DNA from: Oceanihabitans sp. 2_MG-2023
Lineage (GTDB): Bacteria > Bacteroidota > Bacteroidia > Flavobacteriales > Flavobacteriaceae
NCBI RefSeq assembly: GCF_030547245.1
Contig: NZ_JAUOQT010000003.1
Location: 310,001 to 374,000, forward strand
Direction: 5' to 3'
DNA: 64,000 nt
Part shown: positions 1 to 64,000 of the stretch, piece after piece
Numbering within the stretch: position 1 is the stretch's first letter
Layout: every line of letters begins with the position of its first letter
The notes under the pieces: generated by a model
What the model was told of the DNA's origin: nothing
Seen by the model: the letters and a program-made list of their open reading frames with translations, nothing else
Databases searched by the model: none
Made by a program: the position numbers and the translations under genes

Positions 1-1
1 A

Positions 2-34
2 AAAAGCCTGAAACTAATAGCTTCAGACTTTAAA
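2..34 (-). terminator. Intrinsic terminator of the 57-941 gene
   Basis: Read on the minus strand, a 10-bp stem (positions 31-22 with 12-3, one G-T wobble) with a loop of about 9 nt is followed by a run of T. It lies just downstream of the minus-strand gene ending at 57. Confidence 0.6.
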
Positions 35-56
35 AAATGGATTAATTTTTTAGGTA

Positions 57-941
57 CTACTTTAAAGTAAACTCATTACTTGAAATTAATTCTTTGTTAT
101 TAAAAACATTCACTACGTATCGCCCTTTTTCAAAATCTGCATCACCTCTAGCATTAACAAATTCGCAAACATCTAAAGAATTATTTTCATAATTAAACTT
201 ACTAATAACACTATAATTTAAGCTTTGTTCTTCAAATTGTACTTGTGCATTTTCTCCTAAAATATTATTGTTTGGGTCTATTAATTGCACATAGAATTCT
301 TGATCACCGGCTTGTACCAATCTATTTTTAGCAACAGTATAACAAACTCTAATCTTATCTACACGTCTAGCCCTTTCTGTAGGAATTAGTTTTCCAGAAC
401 TTCGCTCTATAACACCATATCCTTTTAAACCAACTGTATTTAAAACTGCAGCAGTCTCTACAACTTCAGCTAAAGCGGTATTTTGTACCAATAAAGAATC
501 TGTAAACATAGTACGCTCTTCTAATCTAACCTTAGTACTATCTAAAGAAGTTGCTAGCAATTGGTTTTCCACTTTTAATCTATCGTTTTCAACCAAAAGC
601 ACATCCATCTCTTTTTGCAGTGATAAATACTTTTGTTTGTATTTCCATAAACTACCAACATTTGCTTCAGACACTTTTAATGAGTCCATAAGTCCTTGAA
701 TTCGCTCTTTAGCATCAATTAATTTTTCATTAGCAATATCATTTTCACCAATAGCAATATCATATTGTTTTGCCATATTGCTTAAATCATTCATTACTAA
801 TTGCTTTTCTTTAGTAAGCTGTAATTCATTTTCTTTTTTCTCTTGGTATAAAGTAGAAGTGTAAAATCCAGTTCCTAAAAATAAAGCTAAAGCAATACCT
901 AAAGCTACTTTTAATCCTATGTTATTCTTCTTTTCTGTCAT
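57..941 (-). CDS. Coiled-coil membrane-anchored protein of unknown function
   Basis: 294 residues. A short basic N-terminus (residues 1-10) precedes one hydrophobic segment (about 11-28), so the protein is probably anchored in the inner membrane with its body outside the cytoplasm. Residues about 33-155 are rich in K, E, L and Q in heptad-like spacing and predict a long coiled coil. The last 120 residues look like a compact beta-rich domain. No catalytic motif was seen. Similar coiled-coil/membrane proteins are common and uncharacterised in Flavobacteriaceae. The gene stands alone, ends at a hairpin terminator and is divergent from the ureohydrolase gene. The ATG start is preceded by an A-rich stretch and no clear Shine-Dalgarno. 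A structural or scaffolding role is only a guess. Confidence 0.75.
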   Translation of the reverse strand: MTEKKNNIGLKVALGIALALFLGTGFYTSTLYQEKKENELQLTKEKQLVMNDLSNMAKQYDIAIGENDIANEKLIDAKERIQGLMDSLKVSEANVGSLWKYKQKYLSLQKEMDVLLVENDRLKVENQLLATSLDSTKVRLEERTMFTDSLLVQNTALAEVVETAAVLNTVGLKGYGVIERSSGKLIPTERARRVDKIRVCYTVAKNRLVQAGDQEFYVQLIDPNNNILGENAQVQFEEQSLNYSVISKFNYENNSLDVCEFVNARGDADFEKGRYVVNVFNNKELISSNEFTLK

Positions 942-1072
942 AATTACTTGTTTTTAAGGTTAAAATTTAGAGCGTAATTTTTGTTTCAAATTTTTTGATT
1001 ATTTAATATTATAATTCTTGTTTCGTTTAAAAATAATGTACTTTTATTTAATTTAAAAAACAGATTTTAATT

Positions 1073-2095
1073 ATGGACAAATTGGTTTTATTTGATAATA
1101 CAAAACTAAAAAGCGTACTTAACAAAAGACCCAAAGAATCTAAATTTGGCGAACACATTAAAGTATTAACCTCTGTTTCCAATATATACGAGCAACTTAT
1201 AAATTTAGATGTTAGCTATGTTTTAATTGGCTTACCTGAAGATGTAGGAGTTTTCGCAAATTACGGAAAACCAGGCACTTCCACTACATTTGATGCCGTA
1301 ATTAAAATTTTGTTAAATATACAAAGTAACACATATACACATGCCAATAAAGTGCTTGTTTTAGGACATTTAGATTTTGATTTCGAATTAAAAAAACTTA
1401 AAAAATTAGATCAAAATAAGAAGAAAGATATTGCCAAAGCAAGAAAAATGGTTGAGACAATAGATCAACAAGTGGCTAACTTAGTGCATACTATTGTTAA
1501 ATCTGGTAAAAAACCAATTATTATTGGCGGTGGTCATAACAACGCTTATGGTAATATTAAAGGGAGCTCGCTAGCACTAAACACAGCTATAAATGTAGTC
1601 AATTTAGATGCGCATACCGATTTTAGAGAAGAAGAAGGAAGACATAGTGGCAATGGGTTTCGTTACGCTTTCGCGGAAGGTTTTTTGCATAATTACTTTA
1701 TTTTTGGTTTACATGAAAATTATAACGCACAAAGTATTATAAACACTATTAAAAGTGAAAAACGAATAGGTTTTAATACCTATGAAGCTATATCTGTAAG
1801 GAAAGAACTGAAATTTAAAACAGAAATAGAACGTGCTTTAAAACATGTGTCTGCAAAGCCTTTTGGTATTGAAATAGATTGTGATGCTATAGCAAACACA
1901 TCGAGTAGCGCAAAAACTCCTAGTGGATTTTCGGTAAACAAAACTAGAAATTTTGTAAATTATTTTGCTAAACACAAAAATGCAACGTACTTACACATAT
2001 GCGAAGCTATTGCTACACCAGAAAACGAAGCACAAATTGGTAAATTAATAAGCTATTTAATAACAGATTTTATTCGAGCTAACACAAAAAAATAA
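1073..2095 (+). CDS. Ureohydrolase (arginase/formimidoylglutamase family)
   Basis: 340 residues with the manganese-binding motifs of the arginase/agmatinase/formimidoylglutamase superfamily: GGGH with His155, LDAHTD with Asp179, His181 and Asp183, and EIDCD with Asp269 and Asp271. These supply the two-Mn ligands that activate water to attack a guanidino or formimidoyl carbon. The last motif lacks the usual following Asp-Pro (it reads DCDAIANTSS), as in the formimidoylglutamase-like branch. Formimidoylglutamase (HutG-like) is therefore the best guess, but no other histidine-degradation gene is nearby and the substrate is not established. Probably cytoplasmic. Its stop codon overlaps the next start (TAATG), so the next small membrane protein is translationally coupled. 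Confidence 0.85.
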   Translation: MDKLVLFDNTKLKSVLNKRPKESKFGEHIKVLTSVSNIYEQLINLDVSYVLIGLPEDVGVFANYGKPGTSTTFDAVIKILLNIQSNTYTHANKVLVLGHLDFDFELKKLKKLDQNKKKDIAKARKMVETIDQQVANLVHTIVKSGKKPIIIGGGHNNAYGNIKGSSLALNTAINVVNLDAHTDFREEEGRHSGNGFRYAFAEGFLHNYFIFGLHENYNAQSIINTIKSEKRIGFNTYEAISVRKELKFKTEIERALKHVSAKPFGIEIDCDAIANTSSSAKTPSGFSVNKTRNFVNYFAKHKNATYLHICEAIATPENEAQIGKLISYLITDFIRANTKK

Positions 2096-2385
2096 TGTCA
2101 AAACTTGTATTAGAATTCTTTCGGTTAGGACTTACCTTTTTAATTTTTTTATTTATAATAACATTATTATTTATGGAAATAAACCAAGTACAGTCTTCTT
2201 GGTTCGCGAAAATTTCCCAAACATTTTCCTTACCTGTTTTTATATTAAGCTTTATTATTCCTGTTTGGATGATTATAGACTTAGTACGCAAAAAGGTTAT
2301 AGATAAATCTATTTTTAACCTTACATTCTTTATATCTACTATATCTATTTTACTCTTGTTTTTCGCCATAGTTTTTATAAAATAA
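2095..2385 (+). CDS. Small three-helix membrane protein
   Basis: 96 residues with three hydrophobic stretches (about 10-27, 45-63 and 74-95), so an integral inner-membrane protein. Its ATG shares a base with the ureohydrolase stop codon, implying co-transcription and coupled translation. No family was recognised. The opposite strand is also open over almost the same interval, but that frame lacks the hydrophobic-segment pattern, has no neighbour coupling and would be convergent on a functional operon, so the plus-strand frame is chosen. Confidence 0.65.
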   Translation: MSKLVLEFFRLGLTFLIFLFIITLLFMEINQVQSSWFAKISQTFSLPVFILSFIIPVWMIIDLVRKKVIDKSIFNLTFFISTISILLLFFAIVFIK

Positions 2386-2435
2386 TAGTATAAATATGCA
2401 CAGTAACTCTAAGATATAGCAATAAAAAAAGAAAA

Positions 2436-2912
2436 ATGAACAAACCGGAAGCATTAGAGATTATAGATTTTAAAAATAAGTATGCTACAGATTTTTATAC
2501 ATTAAATATAGAATGGCTTGAAAATCATTTTGAAATAGAACCTTACGACAAAGAGGTTTTAAGCAAACCAAAAAACTATATTATTAATAAAGGCGGATTT
2601 ATTTTTTTTGCAAAACTAAACAACCAAATTATTGGTACTGTTGCTTTAATGCCAATACAAGACAAAGGTACTTTCGAGTTAACAAAAATGGCTGTTTCCC
2701 CTAAATTTAGAGGACTAAAAATAGGACAAAAACTCATGCAATATTGTCTAGACTTTGCAAAGAAACAAGAATTCAACAGACTACTACTCTACTCTAGTCG
2801 GAAATTAGAAAACGCTATTTACATATATAGAAAATATGGCTTTATTGAAATTCCTGTAGAAGATAATTGCGTGTATCAACGTTGTGATATTAAAATGGAA
2901 TATCCATTATAA
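2436..2912 (+). CDS. GNAT family N-acetyltransferase
   Basis: 158 residues with the GNAT fold pattern: beta-strands around residues 55-85 (including IGTVALMP and FELTKMAV), then the acetyl-CoA pyrophosphate-binding motif A with the sequence RGLKIGQKLM (R/QxxGxG/A-like) near residues 92-101, and a C-terminal YRKYGFIE strand-turn typical of motif B. It transfers an acetyl group from acetyl-CoA to an amine; the substrate is unknown. The ATG follows an A/G-rich stretch (aaaaaaagaaaa). It is separated from the small membrane protein by about 50 bp and may be in the same transcript. It converges on the aminotransferase gene with only 16 bp between them. Confidence 0.88.
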   Translation: MNKPEALEIIDFKNKYATDFYTLNIEWLENHFEIEPYDKEVLSKPKNYIINKGGFIFFAKLNNQIIGTVALMPIQDKGTFELTKMAVSPKFRGLKIGQKLMQYCLDFAKKQEFNRLLLYSSRKLENAIYIYRKYGFIEIPVEDNCVYQRCDIKMEYPL

Positions 2913-2928
2913 TTGCGTTTTTTTTAAT

Positions 2929-4104
2929 TTATTCCTCAAATTTTAAAAGTTCGGTTTGAAAAGCATTTAAGCTTTTTCCAGTTTCAAAAGGATAATTCAA
3001 TGCTAGTAAAGCTCGTTCTAAAGCACTTAATACCGCTATAAGATCATTTGGAGATACCGACCCCATATGACCTACTCTAAAATAGGAAGTTTTAATTTCT
3101 GAAAGTAAGCCTCCAGCAATAATGACATTGCTTCTTGCAATTTTAGAACGCAATGCAACACCATCTATTTCTTTAGGATAATAAACCGCTGTTAAACTGT
3201 TAGCGGCGATTTCGGTAGATCTTGGCAAGATTTCTAAATGTAAAGACGCTAATCCTTTTCTAAAAGCGTTAGCTAAAACTTGATGTCTTTCTATTCGCTT
3301 TTGCACTCCTTCTTTACAAATAATTTTTAAGCTCGTTTCTAAAGCTACAATTAAATTAACTGCTGGTGTGCCAAAATACGAAGGTTTGCGTGCTTCATAA
3401 GCTTTCATTATTGGCAACCAATTTTTCCAATTTGCATAGTAATTACAAACAGGTGTCTTTCTGTTTTCCCACACTTGTATTGCTTTTTCCGAAGCCATTA
3501 ATAAAGCAAGTCCAGGAGGCACTCCAACTGCTTTTTGAGATGCTGTTAAAACAATATCTAATTCCCATTCGTCTTGATGAATCGTTTCAGCCGCAACAGA
3601 GCAAACACCATCTAAAATACTTAATACATGATACTTTTTAGCTAACTTCGCTATCGGTTCTGGATCTACTAATACTCCTGTAGAAGTATCGACATGTGTA
3701 ATTGTTAAAGCTTTATAAGTTTTCGTTTTTAGTTCTTTTTCTATAACTTCAAGAGGCACAACTTCACCAACTGGTGCTTCTAAAATAGTAGTATTTGCGC
3801 CATAATGGGTTAAAATATCTTGAAAACGTTTACCAAAATACCCCGTTGAAATCACTAATACATTATCGTCTTTTTCTATAAGATTGGCTATAGCCATATC
3901 CATCGCTAATGTTCCTGTTCCAGCAACAATAAAAGGTTGTCCTTTTGGTGATTTCCATACTTCTCGCATGTGTTCTAGACTATTACCAAAAACCTCAATA
4001 AAATCTGGAGCAACATGACTTGTTGTTGCCATTGCCATTGCCTGCATCACATCTGGTTCAAATTCTATTGGACCAGGAATCATCAATAATTTTCTACCTT
4101 TCAT
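2929..4104 (-). CDS. Class V aminotransferase, serine-pyruvate / alanine-glyoxylate type
   Basis: 391 residues from the chosen start. Fold-type I PLP enzyme of the class V subgroup: N-terminal MIPGPIEFEP substrate loop, STGYFG cofactor loop, the acidic residue of SILDGVCS that contacts the PLP ring nitrogen, and Schiff-base Lys191 in TASQKAVGVPPG. The family includes alanine-glyoxylate, serine-glyoxylate and serine-pyruvate aminotransferases. Its position just after isocitrate lyase suggests it converts the glyoxylate released there to glycine (inference). An upstream in-frame start at 4137 would lie inside the isocitrate lyase terminator hairpin and add a non-homologous leader, so the ATG at 4104 (MKGRKLLMIPGP) is preferred. 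Confidence 0.88.
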   Translation of the reverse strand: MKGRKLLMIPGPIEFEPDVMQAMAMATTSHVAPDFIEVFGNSLEHMREVWKSPKGQPFIVAGTGTLAMDMAIANLIEKDDNVLVISTGYFGKRFQDILTHYGANTTILEAPVGEVVPLEVIEKELKTKTYKALTITHVDTSTGVLVDPEPIAKLAKKYHVLSILDGVCSVAAETIHQDEWELDIVLTASQKAVGVPPGLALLMASEKAIQVWENRKTPVCNYYANWKNWLPIMKAYEARKPSYFGTPAVNLIVALETSLKIICKEGVQKRIERHQVLANAFRKGLASLHLEILPRSTEIAANSLTAVYYPKEIDGVALRSKIARSNVIIAGGLLSEIKTSYFRVGHMGSVSPNDLIAVLSALERALLALNYPFETGKSLNAFQTELLKFEE

Positions 4105-4123
4105 TTGTAATCTTTTTATATAA

Positions 4124-4157
4124 AATAAAGGCAACATTTTAAAATGTTGCCTTTATT
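4124..4157 (-). terminator. Palindromic terminator after isocitrate lyase
   Basis: A perfect 34-bp inverted repeat centred between 4140 and 4141 (core GGCAACATTTT and its complement), followed on the minus strand by TTTATTTTAT. It sits 6 bp past the isocitrate lyase stop and before the aminotransferase start, so it probably reduces read-through between the two genes. Confidence 0.75.
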
Positions 4158-4162
4158 AATAA

Positions 4163-5785
4163 TTATTTATCTAAAACAAGTTCTCTTTTTTGTTCTTCTT
4201 TAACTTCAAATTGATTAGAAGTATTATTTTCCCCTCCAGCTTTTAAAGCTTTATCTCCAGCAAAAAATGTTTTGTGATCATCACCAAGGTCCGATCCTGC
4301 CATTCTTTGGTGCTTTACACAAGAAACTCCTTTTCTAATTTCTTGACGTTGTACTCCTTTCACATAAGCTAACATACCCTCTTCTCCAAAATAACCTTCG
4401 GTTAAATCGTTCATATGTAATGCGGTTGTATGGTAAGTAGGTAGTGTAATTAAGTGGTGAAAAATTCCAGCTTCTCTAGATCCATCTATTTGGAAAGTTT
4501 TAATTTTTTGATCTGCTCTAAAGCATAATTCCGAACCATCATATTGCGCATTCATTAAATTATTTCTATCATAAGCTGTCATGTTTTCTCCTTCGGCAAG
4601 CATTTCTTCAAATACTTGTTTACGGAAATTTAATGTCCAATTAAAAGATGGAGAATTGTTGTACACTAATTTAGCATTAGGTACAATTTCTTTTACTCTG
4701 TTTACCATATGTGCGATTTGTTTAACGTTTGGAGTTGGTGTTTCAATCCAAAGTAAATCTGCTCCATTTTGAAGACTAGTAACACAATCTAAAACCACAC
4801 GATCTATATTAGTACCATCTTTAAACTTATACAATCCATTTGGAAGTCTTACTGGACGAACCAGTTTACCTTCTCTTTTTAATAATACATCATCTTCTTT
4901 AGCTTCATGTATAGCAATTTCTTCAGCTTCTACAAATGCTAAATATTTAGAAGCTAAATCACCAGGTTCTTGACTTACTGGCAATTTTTGAGTTAAACCA
5001 GCTCCTTCTGAATCTGTTCTTGCCACAATAATACCATCCTCGATACCTAATTCAAGAAAAGCATATCGAATAGCATTTAATTTAGCAATAAAATCTTCAT
5101 GCGGAACGGTTACTTTTCCATCTTGATGGCCACATTGTTTTGCATCAGACACTTGATTTTCAATTTGTATGGCGCAAGCACCTGCTTCAACCATCTTTTT
5201 TGTTAGTAGATACGTAGCTTCTTCATTTCCAAAACCAGCATCAATATCTGCTATTATAGGTACGATATGTGTTTCAAAATTATCAATTTGATCCTGAACG
5301 TCTTCACCATTTTCTAATCTTTTAAACAAATCGTTTAATTCGATAGCATCTGCTTGACGTAAAAAATCATAAATTTCTGCAATAAGACTAGGAACTGCTG
5401 TTTTTTCATGCATAGATTGATCAGGTAATGGTCCGAATTCAGAACGTAATGCAGCAACCATCCACCCCGAGAGGTATAAATATCTTTTGCTAGTGGTTTT
5501 ATGATGTTTTTTAACCGCAATCATTTTTTGTTGCGCTACAAAACCGTGCCAGCAACCTAAGGATTGCGTATAATTTGAAGGATCTGCATCATATGCAGCC
5601 ATATCTTCTCGCATAATAGCTGCGGTATATTTAGCTATATCTAAACCAGTTTTAAAACGATTTTGAGTCACCATTCTAGCAGCACTTTCTGGTCGTATTG
5701 CATTCCAAGTATTACCATACTTAGCTTTTAGGTTTCGTACTGTTTCTAAAGCAGAACTATAGTTGCTTTGTGCTAAATTTTTCAT
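4163..5785 (-). CDS. aceA: Isocitrate lyase
   Basis: 540 residues. Splits isocitrate into succinate and glyoxylate, the first step of the glyoxylate shunt, in the cytoplasm. The catalytic signature is KQCGH (residues 216-220, nucleophile-like Cys218), in the form KQCGHQDGKVTVP seen in the longer bacterial isocitrate lyases of about 530 residues rather than the KKCGH of the 430-residue enteric enzyme. Other landmarks are DIDAGFGN (Mg-binding Asp, about 180-187), the SPSFNW substrate loop and TLPTYH. It follows malate synthase on the same strand, 86 bp away, with a hairpin in the gap, and is followed by the aminotransferase. Likely co-regulated with aceB by the divergent ScfR/RamB-like regulator. 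Confidence 0.97.
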   Translation of the reverse strand: MKNLAQSNYSSALETVRNLKAKYGNTWNAIRPESAARMVTQNRFKTGLDIAKYTAAIMREDMAAYDADPSNYTQSLGCWHGFVAQQKMIAVKKHHKTTSKRYLYLSGWMVAALRSEFGPLPDQSMHEKTAVPSLIAEIYDFLRQADAIELNDLFKRLENGEDVQDQIDNFETHIVPIIADIDAGFGNEEATYLLTKKMVEAGACAIQIENQVSDAKQCGHQDGKVTVPHEDFIAKLNAIRYAFLELGIEDGIIVARTDSEGAGLTQKLPVSQEPGDLASKYLAFVEAEEIAIHEAKEDDVLLKREGKLVRPVRLPNGLYKFKDGTNIDRVVLDCVTSLQNGADLLWIETPTPNVKQIAHMVNRVKEIVPNAKLVYNNSPSFNWTLNFRKQVFEEMLAEGENMTAYDRNNLMNAQYDGSELCFRADQKIKTFQIDGSREAGIFHHLITLPTYHTTALHMNDLTEGYFGEEGMLAYVKGVQRQEIRKGVSCVKHQRMAGSDLGDDHKTFFAGDKALKAGGENNTSNQFEVKEEQKRELVLDK

Positions 5786-5831
5786 AATTTTGTTTTTAAT
5801 TATTAAGGTTATTCTATAATTTGATAATTAC

Positions 5832-5862
5832 GTCTCGCAAACTATTGCAGTAGTTGCGAGAC
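5832..5862. promoter_or_regulatory. Inverted repeat between aceB and aceA, candidate operator or mRNA-processing hairpin
   Basis: GTCTCGCAA (5832-5840) pairs with TTGCGAGAC (5854-5862); adjacent CTA/TAG extends the stem with one bulged base. On the coding (minus) strand it is not followed by a T-run, so it is not a normal intrinsic terminator for aceB. Its arms TCGCAA/TTGCGA resemble the TTCGCAA and GCGAACGTTCGC elements at the aceB/regulator divergent promoter, so it may be a second operator. That role is inference. Confidence 0.5.
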
Positions 5863-5871
5863 ATTTTTTTT

Positions 5872-7470
5872 TTAAATGTATTGGTATGCTGGAAGCGTTA
5901 AAAACTCTTCAAATTCTTCTTGTGTTACTAATTTTTCAAATAGCTGAATTGCAATTTCAAACTTGGTGTCTTCAATTTTATCACGACCAATTTCTGTAAT
6001 AATTTTTTCAACTTCATTGTCAAAAATAGCATCAAATAAGTCTCTAGTAAATGGCCTACCATCTTCTAATTTCACTTCATTTTTTAGCCATTGCCATATT
6101 TGTGTTCTAGATATTTCGGCTGTTGCTGCATCTTCCATTAAATTATAAAGGGCAACAGCTCCATGACCTCTTAACCAAGCTTCGGTATACAAGATCCCAA
6201 CGTTAATATTTTTTCTTATTCCTGTTTCTGAAACAGTTCCTTTTGGCATTGCAACTAAATCTTGTTCGGTAATATGTACATCTTCGCGTAATACATGTAA
6301 TTGATTAGCTGTTGGCATGTGTTTATTAAACTCCATCATAGCAACTGCTACTAAATCTGGATGCGCTACCCAAGTACCATCATGGCCGTTTTTAACTTCA
6401 CGTTCTTTGTCTTTGCGCACTTTTTCTAAAGCATTTATATTGGCTTGGTCATTATTTTTAATAGGAATTTGTGCTGCCATTCCTCCAATAGCAAGAATTC
6501 CTCTTTTATGGCAACGTTGTATAACAAGCTTTGAATATGCATCCATAAAAGGAGTTGTCATTGTCACTTGATCCCGATTAGGAACCACAAAATTGGAATG
6601 ATTTCTAAACTTTTTGATATATGAAAAAATGTAATCCCAACGTCCACAATTTAAGCCAACAATATGTTCTTTAAGCTCGTAAATGATTTCATCCAACTGA
6701 AAACTTGCCGTAATAGTTTCGACTAAAACGGTTGCTTTAAAAGTTCCCTGTGGTACTTCTAAATAATCTTGAGCAAAAACAAAAACATCATTCCACCAAC
6801 GCGCTTCTAAATAATGTTCTAATTTTGGAAGATAAAAATATGGAGCAGAACCATTTTCTATTCTAGTTTTTGTGTTATGAAAAACATATAAACCAAAATC
6901 TACCAAGCTACCAGAAGCCTCTTCTCCATTAATAAGTATATGCCTTTCATTTAAATGCAACCCTCTTGGCCTTACTAATAAAACCGCTGTTTTACTATTT
7001 AACTGATACGATTTTTCCTTTCTAGAATCATATAAAGAAATCGTTTTTTTATTCGCATCTATTAGGTTTTGTTGCCCTTCAATAGTATTAGACCAAGTTG
7101 GTGCATTACTATCTTCTAAATCTGCCATAAACGTTTTTGCACCAGAGTTTAAAGCATTAATAATCATTTTTCTATTTACAGGACCAGTAATTTCTACTCT
7201 TCGATCTTGCATATCCAAAGGAATTCTAGCAGCAGTCCACTCTGCTTCTCTAATGTTTTTAGTCTCTCTAGGGAATTCTGGAAATTTACCACTATCGAAA
7301 ACTTTTTGCTCTTGTTCTCGTCTAGTTAACAACTCTAATCGTTTCGCATTAAATTTTTCGTGTAAAGCAGTAATAAACGCTAAGGCATCATCTGTTAATA
7401 CTTCTGGATAATAGTTTTTTACGTTTTCGGCAAATTCTATTTTTGTTTGTTTTAAAAGTGTGTTTTCCAT
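5872..7470 (-). CDS. aceB: Malate synthase A
   Basis: 532 residues, the usual length of form A. Condenses glyoxylate and acetyl-CoA to malate, the second step of the glyoxylate shunt. Visible family blocks are GPVNRKM and FMADLEDSNAPTW (about 95-125), the RPRGLHLNE block with the catalytic Arg, LNCGRWDYI (substrate/Mg site), and the ILAIGGMAAQIPIK block. The C-terminal part contains the helical domain that carries the catalytic Asp. First gene of a minus-strand run aceB-aceA-aminotransferase and divergent from the ScfR/RamB-like regulator; the 127-bp gap between them carries a 14-bp palindrome. Confidence 0.97.
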   Translation of the reverse strand: MENTLLKQTKIEFAENVKNYYPEVLTDDALAFITALHEKFNAKRLELLTRREQEQKVFDSGKFPEFPRETKNIREAEWTAARIPLDMQDRRVEITGPVNRKMIINALNSGAKTFMADLEDSNAPTWSNTIEGQQNLIDANKKTISLYDSRKEKSYQLNSKTAVLLVRPRGLHLNERHILINGEEASGSLVDFGLYVFHNTKTRIENGSAPYFYLPKLEHYLEARWWNDVFVFAQDYLEVPQGTFKATVLVETITASFQLDEIIYELKEHIVGLNCGRWDYIFSYIKKFRNHSNFVVPNRDQVTMTTPFMDAYSKLVIQRCHKRGILAIGGMAAQIPIKNNDQANINALEKVRKDKEREVKNGHDGTWVAHPDLVAVAMMEFNKHMPTANQLHVLREDVHITEQDLVAMPKGTVSETGIRKNINVGILYTEAWLRGHGAVALYNLMEDAATAEISRTQIWQWLKNEVKLEDGRPFTRDLFDAIFDNEVEKIITEIGRDKIEDTKFEIAIQLFEKLVTQEEFEEFLTLPAYQYI

Positions 7471-7520
7471 GTTGTTATGATTTTACTCTACAATATTAAA
7501 ACAAACTTTTTTAAAAAACA

Positions 7521-7571
7521 AGCGAACGTTCGCTAAATTTATTATTTCCTCTTTTTTTAAGTTGTTCGCAA
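7521..7571. promoter_or_regulatory. Candidate operator of the ScfR/RamB-like regulator
   Basis: A perfect 14-bp palindrome AGCGAACGTTCGCT (7521-7534) lies midway between divergent aceB and the regulator, and a further half-element TTCGCAA lies at 7565-7571, next to the regulator's -7 box. Known RamB/ScfR proteins bind TTTGCAAA-type sites upstream of glyoxylate-shunt and acyl-CoA genes, so the similarity is suggestive. Binding here is inferred. Confidence 0.55.
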
Positions 7572-7578
7572 TATTTTG

Positions 7579-7586
7579 TATCTTTG
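7579..7586 (+). promoter_or_regulatory. -7 promoter box of the regulator gene
   Basis: TATCTTTG matches the Bacteroidota -7 consensus TAnnTTTG exactly. It ends only 11 bp before the regulator's ATG at 7598, so the transcript would have almost no leader. No good TTG -33 element sits at the standard 17-23 bp spacing; a TTG at 7562 gives 14 bp. Confidence 0.5.
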
Positions 7587-7597
7587 ATTTAATAATT

Positions 7598-9073
7598 ATG
7601 GAAGAAGAATATATAAAGCTCATATTTGGCTTGAAACTCAAGCAAATACGTACAGACAAGAATTTATCGTTATTTGGTTTATCTAAGCTTTCGGGGTTAT
7701 CTAAATCGTATTTAAATGAAATTGAAAAAGGAAAAAAATATCCGAAACCAGATAAAATTGTAACACTTGCAGAAAAATTAGACATTCCTTATGATCAAAT
7801 GGTGTCTTTAAAATTAGACAAAAATCTAGCTCCTATTGGAGAGATTTTGCAGTCTAAAATTTTAAAAGAAATTCCGTTAGAAGTATTCGGTATAAAAGAA
7901 AGTACTTTAATAGAAATTGTTGCCAATGCACCTGCAAAAGTAAATGCTTTTATTAGTACTATAATTGAAATTGCACAACATTACAACTTTAGCAAAGAAA
8001 GTTTTTACCTGGCTTCCCTTCGTTCTTTTCAAGAAGCAAATAACAATTATTTTGACGATTTAGAACAAAGCGTTCTTGCTTTTGCAAAAGCTTATCAAAT
8101 AGACTTAGACAAACCAATAACCTCAAAAGAGCTCGAAGATATTTTAGTAGAAGAGTTTAATTATACTATTCATAATAAAGAACTAGACAAACACAAAAGC
8201 TTAGATAATTTACGTTCTGTTTTTGTACCAAAAAATAAAACACTACTCTTAGCTAGTGAGATAGATGATGCACAACGTACTTTTATTTATGCAAAAGAAT
8301 TGGCTTATAACTATTTAGAATTAGAAGATAGATTATATACTTTTTCTTGGATTAAATTTGAAAGTTTTGATCAGGTTTTAAATAATTTTTATGCTTCCTA
8401 TTTTGCTGGAGCATTAATATTACCTAAAGCCTTAATCACCAAAAAACTAAAAGAGGTTTTTGATAAAAAGACTTTTGATACTTCGCTTTTTCTAAAAACA
8501 ATGGATTGTTTTAATGCTTCCCCAGAATCCTTTTACCAACGTTTAACGAATATTCTTCCAAAAGAATTTAATATTCAGAATTTATTCTTTTTACGATTTA
8601 CGCACAAATCTGGTAGTGAGAGGTTTCATCTTAAAAAAGAGCTACATTTATCACATCAACATTCACCTCGTGCCAACGAAACCAACGAACATTATTGCAG
8701 ACGTTGGGTTTCCTTACAAGTTTTAAAAGATAGTAGTAATACTAATGAAAATCATGTGTTTGATATGCAAATATCGAACTACCCAAGTGATAACATGAAA
8801 TATTTAGTATTATCTTCTGCAACCAAAGATCCTTTTAAAGAAAAGCATTATAGAAGTATTAGTATTGGTTTATTAATTAACAAGCAATTACAACGAAAAC
8901 TTGGATTTATTGAAGACCAAAAATTAGTTACTCAAGATGTTGGTGTTACTTGCGAAAGTTGTGCTATTCAAAATTGTAATGAAAGAAAAGCGTCTTCCCT
9001 TTTATTAGAAAGACGAGATAAAAACAATAAAATTGAAAGTGTTGTTGCTGCTTTAAATAAGAAGTTTAGTTGA
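7598..9073 (+). CDS. XRE-family regulator of the ScfR/RamB type
   Basis: 491 residues from the ATG at 7598; an in-frame TTG 36 bp earlier is rejected because it lies upstream of the -7 box. Residues about 8-65 are a helix-turn-helix of the XRE class (KLKQIRTDKNLSLFGLSKLSG... YLNEIEKGKKYP). The middle matches the IrrE/DUF955-like region of short-chain fatty acyl-CoA regulators, but the HExxH zinc motif is absent (KELAY instead), so it is a sensor rather than a protease. The C-terminus has a conserved three-cysteine motif (Cys452, Cys455, Cys460). RamB and ScfR proteins control glyoxylate-shunt and propionate genes in response to acyl-CoA. Divergence from aceB supports the same role here. Confidence 0.85.
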   Translation: MEEEYIKLIFGLKLKQIRTDKNLSLFGLSKLSGLSKSYLNEIEKGKKYPKPDKIVTLAEKLDIPYDQMVSLKLDKNLAPIGEILQSKILKEIPLEVFGIKESTLIEIVANAPAKVNAFISTIIEIAQHYNFSKESFYLASLRSFQEANNNYFDDLEQSVLAFAKAYQIDLDKPITSKELEDILVEEFNYTIHNKELDKHKSLDNLRSVFVPKNKTLLLASEIDDAQRTFIYAKELAYNYLELEDRLYTFSWIKFESFDQVLNNFYASYFAGALILPKALITKKLKEVFDKKTFDTSLFLKTMDCFNASPESFYQRLTNILPKEFNIQNLFFLRFTHKSGSERFHLKKELHLSHQHSPRANETNEHYCRRWVSLQVLKDSSNTNENHVFDMQISNYPSDNMKYLVLSSATKDPFKEKHYRSISIGLLINKQLQRKLGFIEDQKLVTQDVGVTCESCAIQNCNERKASSLLLERRDKNNKIESVVAALNKKFS

Positions 9074-9090
9074 TTAAAGTTACCATTTTT

Positions 9091-9552
9091 TTATTGGTTA
9101 TTTCCTTCTAATGCTTTCCATTTTTCAAAGGAAACGATTCCGTTTTCTGGTTTAGGTTTTCCATCTAAAACACCAATAAACTCTAATACATTTCCGTCTG
9201 GGTCGTCAAAATATATTGCTATTGCTGGCATCCATGCAAAAACCATTGGTCTTTCGGTTCCATCATTCAAAAAATTTCGAGGTTTAATATTTCGATTTTT
9301 TAAAAATGTAACCGATTCATTTAAAATCCAATCTGGCTCGCAGGTAAATGCAAAGTGTCTGCTTTGTATTTCTTTCTTTGGCTTTTCCCATAGTCCCAAC
9401 ATAGATTGTTTAGGCGCTCCTATCCAAAAAAAAGTGACGCTTCTTTCTGCCTCATAATGACATTGTTCTAATTCCATTTTATTAGAATAAAAATCTATAG
9501 AACGCTCCAAATTTTCTACAAATAAATGAGTTTCATAAAGTCCTTTAATCAT
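9091..9552 (-). CDS. VOC (glyoxalase/bleomycin-resistance fold) family protein
   Basis: 153 residues from the ATG at 9552, which follows a purine-rich AAAAGAT; a longer start at 9582 adds ten residues ahead of the conserved LYETHLFVENLERSIDFY strand-helix and is less likely. The paired beta-alpha-beta-beta-beta modules of the VOC superfamily are visible, with metal-ligand candidates His in ETHLFV, His in RHFAFT and Glu in VLEFIG (DPDGNVLEF is the hallmark). Members include glyoxalases, FosA/FosB-type thiol transferases and dioxygenases. The substrate here cannot be assigned. Convergent with the regulator gene, 17 bp apart. Confidence 0.85.
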   Translation of the reverse strand: MIKGLYETHLFVENLERSIDFYSNKMELEQCHYEAERSVTFFWIGAPKQSMLGLWEKPKKEIQSRHFAFTCEPDWILNESVTFLKNRNIKPRNFLNDGTERPMVFAWMPAIAIYFDDPDGNVLEFIGVLDGKPKPENGIVSFEKWKALEGNNQ

Positions 9553-9760
9553 ATCTTTTACTTTTATTCCTTTAATGTACAATAAAACTTTTCTTTTGAA
9601 GCTCGAAAGATGGTACTATGTTGTTCGTTTGGCGCATCGAAATACTTCTTTATTAACCTACTACTGGGTCTTTTTTATTTTCATTTAATTCCTTATTAGG
9701 TATATAAATCTACTACATATGAACCTGCAAACCAAAGTTTCGATAATTATACAATTTTTT

Positions 9761-10411
9761 TTATGAAAGTTCTTTCAAAGCATCAATAATAGCATCCGGT
9801 TCTGCACGTGTTCTATAATCTACATCTACAAAACTCCATTTTACCATTCCATCGATGTCTAACACAAAAGTTGCTGGAATTGGTAATATGTTTCTATTTC
9901 CATTATTTATTGTTTCTAAATCTAAATTACGATCTACTCGCATATGCTCCATTAAAAATTCTGGCACTTCCCAAGCAACACCATATTGCGAAGCAACTTT
10001 TGCATCTTGATCTGACAATACCATAAAATCCATTTCACTAATCTCATTTTTGGTTAGCGAACCGTCTGGTACCTGAGGACTAATTGCAACTAATGAAGCT
10101 CCAAGCGCATGAATATCGTTTAATCGCGATTGTAAAGCTCTAAGTTGCAAATTGCAATACGGACACCAATCTCCTCGATAAAAGGTGACAACAACAGGAC
10201 CTTCTTTTAGTATCGTATGAAGTGATATTGATTTTCCTACAGGATTAGGAAGTATGAAATCTGGTGCTTTTTCTCCCACTTTAATAGCATTTTTACCTTC
10301 TTGAAAGGTTTTTGCTTTTTCGATAATAGTATCGACACCTTTCATGAATTCAGGCTTCGCATTTCGACCAGCTGCAATTTTTGCGTCGGTTTGTTCTTTT
10401 AGGGTTTTCAT
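9761..10411 (-). CDS. Peroxiredoxin-like (AhpC/TSA) family protein
   Basis: 216 residues. Thioredoxin-fold protein with the sequence YRGDWCPYCNLQLRAL (about 95-110), giving two cysteines in a WCPYC arrangement where peroxiredoxins have their peroxidatic Cys and thioredoxins their CxxC. The segment APDFILPNPVGKSISL is the typical AhpC/TSA entry strand. The N-terminal 45 residues are helical and charged, and no signal peptide is seen, so it is probably cytoplasmic. The family is annotated as peroxiredoxin-like or alkyl hydroperoxide reductase-like; whether it is a peroxidase or a thiol oxidoreductase cannot be told from sequence. Monocistronic by spacing. Confidence 0.88.
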   Translation of the reverse strand: MKTLKEQTDAKIAAGRNAKPEFMKGVDTIIEKAKTFQEGKNAIKVGEKAPDFILPNPVGKSISLHTILKEGPVVVTFYRGDWCPYCNLQLRALQSRLNDIHALGASLVAISPQVPDGSLTKNEISEMDFMVLSDQDAKVASQYGVAWEVPEFLMEHMRVDRNLDLETINNGNRNILPIPATFVLDIDGMVKWSFVDVDYRTRAEPDAIIDALKELS

Positions 10412-10615
10412 TATAGTTATTTTAATTACATGTCGTTATATATCTATTTTATTTACATAATAAGTACGAAATAAATAGTACTCTAAGTATGTCCTTTAAA
10501 ATATTAGAATAATTATAGACAAGGTTTATATATGTGATGTGTTGTTTATTTATTGTAGAATCCTCTTTTTCAAAACTTAAACCGAATAGAAAATCCTACC
10601 AAGTTTTCGTGTAAA

Positions 10616-11092
10616 TTATAATATTCCGTGTTTGACAATCATTTTTTCAATTTGAAGCCTGTGTCTTAAAATATGAACAATCGCATGTTCGGTAATAGCT
10701 TCTAAATCGTAAGTTGTCCAAGATGTTTTGATTATTGTATTCATTAGTTCCTTATAAGTTAGTTGCCATTTATCTTCAAAAGTTTCAACAGTATATTCAA
10801 ACATTTCATCAAGTTTAAGGATTCCATGCTCTGTTTTTACAATTTCAATTTTTGGAACTACATAACTATTTCCAAATCTTTTTCTAATATGATTGGCATA
10901 ACCATATCCAGAATTAATTATATGTAGCACTATATTTCTTATGGATTGAAATTCTATATCCGTTTTTTCATTATATATCTTTTCAAATTTATTATCAGGA
11001 ATCTGTAAAAGCAAATTCTTTAATTCGTTCAGAGCTTTTTCATATTCATCTGTTAAAGCTCCAATCGCACCTTTTCTATATAATTTTTCCAT
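10616..11092 (-). CDS. DinB-family four-helix protein
   Basis: 158 residues, all-helical. The DinB/YfiT-like metal-binding fold is suggested by three histidine positions: IVLHIINSGYGYANHI (about 48-63) and the C-terminal EHAIVHILRHRLQIEKM (about 135-151), where two helices would bring His residues together around a metal. Family members include thiol transferases that use bacillithiol or mycothiol as well as proteins of unknown function. The first gene of a same-strand accessory stretch, with a palindromic element between it and the S41 protease gene. The exact activity is unknown. Confidence 0.75.
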   Translation of the reverse strand: MEKLYRKGAIGALTDEYEKALNELKNLLLQIPDNKFEKIYNEKTDIEFQSIRNIVLHIINSGYGYANHIRKRFGNSYVVPKIEIVKTEHGILKLDEMFEYTVETFEDKWQLTYKELMNTIIKTSWTTYDLEAITEHAIVHILRHRLQIEKMIVKHGIL

Positions 11093-11262
11093 TTTACTTG
11101 AATTACTAACAATGCATTTGAATATGCTTTGTTTTTTAGTTAAGCGACTAATTTAGCAAATTGGAAACGAATCAAAGGATATTACGAAAGGGCTTTATCA
11201 AATTGGAGAAAACTAGCAATTGATTTTATACGGTGTTTGCAACTGGCTTTATTACCGATTGT
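11093..11262. repeat. Imperfect palindromic intergenic element (copy 1)
   Basis: The gap between the S41 protease stop and the DinB start carries TTTTATACGGTGTTTGCAACTGGC (11224-11247, given here by position with core ATACGGTGTTTGCAACTGGC) and, at the other side, GTTTTTTAGTTAAGCGACTA and CTAACAATGCATTTG. These resemble the arms of the element at 13727-13870 (TATACATTGTTGTAGCCAG, TTTTAGCGATTAAACCGC). The internal stem is more decayed here. Confidence 0.45.
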
Positions 11263-13560
11263 TTATTTCTTCAAAATATAGTTCAATAAAGGAGCATCGT
11301 CGTTTATTATATCAAATAGCTGTAATTTAATTTCTTTATCTGGAATTATGCCTTTATCAAATTCCAATTTAGGAACATTGACAGATTCCCTTTCTGTACC
11401 TATTTGCAAACCAAGCTTTGTATTTTTTAATGCTGATGTTCCTCTGCCTGGATGCGTGCTGTAAGTGCCTCCCGTTTCTTCTCCTACTATGGTTGCTAAC
11501 TTATTATGTTTTACAACTGCTAACATTTGGGCTGTTGCAGATGCACAACGACCATCTGTAAGCATATAAATATTTGCATTACTAATATTATCTTTTGTTT
11601 TTGGTTTTATTGCTATTGTTCTATTTCGTCTTTTATTCAAATCATTATTTTCATAAAAGTTAATTTCTTTATCAACTATATATGATAGAATATGGTTAGT
11701 GCATTCTGAGTTTCCACCTCTATTTCCTCTTAAATCAAAAGCCACTTTACTTATGTTTTCATCTTTTATCTGTTTCATATAAGTATCTATCTTCTCTTTA
11801 AAAAAACCTATATTTTCTCTACCTCTTGGGAAATAGTTAAAATTCTTAATCTTTATTATAGCAGTTTTACTTTTGTTATTAATCTCTATGCTTAATCTTG
11901 GCTTATTATTTATTTCTACTTTATAATTTGGTGCTGGTTCATCAATAAGAAACGATGTTGTAATTATTTTTTCAGAATTGTAAGGTTTAAATTTTATTTT
12001 GTATTCAGAATCAAAACCAAAATAACTGTGATAGTAATATAAAAAATTAACATTCAAATCCCCTCTGTAAAAGCTTTGATTATACGCGTCAGCAGAAATT
12101 GTAGATTTTAACGTTTTAAAGATTTCACTTGATGGAATTCCGTTAATTTCCAATATTTCAGAACCTGTATTCATTTCAATATTTTCTACACAATTGTTTA
12201 CTGCATACATTTTTTCGTTATCAAACCATACAATTAATGGTAACCAATATTTTTGAGGTGTTCTAAAAAAGCGAGTATCTACTATACGTGTATGTAAACA
12301 GCCCAAACTTGCAACTATTGGCGATGTTATTTGATAGAATTCGGTAACAGACATAGAATCTTTTAATTTATCTCGTTGACTATTTACAAGCTTTTCATAA
12401 GAATCTTTACCAATAAATTCAAACTGTGATGGATGTTCTTTTAATGTTTCCAATAATTGATTCAAATCTTCAACTAACTTATCTTTTCCAATCTGGGTGT
12501 TGAAGTTTTTAAGAATTGAGTCCTCAACTTTTTTATTTGGTTTTGTATGGTGTAATTCTGTTTTTAAATGCTGTACAGGATTATCTTTATTATAAATGTA
12601 TCTTACGCTTATAACTCCATTCCTAATCTGTATTTTGTTATCAATGTCATAATTACTTCGTTCAATCAAATTACCAATGCTATCAAACTTATATTTTGAA
12701 TAAGCATCATTACTTCTTTTACTGATTTTATAGTTTCCATCTAAACCAACTGTCCCATATTTTAAGCAATTTCCATTTTTGTCATAAGTCGCAAAACCGC
12801 CAGCTGTTCCAAGAAATGAACCTACTACAGGTTCATTTTCTGCATTAATAAACTTAAAATTAATGAAGTTTTTATTTTTGTCATAAGTAGCTTTATCTGT
12901 GGCAATACCAGTTTCATCATTTATTAATTTCAACTTATTATCTACATTATTCATTGAAAGTAATAATCCTTTATCATTGAATTTGTATAGCACGTTATAA
13001 AACTTATAATATGGTCGCATAGTTACAGGTACTCCTTTTTCATCTTTTCTTGTTTCTAATACAGAATTATTATTAATGTGTTTCCAAGTGTATTCAAAAA
13101 TATTCCAACTATTATTTATAGGCTTATCATTTTTGTCGTAAAACTTTAAACCAACTCTTTTTCCTTTTTTATTATAGGAATACACTTCCTTAAATACACC
13201 CATTCCATTCGTTGTTGGTTTATTATTCACATCAAAAAATAAACGTGTTTCTGTATTTTCTGTGTATCTTATTTGAGTTTTTGGTGCTAATGCTCTTTTA
13301 CCATCAAGAATACCACTTCTATTTAATTCGATGAGACTTTGATTGTATTTGTATTCAACTAGCGTTAAACTATTTAGTGAATCATAGTGTAATTTATAAT
13401 GATTAACATTTTGGACTTCTCTTTCTGTTAGTGGTATTCTTCCTTCTGTTTTAGAAAATGGGGTTTCACGAAAAACGAGATGTTTAAAATATTTTGTTGT
13501 TTGAGCTTCAGTATGTAAGCTACACGATAAAAAAACTATAATTAAAAGGAAATACTTCAT
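11263..13560 (-). CDS. Secreted S41-family (tail-specific type) peptidase with repeat-containing N-terminus
   Basis: 765 residues. A signal peptide (about 1-19, ending TEAQ) exports the protein. Residues about 90-330 contain degenerate repeats built around YDKNxxP/FYDKN segments, predicted to be beta-rich; this is unusual in front of an S41 domain. Residues about 345-760 form the peptidase: ITSPIVASLGCLHTRI (CTP core entry), a PDZ-like stretch around SEILEINGIPSSEIFKTL, KVAFDLRGNRGG, catalytic Ser674 in TDGRCASATAQM and GEETGG. Substrate unknown; it probably acts in the periplasm or on the cell surface. The gene has a 42-bp perfect palindrome 26 bp upstream of its ATG and palindromic elements on both sides, suggesting tight regulation and an accessory origin. 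Confidence 0.85.
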   Translation of the reverse strand: MKYFLLIIVFLSCSLHTEAQTTKYFKHLVFRETPFSKTEGRIPLTEREVQNVNHYKLHYDSLNSLTLVEYKYNQSLIELNRSGILDGKRALAPKTQIRYTENTETRLFFDVNNKPTTNGMGVFKEVYSYNKKGKRVGLKFYDKNDKPINNSWNIFEYTWKHINNNSVLETRKDEKGVPVTMRPYYKFYNVLYKFNDKGLLLSMNNVDNKLKLINDETGIATDKATYDKNKNFINFKFINAENEPVVGSFLGTAGGFATYDKNGNCLKYGTVGLDGNYKISKRSNDAYSKYKFDSIGNLIERSNYDIDNKIQIRNGVISVRYIYNKDNPVQHLKTELHHTKPNKKVEDSILKNFNTQIGKDKLVEDLNQLLETLKEHPSQFEFIGKDSYEKLVNSQRDKLKDSMSVTEFYQITSPIVASLGCLHTRIVDTRFFRTPQKYWLPLIVWFDNEKMYAVNNCVENIEMNTGSEILEINGIPSSEIFKTLKSTISADAYNQSFYRGDLNVNFLYYYHSYFGFDSEYKIKFKPYNSEKIITTSFLIDEPAPNYKVEINNKPRLSIEINNKSKTAIIKIKNFNYFPRGRENIGFFKEKIDTYMKQIKDENISKVAFDLRGNRGGNSECTNHILSYIVDKEINFYENNDLNKRRNRTIAIKPKTKDNISNANIYMLTDGRCASATAQMLAVVKHNKLATIVGEETGGTYSTHPGRGTSALKNTKLGLQIGTERESVNVPKLEFDKGIIPDKEIKLQLFDIINDDAPLLNYILKK

Positions 13561-13586
13561 AGAATGGAATATTAAGTGAACTACAA

Positions 13587-13628
13587 ATATAACTAAATAT
13601 TTAGTTTAAACTAAATATTTAGTTATAT
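13587..13628. promoter_or_regulatory. 42-bp perfect palindrome built from two 16-bp palindromes (candidate operator)
   Basis: AACTAAATATTTAGTT occurs at 13591-13606 and again at 13609-13624, separated by 2 bp; each is itself a perfect palindrome, and with flanking ATAT the whole 13587-13628 equals its own reverse complement. It lies 27-68 bp upstream of the S41 protease ATG (13560), overlapping where its promoter should be. Two dyads with centres 18 bp apart suggest tandem binding of a dimeric repressor; no regulator gene is adjacent. Confidence 0.6.
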
Positions 13629-13726
13629 TGATAATTATTCAATATTATCATCTGCGAATGCTTTGTTTAAGAAAGTATTTTTTTTGTTGCCTTGTCTTAA
13701 TTTTAAGTTCGGAAGTTTATTTAGCT

Positions 13727-13870
13727 TGTTGCCAACGGTCTAGTATAAGAATAGTAGCGGATTTGCACACACTAAATTTCGGTTAAACACAGACCTTTTT
13801 TTATATTTACTTACTTTCGTTTTAGCGATTAAACCGCTATTATTTTTATACATTGTTGTAGCCAGTGCTT
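13727..13870. repeat. Imperfect palindromic intergenic element (copy 2)
   Basis: Arms at 13743-13764 (GTATAAGAATAGTAGCGGAT...) and 13831-13851 (AAACCGCTATTATTTTTATAC) are complementary at about 18 of 21 positions and enclose a 66-bp loop; outside them are GTTGCCAACGGTC and CATTGTTGTAGCCAG. Size and layout recall integron attC sites or the common flavobacterial intergenic palindromes, but the strict attC core consensus is not present. Confidence 0.6.
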
Positions 13871-15907
13871 TTACTCAACGGGCTTTATTAATTTTTTATC
13901 AATGTAGTTCAAGTGAAACTCAATATCAGATGTTGCTTTTTCAAATGTTTCGTCTGAGTTTTCAAATGAAGCAAATAGTAAAGTTTGAGCATTTTTATAT
14001 GAAGCTAATTCTTTTAAAAATTTTGTAAAATCATTAATTGACATATCTTGTTGTTTGGGTTCGTCAAACATTAATAAATTTGGATGATTTCCATTTTTAG
14101 CAACTGAAGTTTTATATAAACTACAGGTATAAGCCCAAATACTTCTAACAAAATCGCTAGCAGAAGAATCAAATCTAATATTATAATAAAGTTCATCATT
14201 TGGCTTTTTTGCTAAAGGCAAGTAATTCTCATCAGAAATTGCAATATCGTTAATTGTTTTACTGCTATAATTAAATACACTTAAAAGTGATTTGAAATTA
14301 TCAGATAATGATTTTAATTTAGAAATATCATTAGGAGAAAAGGTGTCTTTTTTAAGTTTCTCCTGCTCTTCTAATATTCGTTTCCATTTATTAGAAAGAG
14401 ACGATAATTCGTCTTTTAGTTCTGCAAAATCCTCTAAATATCTCGAATAAAACTCAATTCTTTTCTTTAAATTTAATCGGTATTCTATGTCCACTATTGA
14501 AGGAAGTCTATCGTCAGAAGTTAGTTCTTTTTTTAGTTCTCTTATTTGACTTCTAAGATTGTTCTGTGAGATTCTTTTTTTATTTAAATTACTTTCTTTA
14601 TTAACAATTTTAGATTCTAAACTTTCAATATTTACTTCTAGCATTTTAATTTGAGCAGATAAGAAGTTTATATTATCTTCTAAACGCATTGGAACTTGTT
14701 TCACAGATAAAGGAAGTAAAGAATCATTTATTTCTTGGCTACAAGTTGGACAATTATTTTGCGAAACTTTTAAGTCGATTTCAGCTCCCATTTTTTGAAC
14801 TTTAAGAGCTCCCTTATTCTTTCTTAAATCTTCAGTTAAGTTTTCTAATTGATAATTAAAATTACTTAATTTTTGCTTGTCAAATGTTAATTCACTTGAT
14901 AGCATTTCTATGTCAAAACTTAGTTGATTTAATTGTTCTTCATTTTTTACAATTAAATTTTCGTCTCTATTTATTTTATCTTTAACTGTAACTGTTTCAC
15001 TTAGATTTAAAGTGTCAAATTCTTCAATGATAATATCTAAATAGTTTGAAATAGAATAGTCATTTGTGTCTTTTGAAAGTAGAATATCAATTTCATTGAT
15101 ATTATTAATAATCATTGGAGAGTCAGATAAACCAACAAGTTTACCGCCTCCTTTCTCTGTAAACCTTTCAAAGCTCCTTTTTAAATTTGACCAGTCATTT
15201 TCAAGGATTCTCTTTGAAATGCCTAATTCTTGTTTTTTCATTTTATTGCCGTAGACATCCATATCTAGTATGAACTCTACAACCCTAGCTTCTTTATTAT
15301 TTAACCCATAAATAGGCATTGTTGCAAAAAAATCTGACCACCCTGATTTTTGCTCAATTATAAAACTTGAAGCTACTTGTTGAATATATATTTTACGTAA
15401 ATCTCCTTTGTTAGTTAAAACTTTTGGGAGATGCCAATTTAAAAATTCTTCAAGATATAAATGAAAACCATAATTCTCATCAGACGCACCTCCATTGTCG
15501 TGAATAAACATTGGACGACTTTCTAAAGTTGGATTAACGAATAGACTACCGAAATAAACATCTATTAATTGCGATTTTCTATTGGGACTTTGCACAAACC
15601 TTCTTAAAGTAATTATATCTCCGTTTGAATTTTCAATTTCTAGTAAAACGAAAGATTGAAGCACACTGTGAAATGTGCTTTTGGGATATTCTACTTGGTC
15701 TTTTAAAACAGATTGCATTGTTTTTTCAAACCTACCACCAATTAATTCTTCAAAACCAAGTGCATATACGATAGCTTGGAATAAGCTACTTTTTCCACTA
15801 GTATTATTTCCTCGAATAATATTTAAGCCTTTTTTAAAAGTATGGAAAGTTCCAAAAAGACCGTTATTCGTATTTACATTTATTTTTATGTTGTTTATTT
15901 TAAGCAT
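13871..15907 (-). CDS. Rad50/SMC-like ABC ATPase of a three-component (ABC-3C, Lamassu-like) system
   Basis: 678 residues from the ATG at 15907; that start overlaps the preceding stop by 8 nt, whereas an upstream start at 15940 would overlap more and add a leader. Walker A GNNTSGKSS at about 33-41, Walker B NLLMFDEP at about 610-617 and a degenerate signature segment (SSASDFVRS, about 582-590) near the end mark a split ABC/SMC-type head. Between them, about 230-520 is coiled coil, broken by NCPTC (Cys386 and Cys389), a Rad50-like zinc-hook candidate that would dimerise the arms. In ABC-3C/Lamassu modules this component senses DNA ends or foreign DNA and releases the effector. Third gene of a tight minus-strand operon. 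Confidence 0.82.
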   Translation of the reverse strand: MLKINNIKINVNTNNGLFGTFHTFKKGLNIIRGNNTSGKSSLFQAIVYALGFEELIGGRFEKTMQSVLKDQVEYPKSTFHSVLQSFVLLEIENSNGDIITLRRFVQSPNRKSQLIDVYFGSLFVNPTLESRPMFIHDNGGASDENYGFHLYLEEFLNWHLPKVLTNKGDLRKIYIQQVASSFIIEQKSGWSDFFATMPIYGLNNKEARVVEFILDMDVYGNKMKKQELGISKRILENDWSNLKRSFERFTEKGGGKLVGLSDSPMIINNINEIDILLSKDTNDYSISNYLDIIIEEFDTLNLSETVTVKDKINRDENLIVKNEEQLNQLSFDIEMLSSELTFDKQKLSNFNYQLENLTEDLRKNKGALKVQKMGAEIDLKVSQNNCPTCSQEINDSLLPLSVKQVPMRLEDNINFLSAQIKMLEVNIESLESKIVNKESNLNKKRISQNNLRSQIRELKKELTSDDRLPSIVDIEYRLNLKKRIEFYSRYLEDFAELKDELSSLSNKWKRILEEQEKLKKDTFSPNDISKLKSLSDNFKSLLSVFNYSSKTINDIAISDENYLPLAKKPNDELYYNIRFDSSASDFVRSIWAYTCSLYKTSVAKNGNHPNLLMFDEPKQQDMSINDFTKFLKELASYKNAQTLLFASFENSDETFEKATSDIEFHLNYIDKKLIKPVE

Positions 15908-16373
15908 TTTGGTTTTTCCATTTTTTATAAATTGAATCAATTCGATTATCTGTGATTTTTCGTTTGCCTAGAAATTTTAAGAAATCAATTTCTTCGTTTA
16001 AATATTCTGGGTCTTCGATTATCTTTTGATAAAAAACCTCTCCCTTTTCCTCTAATTGATATTTCCCATCAGATATTGAGCAAATTCCTTCGTGGACGGA
16101 ATAGTTTAGAGCTCTATTAAGACTTGGTTCAATACCCCAAGTTTTTGAACTTTCAGTATAATTGCTAAGCACAAATTTTTTAAGGGAGTTTCTATTTTCA
16201 TCACTTTTTAAAGCCCAGTTTATCAAATGAAGTTTTAAAAGGCTAGATTTAGAACTTTGGCAACATATTTTTAATATTAATACAATTAATCCAATGGTAT
16301 ACGAAGGTCTATATTCTGGAGGAATAGAAATAGGTTTCTTGGAAAATGTAATTCTTTCAGCGTATAATTCCAT
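15900..16373 (-). CDS. Middle component of the ABC-3C (Lamassu-like) system
   Basis: 157 residues. The segment YRPSYTIGLIVLILKICC followed by LLKLHLINWALKSDENR is the hallmark layout of ABC-3C middle components: helices followed by a winged-helix-like domain (about 55-115, with a wing at SISDGKYQLEEKGEVFYQK). In this type of system the middle subunit links the ATPase to the effector. It starts 1 nt after the effector gene stops and its stop (AATGCTTAA) contains the ATPase start, so all three proteins are made in a coupled ratio. Assigned from layout and motif pattern; the exact middle-component subtype is not claimed. Confidence 0.75.
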   Translation of the reverse strand: MELYAERITFSKKPISIPPEYRPSYTIGLIVLILKICCQSSKSSLLKLHLINWALKSDENRNSLKKFVLSNYTESSKTWGIEPSLNRALNYSVHEGICSISDGKYQLEEKGEVFYQKIIEDPEYLNEEIDFLKFLGKRKITDNRIDSIYKKWKNQNA

Positions 16374-17303
16374 TTATTCAAAATTTATTGGGCATCTAAA
16401 TATCCAGTCAGCTAATGCCCAATTTGTTAGTTTAGAAATCATTTGAGGAGCTAAATTTTTAAATGAATTTTGTAATTCACTTTTTAATAAAATTCTAAAC
16501 TCTTCATATAATACACTAGGTTCTTTAGTGTTAGTGATGCATCTTTCTTCAATCTCTGATTCAATTACACTAGTAATATTTAAAAAATTCTCATAGTCTA
16601 AGGGATAATCTTCTTTCCATTTGATTAATATGTTGTTGCCTTCCAAATAATTTTGAACGTTTATATCAACTAATTTATCTAGATTTGAATCAAAGTTTGT
16701 AGCACTGCTACTTAATCTATGAGTGTTTTTATTTTGCGAATTTTCTATTAAAGATATTTTAGAGTCTTTCCATTTTAATTTGTCAACAGATTCTATTTGA
16801 GTTTCAGGAATGACATCAATTTTGATTTTTGAATTTTCAATAGCAGTATTTAAAAATGGGTGTAAAAAACTAATATCCTCAAATATTACTTCAAAATCAT
16901 TATTATCAATTATTGATAAATTCCAGCTTTTTACTTCTTCCTTTTTTTGTGAGCAATGCTGAACAATATCATTTTTTGCATAAATAGGAGTAACAAAATA
17001 CCATTTTTTGATTTTGGTCGTTCCTAGAATATTTTTCAATTGAGTTTCGTATGTTTTGAGCTTTTTTAAATCTTTGGTTATTTTATCTCTATGATTTTCA
17101 TAAAGGTCATTAGTAGAATAATGTTCATTTGGACAATAACATTGAAAAACCTTTCCTGTTCTTGTGAAGCCTTCAATCCCAAAATCGCCAGGAGTTGCCT
17201 TTATTTCTTGATAAGACTCTTCTCTAAAATTATTCTTGAAACATAACTGAGAAACACTTTCCCATTTGTTACCATCAAAAGTTCCGAATTCTGTTTTTAT
17301 CAT
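16374..17303 (-). CDS. Candidate nuclease-fold effector of the ABC-3C (Lamassu-like) system
   Basis: 309 residues. The N-terminal half resembles a PD-(D/E)xK restriction-endonuclease fold: Glu15 in KWESVSQL, then TPGDFGIEGF with Asp40 and Glu44, then KVFQCYCP in the position of the usual (E/Q)xK strand. The catalytic lysine is a tyrosine (Gln54-Cys55-Tyr56), so the site is a variant or inactive. The following WYFVTPI strand (about 101-107) also fits the fold. The C-terminal half (about 190-309) is helical, with a conserved-looking LSSSATNFDSNLDKLVDINVQNYL segment (given as positions about 196-219), and probably contacts the middle component. First gene of the operon. Lamassu effectors often carry such N-terminal nucleases; cleavage here is unproven. 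Confidence 0.65.
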   Translation of the reverse strand: MIKTEFGTFDGNKWESVSQLCFKNNFREESYQEIKATPGDFGIEGFTRTGKVFQCYCPNEHYSTNDLYENHRDKITKDLKKLKTYETQLKNILGTTKIKKWYFVTPIYAKNDIVQHCSQKKEEVKSWNLSIIDNNDFEVIFEDISFLHPFLNTAIENSKIKIDVIPETQIESVDKLKWKDSKISLIENSQNKNTHRLSSSATNFDSNLDKLVDINVQNYLEGNNILIKWKEDYPLDYENFLNITSVIESEIEERCITNTKEPSVLYEEFRILLKSELQNSFKNLAPQMISKLTNWALADWIFRCPINFE

Positions 17304-17326
17304 TTATTCTGGTTGTTTTTTCGCAT

Positions 17327-17336
17327 TGGCTACAAC
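17327..17336. repeat. TGGCTACAAC remnant at the upstream edge of the ABC-3C module
   Basis: This 10-mer is the exact reverse complement of GTTGTAGCCA at 13855-13864, at the other edge of the three-gene module, so the module is bracketed by a short inverted match. It could be a decayed copy of the palindromic element or a chance 10-mer. Confidence 0.35.
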
Positions 17337-17358
17337 TCCTTTTATAAGAAACCCTATA

Positions 17359-19071
17359 TTATTTAGTTTCCTCTTTAACCACTTCCTTTAAAGCCTTAAT
17401 AGAATCTATTTGGCGTTGTAGTTTTTCAATTTGCAATGCTTCTTTATCTACAGCAGGAATTGATTTTATAGAATCTAATATTTTTTGTGCAGTTTCTATT
17501 GTTTTTGTTTCTTCTTCAAAATAATAACCAATTCCTTCACTTGCTCTCCATGCTTCGTTTAATTGATCATACACTGTTTTTTCCCATTGACTTGGGTGTT
17601 TAGCATCAATCCAAACTACATCTCTGTATTCGCTATCTATTAAGGCTAAATCTGGAGTTGCAGAACCATCAAACTGAGCACTTTCTTCTCGTACAGCAGA
17701 AACTGTTCCTAAAAAAAACATTCTTTTTCTACCTGCAATATCTTTAATATAGGGTCTAAACTCTACTGGTTTATTAACAGACCAATCGTATTCTTTTCTA
17801 GATTCTATAACTTTTAATGGCATTGCGGAAACACCAGCATATCCTTGTTTTTTTTCTGCATGATTATAATAATAAAGAGCGTCTGTACCATCAGATGGGA
17901 TAAAAACACTAAAGGTTAAGCTAGTACGCTCGTCTCCTACAGGCTCTAATCCAAACCAATGGTACAAGCCACTGTAAGCACTTACTTTAGTATCTGAAAA
18001 ATCAAAATCGGTTACAAAAGGCTGCTGATTTTGGTCGTTTGGTAAGTTTGGAATTTTAACAGCAGTTTTCATATTCCATGGCAATGGATCGCTAAATCCG
18101 CCTAAAAATTTTAAAGATTCTGCTTGTAAACGAGAAACTTTTTCAGACAATGTATTTTGTTTTGTTAAATATGGATGGCTCTGCATTTCTTCTGGAGAAA
18201 TATAAGTTCCTTTTCCAATGGTAATACGTTCTATATAATCGTTAAAATCGTGTTCGCCACTATCTACAACCATAACACCTCCAAAAGTAGGATATGGAAA
18301 TAAGAAACCTTTCCATTTAATTAGGCTTACTACTTCTACCCATTGTCCGGAATCGTTTTTCATATAAAACGTATCGCTTGGTTCAAAATTAAAAAGCATC
18401 CAAGGATTAAAACGCTGTACTACTGCGTTGTATGTATTACGACTAAATTTTAAAGATTCGCCAATAGAAAATGTTACTGGAATCCTGTTTTCGCTAGAAA
18501 AACGAGGAAAAGGTGTTGTGCTAGATACAGCAAAAACTTCTTCTGTATTATCACTCATACCTTGCCAAACGTACTTTTCGGTTGGCTGTATTGCCATTGT
18601 CCATTTATTTAAACCGTCTACTCTAACTAGATGTGGAAGCGAAACATCTTTGGTTTCTCCAACACTTTCATTAGCCATAGAATAAATATTTCGCAGTGGT
18701 TGTATACGTTCGTTTTGCGTTAAAGGAAGTTCATTTATTTGAATTTTATTTAGATTATTATACACATTATATGTTTTCATATAATCATACATCTTAAAAT
18801 GCCAACCTACAAGATATAGTAATCCGAAAAAAAGCATCATCATTACCAAAACGCCAATTCTGCTTCCACCGGATGCAGTATTTCTAAATTTTCGCAAACC
18901 TAGAAATAGCACAATTGCACTTAATAGAATTACAAAAATGTACTTTCTTACAAATAATAAAGCTGGTTGATAATCGTCACGTAAAATAAACAATGCGATT
19001 ATTAGCACAAGTAAACCTATAATTACAATTGTTTTTTGCTTTGCTCCTTTTTTCCAGTAGTTTTTAATCAT
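17359..19071 (-). CDS. Large membrane protein of unknown function
   Basis: 570 residues. Three hydrophobic segments near the N-terminus (about 15-33, 43-60 and 73-93) are followed by a large soluble domain of about 430 residues, presumably on the outer face of the inner membrane, and a charged coiled-coil tail (about 525-570). No catalytic motif or family was recognised. Last gene of a minus-strand run that also holds a second membrane protein, an AAA+ ATPase and a long coiled-coil protein; it may be the membrane-bound partner of that set. A repeated aromatic-proline pattern (RFNPWMLFNFEP, FLFPYPTFGG) suggests a beta-rich ectodomain. Confidence 0.7.
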   Translation of the reverse strand: MIKNYWKKGAKQKTIVIIGLLVLIIALFILRDDYQPALLFVRKYIFVILLSAIVLFLGLRKFRNTASGGSRIGVLVMMMLFFGLLYLVGWHFKMYDYMKTYNVYNNLNKIQINELPLTQNERIQPLRNIYSMANESVGETKDVSLPHLVRVDGLNKWTMAIQPTEKYVWQGMSDNTEEVFAVSSTTPFPRFSSENRIPVTFSIGESLKFSRNTYNAVVQRFNPWMLFNFEPSDTFYMKNDSGQWVEVVSLIKWKGFLFPYPTFGGVMVVDSGEHDFNDYIERITIGKGTYISPEEMQSHPYLTKQNTLSEKVSRLQAESLKFLGGFSDPLPWNMKTAVKIPNLPNDQNQQPFVTDFDFSDTKVSAYSGLYHWFGLEPVGDERTSLTFSVFIPSDGTDALYYYNHAEKKQGYAGVSAMPLKVIESRKEYDWSVNKPVEFRPYIKDIAGRKRMFFLGTVSAVREESAQFDGSATPDLALIDSEYRDVVWIDAKHPSQWEKTVYDQLNEAWRASEGIGYYFEEETKTIETAQKILDSIKSIPAVDKEALQIEKLQRQIDSIKALKEVVKEETK

Positions 19072-19165
19072 TGAAAATTTATTTTTTCATTCCCATGAAA
19101 ATGGGAATCTATTTTTTTTATATTTGATTTTATATTTAAAAGATTCTAGTCTTCGCAGAAACCTA

Positions 19166-19711
19166 CTACATCAACCCTTTGTCTTTCAATCTTTCTCTTG
19201 CACTTTTCGTTTCTGCTTTCGCATCTTCTTTTACTTCTTTTACTTCAGATTCTGTTGTATCAAAAGTTCTTTCTCCTTTTTCTTTTAAATCCTCAATAAA
19301 ATCTTTTCCTTTTTCTATGGTTTCCTGAAAAACATCTTCTATAGAGTCGCTTTTTTCATCGATTACCTCTCCCGATTTGAAAATAAAATTAGCTATATAT
19401 GTGCCAATTAGCGTACCAACAATACTTGAGAAAAATATAGAAATACCGTAGTAATTGCTAAATATTTTAAATGGAGTTAAAAATTGAAACAATACAGCAA
19501 TTAATAAAAATGCTCCAGCTACATAAACTAGTCTTGGCAAAAAAGCTTGTTGGTATACAAAGCCTTTTTTATTGGAAGCTTTCATTTGCAAAGCTTTGTT
19601 GTTTAGCATCTTATTAATAAAACGATACAAAGCATTTCCATTAGACTCTCTCCAGTAAATAAATATTCCGAAAAGTATTGCTGCTATAAATATGATAACT
19701 TCTAAACCCAT
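19166..19711 (-). CDS. Membrane protein with charged helical tail, unknown function
   Basis: 181 residues with three hydrophobic segments (about 3-19, 58-77 and 86-110) followed by a highly charged C-terminal tail (about 115-181) of K/E/A-rich amphipathic helix, reminiscent of YtxH or LEA-like tails. No function can be assigned. It lies between the 411-residue unknown protein and the 570-residue membrane protein on the same strand with gaps of 43 and 94 bp, and probably belongs to the same functional set. Confidence 0.65.
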   Translation of the reverse strand: MGLEVIIFIAAILFGIFIYWRESNGNALYRFINKMLNNKALQMKASNKKGFVYQQAFLPRLVYVAGAFLLIAVLFQFLTPFKIFSNYYGISIFFSSIVGTLIGTYIANFIFKSGEVIDEKSDSIEDVFQETIEKGKDFIEDLKEKGERTFDTTESEVKEVKEDAKAETKSARERLKDKGLM

Positions 19712-19754
19712 TTTTTTGTTTTATATGACTGACTACTAAATTAGTCTAATTTCT

Positions 19755-20990
19755 TTAAATATTGTTACTAATAGTTTCTATTACCCAATCTTTCATTGAG
19801 TCACTGTAAGTTTGATATGCTTTATAAAATGCTTCTTTATCATACCAATACAAAAACAATACATCTTTAGGCGAAACATTAATTAGTAGTTTCCAGATTA
19901 AATCTTGGTGTTTTGCATTAAGAGAGGAATGTGGCTGATGTAATGCATCATAAAACTTTTGATTAACTAAATCATGAATTTTAAAAGTGTTGCTTCGTTC
20001 TATTTTTTCTAAATAAATTTCTACCCCATTTACTCTTTTTAAAGCTGTAGCATCTATAGTATTTAAATATCGTCTAAATAAAACATTATCGTCTAAAACA
20101 TCTTTAATAGGATGCTTTGTTTCTTTTAATTCTTGATAGAGCATCATTTTTTTAACACGTTGGTATTGTGCTTTCTGAATAACTTTTTCTAAATCACATT
20201 CTACAATTACATGATCTCGCAGTTTATCCATGAGTTCTGGTTGCTCGATATGAAAAATAATGACTTCATGAATGGTGTCTTTTATTGCTTCTTTATACGT
20301 TTTAAGGTCTTCGAAAACAACAATTTCACTGATAAAATCTCGCAATACATAAACACCTCCAAGTGCTCTGGTATAAAAAGAACTTGTTTTAAAATCTATA
20401 GGAGGTAATTCTAAATCTCTATGCCTTAAATCGCCATAGGTTTTTGCGGAGTCAAGAAGTTGTTGCTGTAAATCTTCGTCTATAAAATTATTCCCTTCTT
20501 TAAATTTTTCAATAAGTTGAAATTGTTCTTTTTGTACATGATACAATTCGTTTATTAAATGAAAATTAATAGAAACCGTATCGTATTTAAGGACATCTAA
20601 GGGTTCGTAAAAAGCATCTATATTTTGATCGAAATCTAAACATATTGCGCAATCTCTTGTAATGTCATTAATTTTAGATTCGTAAGTATTAAAAACAAAC
20701 TTCATCATTTCCCGATCGAACGTATGATACGGAATGTAAACTGGGTTCCCTTTTTGCAGAGGAGAAATAATAATTCCGTGCGGGTTTGCATCTCCATGAT
20801 TAAGGTAATGCATGTTCTTTTTTTCTTCAGCAATTTCAGGACTCCAACCAATGCCGTCTATAGAAAAACTGGTAAGTGCTGTTGCATCAAAGCCTAATTT
20901 CACTAGGCATTTATTATAACGTTCTACCAATTTACCACTTATTGGTATGAGCTCACTTTGGTATAAATTAGCGTTTTTTAATTTTTGCAT
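19755..20990 (-). CDS. Unrecognised 411-residue cytoplasmic protein
   Basis: No signal peptide or membrane segment. Mixed alpha/beta N-terminal half with the motif-like stretch HYLNHGDANPHGIIISP (about 61-77), then a largely helical C-terminal half with repeated His-rich helices (EVIIFHIEQPELMDKL, DHVIVECDLE). No known catalytic signature was found. The gene lies upstream of the two membrane-protein genes and downstream of nudK on the same strand, in a run of conserved-looking but uncharacterised flavobacterial genes. It could be an adaptor for the neighbouring AAA+ ATPase; that is speculation. Confidence 0.6.
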   Translation of the reverse strand: MQKLKNANLYQSELIPISGKLVERYNKCLVKLGFDATALTSFSIDGIGWSPEIAEEKKNMHYLNHGDANPHGIIISPLQKGNPVYIPYHTFDREMMKFVFNTYESKINDITRDCAICLDFDQNIDAFYEPLDVLKYDTVSINFHLINELYHVQKEQFQLIEKFKEGNNFIDEDLQQQLLDSAKTYGDLRHRDLELPPIDFKTSSFYTRALGGVYVLRDFISEIVVFEDLKTYKEAIKDTIHEVIIFHIEQPELMDKLRDHVIVECDLEKVIQKAQYQRVKKMMLYQELKETKHPIKDVLDDNVLFRRYLNTIDATALKRVNGVEIYLEKIERSNTFKIHDLVNQKFYDALHQPHSSLNAKHQDLIWKLLINVSPKDVLFLYWYDKEAFYKAYQTYSDSMKDWVIETISNNI

Positions 20991-21047
20991 CTTGTTTCCG
21001 CGAAAGCGGTAATCTTATTCTTAATACTATTTTTCGTTTCTAAATAA

Positions 21048-21101
21048 TCACTCACTCCTGGTTACTATTTTCTCCTTCGTCGAAAATCACTCGAAGTGAC
21101 A
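21048..21101. repeat. Dispersed intergenic repeat, family A
   Basis: Ends in TCACTCGAAGTGAC (21087-21100), preceded by TCAC...TACTATTTTCTCC. The same layout recurs at 21741-21794, 25201-25252, 43674-43738 and 47097-47152, each in a gene gap. TCACT/AGTGA forms a short stem. Confidence 0.6.
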
Positions 21102-21107
21102 ATATAT

Positions 21108-21689
21108 TTAATCAATCCATTGATGTATCTGGGCGTATTGCAATAACATAATTGTTTTTGCATCTATAATTTCCTGATTATTCATCATTTGTATTGCTTC
21201 ATGAAAAGGGATTTCTAAAACTTCAATTTCCTCGTTTTCAATCGCTAATCCTCCACCTTCATTAATTTTCATTGCATCTGAATATTCTGCAACAAATAAG
21301 TACATTTTTTCGGTTACTGCTCCTGGAGAAGTGTAAGCTTCTAAAACCTTAGTTGCTTTTGGTATTTTATAACCAACCTCCTCTTCTACTTCTCTAATAA
21401 TACATACTTCAGGGGCTTCTTGCTTATCTATTGCTCCTGCACAAACCTCTATAGACATGCCTTCATTTTTATTATTCGCATAAGCAGGCATTCTAAATTG
21501 TTTGGTTAAAATTACAGTACGTTTCTCTATGTTATATAATAAAATACAGGCGCCATCTCCTCTATCGTAACTCTCACGAGAGATGCGTTTCCAGCTTCCA
21601 TCTTTAAATTGATAATCGTAATCGATTTGGTTTAAAGTAGCCCATTCATTAGATAATACCCTGTTTGTTATGTTTTTAAGTTTATTCAT
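21108..21689 (-). CDS. nudK: Nudix hydrolase, GDP-mannose pyrophosphatase NudK type
   Basis: 193 residues, close to the 191 of E. coli NudK. The Nudix box is intact: Gly-x5-Glu-x7-REVEEEVGY (about 86-108) supplies the Mg-binding glutamates. The rest also follows NudK: YDRGDGACILLYN, RTVILTKQFRMPAY, EVCAGAID, TSPGAVTEKMY, the AEYSD segment and the tail EIEVLEIPFHEAIQMM. NudK hydrolyses GDP-mannose (and other sugar nucleotides) to the sugar phosphate and nucleoside monophosphate in the cytoplasm. It sits inside an otherwise uncharacterised gene run and is flanked on both sides by copies of the family A repeat, so it may have arrived separately. Confidence 0.88.
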   Translation of the reverse strand: MNKLKNITNRVLSNEWATLNQIDYDYQFKDGSWKRISRESYDRGDGACILLYNIEKRTVILTKQFRMPAYANNKNEGMSIEVCAGAIDKQEAPEVCIIREVEEEVGYKIPKATKVLEAYTSPGAVTEKMYLFVAEYSDAMKINEGGGLAIENEEIEVLEIPFHEAIQMMNNQEIIDAKTIMLLQYAQIHQWID

Positions 21690-21740
21690 AATTTAAATAT
21701 CTACTAAAAATGCTTCTCTTATTATTTCCTTATTCAACAA

Positions 21741-21794
21741 TCACTTGCTTCTTGATACTATTTTCGCTTTCTCTAAAATCACTCGAAGTGACAT
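21741..21794. repeat. Dispersed intergenic repeat, family A
   Basis: TCACTTGCTTCTTGATACTA begins the unit and TCACTCGAAGTGAC (21779-21792) ends it. Best aligned with the copy at 47097-47152, which shares CTTCTCGATACTATTT. Confidence 0.6.
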
Positions 21795-21812
21795 GAGTTT
21801 TTAGGAAAAGAT

Positions 21813-23768
21813 TTATTTTCCAAACTGCTCTCTAGCTTCTAAATCGATATTCATTTGATTCACTCTTGCATCTACTTTTCGTTTAAAATCGGTATCTGCA
21901 ATGGTTGCCACATTATCTAAATATCGTACTACTTCTTGTCTTCTTATTTCGGAAAAGTCTAAACCTTTCATATTGGCTCGCATTAATTCTTGCAACATAT
22001 TAAACTTGGTATCGTAATCTTTTTTGAAATAAATTTCAGGATTGTCAAACCAATCTTCCTCTAAATCAAAATCGGTTAAACGAAGGGAAACTGCACTTTG
22101 AATATTACGAACATCACGCGAGGAAAAGAATGGAAAGATCTTTTGAATCTCCATGTATAAATTTGCATAAAACAGGTGATGACTTGTCTTAAAATGTTTT
22201 TCTACTTTACTGTAAGCATCCAAAACACGTTCTTCTGTTGGTTTATTAGAAACATTTAATATTTCTCCCATACTTTTTGCTAATCCTTGATCTTGTAAGT
22301 AGCTATAATTTTCTGGACCTTGCATATTTACAAAGTCTGGCATCGTTGTATCTAGTTTACGCCACCAAAGATGATCTTGATCTAAAAAGTCATGTTCCGT
22401 TCGTGCTCCATCAATTTTAAAACGTCCTTGTACACGAGAAATAACGGCTTTATCTAACATTTCTGGAAGATTGGTAAACAAGCCTACAGAACTATTACCA
22501 TAATTCACCGCGTAAGCACCTTCAGTATATCGTAAAAACACACCAATAACTTCTTTTACTCCTGCAGAAACACCTTGCGCAGTACGTTCTTGCAAATTAT
22601 TTTCGGCATCATCAATTGGTGCAAATATTAATTTTGTGGGATCTTGTAAAGGTTTCATCCATTCTACCATTTTTTCGGCAGAACCACCTTGAAAAGTACT
22701 AATTAAAGTATCTGGCATTGGGTGAAATAAAAATGGAATATCTAAATTATCGCAATGTTCTTTTAAACGTGTTGCAATTGCAGCAATTAACATACTTTTT
22801 CCAGTTCCTGGAATTCCATACCCCATAAAAACTGGCATAAAACCTCCAAGTTCTTGAAACGGATTTTTCTTTGCTTCAAAATCGTAACTGAGCATGCGTT
22901 CAGTTAAACGTCTTGCAAAGTGTTTTGCATCTCTGTTACCAACAATTTGTTCGAATTGAATTTTATTAAACTCGATACTTTTTGCTGTACCAGAAAACAC
23001 ATTATCCCAACCAGAAATCGCAAACTCGCTTTTTTCCAATTTATAAGTTCTATCTACTATAGTTTCTGTGTATTCTAAACTGCTTTTACGAAGTTGAATT
23101 TCGTCGATTAGTGCTTCAAAATAAACCACTGTAAAATCGATAACATCTTTATCTGATTTCACAATATCTGGATGCGCTAAATACTTGTCATAATAAAACA
23201 ACTGACATGCTATTCCTTTTAAAGGAGAAAGTAAAGATACTTCTGGAATACCCGCAAATTTTTGTTTCATAACCGATAAATCGTCAGAGGCATGCGGTTT
23301 TAAATCGTGTAATATTTTATAAGCAGTAGCAAAAAGCATATATGCGGTTGCAGTATGCCTTTTACTTTCGTATTCTCGTTTTCCGTTAGTATCTAAAGCC
23401 GATTTATTTTCGTTTAAAGTAGATAAACCGGATGCATCGTAATAACTATCTTTTATCCAAATTCCTAAAGTAATTCCTTCTTGAACCGCATAGAGTGTAT
23501 GATTTAAGTGAATTGGTATTGCTACAGATTCGGGTAACAAACGTTTTTTTAAAGCTAAAATAGTTTTAGAAACTGAAGTCACATCAACATGACTACCATT
23601 ATTTGCTCTAGACAAATACAGTAAAATGGATTCGTCTTTGGCATCATTATCTTTATTTTTTGCACGTTGGCTTTGTTCCCATTGTACCGATTTTATATAG
23701 CTAGTAGCTTCATCACGAAGCATATCTAGTTCGTTTTGTTTAATAGGGAAAGTTGTGTTGTGTTCCAT
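21813..23768 (-). CDS. AAA+ ATPase of unknown function
   Basis: 651 residues. A helical N-terminal region of about 260 residues precedes the AAA+ core: Walker A GIPGTGKS (318-325), Walker B LIFAPIDDAEN (Asp386/Asp387), a sensor-like FTNLPE (Asn433) and arginines Arg445/Arg449 in SRVQGRF that could act as finger or sensor. The Walker B acidic pair is DD rather than the common DE. The C-terminal 200 residues are helical, ending in a charged coiled-coil segment. No protease or nuclease domain is attached, so it is probably a remodelling or unfolding motor. The neighbours, a long coiled-coil protein and two integral membrane proteins, suggest work at the membrane. Confidence 0.82.
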   Translation of the reverse strand: MEHNTTFPIKQNELDMLRDEATSYIKSVQWEQSQRAKNKDNDAKDESILLYLSRANNGSHVDVTSVSKTILALKKRLLPESVAIPIHLNHTLYAVQEGITLGIWIKDSYYDASGLSTLNENKSALDTNGKREYESKRHTATAYMLFATAYKILHDLKPHASDDLSVMKQKFAGIPEVSLLSPLKGIACQLFYYDKYLAHPDIVKSDKDVIDFTVVYFEALIDEIQLRKSSLEYTETIVDRTYKLEKSEFAISGWDNVFSGTAKSIEFNKIQFEQIVGNRDAKHFARRLTERMLSYDFEAKKNPFQELGGFMPVFMGYGIPGTGKSMLIAAIATRLKEHCDNLDIPFLFHPMPDTLISTFQGGSAEKMVEWMKPLQDPTKLIFAPIDDAENNLQERTAQGVSAGVKEVIGVFLRYTEGAYAVNYGNSSVGLFTNLPEMLDKAVISRVQGRFKIDGARTEHDFLDQDHLWWRKLDTTMPDFVNMQGPENYSYLQDQGLAKSMGEILNVSNKPTEERVLDAYSKVEKHFKTSHHLFYANLYMEIQKIFPFFSSRDVRNIQSAVSLRLTDFDLEEDWFDNPEIYFKKDYDTKFNMLQELMRANMKGLDFSEIRRQEVVRYLDNVATIADTDFKRKVDARVNQMNIDLEAREQFGK

Positions 23769-24012
23769 TTGTTTTTAGTCTTCAGTATGCAATATTGAGT
23801 CCTCCGTATTTACTCTAACGGACATCCTTTGCTATTTTTTATTTAATCCTCAGTCTGCAGTGTGCAGTCAGGTTTAGTTTCTATTTAAATTTTTCATCCT
23901 CTAATTAATGGGTTTACCAATTTCTTCGCTTCTAATTAGCAATTCTTTTTGGTATGCTAATAATGTTTTAAATGACATTGCTTCTTTTTTACGTTCTGTA
24001 ACTGCAAACTAC
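23769..24012. other. Repeat-rich gap between the AAA+ gene and the 345-residue gene
   Basis: Contains short tandem-like heptamer variants such as CAGTCTGCAGTGTGCAGTC (23851-23869) and TTCAGTATGCAATATTGAGTC, typical of decayed flavobacterial intergenic DNA, plus a 25-codon frame (see the entry at 23901-23978). No larger gene was seen. Confidence 0.5.
23901..23978 (-). CDS. Possible 25-residue ORF or gene remnant
   Basis: ATG at 23978, stop at 23901. The ATG is preceded by AAAAAAGAAGC, a fair ribosome-binding site, and the peptide is helical (MSFKTLLAYQKELL and so on). It may be the start of a decayed gene, because such short helices open several flavobacterial small proteins. No homology was recognised, and it may equally be chance. 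Confidence 0.2.
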   Translation of the reverse strand: MSFKTLLAYQKELLIRSEEIGKPIN

Positions 24013-25050
24013 CTACTGAATACTACTTACTTCAATTGGTGCTTTTGCTAGTTTATTCATAATTTCTGGTGTTTTATTGTATAGTAATTGTATGATTCTG
24101 TGTGGTGCAAACACGTAACGTTGTCTAAAAACAGTATCCCATTTTTGAAAGGTTTGCTTGCTAAAGAAACTCCCTTCTTTAAATTCGCTTTGCGATTTTA
24201 ATTCGTCTATTTTAAATGAAATTGCATACGAGTTTAACGGAATCGTTTTTCTTGCAATACCTTCTAGAATTGCATGTGTTACTTGGTTCTCATCTTTTGC
24301 AAATATATTGTGTATAGGACCTAAATCTACTCTTTTTATGTGTTTAGGAAATACTTTAGGCAAACGTTTATCGATACCATAAGCCATGGTATCTAAATTC
24401 ATTTCTCTATCTGCAACCGTTTTAAGCGTTTTGTATATTTCGTCTCTTTCTTTTTGCGGATTACTACCATCGTAATCAAAATACATATAACAAATAAATG
24501 GTCTATTGTGTGACACATCGTAAAAACTCCAACTTACCAAGTGTTCTGCTGGTGCATTTTCTGGTGCTTCTATAATTTTACCTTGTACAAAACGATTAAA
24601 TATATATTCTTTTTTTGCGGATGCATAATACACTATTGAAGAAGCTTGAAATAATTTTCGTTTTGCTATTGGTTCTTTTTTGTGAAGTAAGGTGTTTAAA
24701 AACTCTTCTTTTAAAGTTTCTATATTGGTTAGTTTACCTAAATACTCTTCACGAAGCTCTAAATCATTAAACAAATAACGAAACTCTAAATAGTTTGGAA
24801 AACCAGAATCTGTTAAATCGACTTTCATGTTTTCTTCATCGTCGTACCTATATTTTACACGCATGGCTTCTACAGAATATAACAACAAATCGCTGTATTG
24901 CTTAAATAAGAGAATTTCTTGTTCGTTTAATAGTTGCTTTTGTTGTACTGCAACAATAAGTTCTTTAAGTGCAAAGTCTACCATTTTGTGATAGAAAACA
25001 TATTGCTCTTTGGAGTCAAGTATTGCGGAGTCTAGAGGTGTTACTATCAT
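24013..25050 (-). CDS. Unrecognised 345-residue cytoplasmic protein
   Basis: No signal peptide or membrane segment. N-terminal half mostly helical (about 20-150), then an alpha/beta part with aromatic-rich strands (LVSWSFYDVSHNRPFICYMY, about 172-191, and IHNIFAKDE). No catalytic motif was recognised. It lies between the coiled-coil gene and the AAA+ ATPase gene on the same strand, at least 200 bp from each, with repeats in both gaps. Consistent synteny with the AAA+ gene would suggest a partner or substrate adaptor, but nothing in the sequence itself shows this. Confidence 0.6.
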   Translation of the reverse strand: MIVTPLDSAILDSKEQYVFYHKMVDFALKELIVAVQQKQLLNEQEILLFKQYSDLLLYSVEAMRVKYRYDDEENMKVDLTDSGFPNYLEFRYLFNDLELREEYLGKLTNIETLKEEFLNTLLHKKEPIAKRKLFQASSIVYYASAKKEYIFNRFVQGKIIEAPENAPAEHLVSWSFYDVSHNRPFICYMYFDYDGSNPQKERDEIYKTLKTVADREMNLDTMAYGIDKRLPKVFPKHIKRVDLGPIHNIFAKDENQVTHAILEGIARKTIPLNSYAISFKIDELKSQSEFKEGSFFSKQTFQKWDTVFRQRYVFAPHRIIQLLYNKTPEIMNKLAKAPIEVSSIQ

Positions 25051-25100
25051 TGTTTGGCTATTAGCGTATAGCTTTTTTTGTTTGTTTAAGGTTGCGCAAG

Positions 25101-25198
25101 TGCGTTAAGGATTGAACGGTTTGTTTGAGCTCCTCGCAGAGAGCGAGTAGTGAAAGCCTGACCTAATTTTGCCATGAAAAGCAAAATTAGGTAACGCT
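25101..25198. repeat. Dispersed intergenic repeat, family B (copy 1)
   Basis: Begins TGCGTTAAGGATTG, contains GCCTGACCTAATTTTGC and ends GGTAACGCT. ACCTAATTTTGC (25161-25172) and GCAAAATTAGGT (25181-25192) form a 12-bp perfect stem with an 8-nt loop. A second copy in the opposite orientation lies at 46629-46709. Confidence 0.65.
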
Positions 25199-25200
25199 AT

Positions 25201-25252
25201 TCTTATCTTCACGATACTATTTATTCTTTTTTAATAAATCACTAGAAGTAAC
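25201..25252. repeat. Dispersed intergenic repeat, family A (diverged)
   Basis: TCTTCACGATACTATTTATT leads to TCACTAGAAGTAAC (25239-25252), two or three bases away from the family A end motif. It abuts the family B copy. Confidence 0.5.
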
Positions 25253-25255
25253 CTA

Positions 25256-26602
25256 TTAAGACAGCATATCGTCGTCGTTAGTTTCTGGTTTTGGAGCATC
25301 TGCTGGTTCATCACCTCCACCATTTGAAGGTGCATTAGGATCTGCAGCATAATAATCTTCAAAAATTTCTTTCATATCGATTCCGTAGCGTTCTGCAAAA
25401 TTCTTTTGAATGGATTTATCTTTCTCACGAATTTCATTTAAAGCCTCTGCATAACTACCGTAAACGCCTTGCATTACTTTTTCGTGTACCGGAATATTAT
25501 CCATCATTTCTTGACGTGCTTTAGCAGAAGCAGTATGCATAGATGCTAATGTTTCACCAATATGCTCATCTGTTTTTACTCCTAAATGTTCTAAAATTGC
25601 AGCAAATTCTTGGTCTGTTCTCGCCTTTAAAGCCACTACATAACCATCGTAGTATTTAAGACGTTCGTCGGTATCACTTTTTAATTTTGCACGATGCGTT
25701 TGTAAATTACTACGTAAAGAAGTTAATACTTTAATAGTTAAATTATGTTTGTGTACAAAACTATCTTTAGAAGCTGCAAGTGTTGTGTAAGCGTTTTTAA
25801 GCCCTTCTAACTCTTCTACTTTTTGCTCTAAAGTGGTTACCTTAGATAGTGCATCGGAGTATTCTGTAGATTGTTTATCTGCTACTTCTTCTAGTGCTTG
25901 ACGTGCTTGTTTTAATAAAGCGTATTGTTCTTCGAGTTTATCTTCTACTTCTTTCTTTTTTTGTAATGCCTTTGTATGGTTGTTAGAAGCTTCTACAATA
26001 GCAGTTTTAAGGCTTTCTTCTACTTCTTTAATTTCTACTTCTCGGTCTTTTAAGCGTTTTACAGCTGCTTGACTTTTAAAAGAAAGTTCGTTTAACAAGG
26101 TTTGCACATCTGCACTTTCTATACGTTGCTGAAATAATGCTTTTGCTTTATTATCGGCAGCATCACGAGTTTTTTGTGCTTCTTGTAGTTCTAGTTCTGC
26201 TTTTTTTATTTTGCTTTTTCTTCCCCAAAGGTTGTTCCAAAACGTATCTGGTTTTGCGTTAGCATCTTCCAGTTCAACTTTTGCACGCTCTAAACGCTTA
26301 ATAGCATCGTCAATAATTTTTTGTTCTTCGCCATTTAATGCCGAAAAACCTTCGAACATAATACCAACTTCGTCTTGATAATCGGTTAAGTCTTTAATGG
26401 CGTCTAATAATGTAGTTCTATCTTTTTCTGCCATATCTACAACATTATCTAATGTTGCATTTAAGATTTTTTGGCGGCTTTCTGGATCGTCTTCTTGTGC
26501 CAATTTTGACTTCATTTGGTCAATGGCTTTCCCCCAGTTTACATCTACCTTTTCTGTTTTCTCGTTGGCGTTTGTTTCTAATAAATCAAAATCATCAGAC
26601 AT
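25256..26602 (-). CDS. Long coiled-coil protein (TelA/PspA-like layout)
   Basis: 448 residues, cytoplasmic. Residues about 85-300 are an almost unbroken K/E/L/Q/A coiled coil, followed by further helices and an acidic, proline-rich disordered tail (about 415-448). Such proteins are sometimes labelled tellurite-resistance or microtubule-binding proteins by similarity to any coiled coil; neither label is supported by a motif here. The layout resembles TelA or PspA-type membrane-stress proteins. First gene of the minus-strand run leading to the AAA+ ATPase and membrane proteins, consistent with a scaffold remodelled by that ATPase (inference). Confidence 0.7.
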   Translation of the reverse strand: MSDDFDLLETNANEKTEKVDVNWGKAIDQMKSKLAQEDDPESRQKILNATLDNVVDMAEKDRTTLLDAIKDLTDYQDEVGIMFEGFSALNGEEQKIIDDAIKRLERAKVELEDANAKPDTFWNNLWGRKSKIKKAELELQEAQKTRDAADNKAKALFQQRIESADVQTLLNELSFKSQAAVKRLKDREVEIKEVEESLKTAIVEASNNHTKALQKKKEVEDKLEEQYALLKQARQALEEVADKQSTEYSDALSKVTTLEQKVEELEGLKNAYTTLAASKDSFVHKHNLTIKVLTSLRSNLQTHRAKLKSDTDERLKYYDGYVVALKARTDQEFAAILEHLGVKTDEHIGETLASMHTASAKARQEMMDNIPVHEKVMQGVYGSYAEALNEIREKDKSIQKNFAERYGIDMKEIFEDYYAADPNAPSNGGGDEPADAPKPETNDDDMLS

Positions 26603-26774
26603 ATTGTATTGCGTGTTTTAAGTTGAACTATATTTGGTTAAGCAATTTCGATAAAAAATATCAGTATCGAAAATGAAATCACTTAAAATATAAGTAGCGA
26701 ATCATAATATTTTGTTACATTTTTAATTAATTGCTTTTTGATGATTATCTTTAAACTGTAAAAAATTAATACGC

Positions 26775-27560
26775 ATGAAAAACACAATATCCATTTTAAT
26801 AATTACACTTCTATTTTTTTCTAGCTGTAAAAATAAAAGCAAAGAAAATAATGAGTTAACTACTAATACTGAAATAAAAACGGAAAAAAAAGATATCAAA
26901 AAAAGAGAATTAGAAATTACTCCTATAGAACATGCCACTATGGTTTTAACGTATGAAAACACTGTAATTTATACAGACCCTGTTGGTGGTGCCGAAGCTT
27001 TTAAAGAACAAAAAAAACCAACCATTGTATTAATTACAGATATTCATGGAGACCATTTAAATGCAGAAACATTAGAAGCTCTAGATTTAAGTAAAGCTAC
27101 AGTTGTAATGCCAAAAGCTGTTGCGGATAAGTTACCCGAATTAAATTTTTTAGAAAGTGTTATTTTAGATAATGGAAAAACAACAACAGTTAATGGTATT
27201 TCTATTGAAGCAATACCTATGTATAATTTACGAGAGGAAGCATTAAAATTTCATAGTAAAGGTAGAGGGAATGGTTATGTAATTACCCTTGGAGAAGAAC
27301 GTATTTACATTTCTGGTGACACCGAAGATATTCCTGAAATGCGTGCATTAAAAAATATTGATAAAGCTTTTGTTTGTATGAATTTGCCTTATACAATGCC
27401 TGTTGAAAGTGCTGCGAGTGCTGTTTTAGATTTTACACCAAAACAAGTTTACCCTTATCACTTTAGAGGAACAGAAGGGTTAAGTGATGTTGCATTGTTT
27501 AAAACGATGGTTAACAACAGTAATAAGAATATTGAAGTCGTTCAATTAAATTGGTATTAA
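26775..27560 (+). CDS. MBL-fold metallo-hydrolase lipoprotein
   Basis: 261 residues. The N-terminus (about 1-17) ends in the lipobox LFFSSC, so it is a lipoprotein of the periplasm or outer membrane. The metallo-beta-lactamase fold shows as LITDIHGDHLN (HxDH metal motif, about 93-103), YISGDTEDIP (bridging Asp) and a late YPYHFRG His. The closest general layout is the UlaG/lactonase-like branch of simple MBL hydrolases. The substrate is unknown. Divergent from the coiled-coil gene, whose start lies 172 bp away. Confidence 0.85.
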   Translation: MKNTISILIITLLFFSSCKNKSKENNELTTNTEIKTEKKDIKKRELEITPIEHATMVLTYENTVIYTDPVGGAEAFKEQKKPTIVLITDIHGDHLNAETLEALDLSKATVVMPKAVADKLPELNFLESVILDNGKTTTVNGISIEAIPMYNLREEALKFHSKGRGNGYVITLGEERIYISGDTEDIPEMRALKNIDKAFVCMNLPYTMPVESAASAVLDFTPKQVYPYHFRGTEGLSDVALFKTMVNNSNKNIEVVQLNWY

Positions 27561-27578
27561 TATTTTAACAATGAACAC

Positions 27579-27606
27579 TTTAGTTAAAATCTTTTTTATA
27601 TATTTG
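27579..27606 (+). promoter_or_regulatory. Promoter of the small membrane-protein pair
   Basis: TATATTTG (27599-27606) is a perfect -7 box (TAnnTTTG); TTTAG at 27579-27583 sits at about the right distance for a weak -33 element. Confidence 0.5.
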
Positions 27607-27688
27607 AAGAAGATTTTTCCCAAAATCATAATCTAACCCCATGATAATCACCCTTTTTACTATACATTTTCTTGCTTTAATAAGGCAA

Positions 27689-27889
27689 ATGAGTGTGATT
27701 ACTATTTTAGGAATTTGTGTTGTATTCTTTTCTGTTTTATTAATTCTTGTTTTAAGAAAATCTTACAAACTGAAAGCTGAGAATGAAAAGTTAATGAAAG
27801 CTACGGATAATTTGTTAGAAGATGATAATAAAGAATATACGGATTTTACTGAAGGACATATGTATAGCAATACTGCTAAAAAAGAATAA
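27689..27889 (+). CDS. Small single-span membrane protein
   Basis: 66 residues from the ATG at 27689, preceded by AAGGC at a good distance; an ATG at 27641 in the same frame lacks a ribosome-binding site. One hydrophobic helix (about 2-22) is followed by a charged cytoplasmic tail with coiled-coil character. The next gene begins directly after the stop (TAAATG). No family was recognised. Confidence 0.55.
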   Translation: MSVITILGICVVFFSVLLILVLRKSYKLKAENEKLMKATDNLLEDDNKEYTDFTEGHMYSNTAKKE

Positions 27890-28093
27890 ATGCTAACAAC
27901 TATTTGTACCATTATTTTTGTTGTAACAGTTTTGGTTTTAGGAATCTTCTTAAAAAAAACACTCTATATTCATGAGCATGATGCTTCTATTGAAAAAGAG
28001 CTAAAACTGTTTGATGAAAATTTAAAAAAAATAAATGATTTGGATGTAAGTAGTAATTACAAACTAGGATCGAATCATATTTATTCCAAATAA
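27890..28093 (+). CDS. Small single-span membrane protein
   Basis: 67 residues with one hydrophobic helix (about 4-24) and a charged tail with lysine-, glutamate- and leucine-rich heptads. Similar in layout to its upstream neighbour, with which it is almost certainly co-translated because stop and start are adjacent. A bidirectional terminator follows. Function unknown. Confidence 0.55.
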   Translation: MLTTICTIIFVVTVLVLGIFLKKTLYIHEHDASIEKELKLFDENLKKINDLDVSSNYKLGSNHIYSK

Positions 28094-28094
28094 A

Positions 28095-28131
28095 ACATAA
28101 AAAAGCCTGCAAATGCAGGCTTTTTTTATGT
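28095..28131. terminator. Bidirectional terminator between convergent genes
   Basis: AAAAAAGCCTGCA (stem to 28111), loop AA, TGCAGGCTTTTTTT (from 28114). T-runs on both sides serve the small membrane-protein pair and ettA. Confidence 0.85.
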
Positions 28132-28148
28132 TTTCAAGAAAATATTTA

Positions 28149-29840
28149 TTATCGTACTAACTTTTTATATTTAATACGTTTTGGCATTAAATCTCCACCA
28201 AGACGTTTCTTTTTATTTTCTTCATAATCAGAAAAACTACCTTCAAAGAAATATACTTGAGACTCGCCTTCGAAAGCAAGGATATGCGTACAAATTCTAT
28301 CTAAAAACCATCTATCGTGACTAATTACTACTGCACAACCAGCGAAGTTCTCTAAACCTTCTTCTAAGGCTCTCAATGTATTTACATCTAAATCATTAGT
28401 AGGCTCATCTAAGAGTAATACGTTACCTTCTTCTTTTAATGTCATAGCAAGGTGCAAACGATTACGTTCTCCACCAGAAAGTAATTTTACTTTTTTATTT
28501 TGTTCGCCTCCAGAGAAATTGAATCTGCTTAAATAGGCTCTAGAATTCACTTCTTTTCCTCCCATCATTACCAATTCTTGCTCATCACTAAAGTTTTGCC
28601 AAATTGTTTTTTCTGGATCAATATTAGAGTGTTTTTGGTCTACGTAGGCAATCTTTGCCGTTTCTCCAACTTTAAACTCTCCTTTATCGGAAGTTTCCTC
28701 ACCCATTATCATTCGGAAAATAGTTGTTTTACCAGCACCATTAGGACCAATAACACCAACAATTCCTGCTTGTGGCAAATTGAAATTTAAATCTTCATAT
28801 AGTAATTTATCGTCATAGCCTTTACTTACACCTACAGCTTCGATAACATTGGTACCTAAACGCGGTCCATTTGGAATATATATCTCCAGTTTTTCGTCAA
28901 GTTGTTTTTGGTCTTGACTCATTAATTTATCATAATTTTTAAGACGTGCTTTTTGTTTGGTTTGACGCCCTTTTGCTCCTTGACGTACCCAGTCTAACTC
29001 ACGCTCTAAAGTTTTTTGACGTTTAGAAGCGGTCTTACTTTCTTGGGCCATACGTTTCGATTTTTGGTCTAACCAAGAAGAATAGTTTCCTTTCCATGGA
29101 ATACCTTCTCCTCTATCTAACTCTAAAATCCAACCAGCAACATTATCTAAAAAGTATCTATCGTGCGTTACTGCAATTACAGTTCCTTTGTATTGTGCCA
29201 AATGATGCTCTAACCAGTGTACAGATTCTGCATCTAAATGATTGGTAGGCTCATCTAATAATAATACATCTGGTTCTTGTAAAAGTAAACGACATAAAGC
29301 TACACGACGACGCTCACCACCAGAGAGTACACTTATCTTTTTGTCTCCATCTGGCGTACGTAAAGCATCCATTGCGATTTCTAATTTGGTATCTAACTCC
29401 CAAGCATTAGCTGCATCAATTTGATCTTGAAGCACTGCTTGACGGTTCATTAACTTTTCCATTTTGTCTGCATCGCTATACACTTCTTCTAATCCAAATT
29501 GGTCGTTAATACTATTGTATTCATCAAGAATTGCAACGGTTTCAGCCGCACCTTCTCGCACAATTTCCATAACCGTTTTATCTTCATCTAGCTGTGGTTC
29601 TTGTTCTAAATAACCTACAGAATACCCTGGAGAAAAAACAACATCTCCTTGATAATTTTTATCTACTCCAGCAATAATTTTAAGTAAAGTAGATTTACCA
29701 GAACCATTAAGACCTAGTATTCCTATTTTTGCTCCATAAAAGAAGCTTAAATAAATATTTTTTAAAACTGGTGTTTGTGCACTTTGGAATGTCTTGGTTA
29801 AACCAGACATAGAAAAAATCACTTTTTTATCGTCACTCAT
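28149..29840 (-). CDS. ettA: ABC-F ATPase, translational throttle EttA
   Basis: 563 residues. Two ABC domains: Walker A GLNGSGKST (about 43-51) and GPNGAGKTT (about 340-350), signatures LSGGERRRV and LSGGERNRL, Walker B LLLDEPTNHLDA and LLLDEPTNDLD. Between them is the EttA-type arm and linker (ERELDWVRQGAKGRQTKQ), which distinguishes EttA from Uup. There are no membrane spans. EttA binds the ribosomal E site and gates translation according to ATP/ADP. Alone in its transcription unit and convergent with the small-membrane pair. Confidence 0.96.
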   Translation of the reverse strand: MSDDKKVIFSMSGLTKTFQSAQTPVLKNIYLSFFYGAKIGILGLNGSGKSTLLKIIAGVDKNYQGDVVFSPGYSVGYLEQEPQLDEDKTVMEIVREGAAETVAILDEYNSINDQFGLEEVYSDADKMEKLMNRQAVLQDQIDAANAWELDTKLEIAMDALRTPDGDKKISVLSGGERRRVALCRLLLQEPDVLLLDEPTNHLDAESVHWLEHHLAQYKGTVIAVTHDRYFLDNVAGWILELDRGEGIPWKGNYSSWLDQKSKRMAQESKTASKRQKTLERELDWVRQGAKGRQTKQKARLKNYDKLMSQDQKQLDEKLEIYIPNGPRLGTNVIEAVGVSKGYDDKLLYEDLNFNLPQAGIVGVIGPNGAGKTTIFRMIMGEETSDKGEFKVGETAKIAYVDQKHSNIDPEKTIWQNFSDEQELVMMGGKEVNSRAYLSRFNFSGGEQNKKVKLLSGGERNRLHLAMTLKEEGNVLLLDEPTNDLDVNTLRALEEGLENFAGCAVVISHDRWFLDRICTHILAFEGESQVYFFEGSFSDYEENKKKRLGGDLMPKRIKYKKLVR

Positions 29841-29911
29841 TGTTATTATTTAATTATTTTAAAGATACTAAACTCTTCTTTTTAAATTTTAATTTATTCT
29901 TTATAGAGTTT

Positions 29912-30088
29912 TTATACTCTACCTTTTAATGCATTAAAAACCCATGCTATGCAAAAAAAACCAATCCCAACAGTTGCAAAACCCCAACCTGCTACATCAT
30001 CATAACGATAAGCTCCCATAAGGATTAAAATAACTCCCATTGCCATCATTAAGAAAGTCGCCCAACCTAATACTGTGTTTTTGTTCAT
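29912..30088 (-). CDS. CAL67264-family small membrane protein
   Basis: 58 residues from the ATG at 30088 (MNKNTVLGW), the usual beginning of this Bacteroidota family; another ATG two codons upstream at 30094 is possible. Two hydrophobic helices are visible (about 6-24 and 33-52). The family is known only as a conserved small flavobacterial membrane protein of unknown role. Confidence 0.7.
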   Translation of the reverse strand: MNKNTVLGWATFLMMAMGVILILMGAYRYDDVAGWGFATVGIGFFCIAWVFNALKGRV

Positions 30089-30171
30089 TGCCATTTTCTA
30101 TTTCTATTTTAGTTAGTAAATACAAATATCGCTATTTTGTATAAAAAAAACATCCTAATTGGATGCTTAAT

Positions 30172-30894
30172 TTATATTCTTGGAACTTCAATAAAGAGTA
30201 TTTCGGAATCCTCTTTAGGTTTTATTTCAAAACGTTCTGTTTCTGAGACTCCAATTGCATCTCTTGCAAGCAAATTTTCTGTGTTTATTTCAATTTCTCC
30301 GTGAATATTCATAACATACACCATATGCGCTTTACTCTTTAAGTGGTATGCAAAGTTTTCATCTTTATTAAGTGTTATTCGTGAAATTATAGCATCTTGA
30401 TGAATTTTTAGACTTCCCTCGAAATCATCATCTATGGAAGATACTAAAACTTGAAGTTTATTTTTTCTTTCATTTTCATCAAAATATTTTTGATCATATC
30501 TAGGTGTAACATTTTGTTTATTTGGCATAATCCAGATTTGAAACAAACTTAAATCCTCCTCAACAGAACCATTAATTTCAGAATGTTTTACACCAGTACC
30601 TGCTGACATTACTTGTACTTCTCCTGGCAAAACCTCTTGCCATTCTTGATGCATTATATTATCTCTATGTTTAAGGACTCCTTTTAAAGGAATGGTAATA
30701 ATTTCCATATTATCATGTGGATGCGTACCAAAACCCATTTTTGGAGCAATAACATCATCATTTAAAACACGTAAAGCACCAAAATGTATTTTAGTTTCGT
30801 CATAAAAACCAGCAAAACTAAAAGAATGATTTGCTTGCAACCATCCATGATTTGCAAAACCTCTACTTGCTGCCTTATGTAGCACTGCTTTCAT
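30172..30894 (-). CDS. Pirin-family protein
   Basis: 240 residues with the bicupin pirin pattern: HSFSFAGFYD (N-terminal), GFGTHPHDNMEIIT (metal ligands His, His and Glu, about 54-67), a fourth ligand in GVKHSEINGS, and a second cupin with EEDLSLFQIWI. Pirins such as YhhW have quercetin-dioxygenase-like activity or act as redox sensors. Encoded 16 bp after the MarR gene and in a cluster with a flavin reductase and DoxX protein, suggesting a quinone or oxidative-stress role. Confidence 0.92.
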   Translation of the reverse strand: MKAVLHKAASRGFANHGWLQANHSFSFAGFYDETKIHFGALRVLNDDVIAPKMGFGTHPHDNMEIITIPLKGVLKHRDNIMHQEWQEVLPGEVQVMSAGTGVKHSEINGSVEEDLSLFQIWIMPNKQNVTPRYDQKYFDENERKNKLQVLVSSIDDDFEGSLKIHQDAIISRITLNKDENFAYHLKSKAHMVYVMNIHGEIEINTENLLARDAIGVSETERFEIKPKEDSEILFIEVPRI

Positions 30895-30910
30895 TTTAAC
30901 CTCTTTTTTT

Positions 30911-31348
30911 TTATCTAATTTTATCTAATAAATCACTTAATTGTATTGCTTCTTCTTCAGATAAGTTTTTAAGTAAATCTTTTCGATTTGCTCTAGAAAT
31001 ATCTTCTAATAAATGCAACCCTTTAGGAGTGATCTTAATATGAACAACTCGTCTATCGCTAGGGCAAGGAATACGTTCGATTAGTTCTTTAGCTGAAAGT
31101 TTATCCATTAAACGCGTTGCATTTGGAGACCTTTCGACCATTCGTTCTTTAATGGTTTGTACTTTTAAAGCTTCGCCAGCACCTTTTAATATTCGTAAAA
31201 TATTGTATTGTTGAGATGATATTTTAAAAGGTTTAAAAAAAGAATTCTGATAACTATTAATCCAATTTGCTGTAAACATAATGTTAAGCATTGCTTTCAC
31301 TTTATAGCTTGGAAATTTAGAATTAATGTCTTTAGAAATATCTCCCAT
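30911..31348 (-). CDS. MarR-family transcriptional regulator
   Basis: 145 residues with a winged-helix domain (about 40-125): QYNILRILKGAGEALKVQTI (helix alpha2/3 region), recognition helix SPNATRLMDKLSAKELIERI, wing PSDRRVVHIKITPKG. Conserved pattern DRR...ITP is diagnostic. It lies between the flavin reductase (2-bp gap) and pirin genes in the same operon, so it probably controls this cluster. The effector is unknown. Start at 31348 is ATG. Confidence 0.9.
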   Translation of the reverse strand: MGDISKDINSKFPSYKVKAMLNIMFTANWINSYQNSFFKPFKISSQQYNILRILKGAGEALKVQTIKERMVERSPNATRLMDKLSAKELIERIPCPSDRRVVHIKITPKGLHLLEDISRANRKDLLKNLSEEEAIQLSDLLDKIR

Positions 31349-31350
31349 TA

Positions 31351-31881
31351 TTATACGTTTTCTTTAAACAAGACAACTTTATTTAATAATTCTTCCTGTA
31401 AGGTTGGGTTTATAAGCTTACCATCTGAAAAGTTATCATTAAATGAAGGCAATGAAAAATCGGCAATTATATTTCCGCCCATATATGGAAAACGTCCTTT
31501 AGCAATTTCTAATACCGTTGCTCCTCCTCTAGCACCTGGAGATGTTGCCATAAGTAACATAGGCTTATCACTCCATAATTTTCCATCAATTCTAGACATC
31601 CAATCCAAAATATTTTTAAATACTGTTGCATATGCTCCATTATGTTCTGCAAGAGAAAGTACTACTCCATCTGAAGATTTAATCTTCTCTAATAACACTT
31701 TAGCGTTATCTGGCACACCATTTTCTGTTTCATAATCAATTCCGTAGATTGGCAATTCAAAATCATTAAGATCGAGTACTTCTACTTCGCAATTCTCAAC
31801 TAAATTTGCAGTATATACTGCAAGTTTTTTATTAATTGATTGTTTACTATTACTTCCTGCAAATGCGATAATTTTTTTCAT
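31351..31881 (-). CDS. NAD(P)H-dependent FMN reductase
   Basis: 176 residues with the flavodoxin-like fold of the FMN-dependent NADPH:quinone/chromate reductases: IIAFAGSNSKQSINKKL (phosphate loop, about 3-19), LAEHNGAYATVFKNILDWMSR (conserved YN/YNGS-type segment, about 78-98) and LLMATSPGARGGATVLE (flavin-binding, about 108-124). Two-electron reduction of quinones, chromate or azo compounds is typical of the family. Second gene of the DoxX-reductase-MarR-pirin cluster. Confidence 0.88.
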   Translation of the reverse strand: MKKIIAFAGSNSKQSINKKLAVYTANLVENCEVEVLDLNDFELPIYGIDYETENGVPDNAKVLLEKIKSSDGVVLSLAEHNGAYATVFKNILDWMSRIDGKLWSDKPMLLMATSPGARGGATVLEIAKGRFPYMGGNIIADFSLPSFNDNFSDGKLINPTLQEELLNKVVLFKENV

Positions 31882-31971
31882 CTCTTTCTATGTATTGGTT
31901 TATTTAAGGCACATTTTATTTACTATTAATCCTTTTTAGATAGATCGTTTTTTAAACATGCTTGCTTTAAA

Positions 31972-32328
31972 TTAGTTTTGTATTTTTTTGTTAAAAATAT
32001 AAGACACAACTAGTAATACCATAGCTACTAAAGCCGTCATTTGTCCGCCATCACTTATCATATAATGTGCAAAAAATGCAAGGATAAATGCAAAGAAGAA
32101 ACCTGCATAAGCCCATTCTTTTATGGTTTTAAAATTTGGATTCCAAAGCGCAAAAACTCCTAAAAGTTTAGCAACTGCATATGGATAAATAATATAGGTT
32201 GGATACCCAAAATTGGTAAACATTAATGCAACATCTTCATGTTTAAAAAAATACATGCTGACTGAAAACAACATGATTAATGTTAATAATCCTGTAGCTA
32301 CGTAAAAAATAATTTTATCTCTTTTCAT
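31972..32328 (-). CDS. DoxX-family membrane protein
   Basis: 118 residues with four hydrophobic helices (about 8-26, 44-60, 67-84 and 92-112), the topology and length of DoxX-like proteins. Some family members act in quinone or thiosulfate metabolism and oxidative stress. First gene of the cluster with flavin reductase, MarR regulator and pirin (gap to the reductase about 90 bp). Divergent from the acyl-CoA carboxylase gene. Confidence 0.8.
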   Translation of the reverse strand: MKRDKIIFYVATGLLTLIMLFSVSMYFFKHEDVALMFTNFGYPTYIIYPYAVAKLLGVFALWNPNFKTIKEWAYAGFFFAFILAFFAHYMISDGGQMTALVAMVLLVVSYIFNKKIQN

Positions 32329-32473
32329 AATTTATACTTGTTTTGATGGTGTAAATCTATAAAAAAATATTTTATTTACCTAGGAATATATTTCCATGTA
32401 ATGTTATTTAACAAAACATTCACTTTTAAACCATCAAGTTGTTTTGTAAATTCGTAGCAAACAAAACTTATTT

Positions 32474-34102
32474 ATGGACATCAACTTCAATAAAAACGAA
32501 GATCACAATAAACTTTTAGTTTCCGATTTAACTAAAAGATTAGCAAAAGTTAAACTTGGTGGTGGGCAAAAACGTATAGATAAGCATCATGCGAAAGGAA
32601 AAATGACTGCTAGAGAACGTGTAGATTACCTACTAGATCCAAAAGCAAAAGCTATAGAAATTGGTGCATTTGCAGGAGAAGGAATGTATGAAGAACATGG
32701 TGGTTGTCCTTCTGGAGGTGTTGTTGTAAAAATAGGATATGTTAAAGGAAAACAGTGTATTGTTGTTGCTAATGATGCTACAGTTAAAGCTGGTGCTTGG
32801 TTTCCTATTACTGGAAAAAAGAATTTACGCGCTCAAGAAATTGCCATAGAAAACAAATTACCTATCATTTATTTAGTAGATTCTGCTGGTGTGTATTTAC
32901 CTATGCAGGATGAGATTTTTCCAGATAAAGAACACTTTGGTCGAATTTTTAGAAATAATGCAGTGATGAGTAGTATGGGAATTACTCAAATTTCTGCTGT
33001 TATGGGAAGCTGTGTTGCAGGTGGTGCTTATTTACCAATAATGAGTGATGAAGCTTTAATTGTAGACAAAACAGGAAGTATCTTTCTTGCTGGAAGCTAT
33101 TTAGTAAAAGCTGCAATTGGTGAAAGTATAGATAATGAAACCCTTGGTGGTGCAACTACACATTGTGAAATTTCTGGTGTTACCGATTATAAAGCAAAAG
33201 ATGATAAAGATGCTTTAGATACTATTAAACGTTTGATAGATAAGATTGGTGATTATGATAAAGCCGGTTTTAACCGAGCAAAAGCTTTAAAACCTAAAGA
33301 AAAACAAGAAGACATTTACGGAATTCTTCCTAAAAGTAGAGCAGACCAATATGACATGTTTGAAATTATAAAGCGATTAGTTGATGATAGTGAATATGAC
33401 GAATACAAAGCTGGTTATGGCAAAACAATAATTACTGCATATGCCAGAATTGATGGTTGGGCTGTTGGAATTGTTGCCAATCAAAGAAAATTAGTTAAAA
33501 CCAAAAAAGGCGAAATGCAATTTGGTGGTGTAATTTATAATGATAGCGCAGATAAAGCAACTCGTTTTATTGCAAATTGCAATCAGAAAAAAATCCCATT
33601 AGTGTTTTTACAAGATGTTACTGGCTTTATGGTTGGTAGTAAAAGTGAACATGGTGGCATAATAAAAGATGGTGCAAAAATGGTAAACGCAGTTAGTAAT
33701 AGTGTAGTACCAAAATTCACTATTGTAATTGGAAACTCTTATGGTGCTGGAAATTATGCTATGTGTGGAAAAGCATACGACCCAAGACTAATTGCTGCTT
33801 GGCCAAGTGCAGAACTTGCTGTAATGAGTGGAAACTCTGCAGCAAAAGTATTATTACAAATTGAAAAAGCATCTCTATTAAAGAAAGGAGAAGAAATTAC
33901 ACCAGAAAAAGAAGCAGAACTTTTTAATAAAATAAAAGATAGATACGACAATCAAGTCTCTCCATATTATGCAGCGTCACGAATTTGGACAGATGCTGTA
34001 ATCAATCCGTTAGATACTAGAACATGGATTAGTATGGGAATTGAAGCTGCAAACCACGCCCCTATTGAGAAAAAATTTAATCTGGGTGTTTTACAGGTTT
34101 AA
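32474..34102 (+). CDS. Acyl-CoA carboxylase, beta (carboxyltransferase) subunit
   Basis: 542 residues, the length of methylcrotonyl- and propionyl-CoA carboxylase beta subunits. Two crotonase-fold halves are visible: GKMTARERVDYLLD (N-terminal, about 41-54), VAGGAYLPIMSDE, VFLQDVTGFMVGSKSEHGG and IGNSYGAGNYAMCGKAYDPR. The last motif, with the NYAMCG segment, is most like the methylcrotonyl-CoA (leucine-degradation) branch. It transfers a carboxyl group from a biotinylated partner to the acyl-CoA. No biotin-carboxylase/alpha-subunit gene is adjacent, so the substrate is inferred only. Confidence 0.88.
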   Translation: MDINFNKNEDHNKLLVSDLTKRLAKVKLGGGQKRIDKHHAKGKMTARERVDYLLDPKAKAIEIGAFAGEGMYEEHGGCPSGGVVVKIGYVKGKQCIVVANDATVKAGAWFPITGKKNLRAQEIAIENKLPIIYLVDSAGVYLPMQDEIFPDKEHFGRIFRNNAVMSSMGITQISAVMGSCVAGGAYLPIMSDEALIVDKTGSIFLAGSYLVKAAIGESIDNETLGGATTHCEISGVTDYKAKDDKDALDTIKRLIDKIGDYDKAGFNRAKALKPKEKQEDIYGILPKSRADQYDMFEIIKRLVDDSEYDEYKAGYGKTIITAYARIDGWAVGIVANQRKLVKTKKGEMQFGGVIYNDSADKATRFIANCNQKKIPLVFLQDVTGFMVGSKSEHGGIIKDGAKMVNAVSNSVVPKFTIVIGNSYGAGNYAMCGKAYDPRLIAAWPSAELAVMSGNSAAKVLLQIEKASLLKKGEEITPEKEAELFNKIKDRYDNQVSPYYAASRIWTDAVINPLDTRTWISMGIEAANHAPIEKKFNLGVLQV

Positions 34103-34115
34103 AATTAGCATTAAT

Positions 34116-34156
34116 AAAACAAAAGGCATTTGAAAATTTCAAATGCCTTTTGTTTT
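34116..34156. terminator. Bidirectional terminator between convergent genes
   Basis: A perfect 20-bp stem (34116-34135 with 34137-34156, core GGCATTTGAAA) around a one-base centre, flanked by A- and T-runs, between the carboxylase and vWA genes. It just touches the vWA stop codon. Confidence 0.8.
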
Positions 34157-36354
34157 TACAAACTTTGGTATGTATTAACCAGTCGTATAAATTCGGAACG
34201 ATAACCAAGCTTATCTTCTCCCCTTCCTGCTTCAGCAAGATCTATAACATCTTTTATATTAGAATTATTATGGTATTGAGAATAACGCATTTGCATTCCA
34301 AATAAAGCTACAGCGGATGCAAATTGCATGTCTTGAGAAGCTTCAACAGCGATGTCTTTTTGAATATGTATCATCTCTATACTTTTTTTACTTTCCGGTT
34401 TTTTGTATCTAAATTTAACCGTTAATAATTCGTCTTGAAAATTATCAGAAATCTCTTTTTTGGTATACTTTAAATCAGGAACACCCTTTAAGTATTTGCT
34501 TTTTGCTCCTACAGGAATCACTTCGTATAAAGCAGTAACGGTATGTCCGCTTCCTAATTCCCCAGCATCTTTTGCATCATCAATAAAATCTTCATCTTCT
34601 AATAGTCTATTTTCATAACCAATTAATCTATATGCTTGCACTTTATTAGGATTGAACTCTACTTGAATTTTCACATCTTTCGCAATAGTATAGAGTGTTC
34701 CTCCAAATTCTTTTCCAAACACTTTATTAGCTTCTTGCATGGTATCAATAAATGCATGATTTCCGTTTCCTTTATCTGCTAAAGTTTCTAATTTAGAGTC
34801 TTTGTAGTTACCATAACCAAAGCCAAGAACAGATAAAAACACACCAGATTTACGTTTTTCTTCAATTAAGATTTGCATGTCTTTATCACTGGATGCGCCA
34901 ACATTAAAATCGCCATCTGTTGCTAAAATCACTCTATTATTTCCTTTTTCTTTAAGGTTTTTTTCTGCTAATGCATATGCTAATTCAATACCTTCTCCTC
35001 CAGCTGTAGAACCTCCAGATTTCAATTTATCTAAAGCAGTTAATATTTTATTTTTATCTTTTCCTGAGGTTGGTTCTAAAGCAATTCCTGTTGCTCCTGC
35101 ATATACAACTATTGAAACTTTATCTTGCTCACGCAATTGATTCACTAATAATTTAAAAGCCGACTTTAATAATGGTAATTTATTCTGCGAACCCATTGAA
35201 CCAGAAACATCTATTAAAAACGTGAGGTTACTTGGTGGTAATTCTGCATTATCATATGTCTTAGCTTGTAAACCAATTTTCACTAATTTGGTTTCGCTAT
35301 TCCAAGGAGTAACTGTTAATTCTGTGTCTATAGAGAACGGATGTTCTCCAGTTGGCTGTGTGTAATTATAATCGAAATAATTCACCATTTCTTCAATTTT
35401 AACAGCATCAGCAGGAATATGTTGACCGCTATTTATCATTCTTCTCACATTGCTATAAGATGCTTTATCAACGTCTATAGAAAAAGTTGAAAGTGGTGAT
35501 GACGTGGTAGTTTCAAAATTATTTTCAATTATTTCCTCATAAACTTCTTGCGTATTATTGGCTATATCTTTTGGTGTATTTTCCAATTCTTTAATTGCTC
35601 TTTTAATAGCTTTTGACAGTTTATATTTCCCTGTTTTTGTTTGTACAACAATAACGCCATTCGAACCACGAATACCATACAAAGCTGCTGCATTTGGACC
35701 TTTTAATACAGAAATAGATTTTATTTTTTCTTTATTAATTGCTTGAGTATTCAAAATAGAACCATCAATTGGTACACCATCAATTACAAAAAGCGGCTTA
35801 CTTTCTCTAGTAATTGTAGCGTTTCCTCTTAATATTATTCTAGAGGAACTACCAACGGCATCATTAAACTTTTTCTTTACATGCAAAGGTTTTGAATTGG
35901 ATAGTCTTTTTACTTTTCGTTTGCCTCTATGCTTCACAGAAACACCACTTACTTTTCCAGATAATGCTGAATTAACAGATGTTGACGTAACTTTAGAAAC
36001 AGAATAACCTAAAGATTTCGATTCTTTCTTTAATCCTAAAGCGGTCACAACAACTTCGTCAAGTGTATTATCTGGTTTTAACGAAACATTAATTGTATCT
36101 GCTTTTCTAACCGTTTTTTCTTCGTTTGAAAAACCTACATAACGAAACAGTAATACGTCTCCTATATGCGCTTTAATAGTGTATTTTCCATCAAAATCGC
36201 TAGAAGTTCCAACGGTAGTGCCTTTTATTATTACAGTAGCTCCCGGTAATGGCAAACCATTTACTTCGCTTATTATTCCTGTAATTAATTTTTCTTGTGC
36301 ATGTAATTGTATTGTTACAAACAACACAAAAACAAATTGTAATACATGTTTCAT
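34156..36354 (-). CDS. vWA-domain protein fused to a SusC-type plug (YfbK-like)
   Basis: 732 residues. Signal peptide (1-19, ending LHAQ), a CarboxypepD_reg-like domain (about 22-95), the SusC signature DEVVVTALG (99-107), a TonB-receptor plug (about 130-240, with IDGVPIDG and ALYGIRGSNGVIVV), then a linker and a von Willebrand factor A domain with an intact MIDAS (DVSGS at 382-386) and the flanking segments of the YfbK/DUF3520 family up to the C-terminus. The outer-membrane beta barrel of SusC is absent. It is therefore a surface or periplasmic metal-dependent adhesion protein that carries the plug module but cannot form a pore. Ends at the carboxylase terminator. Confidence 0.88.
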   Translation of the reverse strand: MKHVLQFVFVLFVTIQLHAQEKLITGIISEVNGLPLPGATVIIKGTTVGTSSDFDGKYTIKAHIGDVLLFRYVGFSNEEKTVRKADTINVSLKPDNTLDEVVVTALGLKKESKSLGYSVSKVTSTSVNSALSGKVSGVSVKHRGKRKVKRLSNSKPLHVKKKFNDAVGSSSRIILRGNATITRESKPLFVIDGVPIDGSILNTQAINKEKIKSISVLKGPNAAALYGIRGSNGVIVVQTKTGKYKLSKAIKRAIKELENTPKDIANNTQEVYEEIIENNFETTTSSPLSTFSIDVDKASYSNVRRMINSGQHIPADAVKIEEMVNYFDYNYTQPTGEHPFSIDTELTVTPWNSETKLVKIGLQAKTYDNAELPPSNLTFLIDVSGSMGSQNKLPLLKSAFKLLVNQLREQDKVSIVVYAGATGIALEPTSGKDKNKILTALDKLKSGGSTAGGEGIELAYALAEKNLKEKGNNRVILATDGDFNVGASSDKDMQILIEEKRKSGVFLSVLGFGYGNYKDSKLETLADKGNGNHAFIDTMQEANKVFGKEFGGTLYTIAKDVKIQVEFNPNKVQAYRLIGYENRLLEDEDFIDDAKDAGELGSGHTVTALYEVIPVGAKSKYLKGVPDLKYTKKEISDNFQDELLTVKFRYKKPESKKSIEMIHIQKDIAVEASQDMQFASAVALFGMQMRYSQYHNNSNIKDVIDLAEAGRGEDKLGYRSEFIRLVNTYQSL

Positions 36355-36449
36355 ACATTTTTGGTTTTAAAGTTTAGGTAAAACTATACCTAAGTGCTAG
36401 TGTTTAAAACCAGAAATGCGTGAACTGTACGTTTGGGTGAGTAAACCCT

Positions 36450-37523
36450 TTATTCTAAAGTTTTTAGTGTTTCATGACGAAGAATCTTACCATTATCGCT
36501 TTCCATAAATTTTTCTACGGAATAGATTTTCTTAGGAATTTCAAATTTATCTAATCCAGCAAAAACCGATGTATCTACAGTATTGTCTTTACCTTCTACT
36601 ATTAAAATGATACATTCACCTAAAGTTTCATCCTTTTGTTTACTTATAAAAAAACGATTCTCTATTTTAGATTGTAGCTTTGCTTCTATTTGCTCAGGAA
36701 ACAGCTTTACTCCTCCAGAATTAATAACGTTATCATATCTACCAAGCCATTCAAAAGTATTTTCTGTATGTAATTTTACAACATCATTTGTTACTATTTT
36801 ATGATCTAAAAGCGATGGAGCCTCTATTATTAAGCAATTTCTTTCATCTTGAGTAATAATAATATTTGGAAGTGTTTTAAAAACCCCAGCACCCTTCTCT
36901 TCGGCTTTACTAAGATTATTTATTTTTTTAACTGCTATATGGGTTATGGTTTCTGTCATACCATAAGTTTCAAAAACGTTTGATTTAGAACTTTGAATTG
37001 CTTTTTTTAAACTAGCAGAAACAGCAACTCCACCAACAATTATGTTTTTTATATTATCGCAATATCCTTTGGTTTTTTGAAGCTGTAAAGGAATCATAGC
37101 ACAAAAATCATAATGCTTATCATAATCAAAAATTGGCTGACTTGTTGGAGCAACTAAATCTAGTTCTAAACCTAAAATCATAGCTCTAATTAGCATCATT
37201 TTACCAGCAATATACTCGGTTGGCAAACAATGTAAAGCAACATCTCCTGGTTGTAATTTAAAGAAATCTCCAGTTGCAATAGCAGAGTGTACCATTGCTT
37301 GCTTATTTAGTTTTATAGACTTAGGCTTTCCAGTAGAACCGGAAGTATCTACAATAAGATAGTCTTTATTATCTAACCAATCTATTAAAAAATTACCTAG
37401 ACTTTTTTCATATGCTAAACCTTCTTTAATCAAGCTATAACCTACATCTTTAAGGTCTTCAAAGGTATAGTTATTATTATTCAGTTTAAAACGATTATGT
37501 ACTTTGGTAAATTCTGGTGTCAT
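36450..37523 (-). CDS. menE: o-Succinylbenzoate-CoA ligase
   Basis: 357 residues, a short AMP-forming acyl-CoA synthetase as in Bacteroidota MenE. The phosphate-binding motif DTSGSTGKPKSIKL (about 58-71) and ETYGMTETI (A5, about 188-196) are present, followed by WLGRYDNVINSGGVK (A7/A8, with Asp binding the ribose). Activates o-succinylbenzoate in menaquinone synthesis. Its start codon overlaps the CPBP-protease stop by one base, and menC lies just beyond that gene, which confirms the menaquinone assignment. Confidence 0.9.
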   Translation of the reverse strand: MTPEFTKVHNRFKLNNNNYTFEDLKDVGYSLIKEGLAYEKSLGNFLIDWLDNKDYLIVDTSGSTGKPKSIKLNKQAMVHSAIATGDFFKLQPGDVALHCLPTEYIAGKMMLIRAMILGLELDLVAPTSQPIFDYDKHYDFCAMIPLQLQKTKGYCDNIKNIIVGGVAVSASLKKAIQSSKSNVFETYGMTETITHIAVKKINNLSKAEEKGAGVFKTLPNIIITQDERNCLIIEAPSLLDHKIVTNDVVKLHTENTFEWLGRYDNVINSGGVKLFPEQIEAKLQSKIENRFFISKQKDETLGECIILIVEGKDNTVDTSVFAGLDKFEIPKKIYSVEKFMESDNGKILRHETLKTLE

Positions 37524-38488
37524 TATTCTAATATTTTATAATCTTCTTTTGGTGGCGTAATTACTTTTCCGAAAAGTTTCTCATTCCAATTAGTCCATTT
37601 ATATTTTTTAGCAAGAATAAAAAGGATAATAGGAAAAACAATAAAAACTGGCATAAATACATCTATAAATCCTGCCGAAGTTGGCTCAGAAATATCTTTA
37701 AATAGAGAATCTGTTTGAAAAGCTGTCCAATCTGCAGTTACCAATAAAGCAGTAAATAAATTATTAGCTGCATGAAAACCTAAAGCAAGTTCTATACCAT
37801 CATCCATAAGCGTCATAACACCTAAAAAGAATCCTGTACCAATATAATATACCATAATTACATAACCTAGTTGCTCTACTTCTGGATTTGCTAAATGCAT
37901 CAAACCAAAAACAACAGAAGTAAATAGTAATGGAAACCATCTTGTTTTAGTAATAACACCTAATCCTTGCATTAAATAACCTCTAAAAAGGTATTCTTCC
38001 ATACTAGTTTGTAATGGTATAAACAAGATTGCAATTACCGCAAGTGTTAAAAAAGGCATCAATTCGAAATTCCATACATAGCTTTCTGGCTCCATATAAT
38101 AATCTAAAAACACAAAGGCAGAAGAAACCGTACCCCAAAGTATAAAAACAAACCAAAACCTATTCCAGTCTATTTTTTTTCTTGCTGTTGTTAATTCTGT
38201 AATCGACTGTTTATGAACAACTTTAGAGTTAAAAAACACTCCAATTAAACCAATAGCAAAACTTAATAGCATTAAAAACAAAAATAGGTTACTACCTAAA
38301 ATTTCGGCCATCCCTGGAATATCTTCAGGGAAATCTCCATTTTTTATTCCTTCAAAACCCAAGGAATAAAAAATACCACCAATTAAAGGAAAAGATCCTA
38401 ATAATTGCCATACGATACAAATAATGATGAATCCTACTAAATACCTCCACCACTCGTGTAATGATTTAAATGCTTGTTCTATATACAT
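37523..38488 (-). CDS. CPBP-family intramembrane metalloprotease
   Basis: 321 residues with eight or so hydrophobic helices. The CPBP (CAAX protease/bacteriocin-processing) motifs are all visible: EEYLFRG (about 163-169), FGLMHLANPE (FxxxH) and GFHAANN (HxxxN). These form a zinc or general-base site within the membrane. Bacterial CPBP proteins include bacteriocin-processing and immunity proteins; most have unknown substrates. Here it is embedded in the men operon, sharing one base with menE and 2 bp from menC, so it is co-expressed with menaquinone genes. Confidence 0.9.
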   Translation of the reverse strand: MYIEQAFKSLHEWWRYLVGFIIICIVWQLLGSFPLIGGIFYSLGFEGIKNGDFPEDIPGMAEILGSNLFLFLMLLSFAIGLIGVFFNSKVVHKQSITELTTARKKIDWNRFWFVFILWGTVSSAFVFLDYYMEPESYVWNFELMPFLTLAVIAILFIPLQTSMEEYLFRGYLMQGLGVITKTRWFPLLFTSVVFGLMHLANPEVEQLGYVIMVYYIGTGFFLGVMTLMDDGIELALGFHAANNLFTALLVTADWTAFQTDSLFKDISEPTSAGFIDVFMPVFIVFPIILFILAKKYKWTNWNEKLFGKVITPPKEDYKILE

Positions 38489-38490
38489 GT

Positions 38491-39525
38491 TTATAAATTA
38501 AATTTCCAATTCTTATTTTGTTGGTATTGCAATGTACCATTTTTTACCTGTAAAGGGCTTTCAAAGTTATTAGTAAACAAAGCTCCAGTTCCCAGCCCTT
38601 GTGGTAATGTACTTTTTAAAGTGTAGGTATATTGCGCAATAGCATTTAAACCAACATTACTTTCTAATGCACTTGTAATCCACCAACCAATATTATATTT
38701 TTCTGCTAAATCTATCCAATTTTGACTTCCTTTAAATCCGCCAACCAAACTTGGCTTTAAAATAATATATTGTGGCTGTATTGTTTGTAGTAATTCTTCT
38801 TTTTTCGTTACATTAAAAACACCAATTAATTCTTCGTCTAAAGCTATTGGTAAAGGGGTTTGATTACAAAGTTTTGCCATTTCTAAAATTTGACCTTGTT
38901 TTATTGGTTGTTCTATAGAATGCAAATCTAAATCGGAAAGTATTTTTAATTTTTCTAATGCTTCGGATGGTGAAAAAGCGCCATTTGCATCTACTCGTAA
39001 TTCAATATCATTTTGCGAATATTCTTTTCGAATAGATTGTAATAACTGAAGCTCTGTTTGAAAATCTATTGCTCCAATCTTCATTTTTATACAACTAAAA
39101 CCAGCTTCAATTTTATCTTTTATTTGTTGTTTCATAAAAGCTTCGGTTCCCATCCAAATTAATCCGTTAATAGGAATACTATCTTTTTCTTGTGTAAATT
39201 CGGAAGGAAAAAGAATAAAAGGGTTTTCATTTTGTAAAGAAATAAAGGCCTGTTCTAATCCAAATTGGATACTTGGAAACGCAATTAATTCTGCAAATAA
39301 AATATCTAAACCCAAATGGATATTGGTACAAGTCCATTGTAATTTCTCTTCATAGTCTGGCACATCATCAATACTTAAGCCTCTAAAAACTCCACATTCA
39401 CCAATACCTTTCTTACCTTTATGTTCTAAAATTAAAAACCAAGTCTCTTTGGTTTTTAAAATCCCACGAGAAGTCCCACTTGCTTGCTTAAAATTTAAAA
39501 TATGTTTTTTGTAGGCTGCTATCAT
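38491..39525 (-). CDS. menC: o-Succinylbenzoate synthase
   Basis: 344 residues from the ATG at 39525; an upstream start at 39576 adds a non-conserved leader. Enolase-superfamily fold: the KMKIGA segment with catalytic lysine pair (about 143-149), Mg ligands Asp in RVDANGAF, Glu in SIEQPI and Glu in ALDEELIG, and a late acid/base lysine in ILKPSLVGG. Dehydrates SHCHC to o-succinylbenzoate, the step before MenE. First gene of the menC-CPBP-menE operon, divergent from the hydroxylase gene. Confidence 0.9.
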   Translation of the reverse strand: MIAAYKKHILNFKQASGTSRGILKTKETWFLILEHKGKKGIGECGVFRGLSIDDVPDYEEKLQWTCTNIHLGLDILFAELIAFPSIQFGLEQAFISLQNENPFILFPSEFTQEKDSIPINGLIWMGTEAFMKQQIKDKIEAGFSCIKMKIGAIDFQTELQLLQSIRKEYSQNDIELRVDANGAFSPSEALEKLKILSDLDLHSIEQPIKQGQILEMAKLCNQTPLPIALDEELIGVFNVTKKEELLQTIQPQYIILKPSLVGGFKGSQNWIDLAEKYNIGWWITSALESNVGLNAIAQYTYTLKSTLPQGLGTGALFTNNFESPLQVKNGTLQYQQNKNWKFNL

Positions 39526-39606
39526 AATTCGCTCCAAAAATAGACAATAATTTTTGTATTTTGCATACCAAACCACTGCTAGTGATAATAATTTTTTAAC
39601 AAAAAA

Positions 39607-40524
39607 ATGACAGAGTTTCCCGATATTATTCTTTATGCTATTCCGTTTTTTATAGTTTCTATGCTATTAGAGCTTTATATCACCATAAAAGAAAACATCC
39701 AGACTTATGAAACCAAAGATGCTGTTTCGTCTATTGCTATGGGTTTAGGGAATGTTTTTTTAGGCTATTTTAGTAAGGCTTTGGTTTTGATTAGCTTTTT
39801 TTATGTGTATGAAAATTTCAGATTATTTACCATCCCTATAGTTTGGTGGAGTTTTATACTTATTTTCTTTGCTGACGATTTTGCGTATTATTGGTTTCAT
39901 AGGATTTCGCATGAATGCAGAATATTTTGGGCTTCGCATGTGGTGCATCATTCGTCACAACATTATAATTTAAGTACTGCATTAAGACAAACGTGGTCTG
40001 GAGGGTTTTACACCTTTATTTTCTGGTTGTGGTTACCAATTTTAGGGTTTCATCCAGGAATGATTATACTACAAATGTCTATTAGTTTATTATACCAATT
40101 CTGGATACATACCGAAGCTATTCATAAAATGCCTTCATGGTTTGAAGCTGTTATGAACACACCTTCGCATCACAGAGTACATCATGGAAGTAACCCTTTA
40201 TATTTAGATAGAAATCATGCTGGCATTCTAATTATTTGGGATAAGCTTTTTGGCACTTTTCAAGCCGAACTAAAAGAAGAAAAGGTTGTTTATGGTTTGG
40301 TATCTAATATAAACACCTATAATCCTGTTAAAATTGCTTTTATAGAGTGGATTAACTTATTTAAAGATGCCTTTTCCGGAAAAAAATCATTAAAAAATAG
40401 GTTTTTATATTTAATAAAACCTCCGGGTTGGAAACATGATGGTACCGGAAAATTGAGTGGGGATTTAAGAGCTGAATGGATAAAAAAGAGTTTTCAATCA
40501 CAATCGCAGTTTTCAGAAAAATAA
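39607..40524 (+). CDS. Sterol desaturase/fatty acid hydroxylase family membrane protein
   Basis: 305 residues. Four or so hydrophobic helices and the three histidine boxes of the diiron membrane hydroxylases: HRISHE (about 98-103), HVVHHSS (about 111-117) and HRVHHGSN (about 194-201). The family hydroxylates or desaturates lipids, including sterols, hopanoids, carotenoids and sphingolipid-like fatty acids; substrate not determinable. Followed 36 bp later by an SDR oxidoreductase gene on the same strand, which could act on the same lipid. Confidence 0.9.
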   Translation: MTEFPDIILYAIPFFIVSMLLELYITIKENIQTYETKDAVSSIAMGLGNVFLGYFSKALVLISFFYVYENFRLFTIPIVWWSFILIFFADDFAYYWFHRISHECRIFWASHVVHHSSQHYNLSTALRQTWSGGFYTFIFWLWLPILGFHPGMIILQMSISLLYQFWIHTEAIHKMPSWFEAVMNTPSHHRVHHGSNPLYLDRNHAGILIIWDKLFGTFQAELKEEKVVYGLVSNINTYNPVKIAFIEWINLFKDAFSGKKSLKNRFLYLIKPPGWKHDGTGKLSGDLRAEWIKKSFQSQSQFSEK

Positions 40525-40560
40525 AAAGAGACTAAAAATACTTATATTCACAAGTACAAG

Positions 40561-41352
40561 ATGACATTTAATAATAAAGTAGTATGGATTACTGGCGCTT
40601 CCAGCGGAATTGGTAAAAGCTTAGCAATTACACTTTCGCAAGAAAATTGCAAATTGATTCTTTCTTCTAGAAGAAAAGAAGCACTTGAAAAGGTGAAAGC
40701 GCTATGTAATAATCCTAAAAACATTACTGTTTTACCTTTAGATTTAGCGGAAACAAATTCTCTTAAAAAAATAACTGAAATGGCTATTTCCAGCTTCGGA
40801 AAGATTGATATTCTTATTAATAATGGAGGCATTAGTCAGCGTTCTCCAATAATTGAAACTACTATAGAAGTAGACCGAAAATTAATGGAAGTAGATTATT
40901 TAGGCACTGTTGCTTTAAGCAAAGCACTTTTACCACATTTTGTTGCTAATAATTATGGCCATTACGTGGTTGTTTCTAGTTTAATGGGAAAGTTTAGTTC
41001 TCCTTTTCGATCTGCTTACTGTGGTGCAAAACATGCTTTACATGGTTTTTTTGATGCTTTACGTTTAGAACATGAAGCAGACAATGTAAAAGTCACTATG
41101 ATTTGCCCTGGATTTGTTAATACTAATGTCGCTAGAAATGCTTTAACAGCAGATGGAAGCAAACAAGGAGATCAAGATGAAATGACCGAAAAAGGGCTTC
41201 CTGTAGCTGTATTTACAAAAAAAATGCTTCAAGCAATCCGTAAAGAAAAGTTTGAAGCATATATTGGTAAAAAGGAAAGATTTGGTATTTATTTAAAACG
41301 AATTTCCCCTAAATTATTACATAAACTAGTTTTAAGAAGTAAAGTACGATAG
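40561..41352 (+). CDS. SDR-family oxidoreductase
   Basis: 263 residues. Classical short-chain dehydrogenase: TGASSGIGKS cofactor loop (about 12-21), NNGGIS (about 88-93), catalytic Ser in VVSSLMG, and YCGAKHA with Tyr and Lys (YxxxK). Close to the DHRS-type SDRs of unknown lipid or steroid substrate. Same-strand neighbour of the sterol-desaturase-family gene. Convergent with the GIN-domain gene, with no gap between their ends. Confidence 0.92.
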   Translation: MTFNNKVVWITGASSGIGKSLAITLSQENCKLILSSRRKEALEKVKALCNNPKNITVLPLDLAETNSLKKITEMAISSFGKIDILINNGGISQRSPIIETTIEVDRKLMEVDYLGTVALSKALLPHFVANNYGHYVVVSSLMGKFSSPFRSAYCGAKHALHGFFDALRLEHEADNVKVTMICPGFVNTNVARNALTADGSKQGDQDEMTEKGLPVAVFTKKMLQAIRKEKFEAYIGKKERFGIYLKRISPKLLHKLVLRSKVR

Positions 41353-42117
41353 TTAGTTTATTTTAACAATTTCCACTTCCCCTATAGAAAGCCCTTTTTC
41401 TAAAGTTGCACCTCCTTTATAGGTAATCGTTGGTTCTCCATAAGAAACTATTTTTAGTTTATCGGAAACATTACATTGGTAACTACCATCGCCATACGCA
41501 GTAATTTTAGCAAGTTTACTATTCACTTGTAAAAGATCTACAACAGATTCTCCGTAACCAATAACTTTCTGATTTTCAATGCTTCCGTTTTCTATTTTTA
41601 AATGACTTTCACCATAAATGGATACTTTCATTTCTTTTAAAGTAACATCTTTCATAATCACTTGCGATTCACCATAAATATTAAAAGTTATTTTATCTGA
41701 AATAATAGCATCCTCAAAATTAAAACGTTCTTCTCCTCTTAAAGAAAATGTTTTTACTTTTTTATAATATACAATCGCTTTTGCAACGGTTCCTTTATAA
41801 GCAGCAACGGTTCTATTTTTTGTACTTGTTTCTTTATCTTTTTCGGTTACTGTTTTTGCATCATCAAGATATAACTGAAGTGTTTTCCCTTTAACTTCTA
41901 CATTTATTTCGTCTAAAGGTTCGGTTAACATTTCTATAACCACTTTTTCAACATCTGCGGTTTTAAAGACTACTTCAATATGTGGACTAACAATAACTTT
42001 ATCGAAAGTCTTTACTGTAAAAGTTTTAGATTGTGCTTGTATTACAGAAGTTTGAAAGAAAAAAATTGCTGTAAAAACAAGAAATAAATTCGATTTGTAA
42101 TTTAAAAAAGTATGCAT
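41353..42117 (-). CDS. Secreted head-GIN (DUF2807) domain protein
   Basis: 254 residues from the ATG at 42117; an earlier in-frame start at 42144 would precede the signal peptide with a hydrophilic leader. Signal peptide (about 1-29, ending IQAQ). The C-terminal two thirds form a right-handed beta-helix with regular YGES/YGDG turns roughly every 20 residues (about 140-235). GIN domains are common and poorly understood in Bacteroidota. Envelope-associated. Confidence 0.8.
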   Translation of the reverse strand: MHTFLNYKSNLFLVFTAIFFFQTSVIQAQSKTFTVKTFDKVIVSPHIEVVFKTADVEKVVIEMLTEPLDEINVEVKGKTLQLYLDDAKTVTEKDKETSTKNRTVAAYKGTVAKAIVYYKKVKTFSLRGEERFNFEDAIISDKITFNIYGESQVIMKDVTLKEMKVSIYGESHLKIENGSIENQKVIGYGESVVDLLQVNSKLAKITAYGDGSYQCNVSDKLKIVSYGEPTITYKGGATLEKGLSIGEVEIVKIN

Positions 42118-42188
42118 TGGTTTTGTTTTAAAGGTTAAACACAAACTAAAGACCAGTTTTTTTTTAAACTGTTACAGTTTTAAATAAA

Positions 42189-42554
42189 TTACTTGTATTC
42201 TATAATTAAATAAACCGAAGTACTATCTCCAACATTTAAAACTTCATGCTGTGTCACTTTATCTTTACTCCAACTAGTTCCTGTTTTTACATGCACCGTT
42301 TTAGTACCACTTGTGTCTTTAATTTTAAAAGTCCCTCCTTTTAAAGTATAACCAAAATGTGGTTGGTGTTCGTGTTTTTCATGGCCAACACCTGGAGCAA
42401 ATGTGCATTTTAAAACACGTACATGTTTGTCTTCATGTATCATTTCACAAACACTTTCTCCTTGCCAACCTGCTTGCAAAGGATCTGGGAGTGTGGTTTT
42501 TTGTTTGCAGGAGAATATTAAGAAAATGATTATAAAATAAAAAAAGTGTCTCAT
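42189..42554 (-). CDS. Cupin-domain lipoprotein
   Basis: 121 residues. Lipobox LIFSC (cysteine about 16) after a short hydrophobic leader. One cupin barrel with metal-ligand candidates HEKHEHQPHFGY (about 57-68) and a late His in TQHEVLN. Substrate unknown. The gene is downstream of holA on the same strand, with 76 bp between. Confidence 0.8.
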   Translation of the reverse strand: MRHFFYFIIIFLIFSCKQKTTLPDPLQAGWQGESVCEMIHEDKHVRVLKCTFAPGVGHEKHEHQPHFGYTLKGGTFKIKDTSGTKTVHVKTGTSWSKDKVTQHEVLNVGDSTSVYLIIEYK

Positions 42555-42579
42555 ATTGTATTGTTTATATTTTAGAAAA

Positions 42580-42604
42580 CACTTCGACAGGCTAATTGTG
42601 ACAT
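42580..42604. repeat. Short intergenic repeat related to family A
   Basis: CACTTCGACAGGCTAATTGTGACAT resembles the flavobacterial intergenic CTTCGACAGGCT...GTGACA motif (described here by position for its full length). Its GTGACAT end matches the family A copies. Confidence 0.4.
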
Positions 42605-42630
42605 CAAAGTATAAATTATCTTCTTTTAAA

Positions 42631-43635
42631 TTAATTCATAATTCTAACCAATAACTCTTTTAGTAAATCACCTTGAGACACCGAGTTACTGCCAACACCT
42701 TTACTTTTTACATCAAACTCACGTAGAGTAGCAATTACCACACTAACTTGTCGCATTGGGTAATTTCTAGCTGCTGTTATATATTCGTTTACAAAATAAG
42801 GGTTTACTTTTAATGCAGATGCAACATTTCTTGGGTTTTTATCTGTTAAACCATGTAAATGCAATAGTTGGGAGAAGAAATTAAAAAGCAGTGAAACCGT
42901 TACAACCATTGGGTTATCCTTTGGGTTATCGGCAAAATAGTGTGCAATTTTATGTGCTTTTAAAACATTACGTTCCCCAACAGCTTTTCGTAATTCGAAG
43001 TTATTATAGTCTTTACTAATACCTATATTTTCTTCAATATGCTCTGGAGAAATTTGTGTGCCTTCTGGTAATACAATCTTAAGTTTATCTAACTCATTAC
43101 TAATTTTACTCAAATCGGTTCCTAGAAATTCTACTAACATTTGTGATGCCTTTGGAGAAATAGTATAATTTTTTCCAGAAAGTACTCTTCGGATCCAATC
43201 TGCTACTTGATTTTCGTATAGTTTTTTACTTTCAAAAACAACTCCTACTTTTTTAATTGCCTTGTACAGTGCCTTACGCTTATCAATTTTTTTATACTTA
43301 TAATTAAGTACCAAAACGGTTGTAGGTTGCGGATTTGCTGCATAAGCAGCAAGTTGTTCTATAGTTCTAGATAAATCTTGTGCTTCTTTAACAATTACCA
43401 CTTGACGTTCTGCCATCATTGGGTAACGTTTTGCATTACTTACAATATCATCAATCGTTACATCACGACCATAAAGAACCATTTGGTTAAAACCCTTCTC
43501 TTCTTCGGCTAAAACATTCGCTTCAATATAATCGGAAACACTATCTATATAATAGGCTTCTTCTCCCATTAAAAAATAAATAGGTTTTAGATTTCCTTTC
43601 TTTATGTCTATTATTAGTTGTTTAACTTCGTCCAA
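42631..43635 (-). CDS. holA: DNA polymerase III delta subunit
   Basis: 334 residues from a TTG at 43635 (MDEVKQLIIDIKKG), the usual beginning of flavobacterial HolA; a TTG six codons earlier is also open. Clamp-loader delta features: YFLMGEEAYYIDSV (about 20-33), the AAA-like module with VIVKEAQDLS (about 78-87), and the C-terminal helical collar. Delta opens the beta clamp. Divergent from the HsdR-N-like gene, a common neighbour of holA in Bacteroidota. Confidence 0.93.
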   Translation of the reverse strand: MDEVKQLIIDIKKGNLKPIYFLMGEEAYYIDSVSDYIEANVLAEEEKGFNQMVLYGRDVTIDDIVSNAKRYPMMAERQVVIVKEAQDLSRTIEQLAAYAANPQPTTVLVLNYKYKKIDKRKALYKAIKKVGVVFESKKLYENQVADWIRRVLSGKNYTISPKASQMLVEFLGTDLSKISNELDKLKIVLPEGTQISPEHIEENIGISKDYNNFELRKAVGERNVLKAHKIAHYFADNPKDNPMVVTVSLLFNFFSQLLHLHGLTDKNPRNVASALKVNPYFVNEYITAARNYPMRQVSVVIATLREFDVKSKGVGSNSVSQGDLLKELLVRIMN

Positions 43636-43673
43636 AATATTTGTTCTTAACAATCGATGTATACGCTATTTTC

Positions 43674-43738
43674 TACTTTTATCGAAGTATCTATAAATCT
43701 GCGATAATATTTTCTAAGAAAACCACTCGATGTGACAT
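43674..43738. repeat. Dispersed intergenic repeat, family A (diverged)
   Basis: CCACTCGATGTGAC at 43723-43736 matches the family A end with two changes; upstream it keeps ATCGAAGTAT and AATATTTTC. Confidence 0.4.
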
Positions 43739-43758
43739 TATAATTATAAATTTGTGTA

Positions 43759-44208
43759 GTGCAAAAACTAAATTTCCCTACATATTCGTTTCGTTTCAAA
43801 AATAGCGAAAATAAAACGCTAATATATGATGAAATACGCAAAAAATTTGTGGTATTACAACCCGAAGAATGGGTTAGGCAACATTGTGTTCGATATTTAA
43901 TAGAAGAAAAAGGGTTTCCAAAATCTTTAATCAACGTAGAGAAAGAATTAAAAGTAAACAACTTACGCAAGCGTTATGATATTGTTATTTTTAATCCCGA
44001 TGGAAGTATACATCTAATTGTAGAATGTAAATCGGCAAAAATAAAAATAGATCAAACTACTTTCGATCAAATTGCGCGTTATAATTTAGCTTTAAATGCT
44101 ACTTATTTAATGGTTACTAACGGAATTAATCATTATTATTGCGAAATGGATTTTGATGCAGAACGATATCAGTTTTTAAAAGAAATTCCAGATTACTGCT
44201 TACAATAA
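43759..44208 (+). CDS. Orphan HsdR N-terminal-like (PD-(D/E)xK) protein
   Basis: 149 residues from a GTG start (MQKLNFPTYSFRF), as usual for this family. It matches only the type I restriction R-subunit N-terminal nuclease domain: QHCVRYLIEEKGFP (about 40-53), KRYDIVIF with the metal-binding Asp and LIVECKSAK (ExK, about 90-98), so the nuclease motif is intact. There are no HsdM or HsdS genes, so it is not part of a restriction system here. Neighbour of holA; it may act in replication-linked DNA processing (inference). Confidence 0.82.
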   Translation: MQKLNFPTYSFRFKNSENKTLIYDEIRKKFVVLQPEEWVRQHCVRYLIEEKGFPKSLINVEKELKVNNLRKRYDIVIFNPDGSIHLIVECKSAKIKIDQTTFDQIARYNLALNATYLMVTNGINHYYCEMDFDAERYQFLKEIPDYCLQ

Positions 44209-44259
44209 ACAGTCGCTCTTAGAACATTAACTCAGATAAATAAAAAACAAGAATTAAAG

Positions 44260-44580
44260 ATGTTAGGATTAGTATTATTATATTGGATTGGAAAATATTT
44301 CTACAAATTAGCAGAAGAGTTTAATAAAAACAAATGGGGTTTTGCAATTTTAGGTATTGTTGTTTATTATGCAGGAATAATAATATTTAGCCTTATAATT
44401 GGTGTTTCTGTCGAGCTTATTTCTCCTGGATTTCTCGATACTTTTAATGAAACCCTTCTTAGCTTCTTAATGTTACCTTTCGGGATATTAAGTTGTTATT
44501 TACTCTATAAGTATTTAGAAAAAATCTGGAAAAAGAATATCCCAAACACAAATCATTTAATAGATCAAATAGGGGAATAG
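44260..44580 (+). CDS. Small membrane protein of unknown function
   Basis: 106 residues with two or three hydrophobic helices (about 25-50 and 65-85). No family recognised. It lies between the HsdR-N-like and glycosyltransferase genes on the same strand, with gaps of about 50 bp. Confidence 0.55.
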
Positions 44581-44629
44581 AAGCATTTTAAGATCTTTCT
44601 ATAAATAGATAAATTAAAAATATTTTTAT

Positions 44630-45607
44630 TTGAAAATCGCAGTAGTTATATTAAACTGGAATGGTAAAGCGCTTTTAGAAAAGTTCTTACCTTCTGTTGT
44701 TGCACATTCTAAAGAAGCAACAATTTATGTTGCAGATAATGCATCTACAGACGATTCTGTGCATTTTATAAAGACTACTTATCCAGAAATTAAAATCATA
44801 CAAAACACTCAAAATGGCGGCTATGCAAAAGGCTACAACCAAGCTTTACAACATGTTGAAGAAGACATATATTGCCTATTAAATAGTGATATTGAGGTTA
44901 CAAAAAACTGGCTACCTCCTATTCTTGAAGAATTAAAAACCAACCAAGAAACCTCCATCATACAACCCAAGATTTTAGATTATAAAAACAAAACGCATTT
45001 CGAATATGCTGGAGCTGCAGGAGGTTTTATTGATAAATATGGCTATCCGTATTGTAGAGGAAGAATTTTTAATACTATTGAAAAAGACACAAACCAATAC
45101 CCAAATGCATCTATTTTCTGGGCTTCTGGTGCATGTTTTTTTATTAAAAAAGACGTTTTTAGAACCTTAAAAGGTTTTGATGAAAGTTTTTTTGCTCACA
45201 TGGAAGAAATAGACTTATGCTGGCGAGCATTTAATTTAAATTACAAAACGAAATATATTACAACAACCACTGTGTATCATGTTGGAGGTGCTACTTTACA
45301 AAGTGGTAATCCTAAAAAAACCTACTTAAATTTTAGAAATAGTCTATTCACTATCACTAAAAATGCTTCTGGCTCTTTGTTTACCTTAATCTTTACAAGG
45401 TTAGTATTAGATGGTTTAGCAGGAATACTATTTTTATTACAATTTAAATTTTCACATATCCTTGCAATATTCAAAGCACATTTTAGTTTTTATATATCTT
45501 TACCAAGGTTATTAAAACAACGAAAAACACTCCCGAAAAAAAAAGGGTATTACACTAAAAAATCTATTGTTTTTTCCTATTTCTTAAAAGGTTACAAGAC
45601 GTTTTAA
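44630..45607 (+). CDS. Family 2 glycosyltransferase
   Basis: 325 residues from a TTG start (MKIAVVILNWNG). GT-A fold: nucleotide-binding entry (2-12), ADNASTDDSV (about 34-43), LLNSDIEV (about 83-90, metal-binding DxD equivalent) and WASGACFFIKK (acceptor side), with a downstream MEEIDLCWRA (catalytic base region). One or two membrane helices near the C-terminus (about 250-272) suggest attachment to the membrane. Rhamnosyl- or glycan-building GT2 of this type decorate envelope polysaccharides; donor and acceptor unknown. Confidence 0.9.
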   Translation: MKIAVVILNWNGKALLEKFLPSVVAHSKEATIYVADNASTDDSVHFIKTTYPEIKIIQNTQNGGYAKGYNQALQHVEEDIYCLLNSDIEVTKNWLPPILEELKTNQETSIIQPKILDYKNKTHFEYAGAAGGFIDKYGYPYCRGRIFNTIEKDTNQYPNASIFWASGACFFIKKDVFRTLKGFDESFFAHMEEIDLCWRAFNLNYKTKYITTTTVYHVGGATLQSGNPKKTYLNFRNSLFTITKNASGSLFTLIFTRLVLDGLAGILFLLQFKFSHILAIFKAHFSFYISLPRLLKQRKTLPKKKGYYTKKSIVFSYFLKGYKTF

Positions 45608-45641
45608 TTGTTTATAAAAATGTTAAAGTTTTTGTTAATGA

Positions 45642-45674
45642 TTGAATTTTGTATCAATCTTTTGTATAATTTTG
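45642..45674 (+). promoter_or_regulatory. Promoter of the OmpA-family gene
   Basis: TTG (45642-45644) and TAATTTTG (45667-45674) are separated by 22 bp and fit the flavobacterial TTG-N17-23-TAnnTTTG consensus. Confidence 0.65.
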
Positions 45675-45712
45675 GTGCGTTAAATTAACATTATTTAATC
45701 CATTCATTTATT

Positions 45713-46573
45713 ATGAAAAAAATTGTATTACTAAGTGCAACAGCACTTTTGCTTTTAAGTTCATGCGTATCTAAAAAAGAATTCGCAGCTATGGAAGCCA
45801 AACAAAAAACAACACAAGATTTACTAAATACAGCAACCGTTAAATTAAATAGTTGCTTAGAAGACAAATCTGCAGTAAGTGCACGAGTAGCAGCGCTACA
45901 AGAGCAACTTGCAAACTTAAAAGACACCAATAAAGATTTAATACAAACGACACAAGGTATGACTGTATTAACTACAAAAGGTGCCGAGAATCTTGAAAAA
46001 TCTTTAGAAAGCTTAAAAGAAAAGGACCTTAAAATTTCTAGATTACAAGATGCTTTAACTAAAAAAGATAGTGTAACACTAGCTTTAGTTACGAGTTTAA
46101 AGAAAGAAGTAGGTTTAAATGACGAAGACATTGAAATTAACGTAGAAAAAAGCGTTGTATTTATCTCTTTATCAGATAAGTTATTATTTAAAACTGGTAG
46201 CTACGATATTTCGGATAGAGCAAATGAAATCTTAGGAAAAGTTGCTACAGTAATTAACAGCAAACCAAACTTTGAAGCAATGGTAGAAGGTCACACAGAC
46301 AATGTACCATATAACAGAGGTGGTGTTTTAGTAGACAACTGGGATTTAAGTGTAAAACGTAGTACTGCTATTGTTAGAGCTTTACAAAGTTTAGGTGTAA
46401 ATCCAGCACAATTAATTGCGGCAGGACGTGGAGATCACTTACCTTTAGTTCCTAATGATACTGCAGAAAATAAAGCAATAAACCGTAGAACAAAAATTTA
46501 TATTCTTCCAAAAATCGATCAATTCTATGAAATGATTGAAACAGAAATGAAATCGCTTTCTGAAGAAAATTAA
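45713..46573 (+). CDS. OmpA-family peptidoglycan-binding lipoprotein
   Basis: 286 residues. Lipobox LLLLSSC (about 13-19). A coiled-coil segment (about 30-130) precedes the C-terminal OmpA domain (about 150-280) with VEGHTDNVPY (conserved TD...N), WDLSVKRSTAIVRAL and AAGRGDHLPL, the peptidoglycan-binding pattern. It probably tethers the outer membrane to the cell wall. Own promoter upstream and a hairpin terminator downstream. Confidence 0.93.
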   Translation: MKKIVLLSATALLLLSSCVSKKEFAAMEAKQKTTQDLLNTATVKLNSCLEDKSAVSARVAALQEQLANLKDTNKDLIQTTQGMTVLTTKGAENLEKSLESLKEKDLKISRLQDALTKKDSVTLALVTSLKKEVGLNDEDIEINVEKSVVFISLSDKLLFKTGSYDISDRANEILGKVATVINSKPNFEAMVEGHTDNVPYNRGGVLVDNWDLSVKRSTAIVRALQSLGVNPAQLIAAGRGDHLPLVPNDTAENKAINRRTKIYILPKIDQFYEMIETEMKSLSEEN

Positions 46574-46593
46574 ATTTTATAAAAGAATATTTT

Positions 46594-46625
46594 AAAAGCG
46601 CAACTATAACGGTTGTGCTTTTTTT
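46594..46625 (+). terminator. Terminator of the OmpA-family gene
   Basis: GCGCAAC (46598-46604) pairs with GTTGTGC (46612-46618, one G-T), followed by seven T. Confidence 0.7.
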
Positions 46626-46628
46626 ATG

Positions 46629-46709
46629 GCGTTACCTAAAGGTCAGGCTTTTCGTTATATCTTTTTTATCGTACCTCAAAAAAAGGATGCCACTGCAATC
46701 CTTAACGCA
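46629..46709. repeat. Dispersed intergenic repeat, family B (copy 2, inverted)
   Basis: Reverse complement shares TGCGTTAAGGATTG, GCCTGACCT and AGGTAACGC with the copy at 25101-25198; the centre differs. It abuts the OmpA terminator. Confidence 0.65.
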
Positions 46710-46725
46710 AATTAAACAAGCATCA

Positions 46726-47076
46726 TTATTCATAACACCAAACAGCAAGCTCGTTACCAGAAGGATCAAAAAACTGAAATCGTTTTCCGCCAGGAAAAGA
46801 AAAAGTATCTACACTAATTTTTCCGTTAGCTGCAATTACATGTTGCTTTATAGCATCTAAATCGTCATGATATAAAACCACTAGAACTCCATTTATAATT
46901 TCTGCATCTATTTTTTCAAAACCACCAGCTACTCCACTATTTTCAAAAGCAATATATGTTGGTCCATAATCCGTAAATTCCCAACCAAATACTTTATTGT
47001 AAAACACTTTCGTTTTTTCTAAATCTATGGCTTTAAACTCAATATAGTTTATGTGTTTGTTGGTTGGTTTCATCAT
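46726..47076 (-). CDS. VOC-family protein
   Basis: 116 residues, a single VOC unit. INYIEFKAIDLEKTKVFYNKVFGWEF (positions about 9-34) is the first strand-helix, and FFDPSGNELAVWCY the closing strand. Related to small glyoxalase-like proteins, but the usual first metal His is replaced (NYIEF), so a catalytic role is uncertain. Starts ATG-ATG, either could serve. Confidence 0.8.
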   Translation of the reverse strand: MMKPTNKHINYIEFKAIDLEKTKVFYNKVFGWEFTDYGPTYIAFENSGVAGGFEKIDAEIINGVLVVLYHDDLDAIKQHVIAANGKISVDTFSFPGGKRFQFFDPSGNELAVWCYE

Positions 47077-47096
47077 TTGTTCTTATTGTATTAAAA

Positions 47097-47152
47097 TCAC
47101 TGCGCTTCTCGATACTATTTGCTCCTCCGTCTCCAATCACCAGAAGTGACAT
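47097..47152. repeat. Dispersed intergenic repeat, family A
   Basis: TCACTGCGCTTCTCGATACT (47097-47116) leads to TCACCAGAAGTGAC (47137-47150). The longest intact copy; aligns with 21741-21794. Confidence 0.6.
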
Positions 47153-47174
47153 CTTTAAGTTAATAAATTTTGGT

Positions 47175-47795
47175 TTAAAAAATATCTAAACTTCCTTTTC
47201 CTTCTCTTATAATTATAGGGTCACCTTCCGAGAAATCGATAACTGTAGAAGCCTCATTATCCCCATAACCACCATCTATTACTAAATCGACTAAATTCCC
47301 CCATTTTTCTAAAATTAATTCTGGATCTGTAGTATACTCTATAATAGTATCTTCATCTCGAATAGAAGTAGAAATTATTGGATTGCCTAGTTCTTTAACA
47401 ATCTCTAAGGCAATATTATTATTTGGCACACGAATACCAACTGTTTTCTTCTTTTTAAAAGCAACAGGCAAACTTTTAGCTCCTGGAAGAATAAAGGTAT
47501 AAGGTCCTGGAAGTGCTCGTTTTAAAATTTTAAAGGTAGAAGTGTCAATCTGCTTTACATAATCGCTTAAATTACTTAAATCGTGACATATAAAAGAGAA
47601 ATTCGCCTTTTCTAGCTTCACTCCTTTTATTCTTGCAATACGTTCTAAAGCCTTTGTATTCGTAATGTCGCAACCTAAACCATATACCGTATCTGTAGGG
47701 TAAATGATTAATCCTCCTTTTTTTAAAACACTAACCACTTTCCTAATCATCTTATTATTAGGGTTCTCCTCGTATATTTTTATAAATTCTGCCAT
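47175..47795 (-). CDS. Sua5/YciO/YrdC-family L-threonylcarbamoyladenylate synthase
   Basis: 206 residues. YrdC fold: GGLIIYPTDTVYGLGCD (about 27-43), LPGPYTFILPG (about 90-101), VGIRVPNN and PIISTSI. Makes threonylcarbamoyl-AMP for the universal t6A37 tRNA modification, using threonine, bicarbonate and ATP. It is a single-domain member, without the Sua5 C-terminal domain; the YciO subgroup cannot be excluded. Divergent from the esterase gene. Confidence 0.88.
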   Translation of the reverse strand: MAEFIKIYEENPNNKMIRKVVSVLKKGGLIIYPTDTVYGLGCDITNTKALERIARIKGVKLEKANFSFICHDLSNLSDYVKQIDTSTFKILKRALPGPYTFILPGAKSLPVAFKKKKTVGIRVPNNNIALEIVKELGNPIISTSIRDEDTIIEYTTDPELILEKWGNLVDLVIDGGYGDNEASTVIDFSEGDPIIIREGKGSLDIF

Positions 47796-47842
47796 AATAA
47801 CTATCTTTAAAAAACGTTTACAAAGTAATTAAATATTTTATC

Positions 47843-48709
47843 ATGAAAACCATCTCTAAAACTTTATTAGTTATTTCTCTATTGTTTTTTACTGTTTCAT
47901 GTATAGATACAGACGAAACGCTAGATGCTAACAACGAATCATTAGACTATTATGAAGAATTAAATATTTCTTATGGTACAGATAGTGAGCAAGTTTTTGA
48001 TTTATATCTTCCTGCAAACCGAACCGAATACACTAAGGTTATGCTATTAATTCATGGTGGTGGTTGGATTGCTGGAGACAAAGCTGATATGAATAATTTT
48101 AAAGATTATATGTTGCAAAACTTACCTGAGGTTGCTATTGTAAACATGAATTATAGATTGGCAAACAACTCATTAGAGGCATACCCAATGCAAATAAACG
48201 ATATAACTACAGTTGTAAATTATTTAAAAAATAAACAAAACGAGTATGTTATTTCTAACGATTTAGGTTTTATTGGTGTAAGTGCAGGAGCTCATTTAGC
48301 AATGCTTTGGAGTTATGCTTTTGATGCAGATAACCAAACCAAAATGGTTTGTAGCGTTGTAGGCCCTACTAATTTTACGGATCCAGCGTATTTAAACAAT
48401 ACTGATCCTGATTTACAAGTATTATTAGATGTGTTTGACGAAGGAGATAATATTGAGTTTTTAGAAGAAGTAAGTCCGTATCACCAATTAACTGCTACAT
48501 CACCTCCTACTATTTTATTCTATGGTGGAGAAGACCCTTTAATACCAACAACACAAGGCACTGCTATGCGAGATATACTGGAAGATTTAGGCGTTATTCA
48601 TGATTTTACACTCTATGAAAATGAAGGACATGGTTGGACAGGTTTAAACCTATTAGACACTACCTTGAAACTACATACATTTATAGAAACACATCTATTA
48701 GAGGAATAG
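47843..48709 (+). CDS. Alpha/beta-hydrolase lipoprotein (esterase)
   Basis: 288 residues. Lipobox-like TVSC (about 16-19) after a hydrophobic leader. BD-FAE/HSL-like esterase: LLIHGGGWIAGDK oxyanion loop (about 66-78), GVSAGAHLA nucleophile elbow with the catalytic Ser (about 146-154), Asp in GGEDPLIP and His in NEGHGW. Probably an outer-membrane or periplasmic carboxylesterase; substrate unknown. Confidence 0.88.
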   Translation: MKTISKTLLVISLLFFTVSCIDTDETLDANNESLDYYEELNISYGTDSEQVFDLYLPANRTEYTKVMLLIHGGGWIAGDKADMNNFKDYMLQNLPEVAIVNMNYRLANNSLEAYPMQINDITTVVNYLKNKQNEYVISNDLGFIGVSAGAHLAMLWSYAFDADNQTKMVCSVVGPTNFTDPAYLNNTDPDLQVLLDVFDEGDNIEFLEEVSPYHQLTATSPPTILFYGGEDPLIPTTQGTAMRDILEDLGVIHDFTLYENEGHGWTGLNLLDTTLKLHTFIETHLLEE

Positions 48710-48747
48710 CACCGGCAATCCACAAACATCTAATGTTAATATAAAAA

Positions 48748-51090
48748 CTACCCTATAATTTGAAGCTTAGCAAAACGAAGCAATAATTTTTTAACACCAC
48801 CGGTTTCAAATTTAATTTCGGCTTTCACATCACCACCAACACCTTCTATTTTCACGACTTCACCTTTTCCAAAACGCGTGTGTTTTACTATATTTCCAAC
48901 AACCAAATCGCCATTAAACAAATTGGTATTTGCTGAAGGTTCTGTGTTACTTTTAGCAACAGGTTTCAGATTTTTAGGTGTAGATATTTTAAAATTCTCT
49001 GGTGCTGCTTTCTTTGCACCTTTTTTCTTAAAAGTAAGTTCTTTCGGTTTTTTAAATCTAATTTTATTAGGTTCTACATCTCCAAAAATATCTGCCGAAA
49101 GCATTGGGTTTATTCTACGTTCTTCAATTGGAGTTGTGTTTTCAACAAATTCGTCTTCTATTTCTTCAATAAATCTGCTAGGTTCGGAATCTACTAATTT
49201 CCCCCAGCGATAACGCGATAACGCGTAGGTTAAATACGCTTGTTTTTCTGCTCTAGTAAGTGCTACGTAAAAAAGACGTCTCTCTTCCTCTAATTCACTA
49301 CGTGTATTCATACTCATAGCGCTTGGAAATAAATCTTCTTCTAAACCAACAATAAATACATTATTAAACTCTAATCCTTTTGCTAAGTGAATAGTCATTA
49401 ATGCCACGTGATCCGCATCCCCTTTATCAGCATCTAAATCTGTAGCAAGAGCTACATCTTCAAGAAATTCTGCTAAAGAATCTCCAGCATCTGCAAGTTC
49501 TATTTGTCCTTCTACAAAATCTTTAATACCATTTAAAAGTTCTTGTACGTTATCTAATCGCACAATTCCTTCTGGTGTTCCGTCTTTATTAAATTCTCTA
49601 ATTAAACCACTAGATTTGGTAACGTGTTCGGCTAAATCAAATGCATTTGCAGTTTGATTCATTACTTGGTAACTTTCAATTAAAGTTACAAAATCGCGCA
49701 ATTTATTTTTGGTTCCGTTATTTATATTTACATCTACCTTATCTAGGTTTTGCAAAACTTCAAAAATTGTTTTCCCATATCCATTTGCTGCTACTACAAG
49801 CCTATCGATAGTGGTTTGCCCAATTCCTCTTGCTGGGTAATTAATTACACGTTTTAAAGCTTCTTCGTCTGCTGGGTTAAGAATTAAACGTAAATATGCG
49901 GTTACATCTTTAATTTCTTTACGTTGGTAAAAAGATAAACCACCATAAATTCTATACGGAATATCTCTTTTACGTAAAGCATCTTCAATAGAACGCGATT
50001 GCGCGTTGGTACGATATAAAACTGCAAAATCACTATTATACAGTTGCTTATTCATTTTTTCATCCCAAATGGTTCCTGCTACATAGCGTCCTTCGTCTCC
50101 ATCGGTTAAAGAACGATGTATTTTTACTTTTTCACCTTCGTCATTTGCTGTCCAAACAACTTTATCTAGTTTTGTTTTATTATGTTCGATAACCGAATTT
50201 GCAGCACCTACAATATTTTTCGTAGATCGATAATTTTGTTCTAATCGGTACATTTGCACATCTTCATAATCTTTCTGGAAATTCAAGATATTATTAATGT
50301 TTGCGCCACGAAAAGCATAAATACTTTGCGCATCATCACCAACCACACATATGTTTTGAAAACGATCTGCAAGTGCTCGAACGATTAAATATTGTGAATG
50401 GTTTGTATCCTGATACTCATCTACTAGAATATAACGAAATTTATCTTGATATTGGGCTAAAACATTAGGGAAACGGGTTAGTAATTCGTTGGTTCTTAAT
50501 AGCAAATCATCAAAATCCATACAACCTGCTTTAAAGCAACGATCTACATATTCTTTATAAATCTCCCCCATTCTTGGTCGCCTTGCCATGGCGTCTGCTT
50601 CCATTAATTCTGGATTTTTAAAATATGCTTTTACTGTAATTAAATTGTTTTTATAGGAAGAAATTCTACTATATACTTGTTTGGTTTTATAGATGTCTTT
50701 TTCTAAGCCCATTTCTTTAATAATAGAACCTAAAAGACGTTGCGAATCTTGGGTGTCATAAATGGTGAAATTACTTGGAAAGCCTAAATGATGTCCTTCA
50801 AAACGGAGAATTTTAGCAAATACGGAGTGAAAGGTTCCCATCCATAAATTTTTAGCCTCAGGACCAACAATGGAAGAAATACGTTCTTTCATTTCTTTAG
50901 CGGCCTTATTGGTAAAGGTTAATGCTAATATATTAAACGAGTCTACACCTTGACTCATTAGATATGCAATTCTATAGGTAAGCACTCTAGTTTTACCAGA
51001 ACCTGCTCCAGCAATTACTATCATTGGACCATCTTTTTGAATGGTTGGTGCTAATTGTGCTTCGTTTAACTGACTTAAATACTTCTCCAA
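48748..51090 (-). CDS. UvrD/PcrA-type ATP-dependent DNA helicase
   Basis: 780 residues. SF1A helicase with the motifs Walker A AGAGSGKTR (motif I, about 27-35), FTNKAAKEM (Ia), LVDEYQDTN (II), VVGDDAQSIYAFRGA (III), YRSTKNI (IV), MTIHLAKGLEF (V) and VALTRAEK (VI). Bacteroidota have several paralogues, so uvrD or pcrA cannot be told apart. 3'-5' unwinding in nucleotide-excision and mismatch repair and in plasmid replication. The start is a TTG at 51090; the ATG further up is in another frame. Confidence 0.95.
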   Translation of the reverse strand: MEKYLSQLNEAQLAPTIQKDGPMIVIAGAGSGKTRVLTYRIAYLMSQGVDSFNILALTFTNKAAKEMKERISSIVGPEAKNLWMGTFHSVFAKILRFEGHHLGFPSNFTIYDTQDSQRLLGSIIKEMGLEKDIYKTKQVYSRISSYKNNLITVKAYFKNPELMEADAMARRPRMGEIYKEYVDRCFKAGCMDFDDLLLRTNELLTRFPNVLAQYQDKFRYILVDEYQDTNHSQYLIVRALADRFQNICVVGDDAQSIYAFRGANINNILNFQKDYEDVQMYRLEQNYRSTKNIVGAANSVIEHNKTKLDKVVWTANDEGEKVKIHRSLTDGDEGRYVAGTIWDEKMNKQLYNSDFAVLYRTNAQSRSIEDALRKRDIPYRIYGGLSFYQRKEIKDVTAYLRLILNPADEEALKRVINYPARGIGQTTIDRLVVAANGYGKTIFEVLQNLDKVDVNINNGTKNKLRDFVTLIESYQVMNQTANAFDLAEHVTKSSGLIREFNKDGTPEGIVRLDNVQELLNGIKDFVEGQIELADAGDSLAEFLEDVALATDLDADKGDADHVALMTIHLAKGLEFNNVFIVGLEEDLFPSAMSMNTRSELEEERRLFYVALTRAEKQAYLTYALSRYRWGKLVDSEPSRFIEEIEDEFVENTTPIEERRINPMLSADIFGDVEPNKIRFKKPKELTFKKKGAKKAAPENFKISTPKNLKPVAKSNTEPSANTNLFNGDLVVGNIVKHTRFGKGEVVKIEGVGGDVKAEIKFETGGVKKLLLRFAKLQIIG

Positions 51091-51241
51091 ATCTCTTTCA
51101 TTTAATAAAACGTGAAAATAACCAATCCTTGTGTTTTAACGCCTCCTAATTATTAATAATTATAAACAATTTCAGGATGTTCTCTATATTTTATTTTTTG
51201 AATATCTTTACGGCTCTAATAAATAATAAATTTTTAGAAAT

Positions 51242-52789
51242 ATGTTAGAATTCTTAGGTCAAATATCTTGGTGGATGTGGGTTTTATTCGTTTTAATAAT
51301 TATTGCTATTCGTGATGTTTTTCAAACAAAACATACCATTAGCCACAATTTCCCAATAGTAGGACATTTAAGGTATTGGCTAGAAAGCATTGGACCCGAA
51401 ATGCGACAATACTTTGTAGCAAACAACAGAGAAGAGCTACCTTTTAATAGAATTGAACGTGGTTGGATATATGCTTCGGCAAAAAAAGAAAATAACTACG
51501 AAGGATTTGGAACCGATAGAGATATTTATGCGCACCAGCATCTTTTTATAAATAATGCGATGATGCCCTATCAAATAAAAAAGGACCATCCAAATAGTAT
51601 AGATAAGTCGTTTCTTCCTTGCGCAAAAGTAATGGGGGAATTTAATAAACGTAAACGGCCATATAGACCAGCCTCGGTAATAAATGTTTCAGCTATGAGT
51701 TTTGGTTCGCTTTCTGCAAAAGCTATAGAATCATTAAATAAAGGCGTTAAAATTGCTGGTGCTTATCATAATACTGGAGAAGGTGGATTATCTCCATACC
51801 ACAGTCATGGTGGAGATGTTGTTTTTCATTTTGGAACTGGATATTTTGGAGTACGTGCAGCAGATGGCGGTTTTTCTATGGAAAAAATGATAAAACTTGT
51901 AGAAGACAACCCTTTCATTCGTGCCATTGAGGTAAAATTATCACAAGGAGCTAAACCTGGAAAAGGTGGTGTTTTACCAGGAGCAAAAATCACTCCGCAA
52001 ATAGCAGAAATTCGAGGTGTTGAAGTTGGTAAAGATGTACTTTCTCCTCCAAATCATAAAGCATTTAGTAACGTTCCAGAAATGGTGGATTTCATTGAAT
52101 TAATTGCTGAAAAAACAGGTTTACCAGTTGGCATAAAAGCAGCTATTGGAAAACTAGAACAATGGGAAGAACTTGCAGATATAATGAAAGCGACAGGAAA
52201 AGGTCCAGATTTTATTACTGTTGATGGTGGTGAAGGTGGTACTGGAGCTGCTCCTCCAAGTTTTGCGGATCATGTTTCCTTACCTTGGGTTTATGGTTTT
52301 GGCGATTTATATAAATTATTTAAAAATAAAGGTTTAAGTGAACGTATTGTTTTTATAGGAAGTGGCAAATTAGGTTTTCCTGCTAAAGCTGCCATGGCTT
52401 TTGCTATGGGAGCAGATTGTATAAATGTTGCTCGTGAAGCCATGATGAGCATTGGTTGCATACAAGCGCAAATTTGCCATACCAATAGATGTCCTGCTGG
52501 AATTGCTACTCAAAAAAAATGGACACAAAACGGAATAGATGTTCCTTTAAAATCAGAACGTTTAGCACAATATTTTAAAACCTTTAGAAAAGAATTTATA
52601 GAAATAACGCATGCTGCTGGTTACGAACATCCTTGCGAGTTTAAAATGAATGATATTGAAGTAAATGTGGATGACCACAATTTATCTAAAGAATTAAGTG
52701 GAACCTATGGCTACGAAAAAACGGTCGTGCCTTTTCATGGTATGCAAAGTTTAAAAGATTGTTTGCATTTAGGAGGAAACAAGGAATAG
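51242..52789 (+). CDS. FMN-binding glutamate-synthase-family protein
   Basis: 515 residues. One N-terminal membrane helix (about 8-23), then the FMN-binding barrel of the GltB glutamate synthase large subunit: SAMSFGSLSAKAIESLN (about 151-167), GEGGLSPYH, SQGAKPGKGG, TVDGGEGGTGAAP and a cysteine cluster CIQAQICHTNRCPAG (about 402-416) for an iron-sulfur centre. No glutaminase domain, so it is the single-domain, membrane-attached version with unknown electron acceptor. Likely an archaeal-type glutamate synthase or a related dehydrogenase. Confidence 0.85.
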   Translation: MLEFLGQISWWMWVLFVLIIIAIRDVFQTKHTISHNFPIVGHLRYWLESIGPEMRQYFVANNREELPFNRIERGWIYASAKKENNYEGFGTDRDIYAHQHLFINNAMMPYQIKKDHPNSIDKSFLPCAKVMGEFNKRKRPYRPASVINVSAMSFGSLSAKAIESLNKGVKIAGAYHNTGEGGLSPYHSHGGDVVFHFGTGYFGVRAADGGFSMEKMIKLVEDNPFIRAIEVKLSQGAKPGKGGVLPGAKITPQIAEIRGVEVGKDVLSPPNHKAFSNVPEMVDFIELIAEKTGLPVGIKAAIGKLEQWEELADIMKATGKGPDFITVDGGEGGTGAAPPSFADHVSLPWVYGFGDLYKLFKNKGLSERIVFIGSGKLGFPAKAAMAFAMGADCINVAREAMMSIGCIQAQICHTNRCPAGIATQKKWTQNGIDVPLKSERLAQYFKTFRKEFIEITHAAGYEHPCEFKMNDIEVNVDDHNLSKELSGTYGYEKTVVPFHGMQSLKDCLHLGGNKE

Positions 52790-52934
52790 CGAAACACTTA
52801 AAATCTTTAATTAACAAAAGATAAATTAACCGTCGTTTTTTTAATGAATTCGCAATTTAATCCCTAATTAAACAAATAGAAGAAAAACATTAAAACTCTT
52901 TCTTATAAAAAGTTTACAACTAATTCTTTTTTAT

Positions 52935-52942
52935 TAATTTTG
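52935..52942 (+). promoter_or_regulatory. -7 box of the T9SS-protein gene
   Basis: TAATTTTG matches TAnnTTTG; the TTTAC at 52913-52917 is a weak -33 candidate at about 19 bp. Confidence 0.5.
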
Positions 52943-52969
52943 ATTTTAATTCACTAAAAATCAACAAAT

Positions 52970-53998
52970 ATGAAGAGAAAAATACTTTTAATTTTATCCT
53001 TATCCTTTACAATACTATCCTTTTCACAAAATGATATTTTATTAGTAACGGATAATGATTTTAGCATTAATGATAATTCTACCTTTTACAATTCTATATT
53101 AACCACATCTTACACAAGTGTAACTTTACATGATTCTAATACCAATGGAATACCTACTAGTGCAGTAATTGACACTTATGATTTGGTCATTTGGTATACT
53201 GGTGATGATAGCTCAAACCTAAATTTTTGGTCTAATGGTAATACAGGAAATACAGTGCTTAGAAGCTATTTAAATAATGGTGGGAAATTATGGATTGTTG
53301 GTAGTGACTTATTATTCGGAACGTATCTTGGTGCTCCTGCTACTTTTACTCCTGGTGAGTTTATGTATGATTATGCTTGGTTAGCTTCTTATGACACACA
53401 AACTTATGTAGATGATGGCGGTTTAGGAGTTCCTCAAATCGAAAGAAACACTAATGTAAGTACAGATTACCCTAGTCCACTTACTTGGATTTATACCACC
53501 TTATATTATATCGATGGAGTAACACCAAGACCAGAAGGCATTAGCGTTTACGAATTTGGTCCAGCCTCTTATCCTAATGCAGGAGAAACAACTATGACGT
53601 TTTATGAAGGCAATACTTTTAGTGTTATGTCTACCCTGTTTAACCCTACAAATATTGATGCATCTGTAACAAATGGGATAACACCAAATAATGATTTAGA
53701 CTTTTTTATTCAGGCAACTCTAGACCATATATTTACTAGTTCTTTATCTGTTAATGAAGAAGACAATAAGCATATTGCATTTAATACGTATCCCAACCCA
53801 AGTACAGACTATTTCCATATTACTTTTAACACAGACTCATTATTAAATAAAGAATTTAAAATATATTCTATTTTAGGAAAGCTTGTTTTAAAAGGGAAAC
53901 TTTCAGATTTCAACACAAAGGTTTCTACTAAAAACTTACCTAGCGGAACTTACTTTTTAAAAGTAGAAGACTTAAGCAAGAAAATTATTAAGTACTAA
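52970..53998 (+). CDS. T9SS-exported protein with ThuA/GATase-like N-terminal domain
   Basis: 342 residues. Signal peptide (about 1-19, ending SFSQ). Residues about 22-130 (DILLVTDNDFS, YDLVIWYTGDD, LNNGGKLWIVGSDL) look like the ThuA/class-I-amidotransferase-like fold of secreted Bacteroidota proteins. The C-terminal 75 residues are a type A T9SS sorting domain (NTYPNPSTDYFHI, LPSGTYFLKVED), so it is secreted across the outer membrane and cell-surface bound or released. Function unknown. Confidence 0.85.
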   Translation: MKRKILLILSLSFTILSFSQNDILLVTDNDFSINDNSTFYNSILTTSYTSVTLHDSNTNGIPTSAVIDTYDLVIWYTGDDSSNLNFWSNGNTGNTVLRSYLNNGGKLWIVGSDLLFGTYLGAPATFTPGEFMYDYAWLASYDTQTYVDDGGLGVPQIERNTNVSTDYPSPLTWIYTTLYYIDGVTPRPEGISVYEFGPASYPNAGETTMTFYEGNTFSVMSTLFNPTNIDASVTNGITPNNDLDFFIQATLDHIFTSSLSVNEEDNKHIAFNTYPNPSTDYFHITFNTDSLLNKEFKIYSILGKLVLKGKLSDFNTKVSTKNLPSGTYFLKVEDLSKKIIKY

Positions 53999-54009
53999 TT
54001 TAGTATAAC

Positions 54010-54054
54010 ACAAAAAAAAAGCGCTTTAAGATTTTTAAAGCGCTTTTTTTTTGT
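54010..54054. terminator. Bidirectional terminator
   Basis: AAAAAAAAAGCGCTTTAA stem, 5-nt loop, TTAAAGCGCTTTTTTTT; between the T9SS gene and the convergent response regulator gene. Confidence 0.85.
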
Positions 54055-54075
54055 CATATTATAGATACAAAATGC

Positions 54076-54816
54076 TTAACTAAACAAACTTAAAAAAGCT
54101 TTTTTATTGGTTTTAGATATTGGTACACGGTAGTTATTATCTAATACTATATAGCCTTCATTTTCAAAGTGACGCACTTTCTCAAGGTTTATAATATGGG
54201 ATTTATGGCATTTAAAAAAATTGGTGTTCAGTAATTTTTCAAACTTACCTAAATTATAGGAACTTATTATTGTAGTGTTATGTATTAAGTGGATTTTAGT
54301 ATACCCTTCATAGCCTTCTAGATGCAAAACCTCATCTTGTGGTATAAAAGAAATTCCTTTTTGTGTAGGTACAATAATCTTGTTGTTTTTAGAAATACTT
54401 TCTTCTAATAAGCTTACAATTTTTAAATTACTTTCACTTTCGTTTTTTAATTTAATAATCTCAAATGCTTTATTTACAGCTGTTACTAAATCCTCATTAT
54501 CTATCGGTTTTAAAACATAATCTACTGCATTTTTTTTAAAAGCTTTAAGAGCATATGCGTTATAAGCAGTTACAAAAATTACTTGAAAATTAATTTCATT
54601 TAGTTTAGAAAGTAATTCAAAGCCATTCATTCTAGGCATTTCAATATCTAAAAATAGAATATTAGGTTCTTGTTGCTGAATTGCTTGTATAGCATCTTCT
54701 GGCTTTTGAAATGCACCAGAAATTTGAATTTTAGGAAACAAATTTTCAAGCTTTCGTTGCAATCCTTTTAGGTTTGAAATTTCATCATCTACCAAAATGG
54801 CGGTAATACTATTCAT
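54076..54816 (-). CDS. LytTR-family response regulator
   Basis: 246 residues. Receiver domain (about 4-120) with acidic pair Asp11/Asp12, phosphoacceptor Asp in FLDIEMPRM (about 56) and conserved Lys in LKPIDN. LytTR DNA-binding domain (about 145-240) with HLEGYEGYTKIHL and the FFKCHKSHIINLEKV segment. Its start lies 2 bp after the histidine-kinase stop, so the pair is co-transcribed and forms a LytS/LytR-like two-component system. Confidence 0.93.
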   Translation of the reverse strand: MNSITAILVDDEISNLKGLQRKLENLFPKIQISGAFQKPEDAIQAIQQQEPNILFLDIEMPRMNGFELLSKLNEINFQVIFVTAYNAYALKAFKKNAVDYVLKPIDNEDLVTAVNKAFEIIKLKNESESNLKIVSLLEESISKNNKIIVPTQKGISFIPQDEVLHLEGYEGYTKIHLIHNTTIISSYNLGKFEKLLNTNFFKCHKSHIINLEKVRHFENEGYIVLDNNYRVPISKTNKKAFLSLFS

Positions 54817-54818
54817 TC

Positions 54819-57764
54819 TTATTTTTTCTTAATTAAAAATACAGATTTATTTCCTTTATCTTTTTTGTGTGGATATACTTCTTCTTCTGTATGACTTATT
54901 TCCCACTTTCCTGAATGGTTTAAAAAATGTAATCTATCTTTTAAAACAATAGAAGATTTAACACTTTTATTTTTTCGCTTTTTTGTATTTATAAAACCTA
55001 CTCCATCATCTATAATTTCTACTTTAAATGATTGTGCGTCGATATAAATAAAATTTAATATTACTATTCCATTTTCCATTTTATTAAAAACACCATGATT
55101 TACAGCATTTTCTACTATTGGTTGCAATAGCATGGTTGGTATTTTTGTAGTTTCGGTAACTAAATTAACATCTACATGAATAGTAAAGTTCAGCTTATCT
55201 TTAAAACGAAGTTTTTCAATTTCTAAATAGTTATTAAGCAAAGTGATTTCTGTTTCTAATGAGATTTCATTTTCTTTTGATAGTTCAAAAAATTGACGAA
55301 TAAGCTTTGAGAATTTCACCAAATACGTTTCTGAAGACTCAAAATCATTTTCCCCAATATAATACTGTATTGCAGAAAGAGAATTGAATACAAAATGCGG
55401 ATTCATTTGAGATCGTAATGCTTTAAGTTGTAATTCGGACAAGCGTTTATCTTCAAATATTTTTTGATTTTTTTTAAATTGAGAACGTCTCACAAAAAAC
55501 CTAGATATAAAAGCGACTAAAAAAATGCCTAATAACCCTATTAAAATTTTAAACCAAAATGTTTGCCACCATAATGGTTTTATAGTAAAGCTTAGTTGTT
55601 TTTTTATGGTCTTTGCAGTAATATATAATGTGTATTCTCCTGGTTGTATGTTATTAAAACTAAAATTATTAGTTGTTGTTGTTACCCAATCTTTATTAAT
55701 AGGTTCTAATTTGTAATTATAAGTGAAGTCGGCTTCTTTATCTGAAAAATCAATATTAGATATTTTAACATTTAGACTATTATTGCTTTTGTATTTAAAT
55801 ACTGAATTGCTTGCGGAAATATCTTGATTGTTATAACTCGCTTTATCAATATACACATCTACTACTTGCGAAATATTTTCTTGGTGTTTTGGTACAATTG
55901 CAATACCATTATTAGTACCTACTATTAGGCTTTCATTATTTACATAAATGGTGTTAATATGGTTTGTTGGTAAACCATCACTAGTGGTATATGTTTTACT
56001 TAAATTATAGCTACCATTATCTGCTTCAAATTTTAACACACCAGAGTTCGTTGCTAACCATAATGCATTATCTTCAATAAAAGCTTCTTCAACAATTAAA
56101 AATGCTGTTTGTTGCAAAGGTTTTATAGATTGCATATCTGTTATATATGAACCAAAACCGTCTGTATTAATTAATAAATGCGTATCATCAATTACATTTA
56201 AGCTTAATATTGATTTTTTTAAGGCTTTGTTTTTAAAAGTAACGGGCACTAACGTGTCCTTTTTTATTTCTTTTAAACCATTGGTAGTAGCAACTAAAAG
56301 TTGGTTGTTAAAACGAATAATATCATTACATCCTTTTTGGGTATACTTGTTTTCAATTTTTAAAGGATCAGGATTTAGCCTATGTATTCCAAACGAAAAA
56401 TTCCCATATAACTTCCCTTTAAAATAGACTAATTTACGTGCAACCTCATTTGAAGCAACCTTTTCATTTAATACCCCTGAAAGATTTATTGTTTCTATTT
56501 TTTTATTTACCTCTTTTTGTAAAGCGTGCTTGAATGCATAAAAACTGGTATTTAAAGGCTTAACTTCGCTAGCTCCAAAAATATAATCGTTACTTTCAAT
56601 AATCTGTTGAAATGATTTTTCTTTTGCATTGTAAGTATAGAACCCTTTTTTATATACACCAACAATCAAATTATTATCTATAATATTAAAGCTTTGTACT
56701 TTTTCGTTTAGCAATCTATATTTAACTTCTCTTTTTACATAAGGTAATTTATAAACCCCATTATTAAAAGTAGCTAACCAAACCGTATTTGATTTATCGA
56801 CAAACCCAAAGTGAGACTGTAAATTTTGAGGAAAATATAACGGATTAGATATTTTAAAATCTTTATCTAGTTTAGCCACATAACCATCTACTGAAATTTG
56901 AAACGAATTATTAATACTATTGATTTTTGAATATGTAGTTATGCTATTACCATTACTTTCTTTTATATTATATTGTTTAAACTCTAGTGTATTTAAATTA
57001 AGTATGGAATACGAAGCATTACTAGACCAATAAAATAAACTATCATTAATCTGACCTCTTATTCCTATTTTTCCATAAATATTATCCGCTAGAATACTAT
57101 CTGATTTTACGAAGTCTTCTTTATAAATATTTAGTATTTCTCGATTTCGATTAAAAGACATAAACCGAAAGTCTTTATGCCTAATTTTAACCCAATCTGT
57201 TGTACCTTCTATATACTCATTTGACTCTCCATACCATGTACCATCTTTTAAAGTAAATGTTTTTCTAGGTCCAGTAGGATATATGGAATCTCCAACTCGA
57301 GAGGTGTATAAAGGATTGATAATCTCATCTTTATTGTTATTAGGAAAAGAGATAACCGTATCATTTTCTATATAACCCAATTTAGTAGATTTAGACATGT
57401 ACCAAATTTTTCCATCTGGTGTTGGGTAAGCTTCCCAAACATCATTATTAGGCAAACCATTTTTAGTTGTAAAGGTTTTAAAGGTTTCCCCATTATACTT
57501 TACCATGCCCTTATCTGTTAAAAACCATATAAACCCTTTAGCATCTTGCGTAATGGTATACACATGATTACTAGGTAAACCATCTTTTGTAGAATAGTTG
57601 GTGTATTGTTGCGAAAATGAAATAGTAAATGAGAAAAATAGAAATATTAAGAAAAATTTCTGTTTTGCTATTCTTTCTGACTTAATAAATAAAATAGAAA
57701 ACTCTGAAAAAAAACGCCATATCAAAAGAGATAAAATTGTGATATGGCTTTTTTTAAGTTTCAA
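54819..57764 (-). CDS. Two-component sensor histidine kinase with beta-propeller and Y_Y_Y domains
   Basis: 981 residues if begun at the TTG at 57764. Signal sequence (about 34-52, ending TISFSQQ), then Reg_prop beta-propeller repeats (YTITQDAKGFIWFLTDKGMV and similar, about 55-640), a Y_Y_Y domain (about 660-735), one transmembrane helix (about 742-766) and a LytS-type kinase: LRSQMNPHFVFNSLSA with phosphoacceptor His, then N and G boxes (VENAVNHG, DDGVGF). The propeller would sense an external ligand. The true start is unclear: a hairpin overlaps the first codons, and no ATG precedes the signal peptide. Partner regulator is the next gene. Confidence 0.9.
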   Translation of the reverse strand: MKLKKSHITILSLLIWRFFSEFSILFIKSERIAKQKFFLIFLFFSFTISFSQQYTNYSTKDGLPSNHVYTITQDAKGFIWFLTDKGMVKYNGETFKTFTTKNGLPNNDVWEAYPTPDGKIWYMSKSTKLGYIENDTVISFPNNNKDEIINPLYTSRVGDSIYPTGPRKTFTLKDGTWYGESNEYIEGTTDWVKIRHKDFRFMSFNRNREILNIYKEDFVKSDSILADNIYGKIGIRGQINDSLFYWSSNASYSILNLNTLEFKQYNIKESNGNSITTYSKINSINNSFQISVDGYVAKLDKDFKISNPLYFPQNLQSHFGFVDKSNTVWLATFNNGVYKLPYVKREVKYRLLNEKVQSFNIIDNNLIVGVYKKGFYTYNAKEKSFQQIIESNDYIFGASEVKPLNTSFYAFKHALQKEVNKKIETINLSGVLNEKVASNEVARKLVYFKGKLYGNFSFGIHRLNPDPLKIENKYTQKGCNDIIRFNNQLLVATTNGLKEIKKDTLVPVTFKNKALKKSILSLNVIDDTHLLINTDGFGSYITDMQSIKPLQQTAFLIVEEAFIEDNALWLATNSGVLKFEADNGSYNLSKTYTTSDGLPTNHINTIYVNNESLIVGTNNGIAIVPKHQENISQVVDVYIDKASYNNQDISASNSVFKYKSNNSLNVKISNIDFSDKEADFTYNYKLEPINKDWVTTTTNNFSFNNIQPGEYTLYITAKTIKKQLSFTIKPLWWQTFWFKILIGLLGIFLVAFISRFFVRRSQFKKNQKIFEDKRLSELQLKALRSQMNPHFVFNSLSAIQYYIGENDFESSETYLVKFSKLIRQFFELSKENEISLETEITLLNNYLEIEKLRFKDKLNFTIHVDVNLVTETTKIPTMLLQPIVENAVNHGVFNKMENGIVILNFIYIDAQSFKVEIIDDGVGFINTKKRKNKSVKSSIVLKDRLHFLNHSGKWEISHTEEEVYPHKKDKGNKSVFLIKKK
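57708..57755 (-). terminator. Hairpin at the 5' end of the kinase gene
   Basis: GCCATATCA (57716-57724) pairs with TGATATGGC (57740-57748), with A- and T-runs on both sides. On the minus strand it is a normal terminator shape and probably ends transcription of the 111-residue gene at 57862-58188. Confidence 0.6.
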
Positions 57765-57861
57765 TAATCTATTTTTTGATGTATTACAAAAGTAATGGAT
57801 TTAAATTCTAAATAAGTTATGTTATAAAACAATTACATTTCTATATTTAAAAGTATCGTTA

Positions 57862-58188
57862 TTACTTCTTGTTTGCATTATAAAATCGAAATGCATCCGA
57901 AAACTTGAACGTTTGTGTAGCTTTAAATTTTTTATTTAAAATAACTTTCACTTGGCTTAAGGAGTCGTTTAAAAAAACTATTTCCTTAAACGCTACAGGA
58001 TTATTACTGTAGTTTTTTAAATAGTATTCTACTATTTCCATTCTCTCTTCTTCACTTAACAGTTTAACTACTTCTTTTTTAGTTTCAATTTCTGTTTCGT
58101 TTACCAATGCTTCTGTTTTGTTTTCATCTTTACAATTAAAAACAAGTAAGCCAATACAAAGGACTAGATACATAAGTTGTTTTTTCAT
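57862..58188 (-). CDS. Small lipoprotein of unknown function
   Basis: 108 residues from the ATG at 58188 (MKKQLMYLVL); a TTG 9 bp earlier is less likely. Leader with lipobox VFNC (about 15-18). The rest is charged and helical. Encoded immediately after the 227-residue lipoprotein gene, whose stop lies next to this start, so the two are co-transcribed. Function unknown. Confidence 0.65.
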   Translation of the reverse strand: MKKQLMYLVLCIGLLVFNCKDENKTEALVNETEIETKKEVVKLLSEEERMEIVEYYLKNYSNNPVAFKEIVFLNDSLSQVKVILNKKFKATQTFKFSDAFRFYNANKK

Positions 58189-58189
58189 A

Positions 58190-58873
58190 TTAATCAAATA
58201 TTACACCTAATGTACCTTCGTAATGCCCTGTAAATGTTTCACCTACAGCATTCACATAAAAATAATCAACATCAATAGTACTTAAAGATGGGTTTGATGA
58301 ATCTATATTAATTGCATTAATGGTTAATGTAGGAGTAGAACTAAGTGATCCTTGCATATTTGTTGAATCGTCTATTGTAGGATTTCCATACTCCAATCCA
58401 TTAATAAAATAAGGCGTAGATAAAGATTGAACAGATCCAATATAATCTTCTACGATTACAGTATCTGGTGTGGGATTTAATGTTGTATGGAAAGTATCTC
58501 CATTATACGTATTTCCTGCTGTTGGAGCAGAATTTCCTAGACTTGAATTATTATCAGGCCTTAAGCTAAAAAAAACAAAATTACTAAGACTAAATGAAAA
58601 CACATACTCATTTGCGTCTACTGGTGCGCCTGCACTAACATCTCCATCTGCCATACGTGCATCGAGGAAGAAAAAATTATAATGATCGGGTATTCCATCA
58701 CCATTATCATCATCTTCATCTATTTCAAAATAAGCATTTGGTGTTTCGTAAAATGTTCCGTTATGTGTAAACCCATCTGTAGGATTAGCTGGATCTGTTT
58801 GCGCATCGTCATTATTATCGCAACTAAAAATTGAAATTGCAAGTAGTAGTAATAGTGTTTTTATTGTTTTCAT
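58190..58873 (-). CDS. Lipoprotein with calcium-loop-like motif
   Basis: 227 residues. Lipobox SIFSC (about 14-18) followed by the Asp-rich surface-exposure type DNNDD segment. DEDDDNGDGIPDHY (about 52-65) is a Ca-binding thrombospondin-type-3 or dockerin-like loop. The remainder is beta-rich. Typical surface lipoprotein of Flavobacteriaceae, function unknown. Confidence 0.75.
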   Translation of the reverse strand: MKTIKTLLLLLAISIFSCDNNDDAQTDPANPTDGFTHNGTFYETPNAYFEIDEDDDNGDGIPDHYNFFFLDARMADGDVSAGAPVDANEYVFSFSLSNFVFFSLRPDNNSSLGNSAPTAGNTYNGDTFHTTLNPTPDTVIVEDYIGSVQSLSTPYFINGLEYGNPTIDDSTNMQGSLSSTPTLTINAINIDSSNPSLSTIDVDYFYVNAVGETFTGHYEGTLGVIFD

Positions 58874-59028
58874 AGTAAATATTTATTTGGTGCTTTAAAA
58901 AATAATTTCTAGACCTGATACTAAAATAGATATTTCATAAATAGTTAAGTCTGTTCAGGTATTTAAGATTAATCATTATTATCAAAGTTTTATACACCTT
59001 GATATTCTCAATAATTAATTTAGTTTTA

Positions 59029-59457
59029 TTAATGGTATAAATCAATCAATACACAATACTCTGCTTCTAAACCAGACGCAGTAATATCATATCTAAACTC
59101 TTCATTTACTGCATTTCCAGCTCTTTGACAAGTAACATTTACATTATAAATAGTACCATTAACACTTAATTGACCACCTCCTGTTCCAGGTGTTACAACT
59201 TGTGTTACAAACCAAAAATTTGCAGGATCAATAGTTTTAAATATTTCTACTTCTGGTCCATTAGAAGATGTGTAATAGAAATCTGTGGTTAAATCAGATT
59301 CAGGAATTAATGTTTGTGTACTATCTGAGATGTCTAAAAAAGTAAATCCTGCAAAATTACAATCATCTTGATTATCAGCGTCTCCATCATCATTATCGCA
59401 GTTAAACAATACTAATGTTAAAAATAGCAGGCAAAGTGTTTTGATCGTTGTTTTCAT
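59029..59457 (-). CDS. Small lipoprotein of unknown function
   Basis: 142 residues. Leader with lipobox VLFNC (about 16-20) followed by the acidic DNDDGDADNQDD surface-export-like tail. The rest is beta-rich with two or three cysteines that could form disulfides. Stands between the other lipoproteins and the LRR gene, transcribed in the same direction. Confidence 0.65.
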   Translation of the reverse strand: MKTTIKTLCLLFLTLVLFNCDNDDGDADNQDDCNFAGFTFLDISDSTQTLIPESDLTTDFYYTSSNGPEVEIFKTIDPANFWFVTQVVTPGTGGGQLSVNGTIYNVNVTCQRAGNAVNEEFRYDITASGLEAEYCVLIDLYH

Positions 59458-59573
59458 AATTTTTAATTTGTTTTAAATTTGTTATTCATTTCCCTTATAT
59501 CAAAACAAGACAGAAATTGTTACCCCTTAATGGATTCTTTTTTTATTATTTAAAAAAAAGTTCATCTATTGTT

Positions 59574-62381
59574 TTATTGCTTAATAATTTTTTTAGAGGA
59601 AACACCTTCCTTCGTTCGTACTTGTAAAAAGTATAAACCATTAGATAGATTAGAAGTGTTTAAAGTATTCTCTCCTTTTTGAAGCTGTCCATTTTTAATA
59701 ACTTGACCATTTACGGTTATTAAGCTATAACTAGTATCTTCTTGTATGGATACGGTTAGACTATTATTTACAGGATTAGGAAAAGCATTAAAACTACTTT
59801 TAAATACTTCAGAAACACTTAAACTACAATTTGGATTAGATACAACTATTCGATAAGGAAGCACACTGTAGTTCGCATTGTTACTTTCTATTTTAACATA
59901 AAAAAAGGTGTTCAATGAGGAATAAAAGTATCTTGTTAAAGGACTGGAACTGGTTATAAAAAATGCTGAGCCAGATTGTATTTGATTATTATCGAAAAAA
60001 GTTACTTTATACGTTAAGCCTACTGGAATATTATCTATTATAATTTCTGTGTTAATATTTGATTCTAGAGGAAATGTAAAGAAATCCACATCTCCTGGCC
60101 CTCCAATATTAGGATTATAAGTATTACAAAATGGAATATTTACAGCTGTTGCAAAATCTTCATTAGGTTCATAACCATCATAACTTGTTGTAGCGCAATC
60201 TTCATTAAAACCAGTTTGCACATCTACATTGGTCCAGTTTGTTGTACTCCAAGCAGCATCATCAACCTCAATACACGTTAAATTTGGGTTATTTCCTGCT
60301 TCAAAATGAATAATACTAGTATTATTGCCATTTTTAATATTTAAAGAGGTTAACAGGTTGTCTCCCGACCTAAAGTCAATTAAACTAGAAAAACCAGAAG
60401 CATTAAAACTTGTTAATTGATTATCATTAATCAACAATTCTGTCAATAGATTTGAATTATTAATAGTTAAACTAGAAATCTGATTTTGACTACATCCTAA
60501 ATAGGTTAAGTTTGGGTTTTGTGTAACATCTAAAGTAGTTAGTGAATTATTACTACAAAGTAAAGTTGTTAAATTTATATTGGTAGACACATCTAAAGTA
60601 GCAATAGAATTGGTATGGCAATACAAAAACTCTAATGCTACAAAATCTTCTATTCCTGTCATATCAACAATACCTTGATCTTCTAGATCTAAAGTGGTTA
60701 ATGCATCTATATTTGCTGTTGGCACATAATCATCTAAAGGTCCAGAATCATGACCTAATTCTATTAATCGTGTTTCAAAACCATTATCAGGCACGTAGGT
60801 TAAAGGAGGAGACACTACAGTTGTAGTATACGTATTAGTCACTACAGCAGGATTAAAATCAAAATAAATATCTGCAGTAGCATCAAAACTATCACCAACA
60901 ACGACTGTGTTTTTAGGTTTTATTTTATAAAAAATCCAACCATGACTTCCTGGTTCGTTAGTTGTTGCATCGTCTAAGTTTATATTATTAAAAGTATACG
61001 TTAGCTCATTTCCATTAACAACAGACGTTGTATAAGCGTGCGAAGCTGAAATTGGCTGAAACGTTGCCCAATCTAAATCTGCATCTAAATCTGTTTTAAC
61101 CGAAATATTTACAGCAGCTGCTGTTCCTGTATTTTGAAAACGAATTCTATAGGTTAAGTCATCTCCTATTTGAGTTGGAATGATTTCATCTCCTTCCATA
61201 CACAACACATCGTTAGGATCGTAAGCATTTACAACCACTTGATTTAAGTTTATAGTATTATTAGATGGATCTACATCTGCAATTGGTGTTATATTTCCAG
61301 TAAAACTTAAAACGTCTCCTCCGCTTACTGTAGGAGGAGCTAATACGTTAAATGAAAATGTAATATTCCTAAACTCTAAAGAGGTAAGATTTGTATAGTT
61401 CCAAGTAATAGAATTACTAGTCACACTTGCAGGTACTACTGATGCCGAATTAGCAACATACGTTAGTTTAGAACTGTCAAAATTTAAAACAATAGTCTCT
61501 GCTCCTGTTGTAATATTTCCATTATTTCCATAAATTATGTCATAAGAAGCAACAAATCCTGGTCTAGCTAAATTTTGACTAACCAATTGAGCTTCTACTT
61601 CAACTCCCGAAATATTACTTGTAAAACAAAAATCGTTATTTAAATATGACGTAGATGAAGAGTTTATAGTTAAATTAATACCATTTGGTGTGGCAACTAT
61701 ATTTCCGTTATTAACAGGTTCTATTAAAAAATTACCTGTAGTATTTGGTAGTATAAAATTATAAACCCCATTAATGGTAGAAGTATATGCTGTTGCATTA
61801 TCACTTAAATCTGTAATTTTAATTGGAAAATTATTCAACATATTGGCATTAGAGCAACCAGTTGCATTAACACTACCGCTTACAGTAATAGGGTTATGAA
61901 CTCCTAATTCTACACCATCTAGAAAAAACTGACTAGAAGGTATTGTTATGCGTAATTGGTAATTTCCAGCAGCCAAATTAGCAAATACTAACGTACTATG
62001 TTTAGGACTTGGCCAACCGGTACAAGTACCAGTAACCGTATTTATAGATGTAGCACTTATAACTGCACTATTAGAATCTACTAACTCAAATATAGCAGCA
62101 GTTCCTGTATAGATAACTGCATATTCTAATTCCAACTCGTAATCCCCAGATAACCCAACACTAAAAACGGAAGACGTTACAGTGGTTGCAGGATTACCTA
62201 AATTATCTACAAACATAGATTGGCATCCACCATTAAACCAAGATTTGGTTGCGGTTGACGAAGCAACAGACCAAAAACCAATATCTAGAGCATCACTAAA
62301 ACCTCCATTAGGAATTAGAACGTTTTGCGATTGTGTTACACTGGTAATAAAAATTGTAAGTAATAGTAGTAATTTCTTCAT
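59574..62381 (-). CDS. Large T9SS-exported leucine-rich-repeat protein
   Basis: 935 residues. Signal peptide (1-19, ending VTQSQ). A lectin-like or beta-sandwich N-terminal domain (about 20-165), then DUF11/DUF7619-like repeat region (about 265-515, with YRIRFQNTGTAAA), an LRR region with characteristic LDLEDQGIVDMTGIEDF and NLTTLLCSNNSLTTLDVT turns (about 540-730), a pre-peptidase-like domain (about 735-850) and a C-terminal type A T9SS sorting domain (last 75 residues, FNAFPNPVNNSLTVSIQE). Surface adhesion or polymer binding is likely. Its C-terminus is nearly identical to that of the next gene. Confidence 0.88.
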   Translation of the reverse strand: MKKLLLLLTIFITSVTQSQNVLIPNGGFSDALDIGFWSVASSTATKSWFNGGCQSMFVDNLGNPATTVTSSVFSVGLSGDYELELEYAVIYTGTAAIFELVDSNSAVISATSINTVTGTCTGWPSPKHSTLVFANLAAGNYQLRITIPSSQFFLDGVELGVHNPITVSGSVNATGCSNANMLNNFPIKITDLSDNATAYTSTINGVYNFILPNTTGNFLIEPVNNGNIVATPNGINLTINSSSTSYLNNDFCFTSNISGVEVEAQLVSQNLARPGFVASYDIIYGNNGNITTGAETIVLNFDSSKLTYVANSASVVPASVTSNSITWNYTNLTSLEFRNITFSFNVLAPPTVSGGDVLSFTGNITPIADVDPSNNTINLNQVVVNAYDPNDVLCMEGDEIIPTQIGDDLTYRIRFQNTGTAAAVNISVKTDLDADLDWATFQPISASHAYTTSVVNGNELTYTFNNINLDDATTNEPGSHGWIFYKIKPKNTVVVGDSFDATADIYFDFNPAVVTNTYTTTVVSPPLTYVPDNGFETRLIELGHDSGPLDDYVPTANIDALTTLDLEDQGIVDMTGIEDFVALEFLYCHTNSIATLDVSTNINLTTLLCSNNSLTTLDVTQNPNLTYLGCSQNQISSLTINNSNLLTELLINDNQLTSFNASGFSSLIDFRSGDNLLTSLNIKNGNNTSIIHFEAGNNPNLTCIEVDDAAWSTTNWTNVDVQTGFNEDCATTSYDGYEPNEDFATAVNIPFCNTYNPNIGGPGDVDFFTFPLESNINTEIIIDNIPVGLTYKVTFFDNNQIQSGSAFFITSSSPLTRYFYSSLNTFFYVKIESNNANYSVLPYRIVVSNPNCSLSVSEVFKSSFNAFPNPVNNSLTVSIQEDTSYSLITVNGQVIKNGQLQKGENTLNTSNLSNGLYFLQVRTKEGVSSKKIIKQ

Positions 62382-62471
62382 AATTGTTAAATTTTAAATT
62401 TTAAAAAAAGCTTGGTTTTATTCGCTTTCTATCTCTATATCCAAAAACGATTCAAAATGTTACCCTTTATC

Positions 62472-62519
62472 TAAAAAAAAAAATCGCCAGCAAAAAAGGC
62501 TGTTATTTTACTGACGACT
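62472..62519 (-). terminator. Terminator of the terminal LRR gene
   Basis: On the minus strand TCGTCAG pairs with CTGGCGA (62517-62511 with 62490-62484, one G-T), with a secondary CAGC/GCTG hairpin inside, followed by about 11 T. It is about 135 bp past the LRR gene stop. Confidence 0.6.
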
Positions 62520-62655
62520 AGGGATATTTAATTAATAGCAACTGCAAAATAGATTGTAATACAAAGACTACATTACTTGATTCCATGAAAAGAGGTTTTG
62601 ATTTAATGAAAAGAGCTTTTCATGCAACCAACAGATAATTTTATAATAAAATTCG

Positions 62656-64000
62656 TTATTGCTTCACTATCTTTTTGGTGGTTACACCTTCTACTGTTTC
62701 TACTTGTAAAAAGTATAAACCATTAGATAAATTGGAAGTGTTTAAGGTATTCTCTCCTTTTTGAAGTAGTCCTTGTTTAATAACTTGACCATTTACGGTT
62801 ATTAAGCTATAGCTAGCATCTTCTTGTATGGATACGGTTAGACTATTATTTACAGGATTTGGGAACACGTTAAAACCAACTTGTTCAAACGCTGTATTTG
62901 AAAGCGTAGCACATTCTGTTTGGTTATTGACATACGTTGATGTTGCGTCTTTATTCGTCCAGTTTACTGTACTCCAAGCGGCATCATCAACCTCAATACA
63001 CGTTAAATTTGGATTGTCTGTGCTATCAAAATATATGAAATTTATATTATTTCCGTTTTTTGCATTTAAAGATGTTAATAGGTTATTATCGCATCGTAAT
63101 GAAACTAAAACCGCATTGTTAGAAACATCTAAATTAGTTAATTGATTATTATTACAAAAAAGCGCCTCTAATATGGGACTTTGCGTAACATTTAGAATAG
63201 ATAAATTATTAAAGCTACAATCTATAGCAGTTAAAGAAGGTTTTGAACCTAGTGAAAGTGTATTTAAATTATTATCATATACATTTAACACTTCTAACAT
63301 ACTATTACTTGATAAATCCATGCTAATTATTTGATTACTTCTAGCAATAACATGTGTTAAAGAAGGATTGCTAGTAAAATCTATGGTTGTTATATTATTA
63401 TTGTCAAAATATAAAAATTCTAAGTTACTGTTCATAGAAAAATCTACACTTGCCACCTGATTATTATAAAATCTCAAATCCTCTAAAGCAAGAAAATCTT
63501 CAATTCCTGTTAGATCTGAAATGCTCAAACTATTTACATCTAGACTCGTTACCAAATTAATATTAGCAGTAGTAACATAATCATCATTGGTAACACCATT
63601 ACCCATACTATTTGTTGCGCCAATTGCTACAACATTACCACTAGCATCGTGGGTTTCTAGGTAGTTTTCAAAATTATCATCTGGTACGTAGGTTAAACCT
63701 AATGTCGCACAGTTTTCGCTAAAACTAGTTTGCGTATCTACATCTGTCCAATTAGTAGTAGAATATGCAGTATCATCCACCTCAATGCACAATAGGTTTT
63801 GGTTTTGGGTAGCAACAAAATCACCTACATTGTAATTATTGCCATTTTTAACATTTAAATTAATTAACCCGTTATCGCTACAGTCTAATTCTACTAAGCC
63901 AGAGTGCAATGATAAATCTAAGCTTTGTATCCCATTTTCACTACAATTTAGAATTGCTAATAATGTATTAGAGCTTAAATCTAAATTAACCAGAAAGTTT
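62656..64000 (-). CDS. T9SS-exported leucine-rich-repeat protein (5' end beyond window)
   Basis: At least 448 residues; the frame is open to the right edge, so the N-terminus lies beyond. LRR repeats continue through the visible part (LDLSSNTLLAIL, LDVSNNAVLVSL, LNVKNGNN), broken by a fresh start-like segment YVPDDNFENYLETHDASG, so at least two LRR blocks are joined. The C-terminal sorting domain (last 75 residues, FNVFPNPVNNSLTVSIQE, GLYFLQVETVEG) is almost identical to that of the gene before, and both share LTCIEVDDAAWST motifs. The T9SS tag means surface export. Terminator follows about 135 bp downstream. Confidence 0.85.
   Translation of the reverse strand, partial: NFLVNLDLSSNTLLAILNCSENGIQSLDLSLHSGLVELDCSDNGLINLNVKNGNNYNVGDFVATQNQNLLCIEVDDTAYSTTNWTDVDTQTSFSENCATLGLTYVPDDNFENYLETHDASGNVVAIGATNSMGNGVTNDDYVTTANINLVTSLDVNSLSISDLTGIEDFLALEDLRFYNNQVASVDFSMNSNLEFLYFDNNNITTIDFTSNPSLTHVIARSNQIISMDLSSNSMLEVLNVYDNNLNTLSLGSKPSLTAIDCSFNNLSILNVTQSPILEALFCNNNQLTNLDVSNNAVLVSLRCDNNLLTSLNAKNGNNINFIYFDSTDNPNLTCIEVDDAAWSTVNWTNKDATSTYVNNQTECATLSNTAFEQVGFNVFPNPVNNSLTVSIQEDASYSLITVNGQVIKQGLLQKGENTLNTSNLSNGLYFLQVETVEGVTTKKIVKQ

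Follow-up and report, generated by a model that had tools for sequence, protein, structure and literature searches.

Six co-travelling genes of flavobacteria that may encode an ATP-driven cell-membrane machine, apparently undescribed

Results

Gene content of the locus

The locus was analysed in a window of 64,000 nucleotides from Oceanihabitans sp. 2_MG-2023, the window being the whole stretch of DNA considered. All seven reading frames that the original prediction had placed on one strand were found there, on the minus strand, with a further system downstream:

25256..26602, minus strand: CC, a coiled-coil protein of 448 aa, predicted to be all-helical
24013..25050, minus strand: U2, a soluble protein of 345 aa without an annotated family, module core
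21813..23768, minus strand: AAA+, an ATPase of 651 aa, by sequence of the classical AAA clade
21108..21689, minus strand: NudK-like Nudix hydrolase (TIGR00052, 3.6e-47), optional passenger
19755..20990, minus strand: DUF6638 protein, 411 aa (PF20343, 2.3e-30), module core
19166..19711, minus strand: TM6, 181 aa, three hydrophobic segments and a SARxRLKDKG end
17359..19071, minus strand: TM7, 570 aa, three hydrophobic segments and a large conserved domain
13871..17303, minus strand: Lamassu system (PADLOC), contiguous genes, a downstream neighbour outside the module
16374-17303, minus strand: LmuA (PADLOC, 6.3e-33)
15900-16373, minus strand: LmuC (PADLOC, 1e-26)
13871-15940, minus strand: LmuB (PADLOC, 1.2e-105)

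The gaps between genes from CC to TM7 are 43–244 bases in the window and insertions between module genes are tolerated, so the genes do not form a tight operon. A promoter-motif search upstream of the module genes gave a single match, before U2, and nothing usable. Of the two soluble proteins predicted to be unrecognisable, U2 indeed has no annotated family, but the 411-aa protein is a member of DUF6638 (106.3 bits against PF20343, cut-off 27). The gene called nudK encodes a NudK-like Nudix protein by the subfamily model TIGR00052 (160.4 bits, cut-off 79.55) but falls short of the NudK equivalog NF011585 (203 bits, cut-off 234), and with a presence in 62 of the 80 loci described below it is an optional passenger of the module. 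LmuA, LmuB and LmuC, which together identify a Lamassu system, start 55 bases downstream of TM7; this neighbour had been omitted from the original prediction.

Conservation and co-occurrence

The best 80 of 304 relatives, all flavobacterial, were compared. The genes present followed the order CC-U2-AAA+-DUF6638-TM6-TM7 in every one of the 80 loci; all six were found in 77, the other three being truncated by contig ends (TM6 in 78, TM7 in 77). Mean identity over the loci was 88% for CC, 89% for AAA+, 77% for U2, 69% for DUF6638, 59% for TM6 and 78% for TM7, and the same ABC-F gene lay inside the fetched stretch in 72/80 loci. Among 60 genomes of the family, CC, AAA+ and TM7 were all present or all absent, occurring in the same 22, with one module copy per carrier; the remaining 38 gave no match to the module. 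The gene grouping is beyond chance, and the six genes co-travel in marine flavobacteria. The gene set is therefore real and forms one module as predicted, its members being neither scattered in relatives nor, as far as our literature search shows, already characterised individually.

Relatives of the ATPase in Bacteroidota at E<=0.001 were obtained from 23/60 family genomes and, in a second search, from 8/296. The weak ones (G025 in the first search; G229, G284, G323 and G340 in the second) were on inspection reading frames of FtsH type with its HEAGH motif, and were dropped, which left 22 and 4. At E<=1e-20 the AAA+ profile matched 5 of 395 genomes of the phylum, all from the family of the window's organism.

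The AAA+ ATPase

Pfam recognises an AAA domain in the ATPase (PF00004, 1.3e-8) and matches no protease domain, in agreement with the original prediction. In profile searches of the AAA+ core against the PDB, VCP-like proteins (4e-10) and Cdc48 were the best matches, and proteasome ATPases, Vps4 and katanin were also among the best 60 of 146. We located a Walker A motif at 318, the presumed aromatic pore-loop motif STFQGG at 357, a Walker B that reads IDD, Asn 433 as the presumed sensor 1 and Arg 445/449 at the presumed finger positions. In an alignment of eight sequences, half of them flavobacterial and half proteobacterial, the Walker A residues, N433 and the pair Q360 and G361 are invariant, with F or Y always preceding that pair. 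To judge from the AAA domain, the PDB matches and these residues, the protein belongs to the classical AAA clade (Cdc48/Vps4/proteasome type) and its pore motif is of the threading type. Walker B usually has DE; the Asp-Glu pair is replaced by IDD in 8/8 aligned sequences, so ATP turnover may be slow. The protein has one AAA domain only, preceded by an N-terminal region of its own, about 240 residues long and poorly conserved: between lineages it is 13–21% identical, against 30–34% for the core. The protein thus resembles Cdc48/VCP and the proteasome-type unfoldases, its best solved matches, in core, pore aromatic, Walker A and sensor-1 Asn, and differs from them in the single domain, the N-terminal region and the Walker B.

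These likenesses bear on a somewhat unlikely reading of the module as a machine for the quality control or insertion of membrane or envelope proteins, in which the ATPase would extract or insert its clients, U2 and DUF6638 would serve as adaptors, CC would be a scaffold, and no filament would be cycled. Nearest solved cores that include Cdc48 and proteasome ATPases, the lack of a Pfam protease match and the presence of two membrane partners, of which one has a large and probably outer domain, would all suit it. However, CC is conserved above U2, DUF6638, TM6 and TM7, which suggests a central place for CC rather than a helper's.

Assignment to Vps4/ESCRT calls for an MIT domain or for neighbouring ESCRT genes (PMC10936438), and neither MIT nor Snf7 appeared among Pfam matches up to E 1 in ten window proteins; the module is accordingly not placed there. 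As a comparison of how such systems work, it shares with ESCRT-III/Vps4 and archaeal Cdv an ATPase of the same broad AAA clade beside a helical coiled coil; it differs in having no MIT or Snf7 match, a CC without a significant fold match, membrane proteins dedicated to it and two additional soluble families. That the module is cytoskeletal or serves division as Cdv does, with a CC structure at the septum or poles that the ATPase recycles, is quite improbable: the core is Vps4-like (with a weak CdvC match, 0.0054) and lies beside a conserved coiled coil, but the 38 family genomes without a module match divide anyway, and Pfam finds no MIT domain.

The coiled-coil protein

CC is nearly invariant in flavobacteria over residues 256–411 (mean 95.8% identity to the window, 77 loci), with conserved ends, DDFDLL at the N-terminus and DDxL at the C-terminus. 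It is homologous to the protein of Sinorhizobium and Vibrio (hhalign 96.8%, E 2.8e-10). The DDxL end is absent from proteobacterial and phage CC, the end motifs of CC and TM6 being flavobacterial. The predicted model consists of helices throughout (pLDDT 67), fairly confident at about residues 21–320 and weak in the end part (mostly <50 in 329–448). Foldseek returned 0 matches for it at E<=0.001; the best, above that threshold, was AhlC at E 0.019, followed by ClyA-type pore-forming toxins. A second structure comparison gave Z 13.1 for a designed repeat protein and then 12.6 for AhlB, with generic helical proteins throughout and syntaxin, SMC arms and F-BAR domains lower down. According to the tool's own guidance, helical bundles that score below a Z of about 13 may share just an arrangement, and with values of about 13 or less we make no fold claim for CC. 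PspA and ESCRT-III were outside the best 50 matches of either comparison, which bears neither way on a hairpin of PspA/Snf7 type. The proteobacterial CC profile had no solved relative.

PspA- and TelA-linked systems

A likeness to PspA/TelA-linked systems had been proposed. Up to E 1, no PspA model and no TelA model was matched by any module component. Among the 60 family genomes, PspA (PspA_IM30, PF04012) exceeded the cut-off in seven, all without the module, and three further matches below the cut-off were likewise in genomes without it; TelA (PF05816) exceeded it in none, with one weak match below. The genome of the window had neither. Positive controls responded in 9/14 cases for PspA and 3/14 for TelA. 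The disjoint pattern of PspA and module is weak when taken alone, p ~0.033 assuming independent genomes, which these are not. With no family match in the components and the PspA genomes all lacking the module, we reject the link. The membrane-remodelling or stress role proposed with it is putative, the CC model being without a significant fold match.

PspF, the AAA+ protein of the classical Psp operon, is of the enhancer-binding type. TelA-linked systems resemble the module in that a multi-gene operon of stress type encodes a long helical protein, but CC was not matched by PF05816. PSP systems include PspA with AAA+ ATPases (PMC11237479); the likeness is that a coiled coil, an AAA+ ATPase and membrane proteins are encoded close together, and the difference is that no module component matches the PspA or PspC families.

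Membrane proteins, U2 and DUF6638

The prediction of two membrane proteins was borne out by hydropathy, TM6 and TM7 having three hydrophobic segments each. About 480 residues of TM7 lie beyond the third segment, and this large domain, the outer domain of the prediction, is probably periplasmic as judged from charges. TM6 has a variable tail followed by the nearly invariant SARxRLKDKG at its end.

The membrane part differs between lineages. DUF2333 (PF10095) lies beside the core in Sinorhizobium, Shinella and a jumbo phage and has no profile homology to TM6/TM7; the fetched R. leguminosarum and Vibrio stretches gave no relative of DUF2333. A search of the family genomes gave 0/60 matches, but its control was equally silent. 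TM7 as a relative of DUF2333 was considered and dropped (profile comparison 0.2%, with just two DUF2333 sequences), and the TM7 profile had no solved relative. A DUF2333 gene in 'Pseudomonas phage Y11' was also set aside, the record being unverified and the 10.8 kb fetched from it containing neither a relative of mfd nor any of the remaining module genes.

U2 had tblastn matches in Vibrio, Rhizobium and Shinella (six records) and a copy in the phage. Its likeness to Csm6 (E 0.0038, a single stretch of about 75 residues) was judged to be chance, and U2 and DUF6638 as paralogues found no support (0.2%). The DUF6638 profile had no solved relative and the predicted model (pLDDT 66.5) no fold match at E<=0.001. 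The module proteins are thus members of families about which little is written: our literature search found no paper naming DUF6638, and the one paper found on DUF2333, PMC5256989, calls it conserved but uncharacterised.

Copies in proteobacteria and a jumbo phage

CC-U2-AAA+-DUF6638 occurs in the same order in one record each from Sinorhizobium, Shinella, Rhizobium and Vibrio replicons and, together with DUF2333, in one jumbo-phage contig of 359 kb. That the module is a chance or purely syntenic cluster of unrelated housekeeping genes, as the gaps and tolerated insertions might suggest, is extremely unlikely given the shared presence of CC, AAA+ and TM7 in family genomes, and is contradicted for the four core genes by a kept order in three distant settings, flavobacteria, proteobacteria and phage.

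The jumbo-phage record has a Gp23 capsid match over 41 positions (2.2e-7) and two virion structural PHROGs, and no match to Terminase_6N; a spanin-like gene is found within a few kb of the cassette. Its CC homologue (L128) is 37–47% identical to proteobacterial CC. Pattern scans of viral sequences with DUF6638 led to the jumbo phage, and those with the phage's own AAA+ and CC to the same record again. AAA+ found only L126 (AAA core, 29%), U2 gave no match, and proteobacterial CC found L127, which is located where a contig of 51 kb ends and is possibly host flank. The AAA+ and U2 scans missed genes present in the jumbo-phage record and were therefore insensitive, so that further viral copies of the module may exist. 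Among 50,697 phage records, no relatives were found of the phage AAA+ (E<=1e-10) or of the phage DUF6638 and CC (E<=1e-3).

An anti-phage or counter-defence machine, in which ATPase and CC would sense infection and act at the membrane, the jumbo-phage copy being a counter-measure, is doubtful. Lamassu directly downstream of TM7, a phage cassette close to a spanin-like gene, a patchy distribution and a weak IetA match of the ATPase (PADLOC 2.5e-5; NCBIfam 14.9 bits, cut-off 510) speak for it. However, that match spans the AAA core and what follows it, and no peptidase family that could stand for IetS was found among ten scanned window proteins, so this is not IetAS. None of the 80 fetched stretches contained a relative of LmuA, LmuB or LmuC at E<=1e-5. 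Unlike mobile defence islands, the module is single-copy, of high identity in CC and AAA+ and mostly near the same ABC-F gene, and the phage proteins are without relatives in the phage records.

Discussion

Our best reading, held tentatively, is an ATP-driven cycle that dismantles a membrane-anchored coiled-coil assembly. CC would assemble on the inner face of the cytoplasmic membrane via its nearly invariant C-terminal part, and the membrane part (TM6 and TM7, or DUF2333 in Sinorhizobium, Shinella and the phage) would anchor it and couple it to the envelope. With U2 and DUF6638 as putative adaptors, the ATPase would grip a flexible tail and thread it past the aromatic pore loop; threading would dismantle the assembly and so turn over the scaffold, with a possible role in envelope upkeep. 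In favour of the cycle are the fixed gene order, the joint occurrence of CC, AAA+ and TM7, the core cassette in proteobacteria and phage, the class and conserved residues of the ATPase, and the helical CC model with its nearly invariant stretch; the variable linkers followed by conserved ends in CC and TM6 fit a gripped tail. Counted against this cycle are a CC fold that gives an ESCRT- or PspA-like filament no support, a poorly modelled CC end, a DUF6638 protein unrecognised by fold, a membrane part non-homologous between lineages, end motifs confined to flavobacteria, and the IDD of Walker B.

A bolder and unlikely version would have an ESCRT/Vps4-like machine built from parts that are neither PspA nor ESCRT-III: a Cdc48/Vps4-class ring cyclically dismantling a membrane-bound CC polymer, with two dedicated adaptors and interchangeable anchors, in Flavobacteriaceae, proteobacteria and at least one jumbo phage, which would use it on the host membrane.

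The module joins families of unknown function, CC, U2, DUF6638 and TM6/TM7 or DUF2333, in one testable machine with a clear motor, and as genomes have CC, AAA+ and TM7 together or not at all, few deletions can reveal its role. The jumbo-phage copy raises the question why a phage brings its own module. If CC is a membrane scaffold recycled by ATP, such a cycle would exist in bacteria with parts that our sequence searches do not tie to PspA or ESCRT-III.

Gene content and conservation of the module

The original prediction of seven reading frames on the minus strand of the window was borne out, with intergenic gaps of 43–244 bases across the set:

25256–26602, minus strand: coiled-coil protein (CC)
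24013–25050, minus strand: soluble protein U2
21813–23768, minus strand: AAA+ ATPase
21108–21689, minus strand: NudK-like Nudix protein
19755–20990, minus strand: DUF6638 protein
19166–19711, minus strand: TM6, three hydrophobic segments
17359–19071, minus strand: TM7, three hydrophobic segments

Pfam matches were to DUF6638 (2.3e-30) and to the AAA and Nudix domains; CC, U2, TM6 and TM7 matched no Pfam family above its cut-off.

A scan with one genome per species yielded 304 relatives of the AAA+ protein, of which the best 80 were analysed; their titles named Flavobacteriaceae genera or unresolved Flavobacteriales or Bacteroidia bins. At all 80 loci, a set of nearest relatives drawn from a single broad group, the genes present followed the order CC, U2, AAA+, (Nudix), DUF6638, TM6, TM7. 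All six genes other than Nudix were present as reading frames at 77 loci and the other three loci were cut by contig ends, one of them (L024) being too short, at 3.4 kb, to show much of the order. Mean identity to the window was 88% for CC, 89% for AAA+, 77% for U2, 69% for DUF6638, 59% for TM6 and 78% for TM7. The Nudix gene, present at 62 of the 80 loci, is a passenger of the module. Between module members, 87 extra reading frames of at least 70 amino acids were spread over 56 loci, the order being unchanged throughout; the commonest encoded a small protein (19 loci), presumably of four-helix type, and another protein (10 loci) that we take to be of GIY-YIG type. The same ABC-F gene lay inside the retrieved stretch at 72 loci, usually upstream and, at locus L072, on the opposite side.

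Co-occurrence was counted raw, without correction for kinship, in a family sample of 60 genomes, one per genus. AAA+ (23 matches, one being FtsH), CC and TM7 were each found in 22 genomes, and the 22 were identical for all three; TM7 was split in two pieces at contig ends in genome G015, and CC and AAA+ were on separate contigs in the fragmented assembly G058. Phylum-wide, AAA+ occurred in 4 of 296 genomes (8 matches, four of them FtsH) and in 5 of 395 genomes of another sample, all from this family, with DUF6638 in the same 4 of the 296.

Comparison with known membrane systems

A link to PspA/TelA systems had been suggested from the sequence, and tests of membership by the defining families spoke against it: the module is neither PSP nor a TelA system, nor does it belong to ESCRT or IetAS as so defined. 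PspA was above cut-off in 7 of the 60 family genomes (plus three weaker matches), all outside the 22 module genomes (p ~0.03, without kinship correction), and TelA in none, with one weak match. That PspA and the module were never together among the 60 genomes is suggestive of replacement. In PMC11237479 (Ravi et al. 2024), AAA+ ATPases, Vps4-like ones among them, are described together with PspA and Snf7, which in Bacteroidetes also have an adjoining coiled-coil protein; that text does not mention DUF2333, a family called uncharacterised in PMC5256989, its one paper found in open-licence literature. No mention of DUF6638 was found in that literature, nor, by narrow word searches, a description of such a module.

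Relatives in proteobacteria and phage

Translated searches were confined to plasmids, 72,556 records in all. Relatives of AAA+ (27–28% identity) turned up in one Rhizobium record, one from Shinella, and four each from Sinorhizobium and Vibrio; the same 10 held DUF6638 relatives (22–26% identity, with alignments shorter than half the query in all four from Vibrio), and U2 was directly detected in six. CC, U2, AAA+ and DUF6638 were on the same strand and in the same order in the one record read per genus, and the flavobacterial and proteobacterial CC are homologous (profile comparison 96.8%, E 2.8e-10). A DUF2333 membrane protein comes next in Sinorhizobium and Shinella, to which TM7 showed no relation by profile comparison; the stretches from Vibrio and Rhizobium yielded no such protein. 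On S. meliloti pSymB (L119, 10851–12596), AAA+ and DUF6638 are separated by a gene with an endonuclease domain and by the transposase of an IS element, ISRm16.

A viral-contig scan with DUF6638 gave a single match, in the 359,044-base IMG/VR record L128; the phage occurrence is this one metagenomic contig:

L128 1794–9278, one strand: DUF2333 (7.7e-91), CC, U2, AAA+ and DUF6638 (5.9e-100), in this order, in a jumbo phage

This contig appears to be a genuine phage. Within 20 kb upstream of the cassette lie a PhoH-like gene, two PHROGs for virion structural proteins (8e-32, 3e-33) and both subunits of topoisomerase II; downstream are a PHROG of phage ATP-dependent proteases (3.7e-248) and a spanin-like gene (1.2e-4). 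Gp23 capsid matched briefly in another part of the record, and a terminase model gave no match. Its AAA+ is 38–43% identical to the proteobacterial AAA+. About 0.9 kb between its U2 and AAA+ genes is without a listed reading frame of at least 100 amino acids. Among 50,697 phage records, no relatives of its AAA+ (E<=1e-10), DUF6638 or CC (E<=1e-3) were found. Viral scans with the phage proteins returned L128 alone; these scans are insensitive, since the AAA+ and U2 profile scans missed its own copies. A DUF2333 relative, 44% identical to that of the jumbo phage, was seen in Pseudomonas phage Y11 (L135 5001–5837, unverified record, 67% GC), the other module genes being absent from the 10.8 kb examined. 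A proteobacterial-type CC gene at the extreme end of a 51-kb IMG/VR contig (L127 8001–9086) is perhaps host flank of a provirus.

In the window, a system that the original prediction had left unnamed adjoins TM7 downstream, with a gap of 55 bases:

13871–17303, minus strand: Lamassu system (LmuA, LmuC, LmuB)

With this neighbour and the phage cassette in mind, a role of the module in defence or counter-defence was considered and appears improbable. The Lamassu system looks like a local insertion, as only ~1.6 kb separates TM7 from the gene that corresponds to the 216-aa gene of the window (9761–10411) in the near relative L025; relatives of the three Lamassu proteins, to which this count is confined, were absent from the stretches retrieved around the 80 loci.

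The AAA+ motor and a proposed mechanism

The best solved relatives of the AAA core were VCP-like proteins and Cdc48, followed by proteasome ATPases, Pch2, Vps4 and katanin. All eight aligned AAA+ sequences kept the Walker A residues, F/Y-QG at the expected pore-loop place, Asn 433, Arg 445, Arg 449 and a Walker B ending in Asp-Asp, residues whose functional roles we presume. Between lineages, identity was 13–21% in the N-terminal 240 residues, compared with 30–34% in the core. The protein resembles ATPases of the threading kind and may be slow. Such a motor beside two membrane proteins might serve membrane-protein quality control, which we regard as rather unlikely.

CC is predicted to fold as a bundle of long helices; the model has a mean pLDDT of 67, with fair to good confidence at about residues 21–320 and poor confidence, when modelled alone, beyond residue 329; residues 256–411 have a mean identity of 95.8% to the window (77 loci). 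The part beyond 329 may need partners or its own copies, in which case a poor lone model would be expected. Neither the CC nor the DUF6638 predicted fold had a significant structural match. A Cdv-like skeleton seems very improbable. Conserved ends were found in flavobacteria, namely N-terminal DDFDLL and, after a variable linker, C-terminal DDxL in CC, and SARxRLKDKG, preceded by a variable stretch, in TM6; we infer that the ATPase might take hold of the two proteins by these ends. The DDxL end is not shared by the proteobacterial and phage CC.

The existence of the module, the class of its motor and the pattern of its conservation are shown by the data; its likeliest working, put forward tentatively, is ATP-driven take-apart of a membrane-anchored CC assembly. 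The assembly would form at the inner membrane, anchored by TM6 and TM7 or by DUF2333; U2 and DUF6638 would lead CC to the AAA+ ring, which would pull on a tail and dismantle the assembly. The module may work like a Vps4-type cycle.
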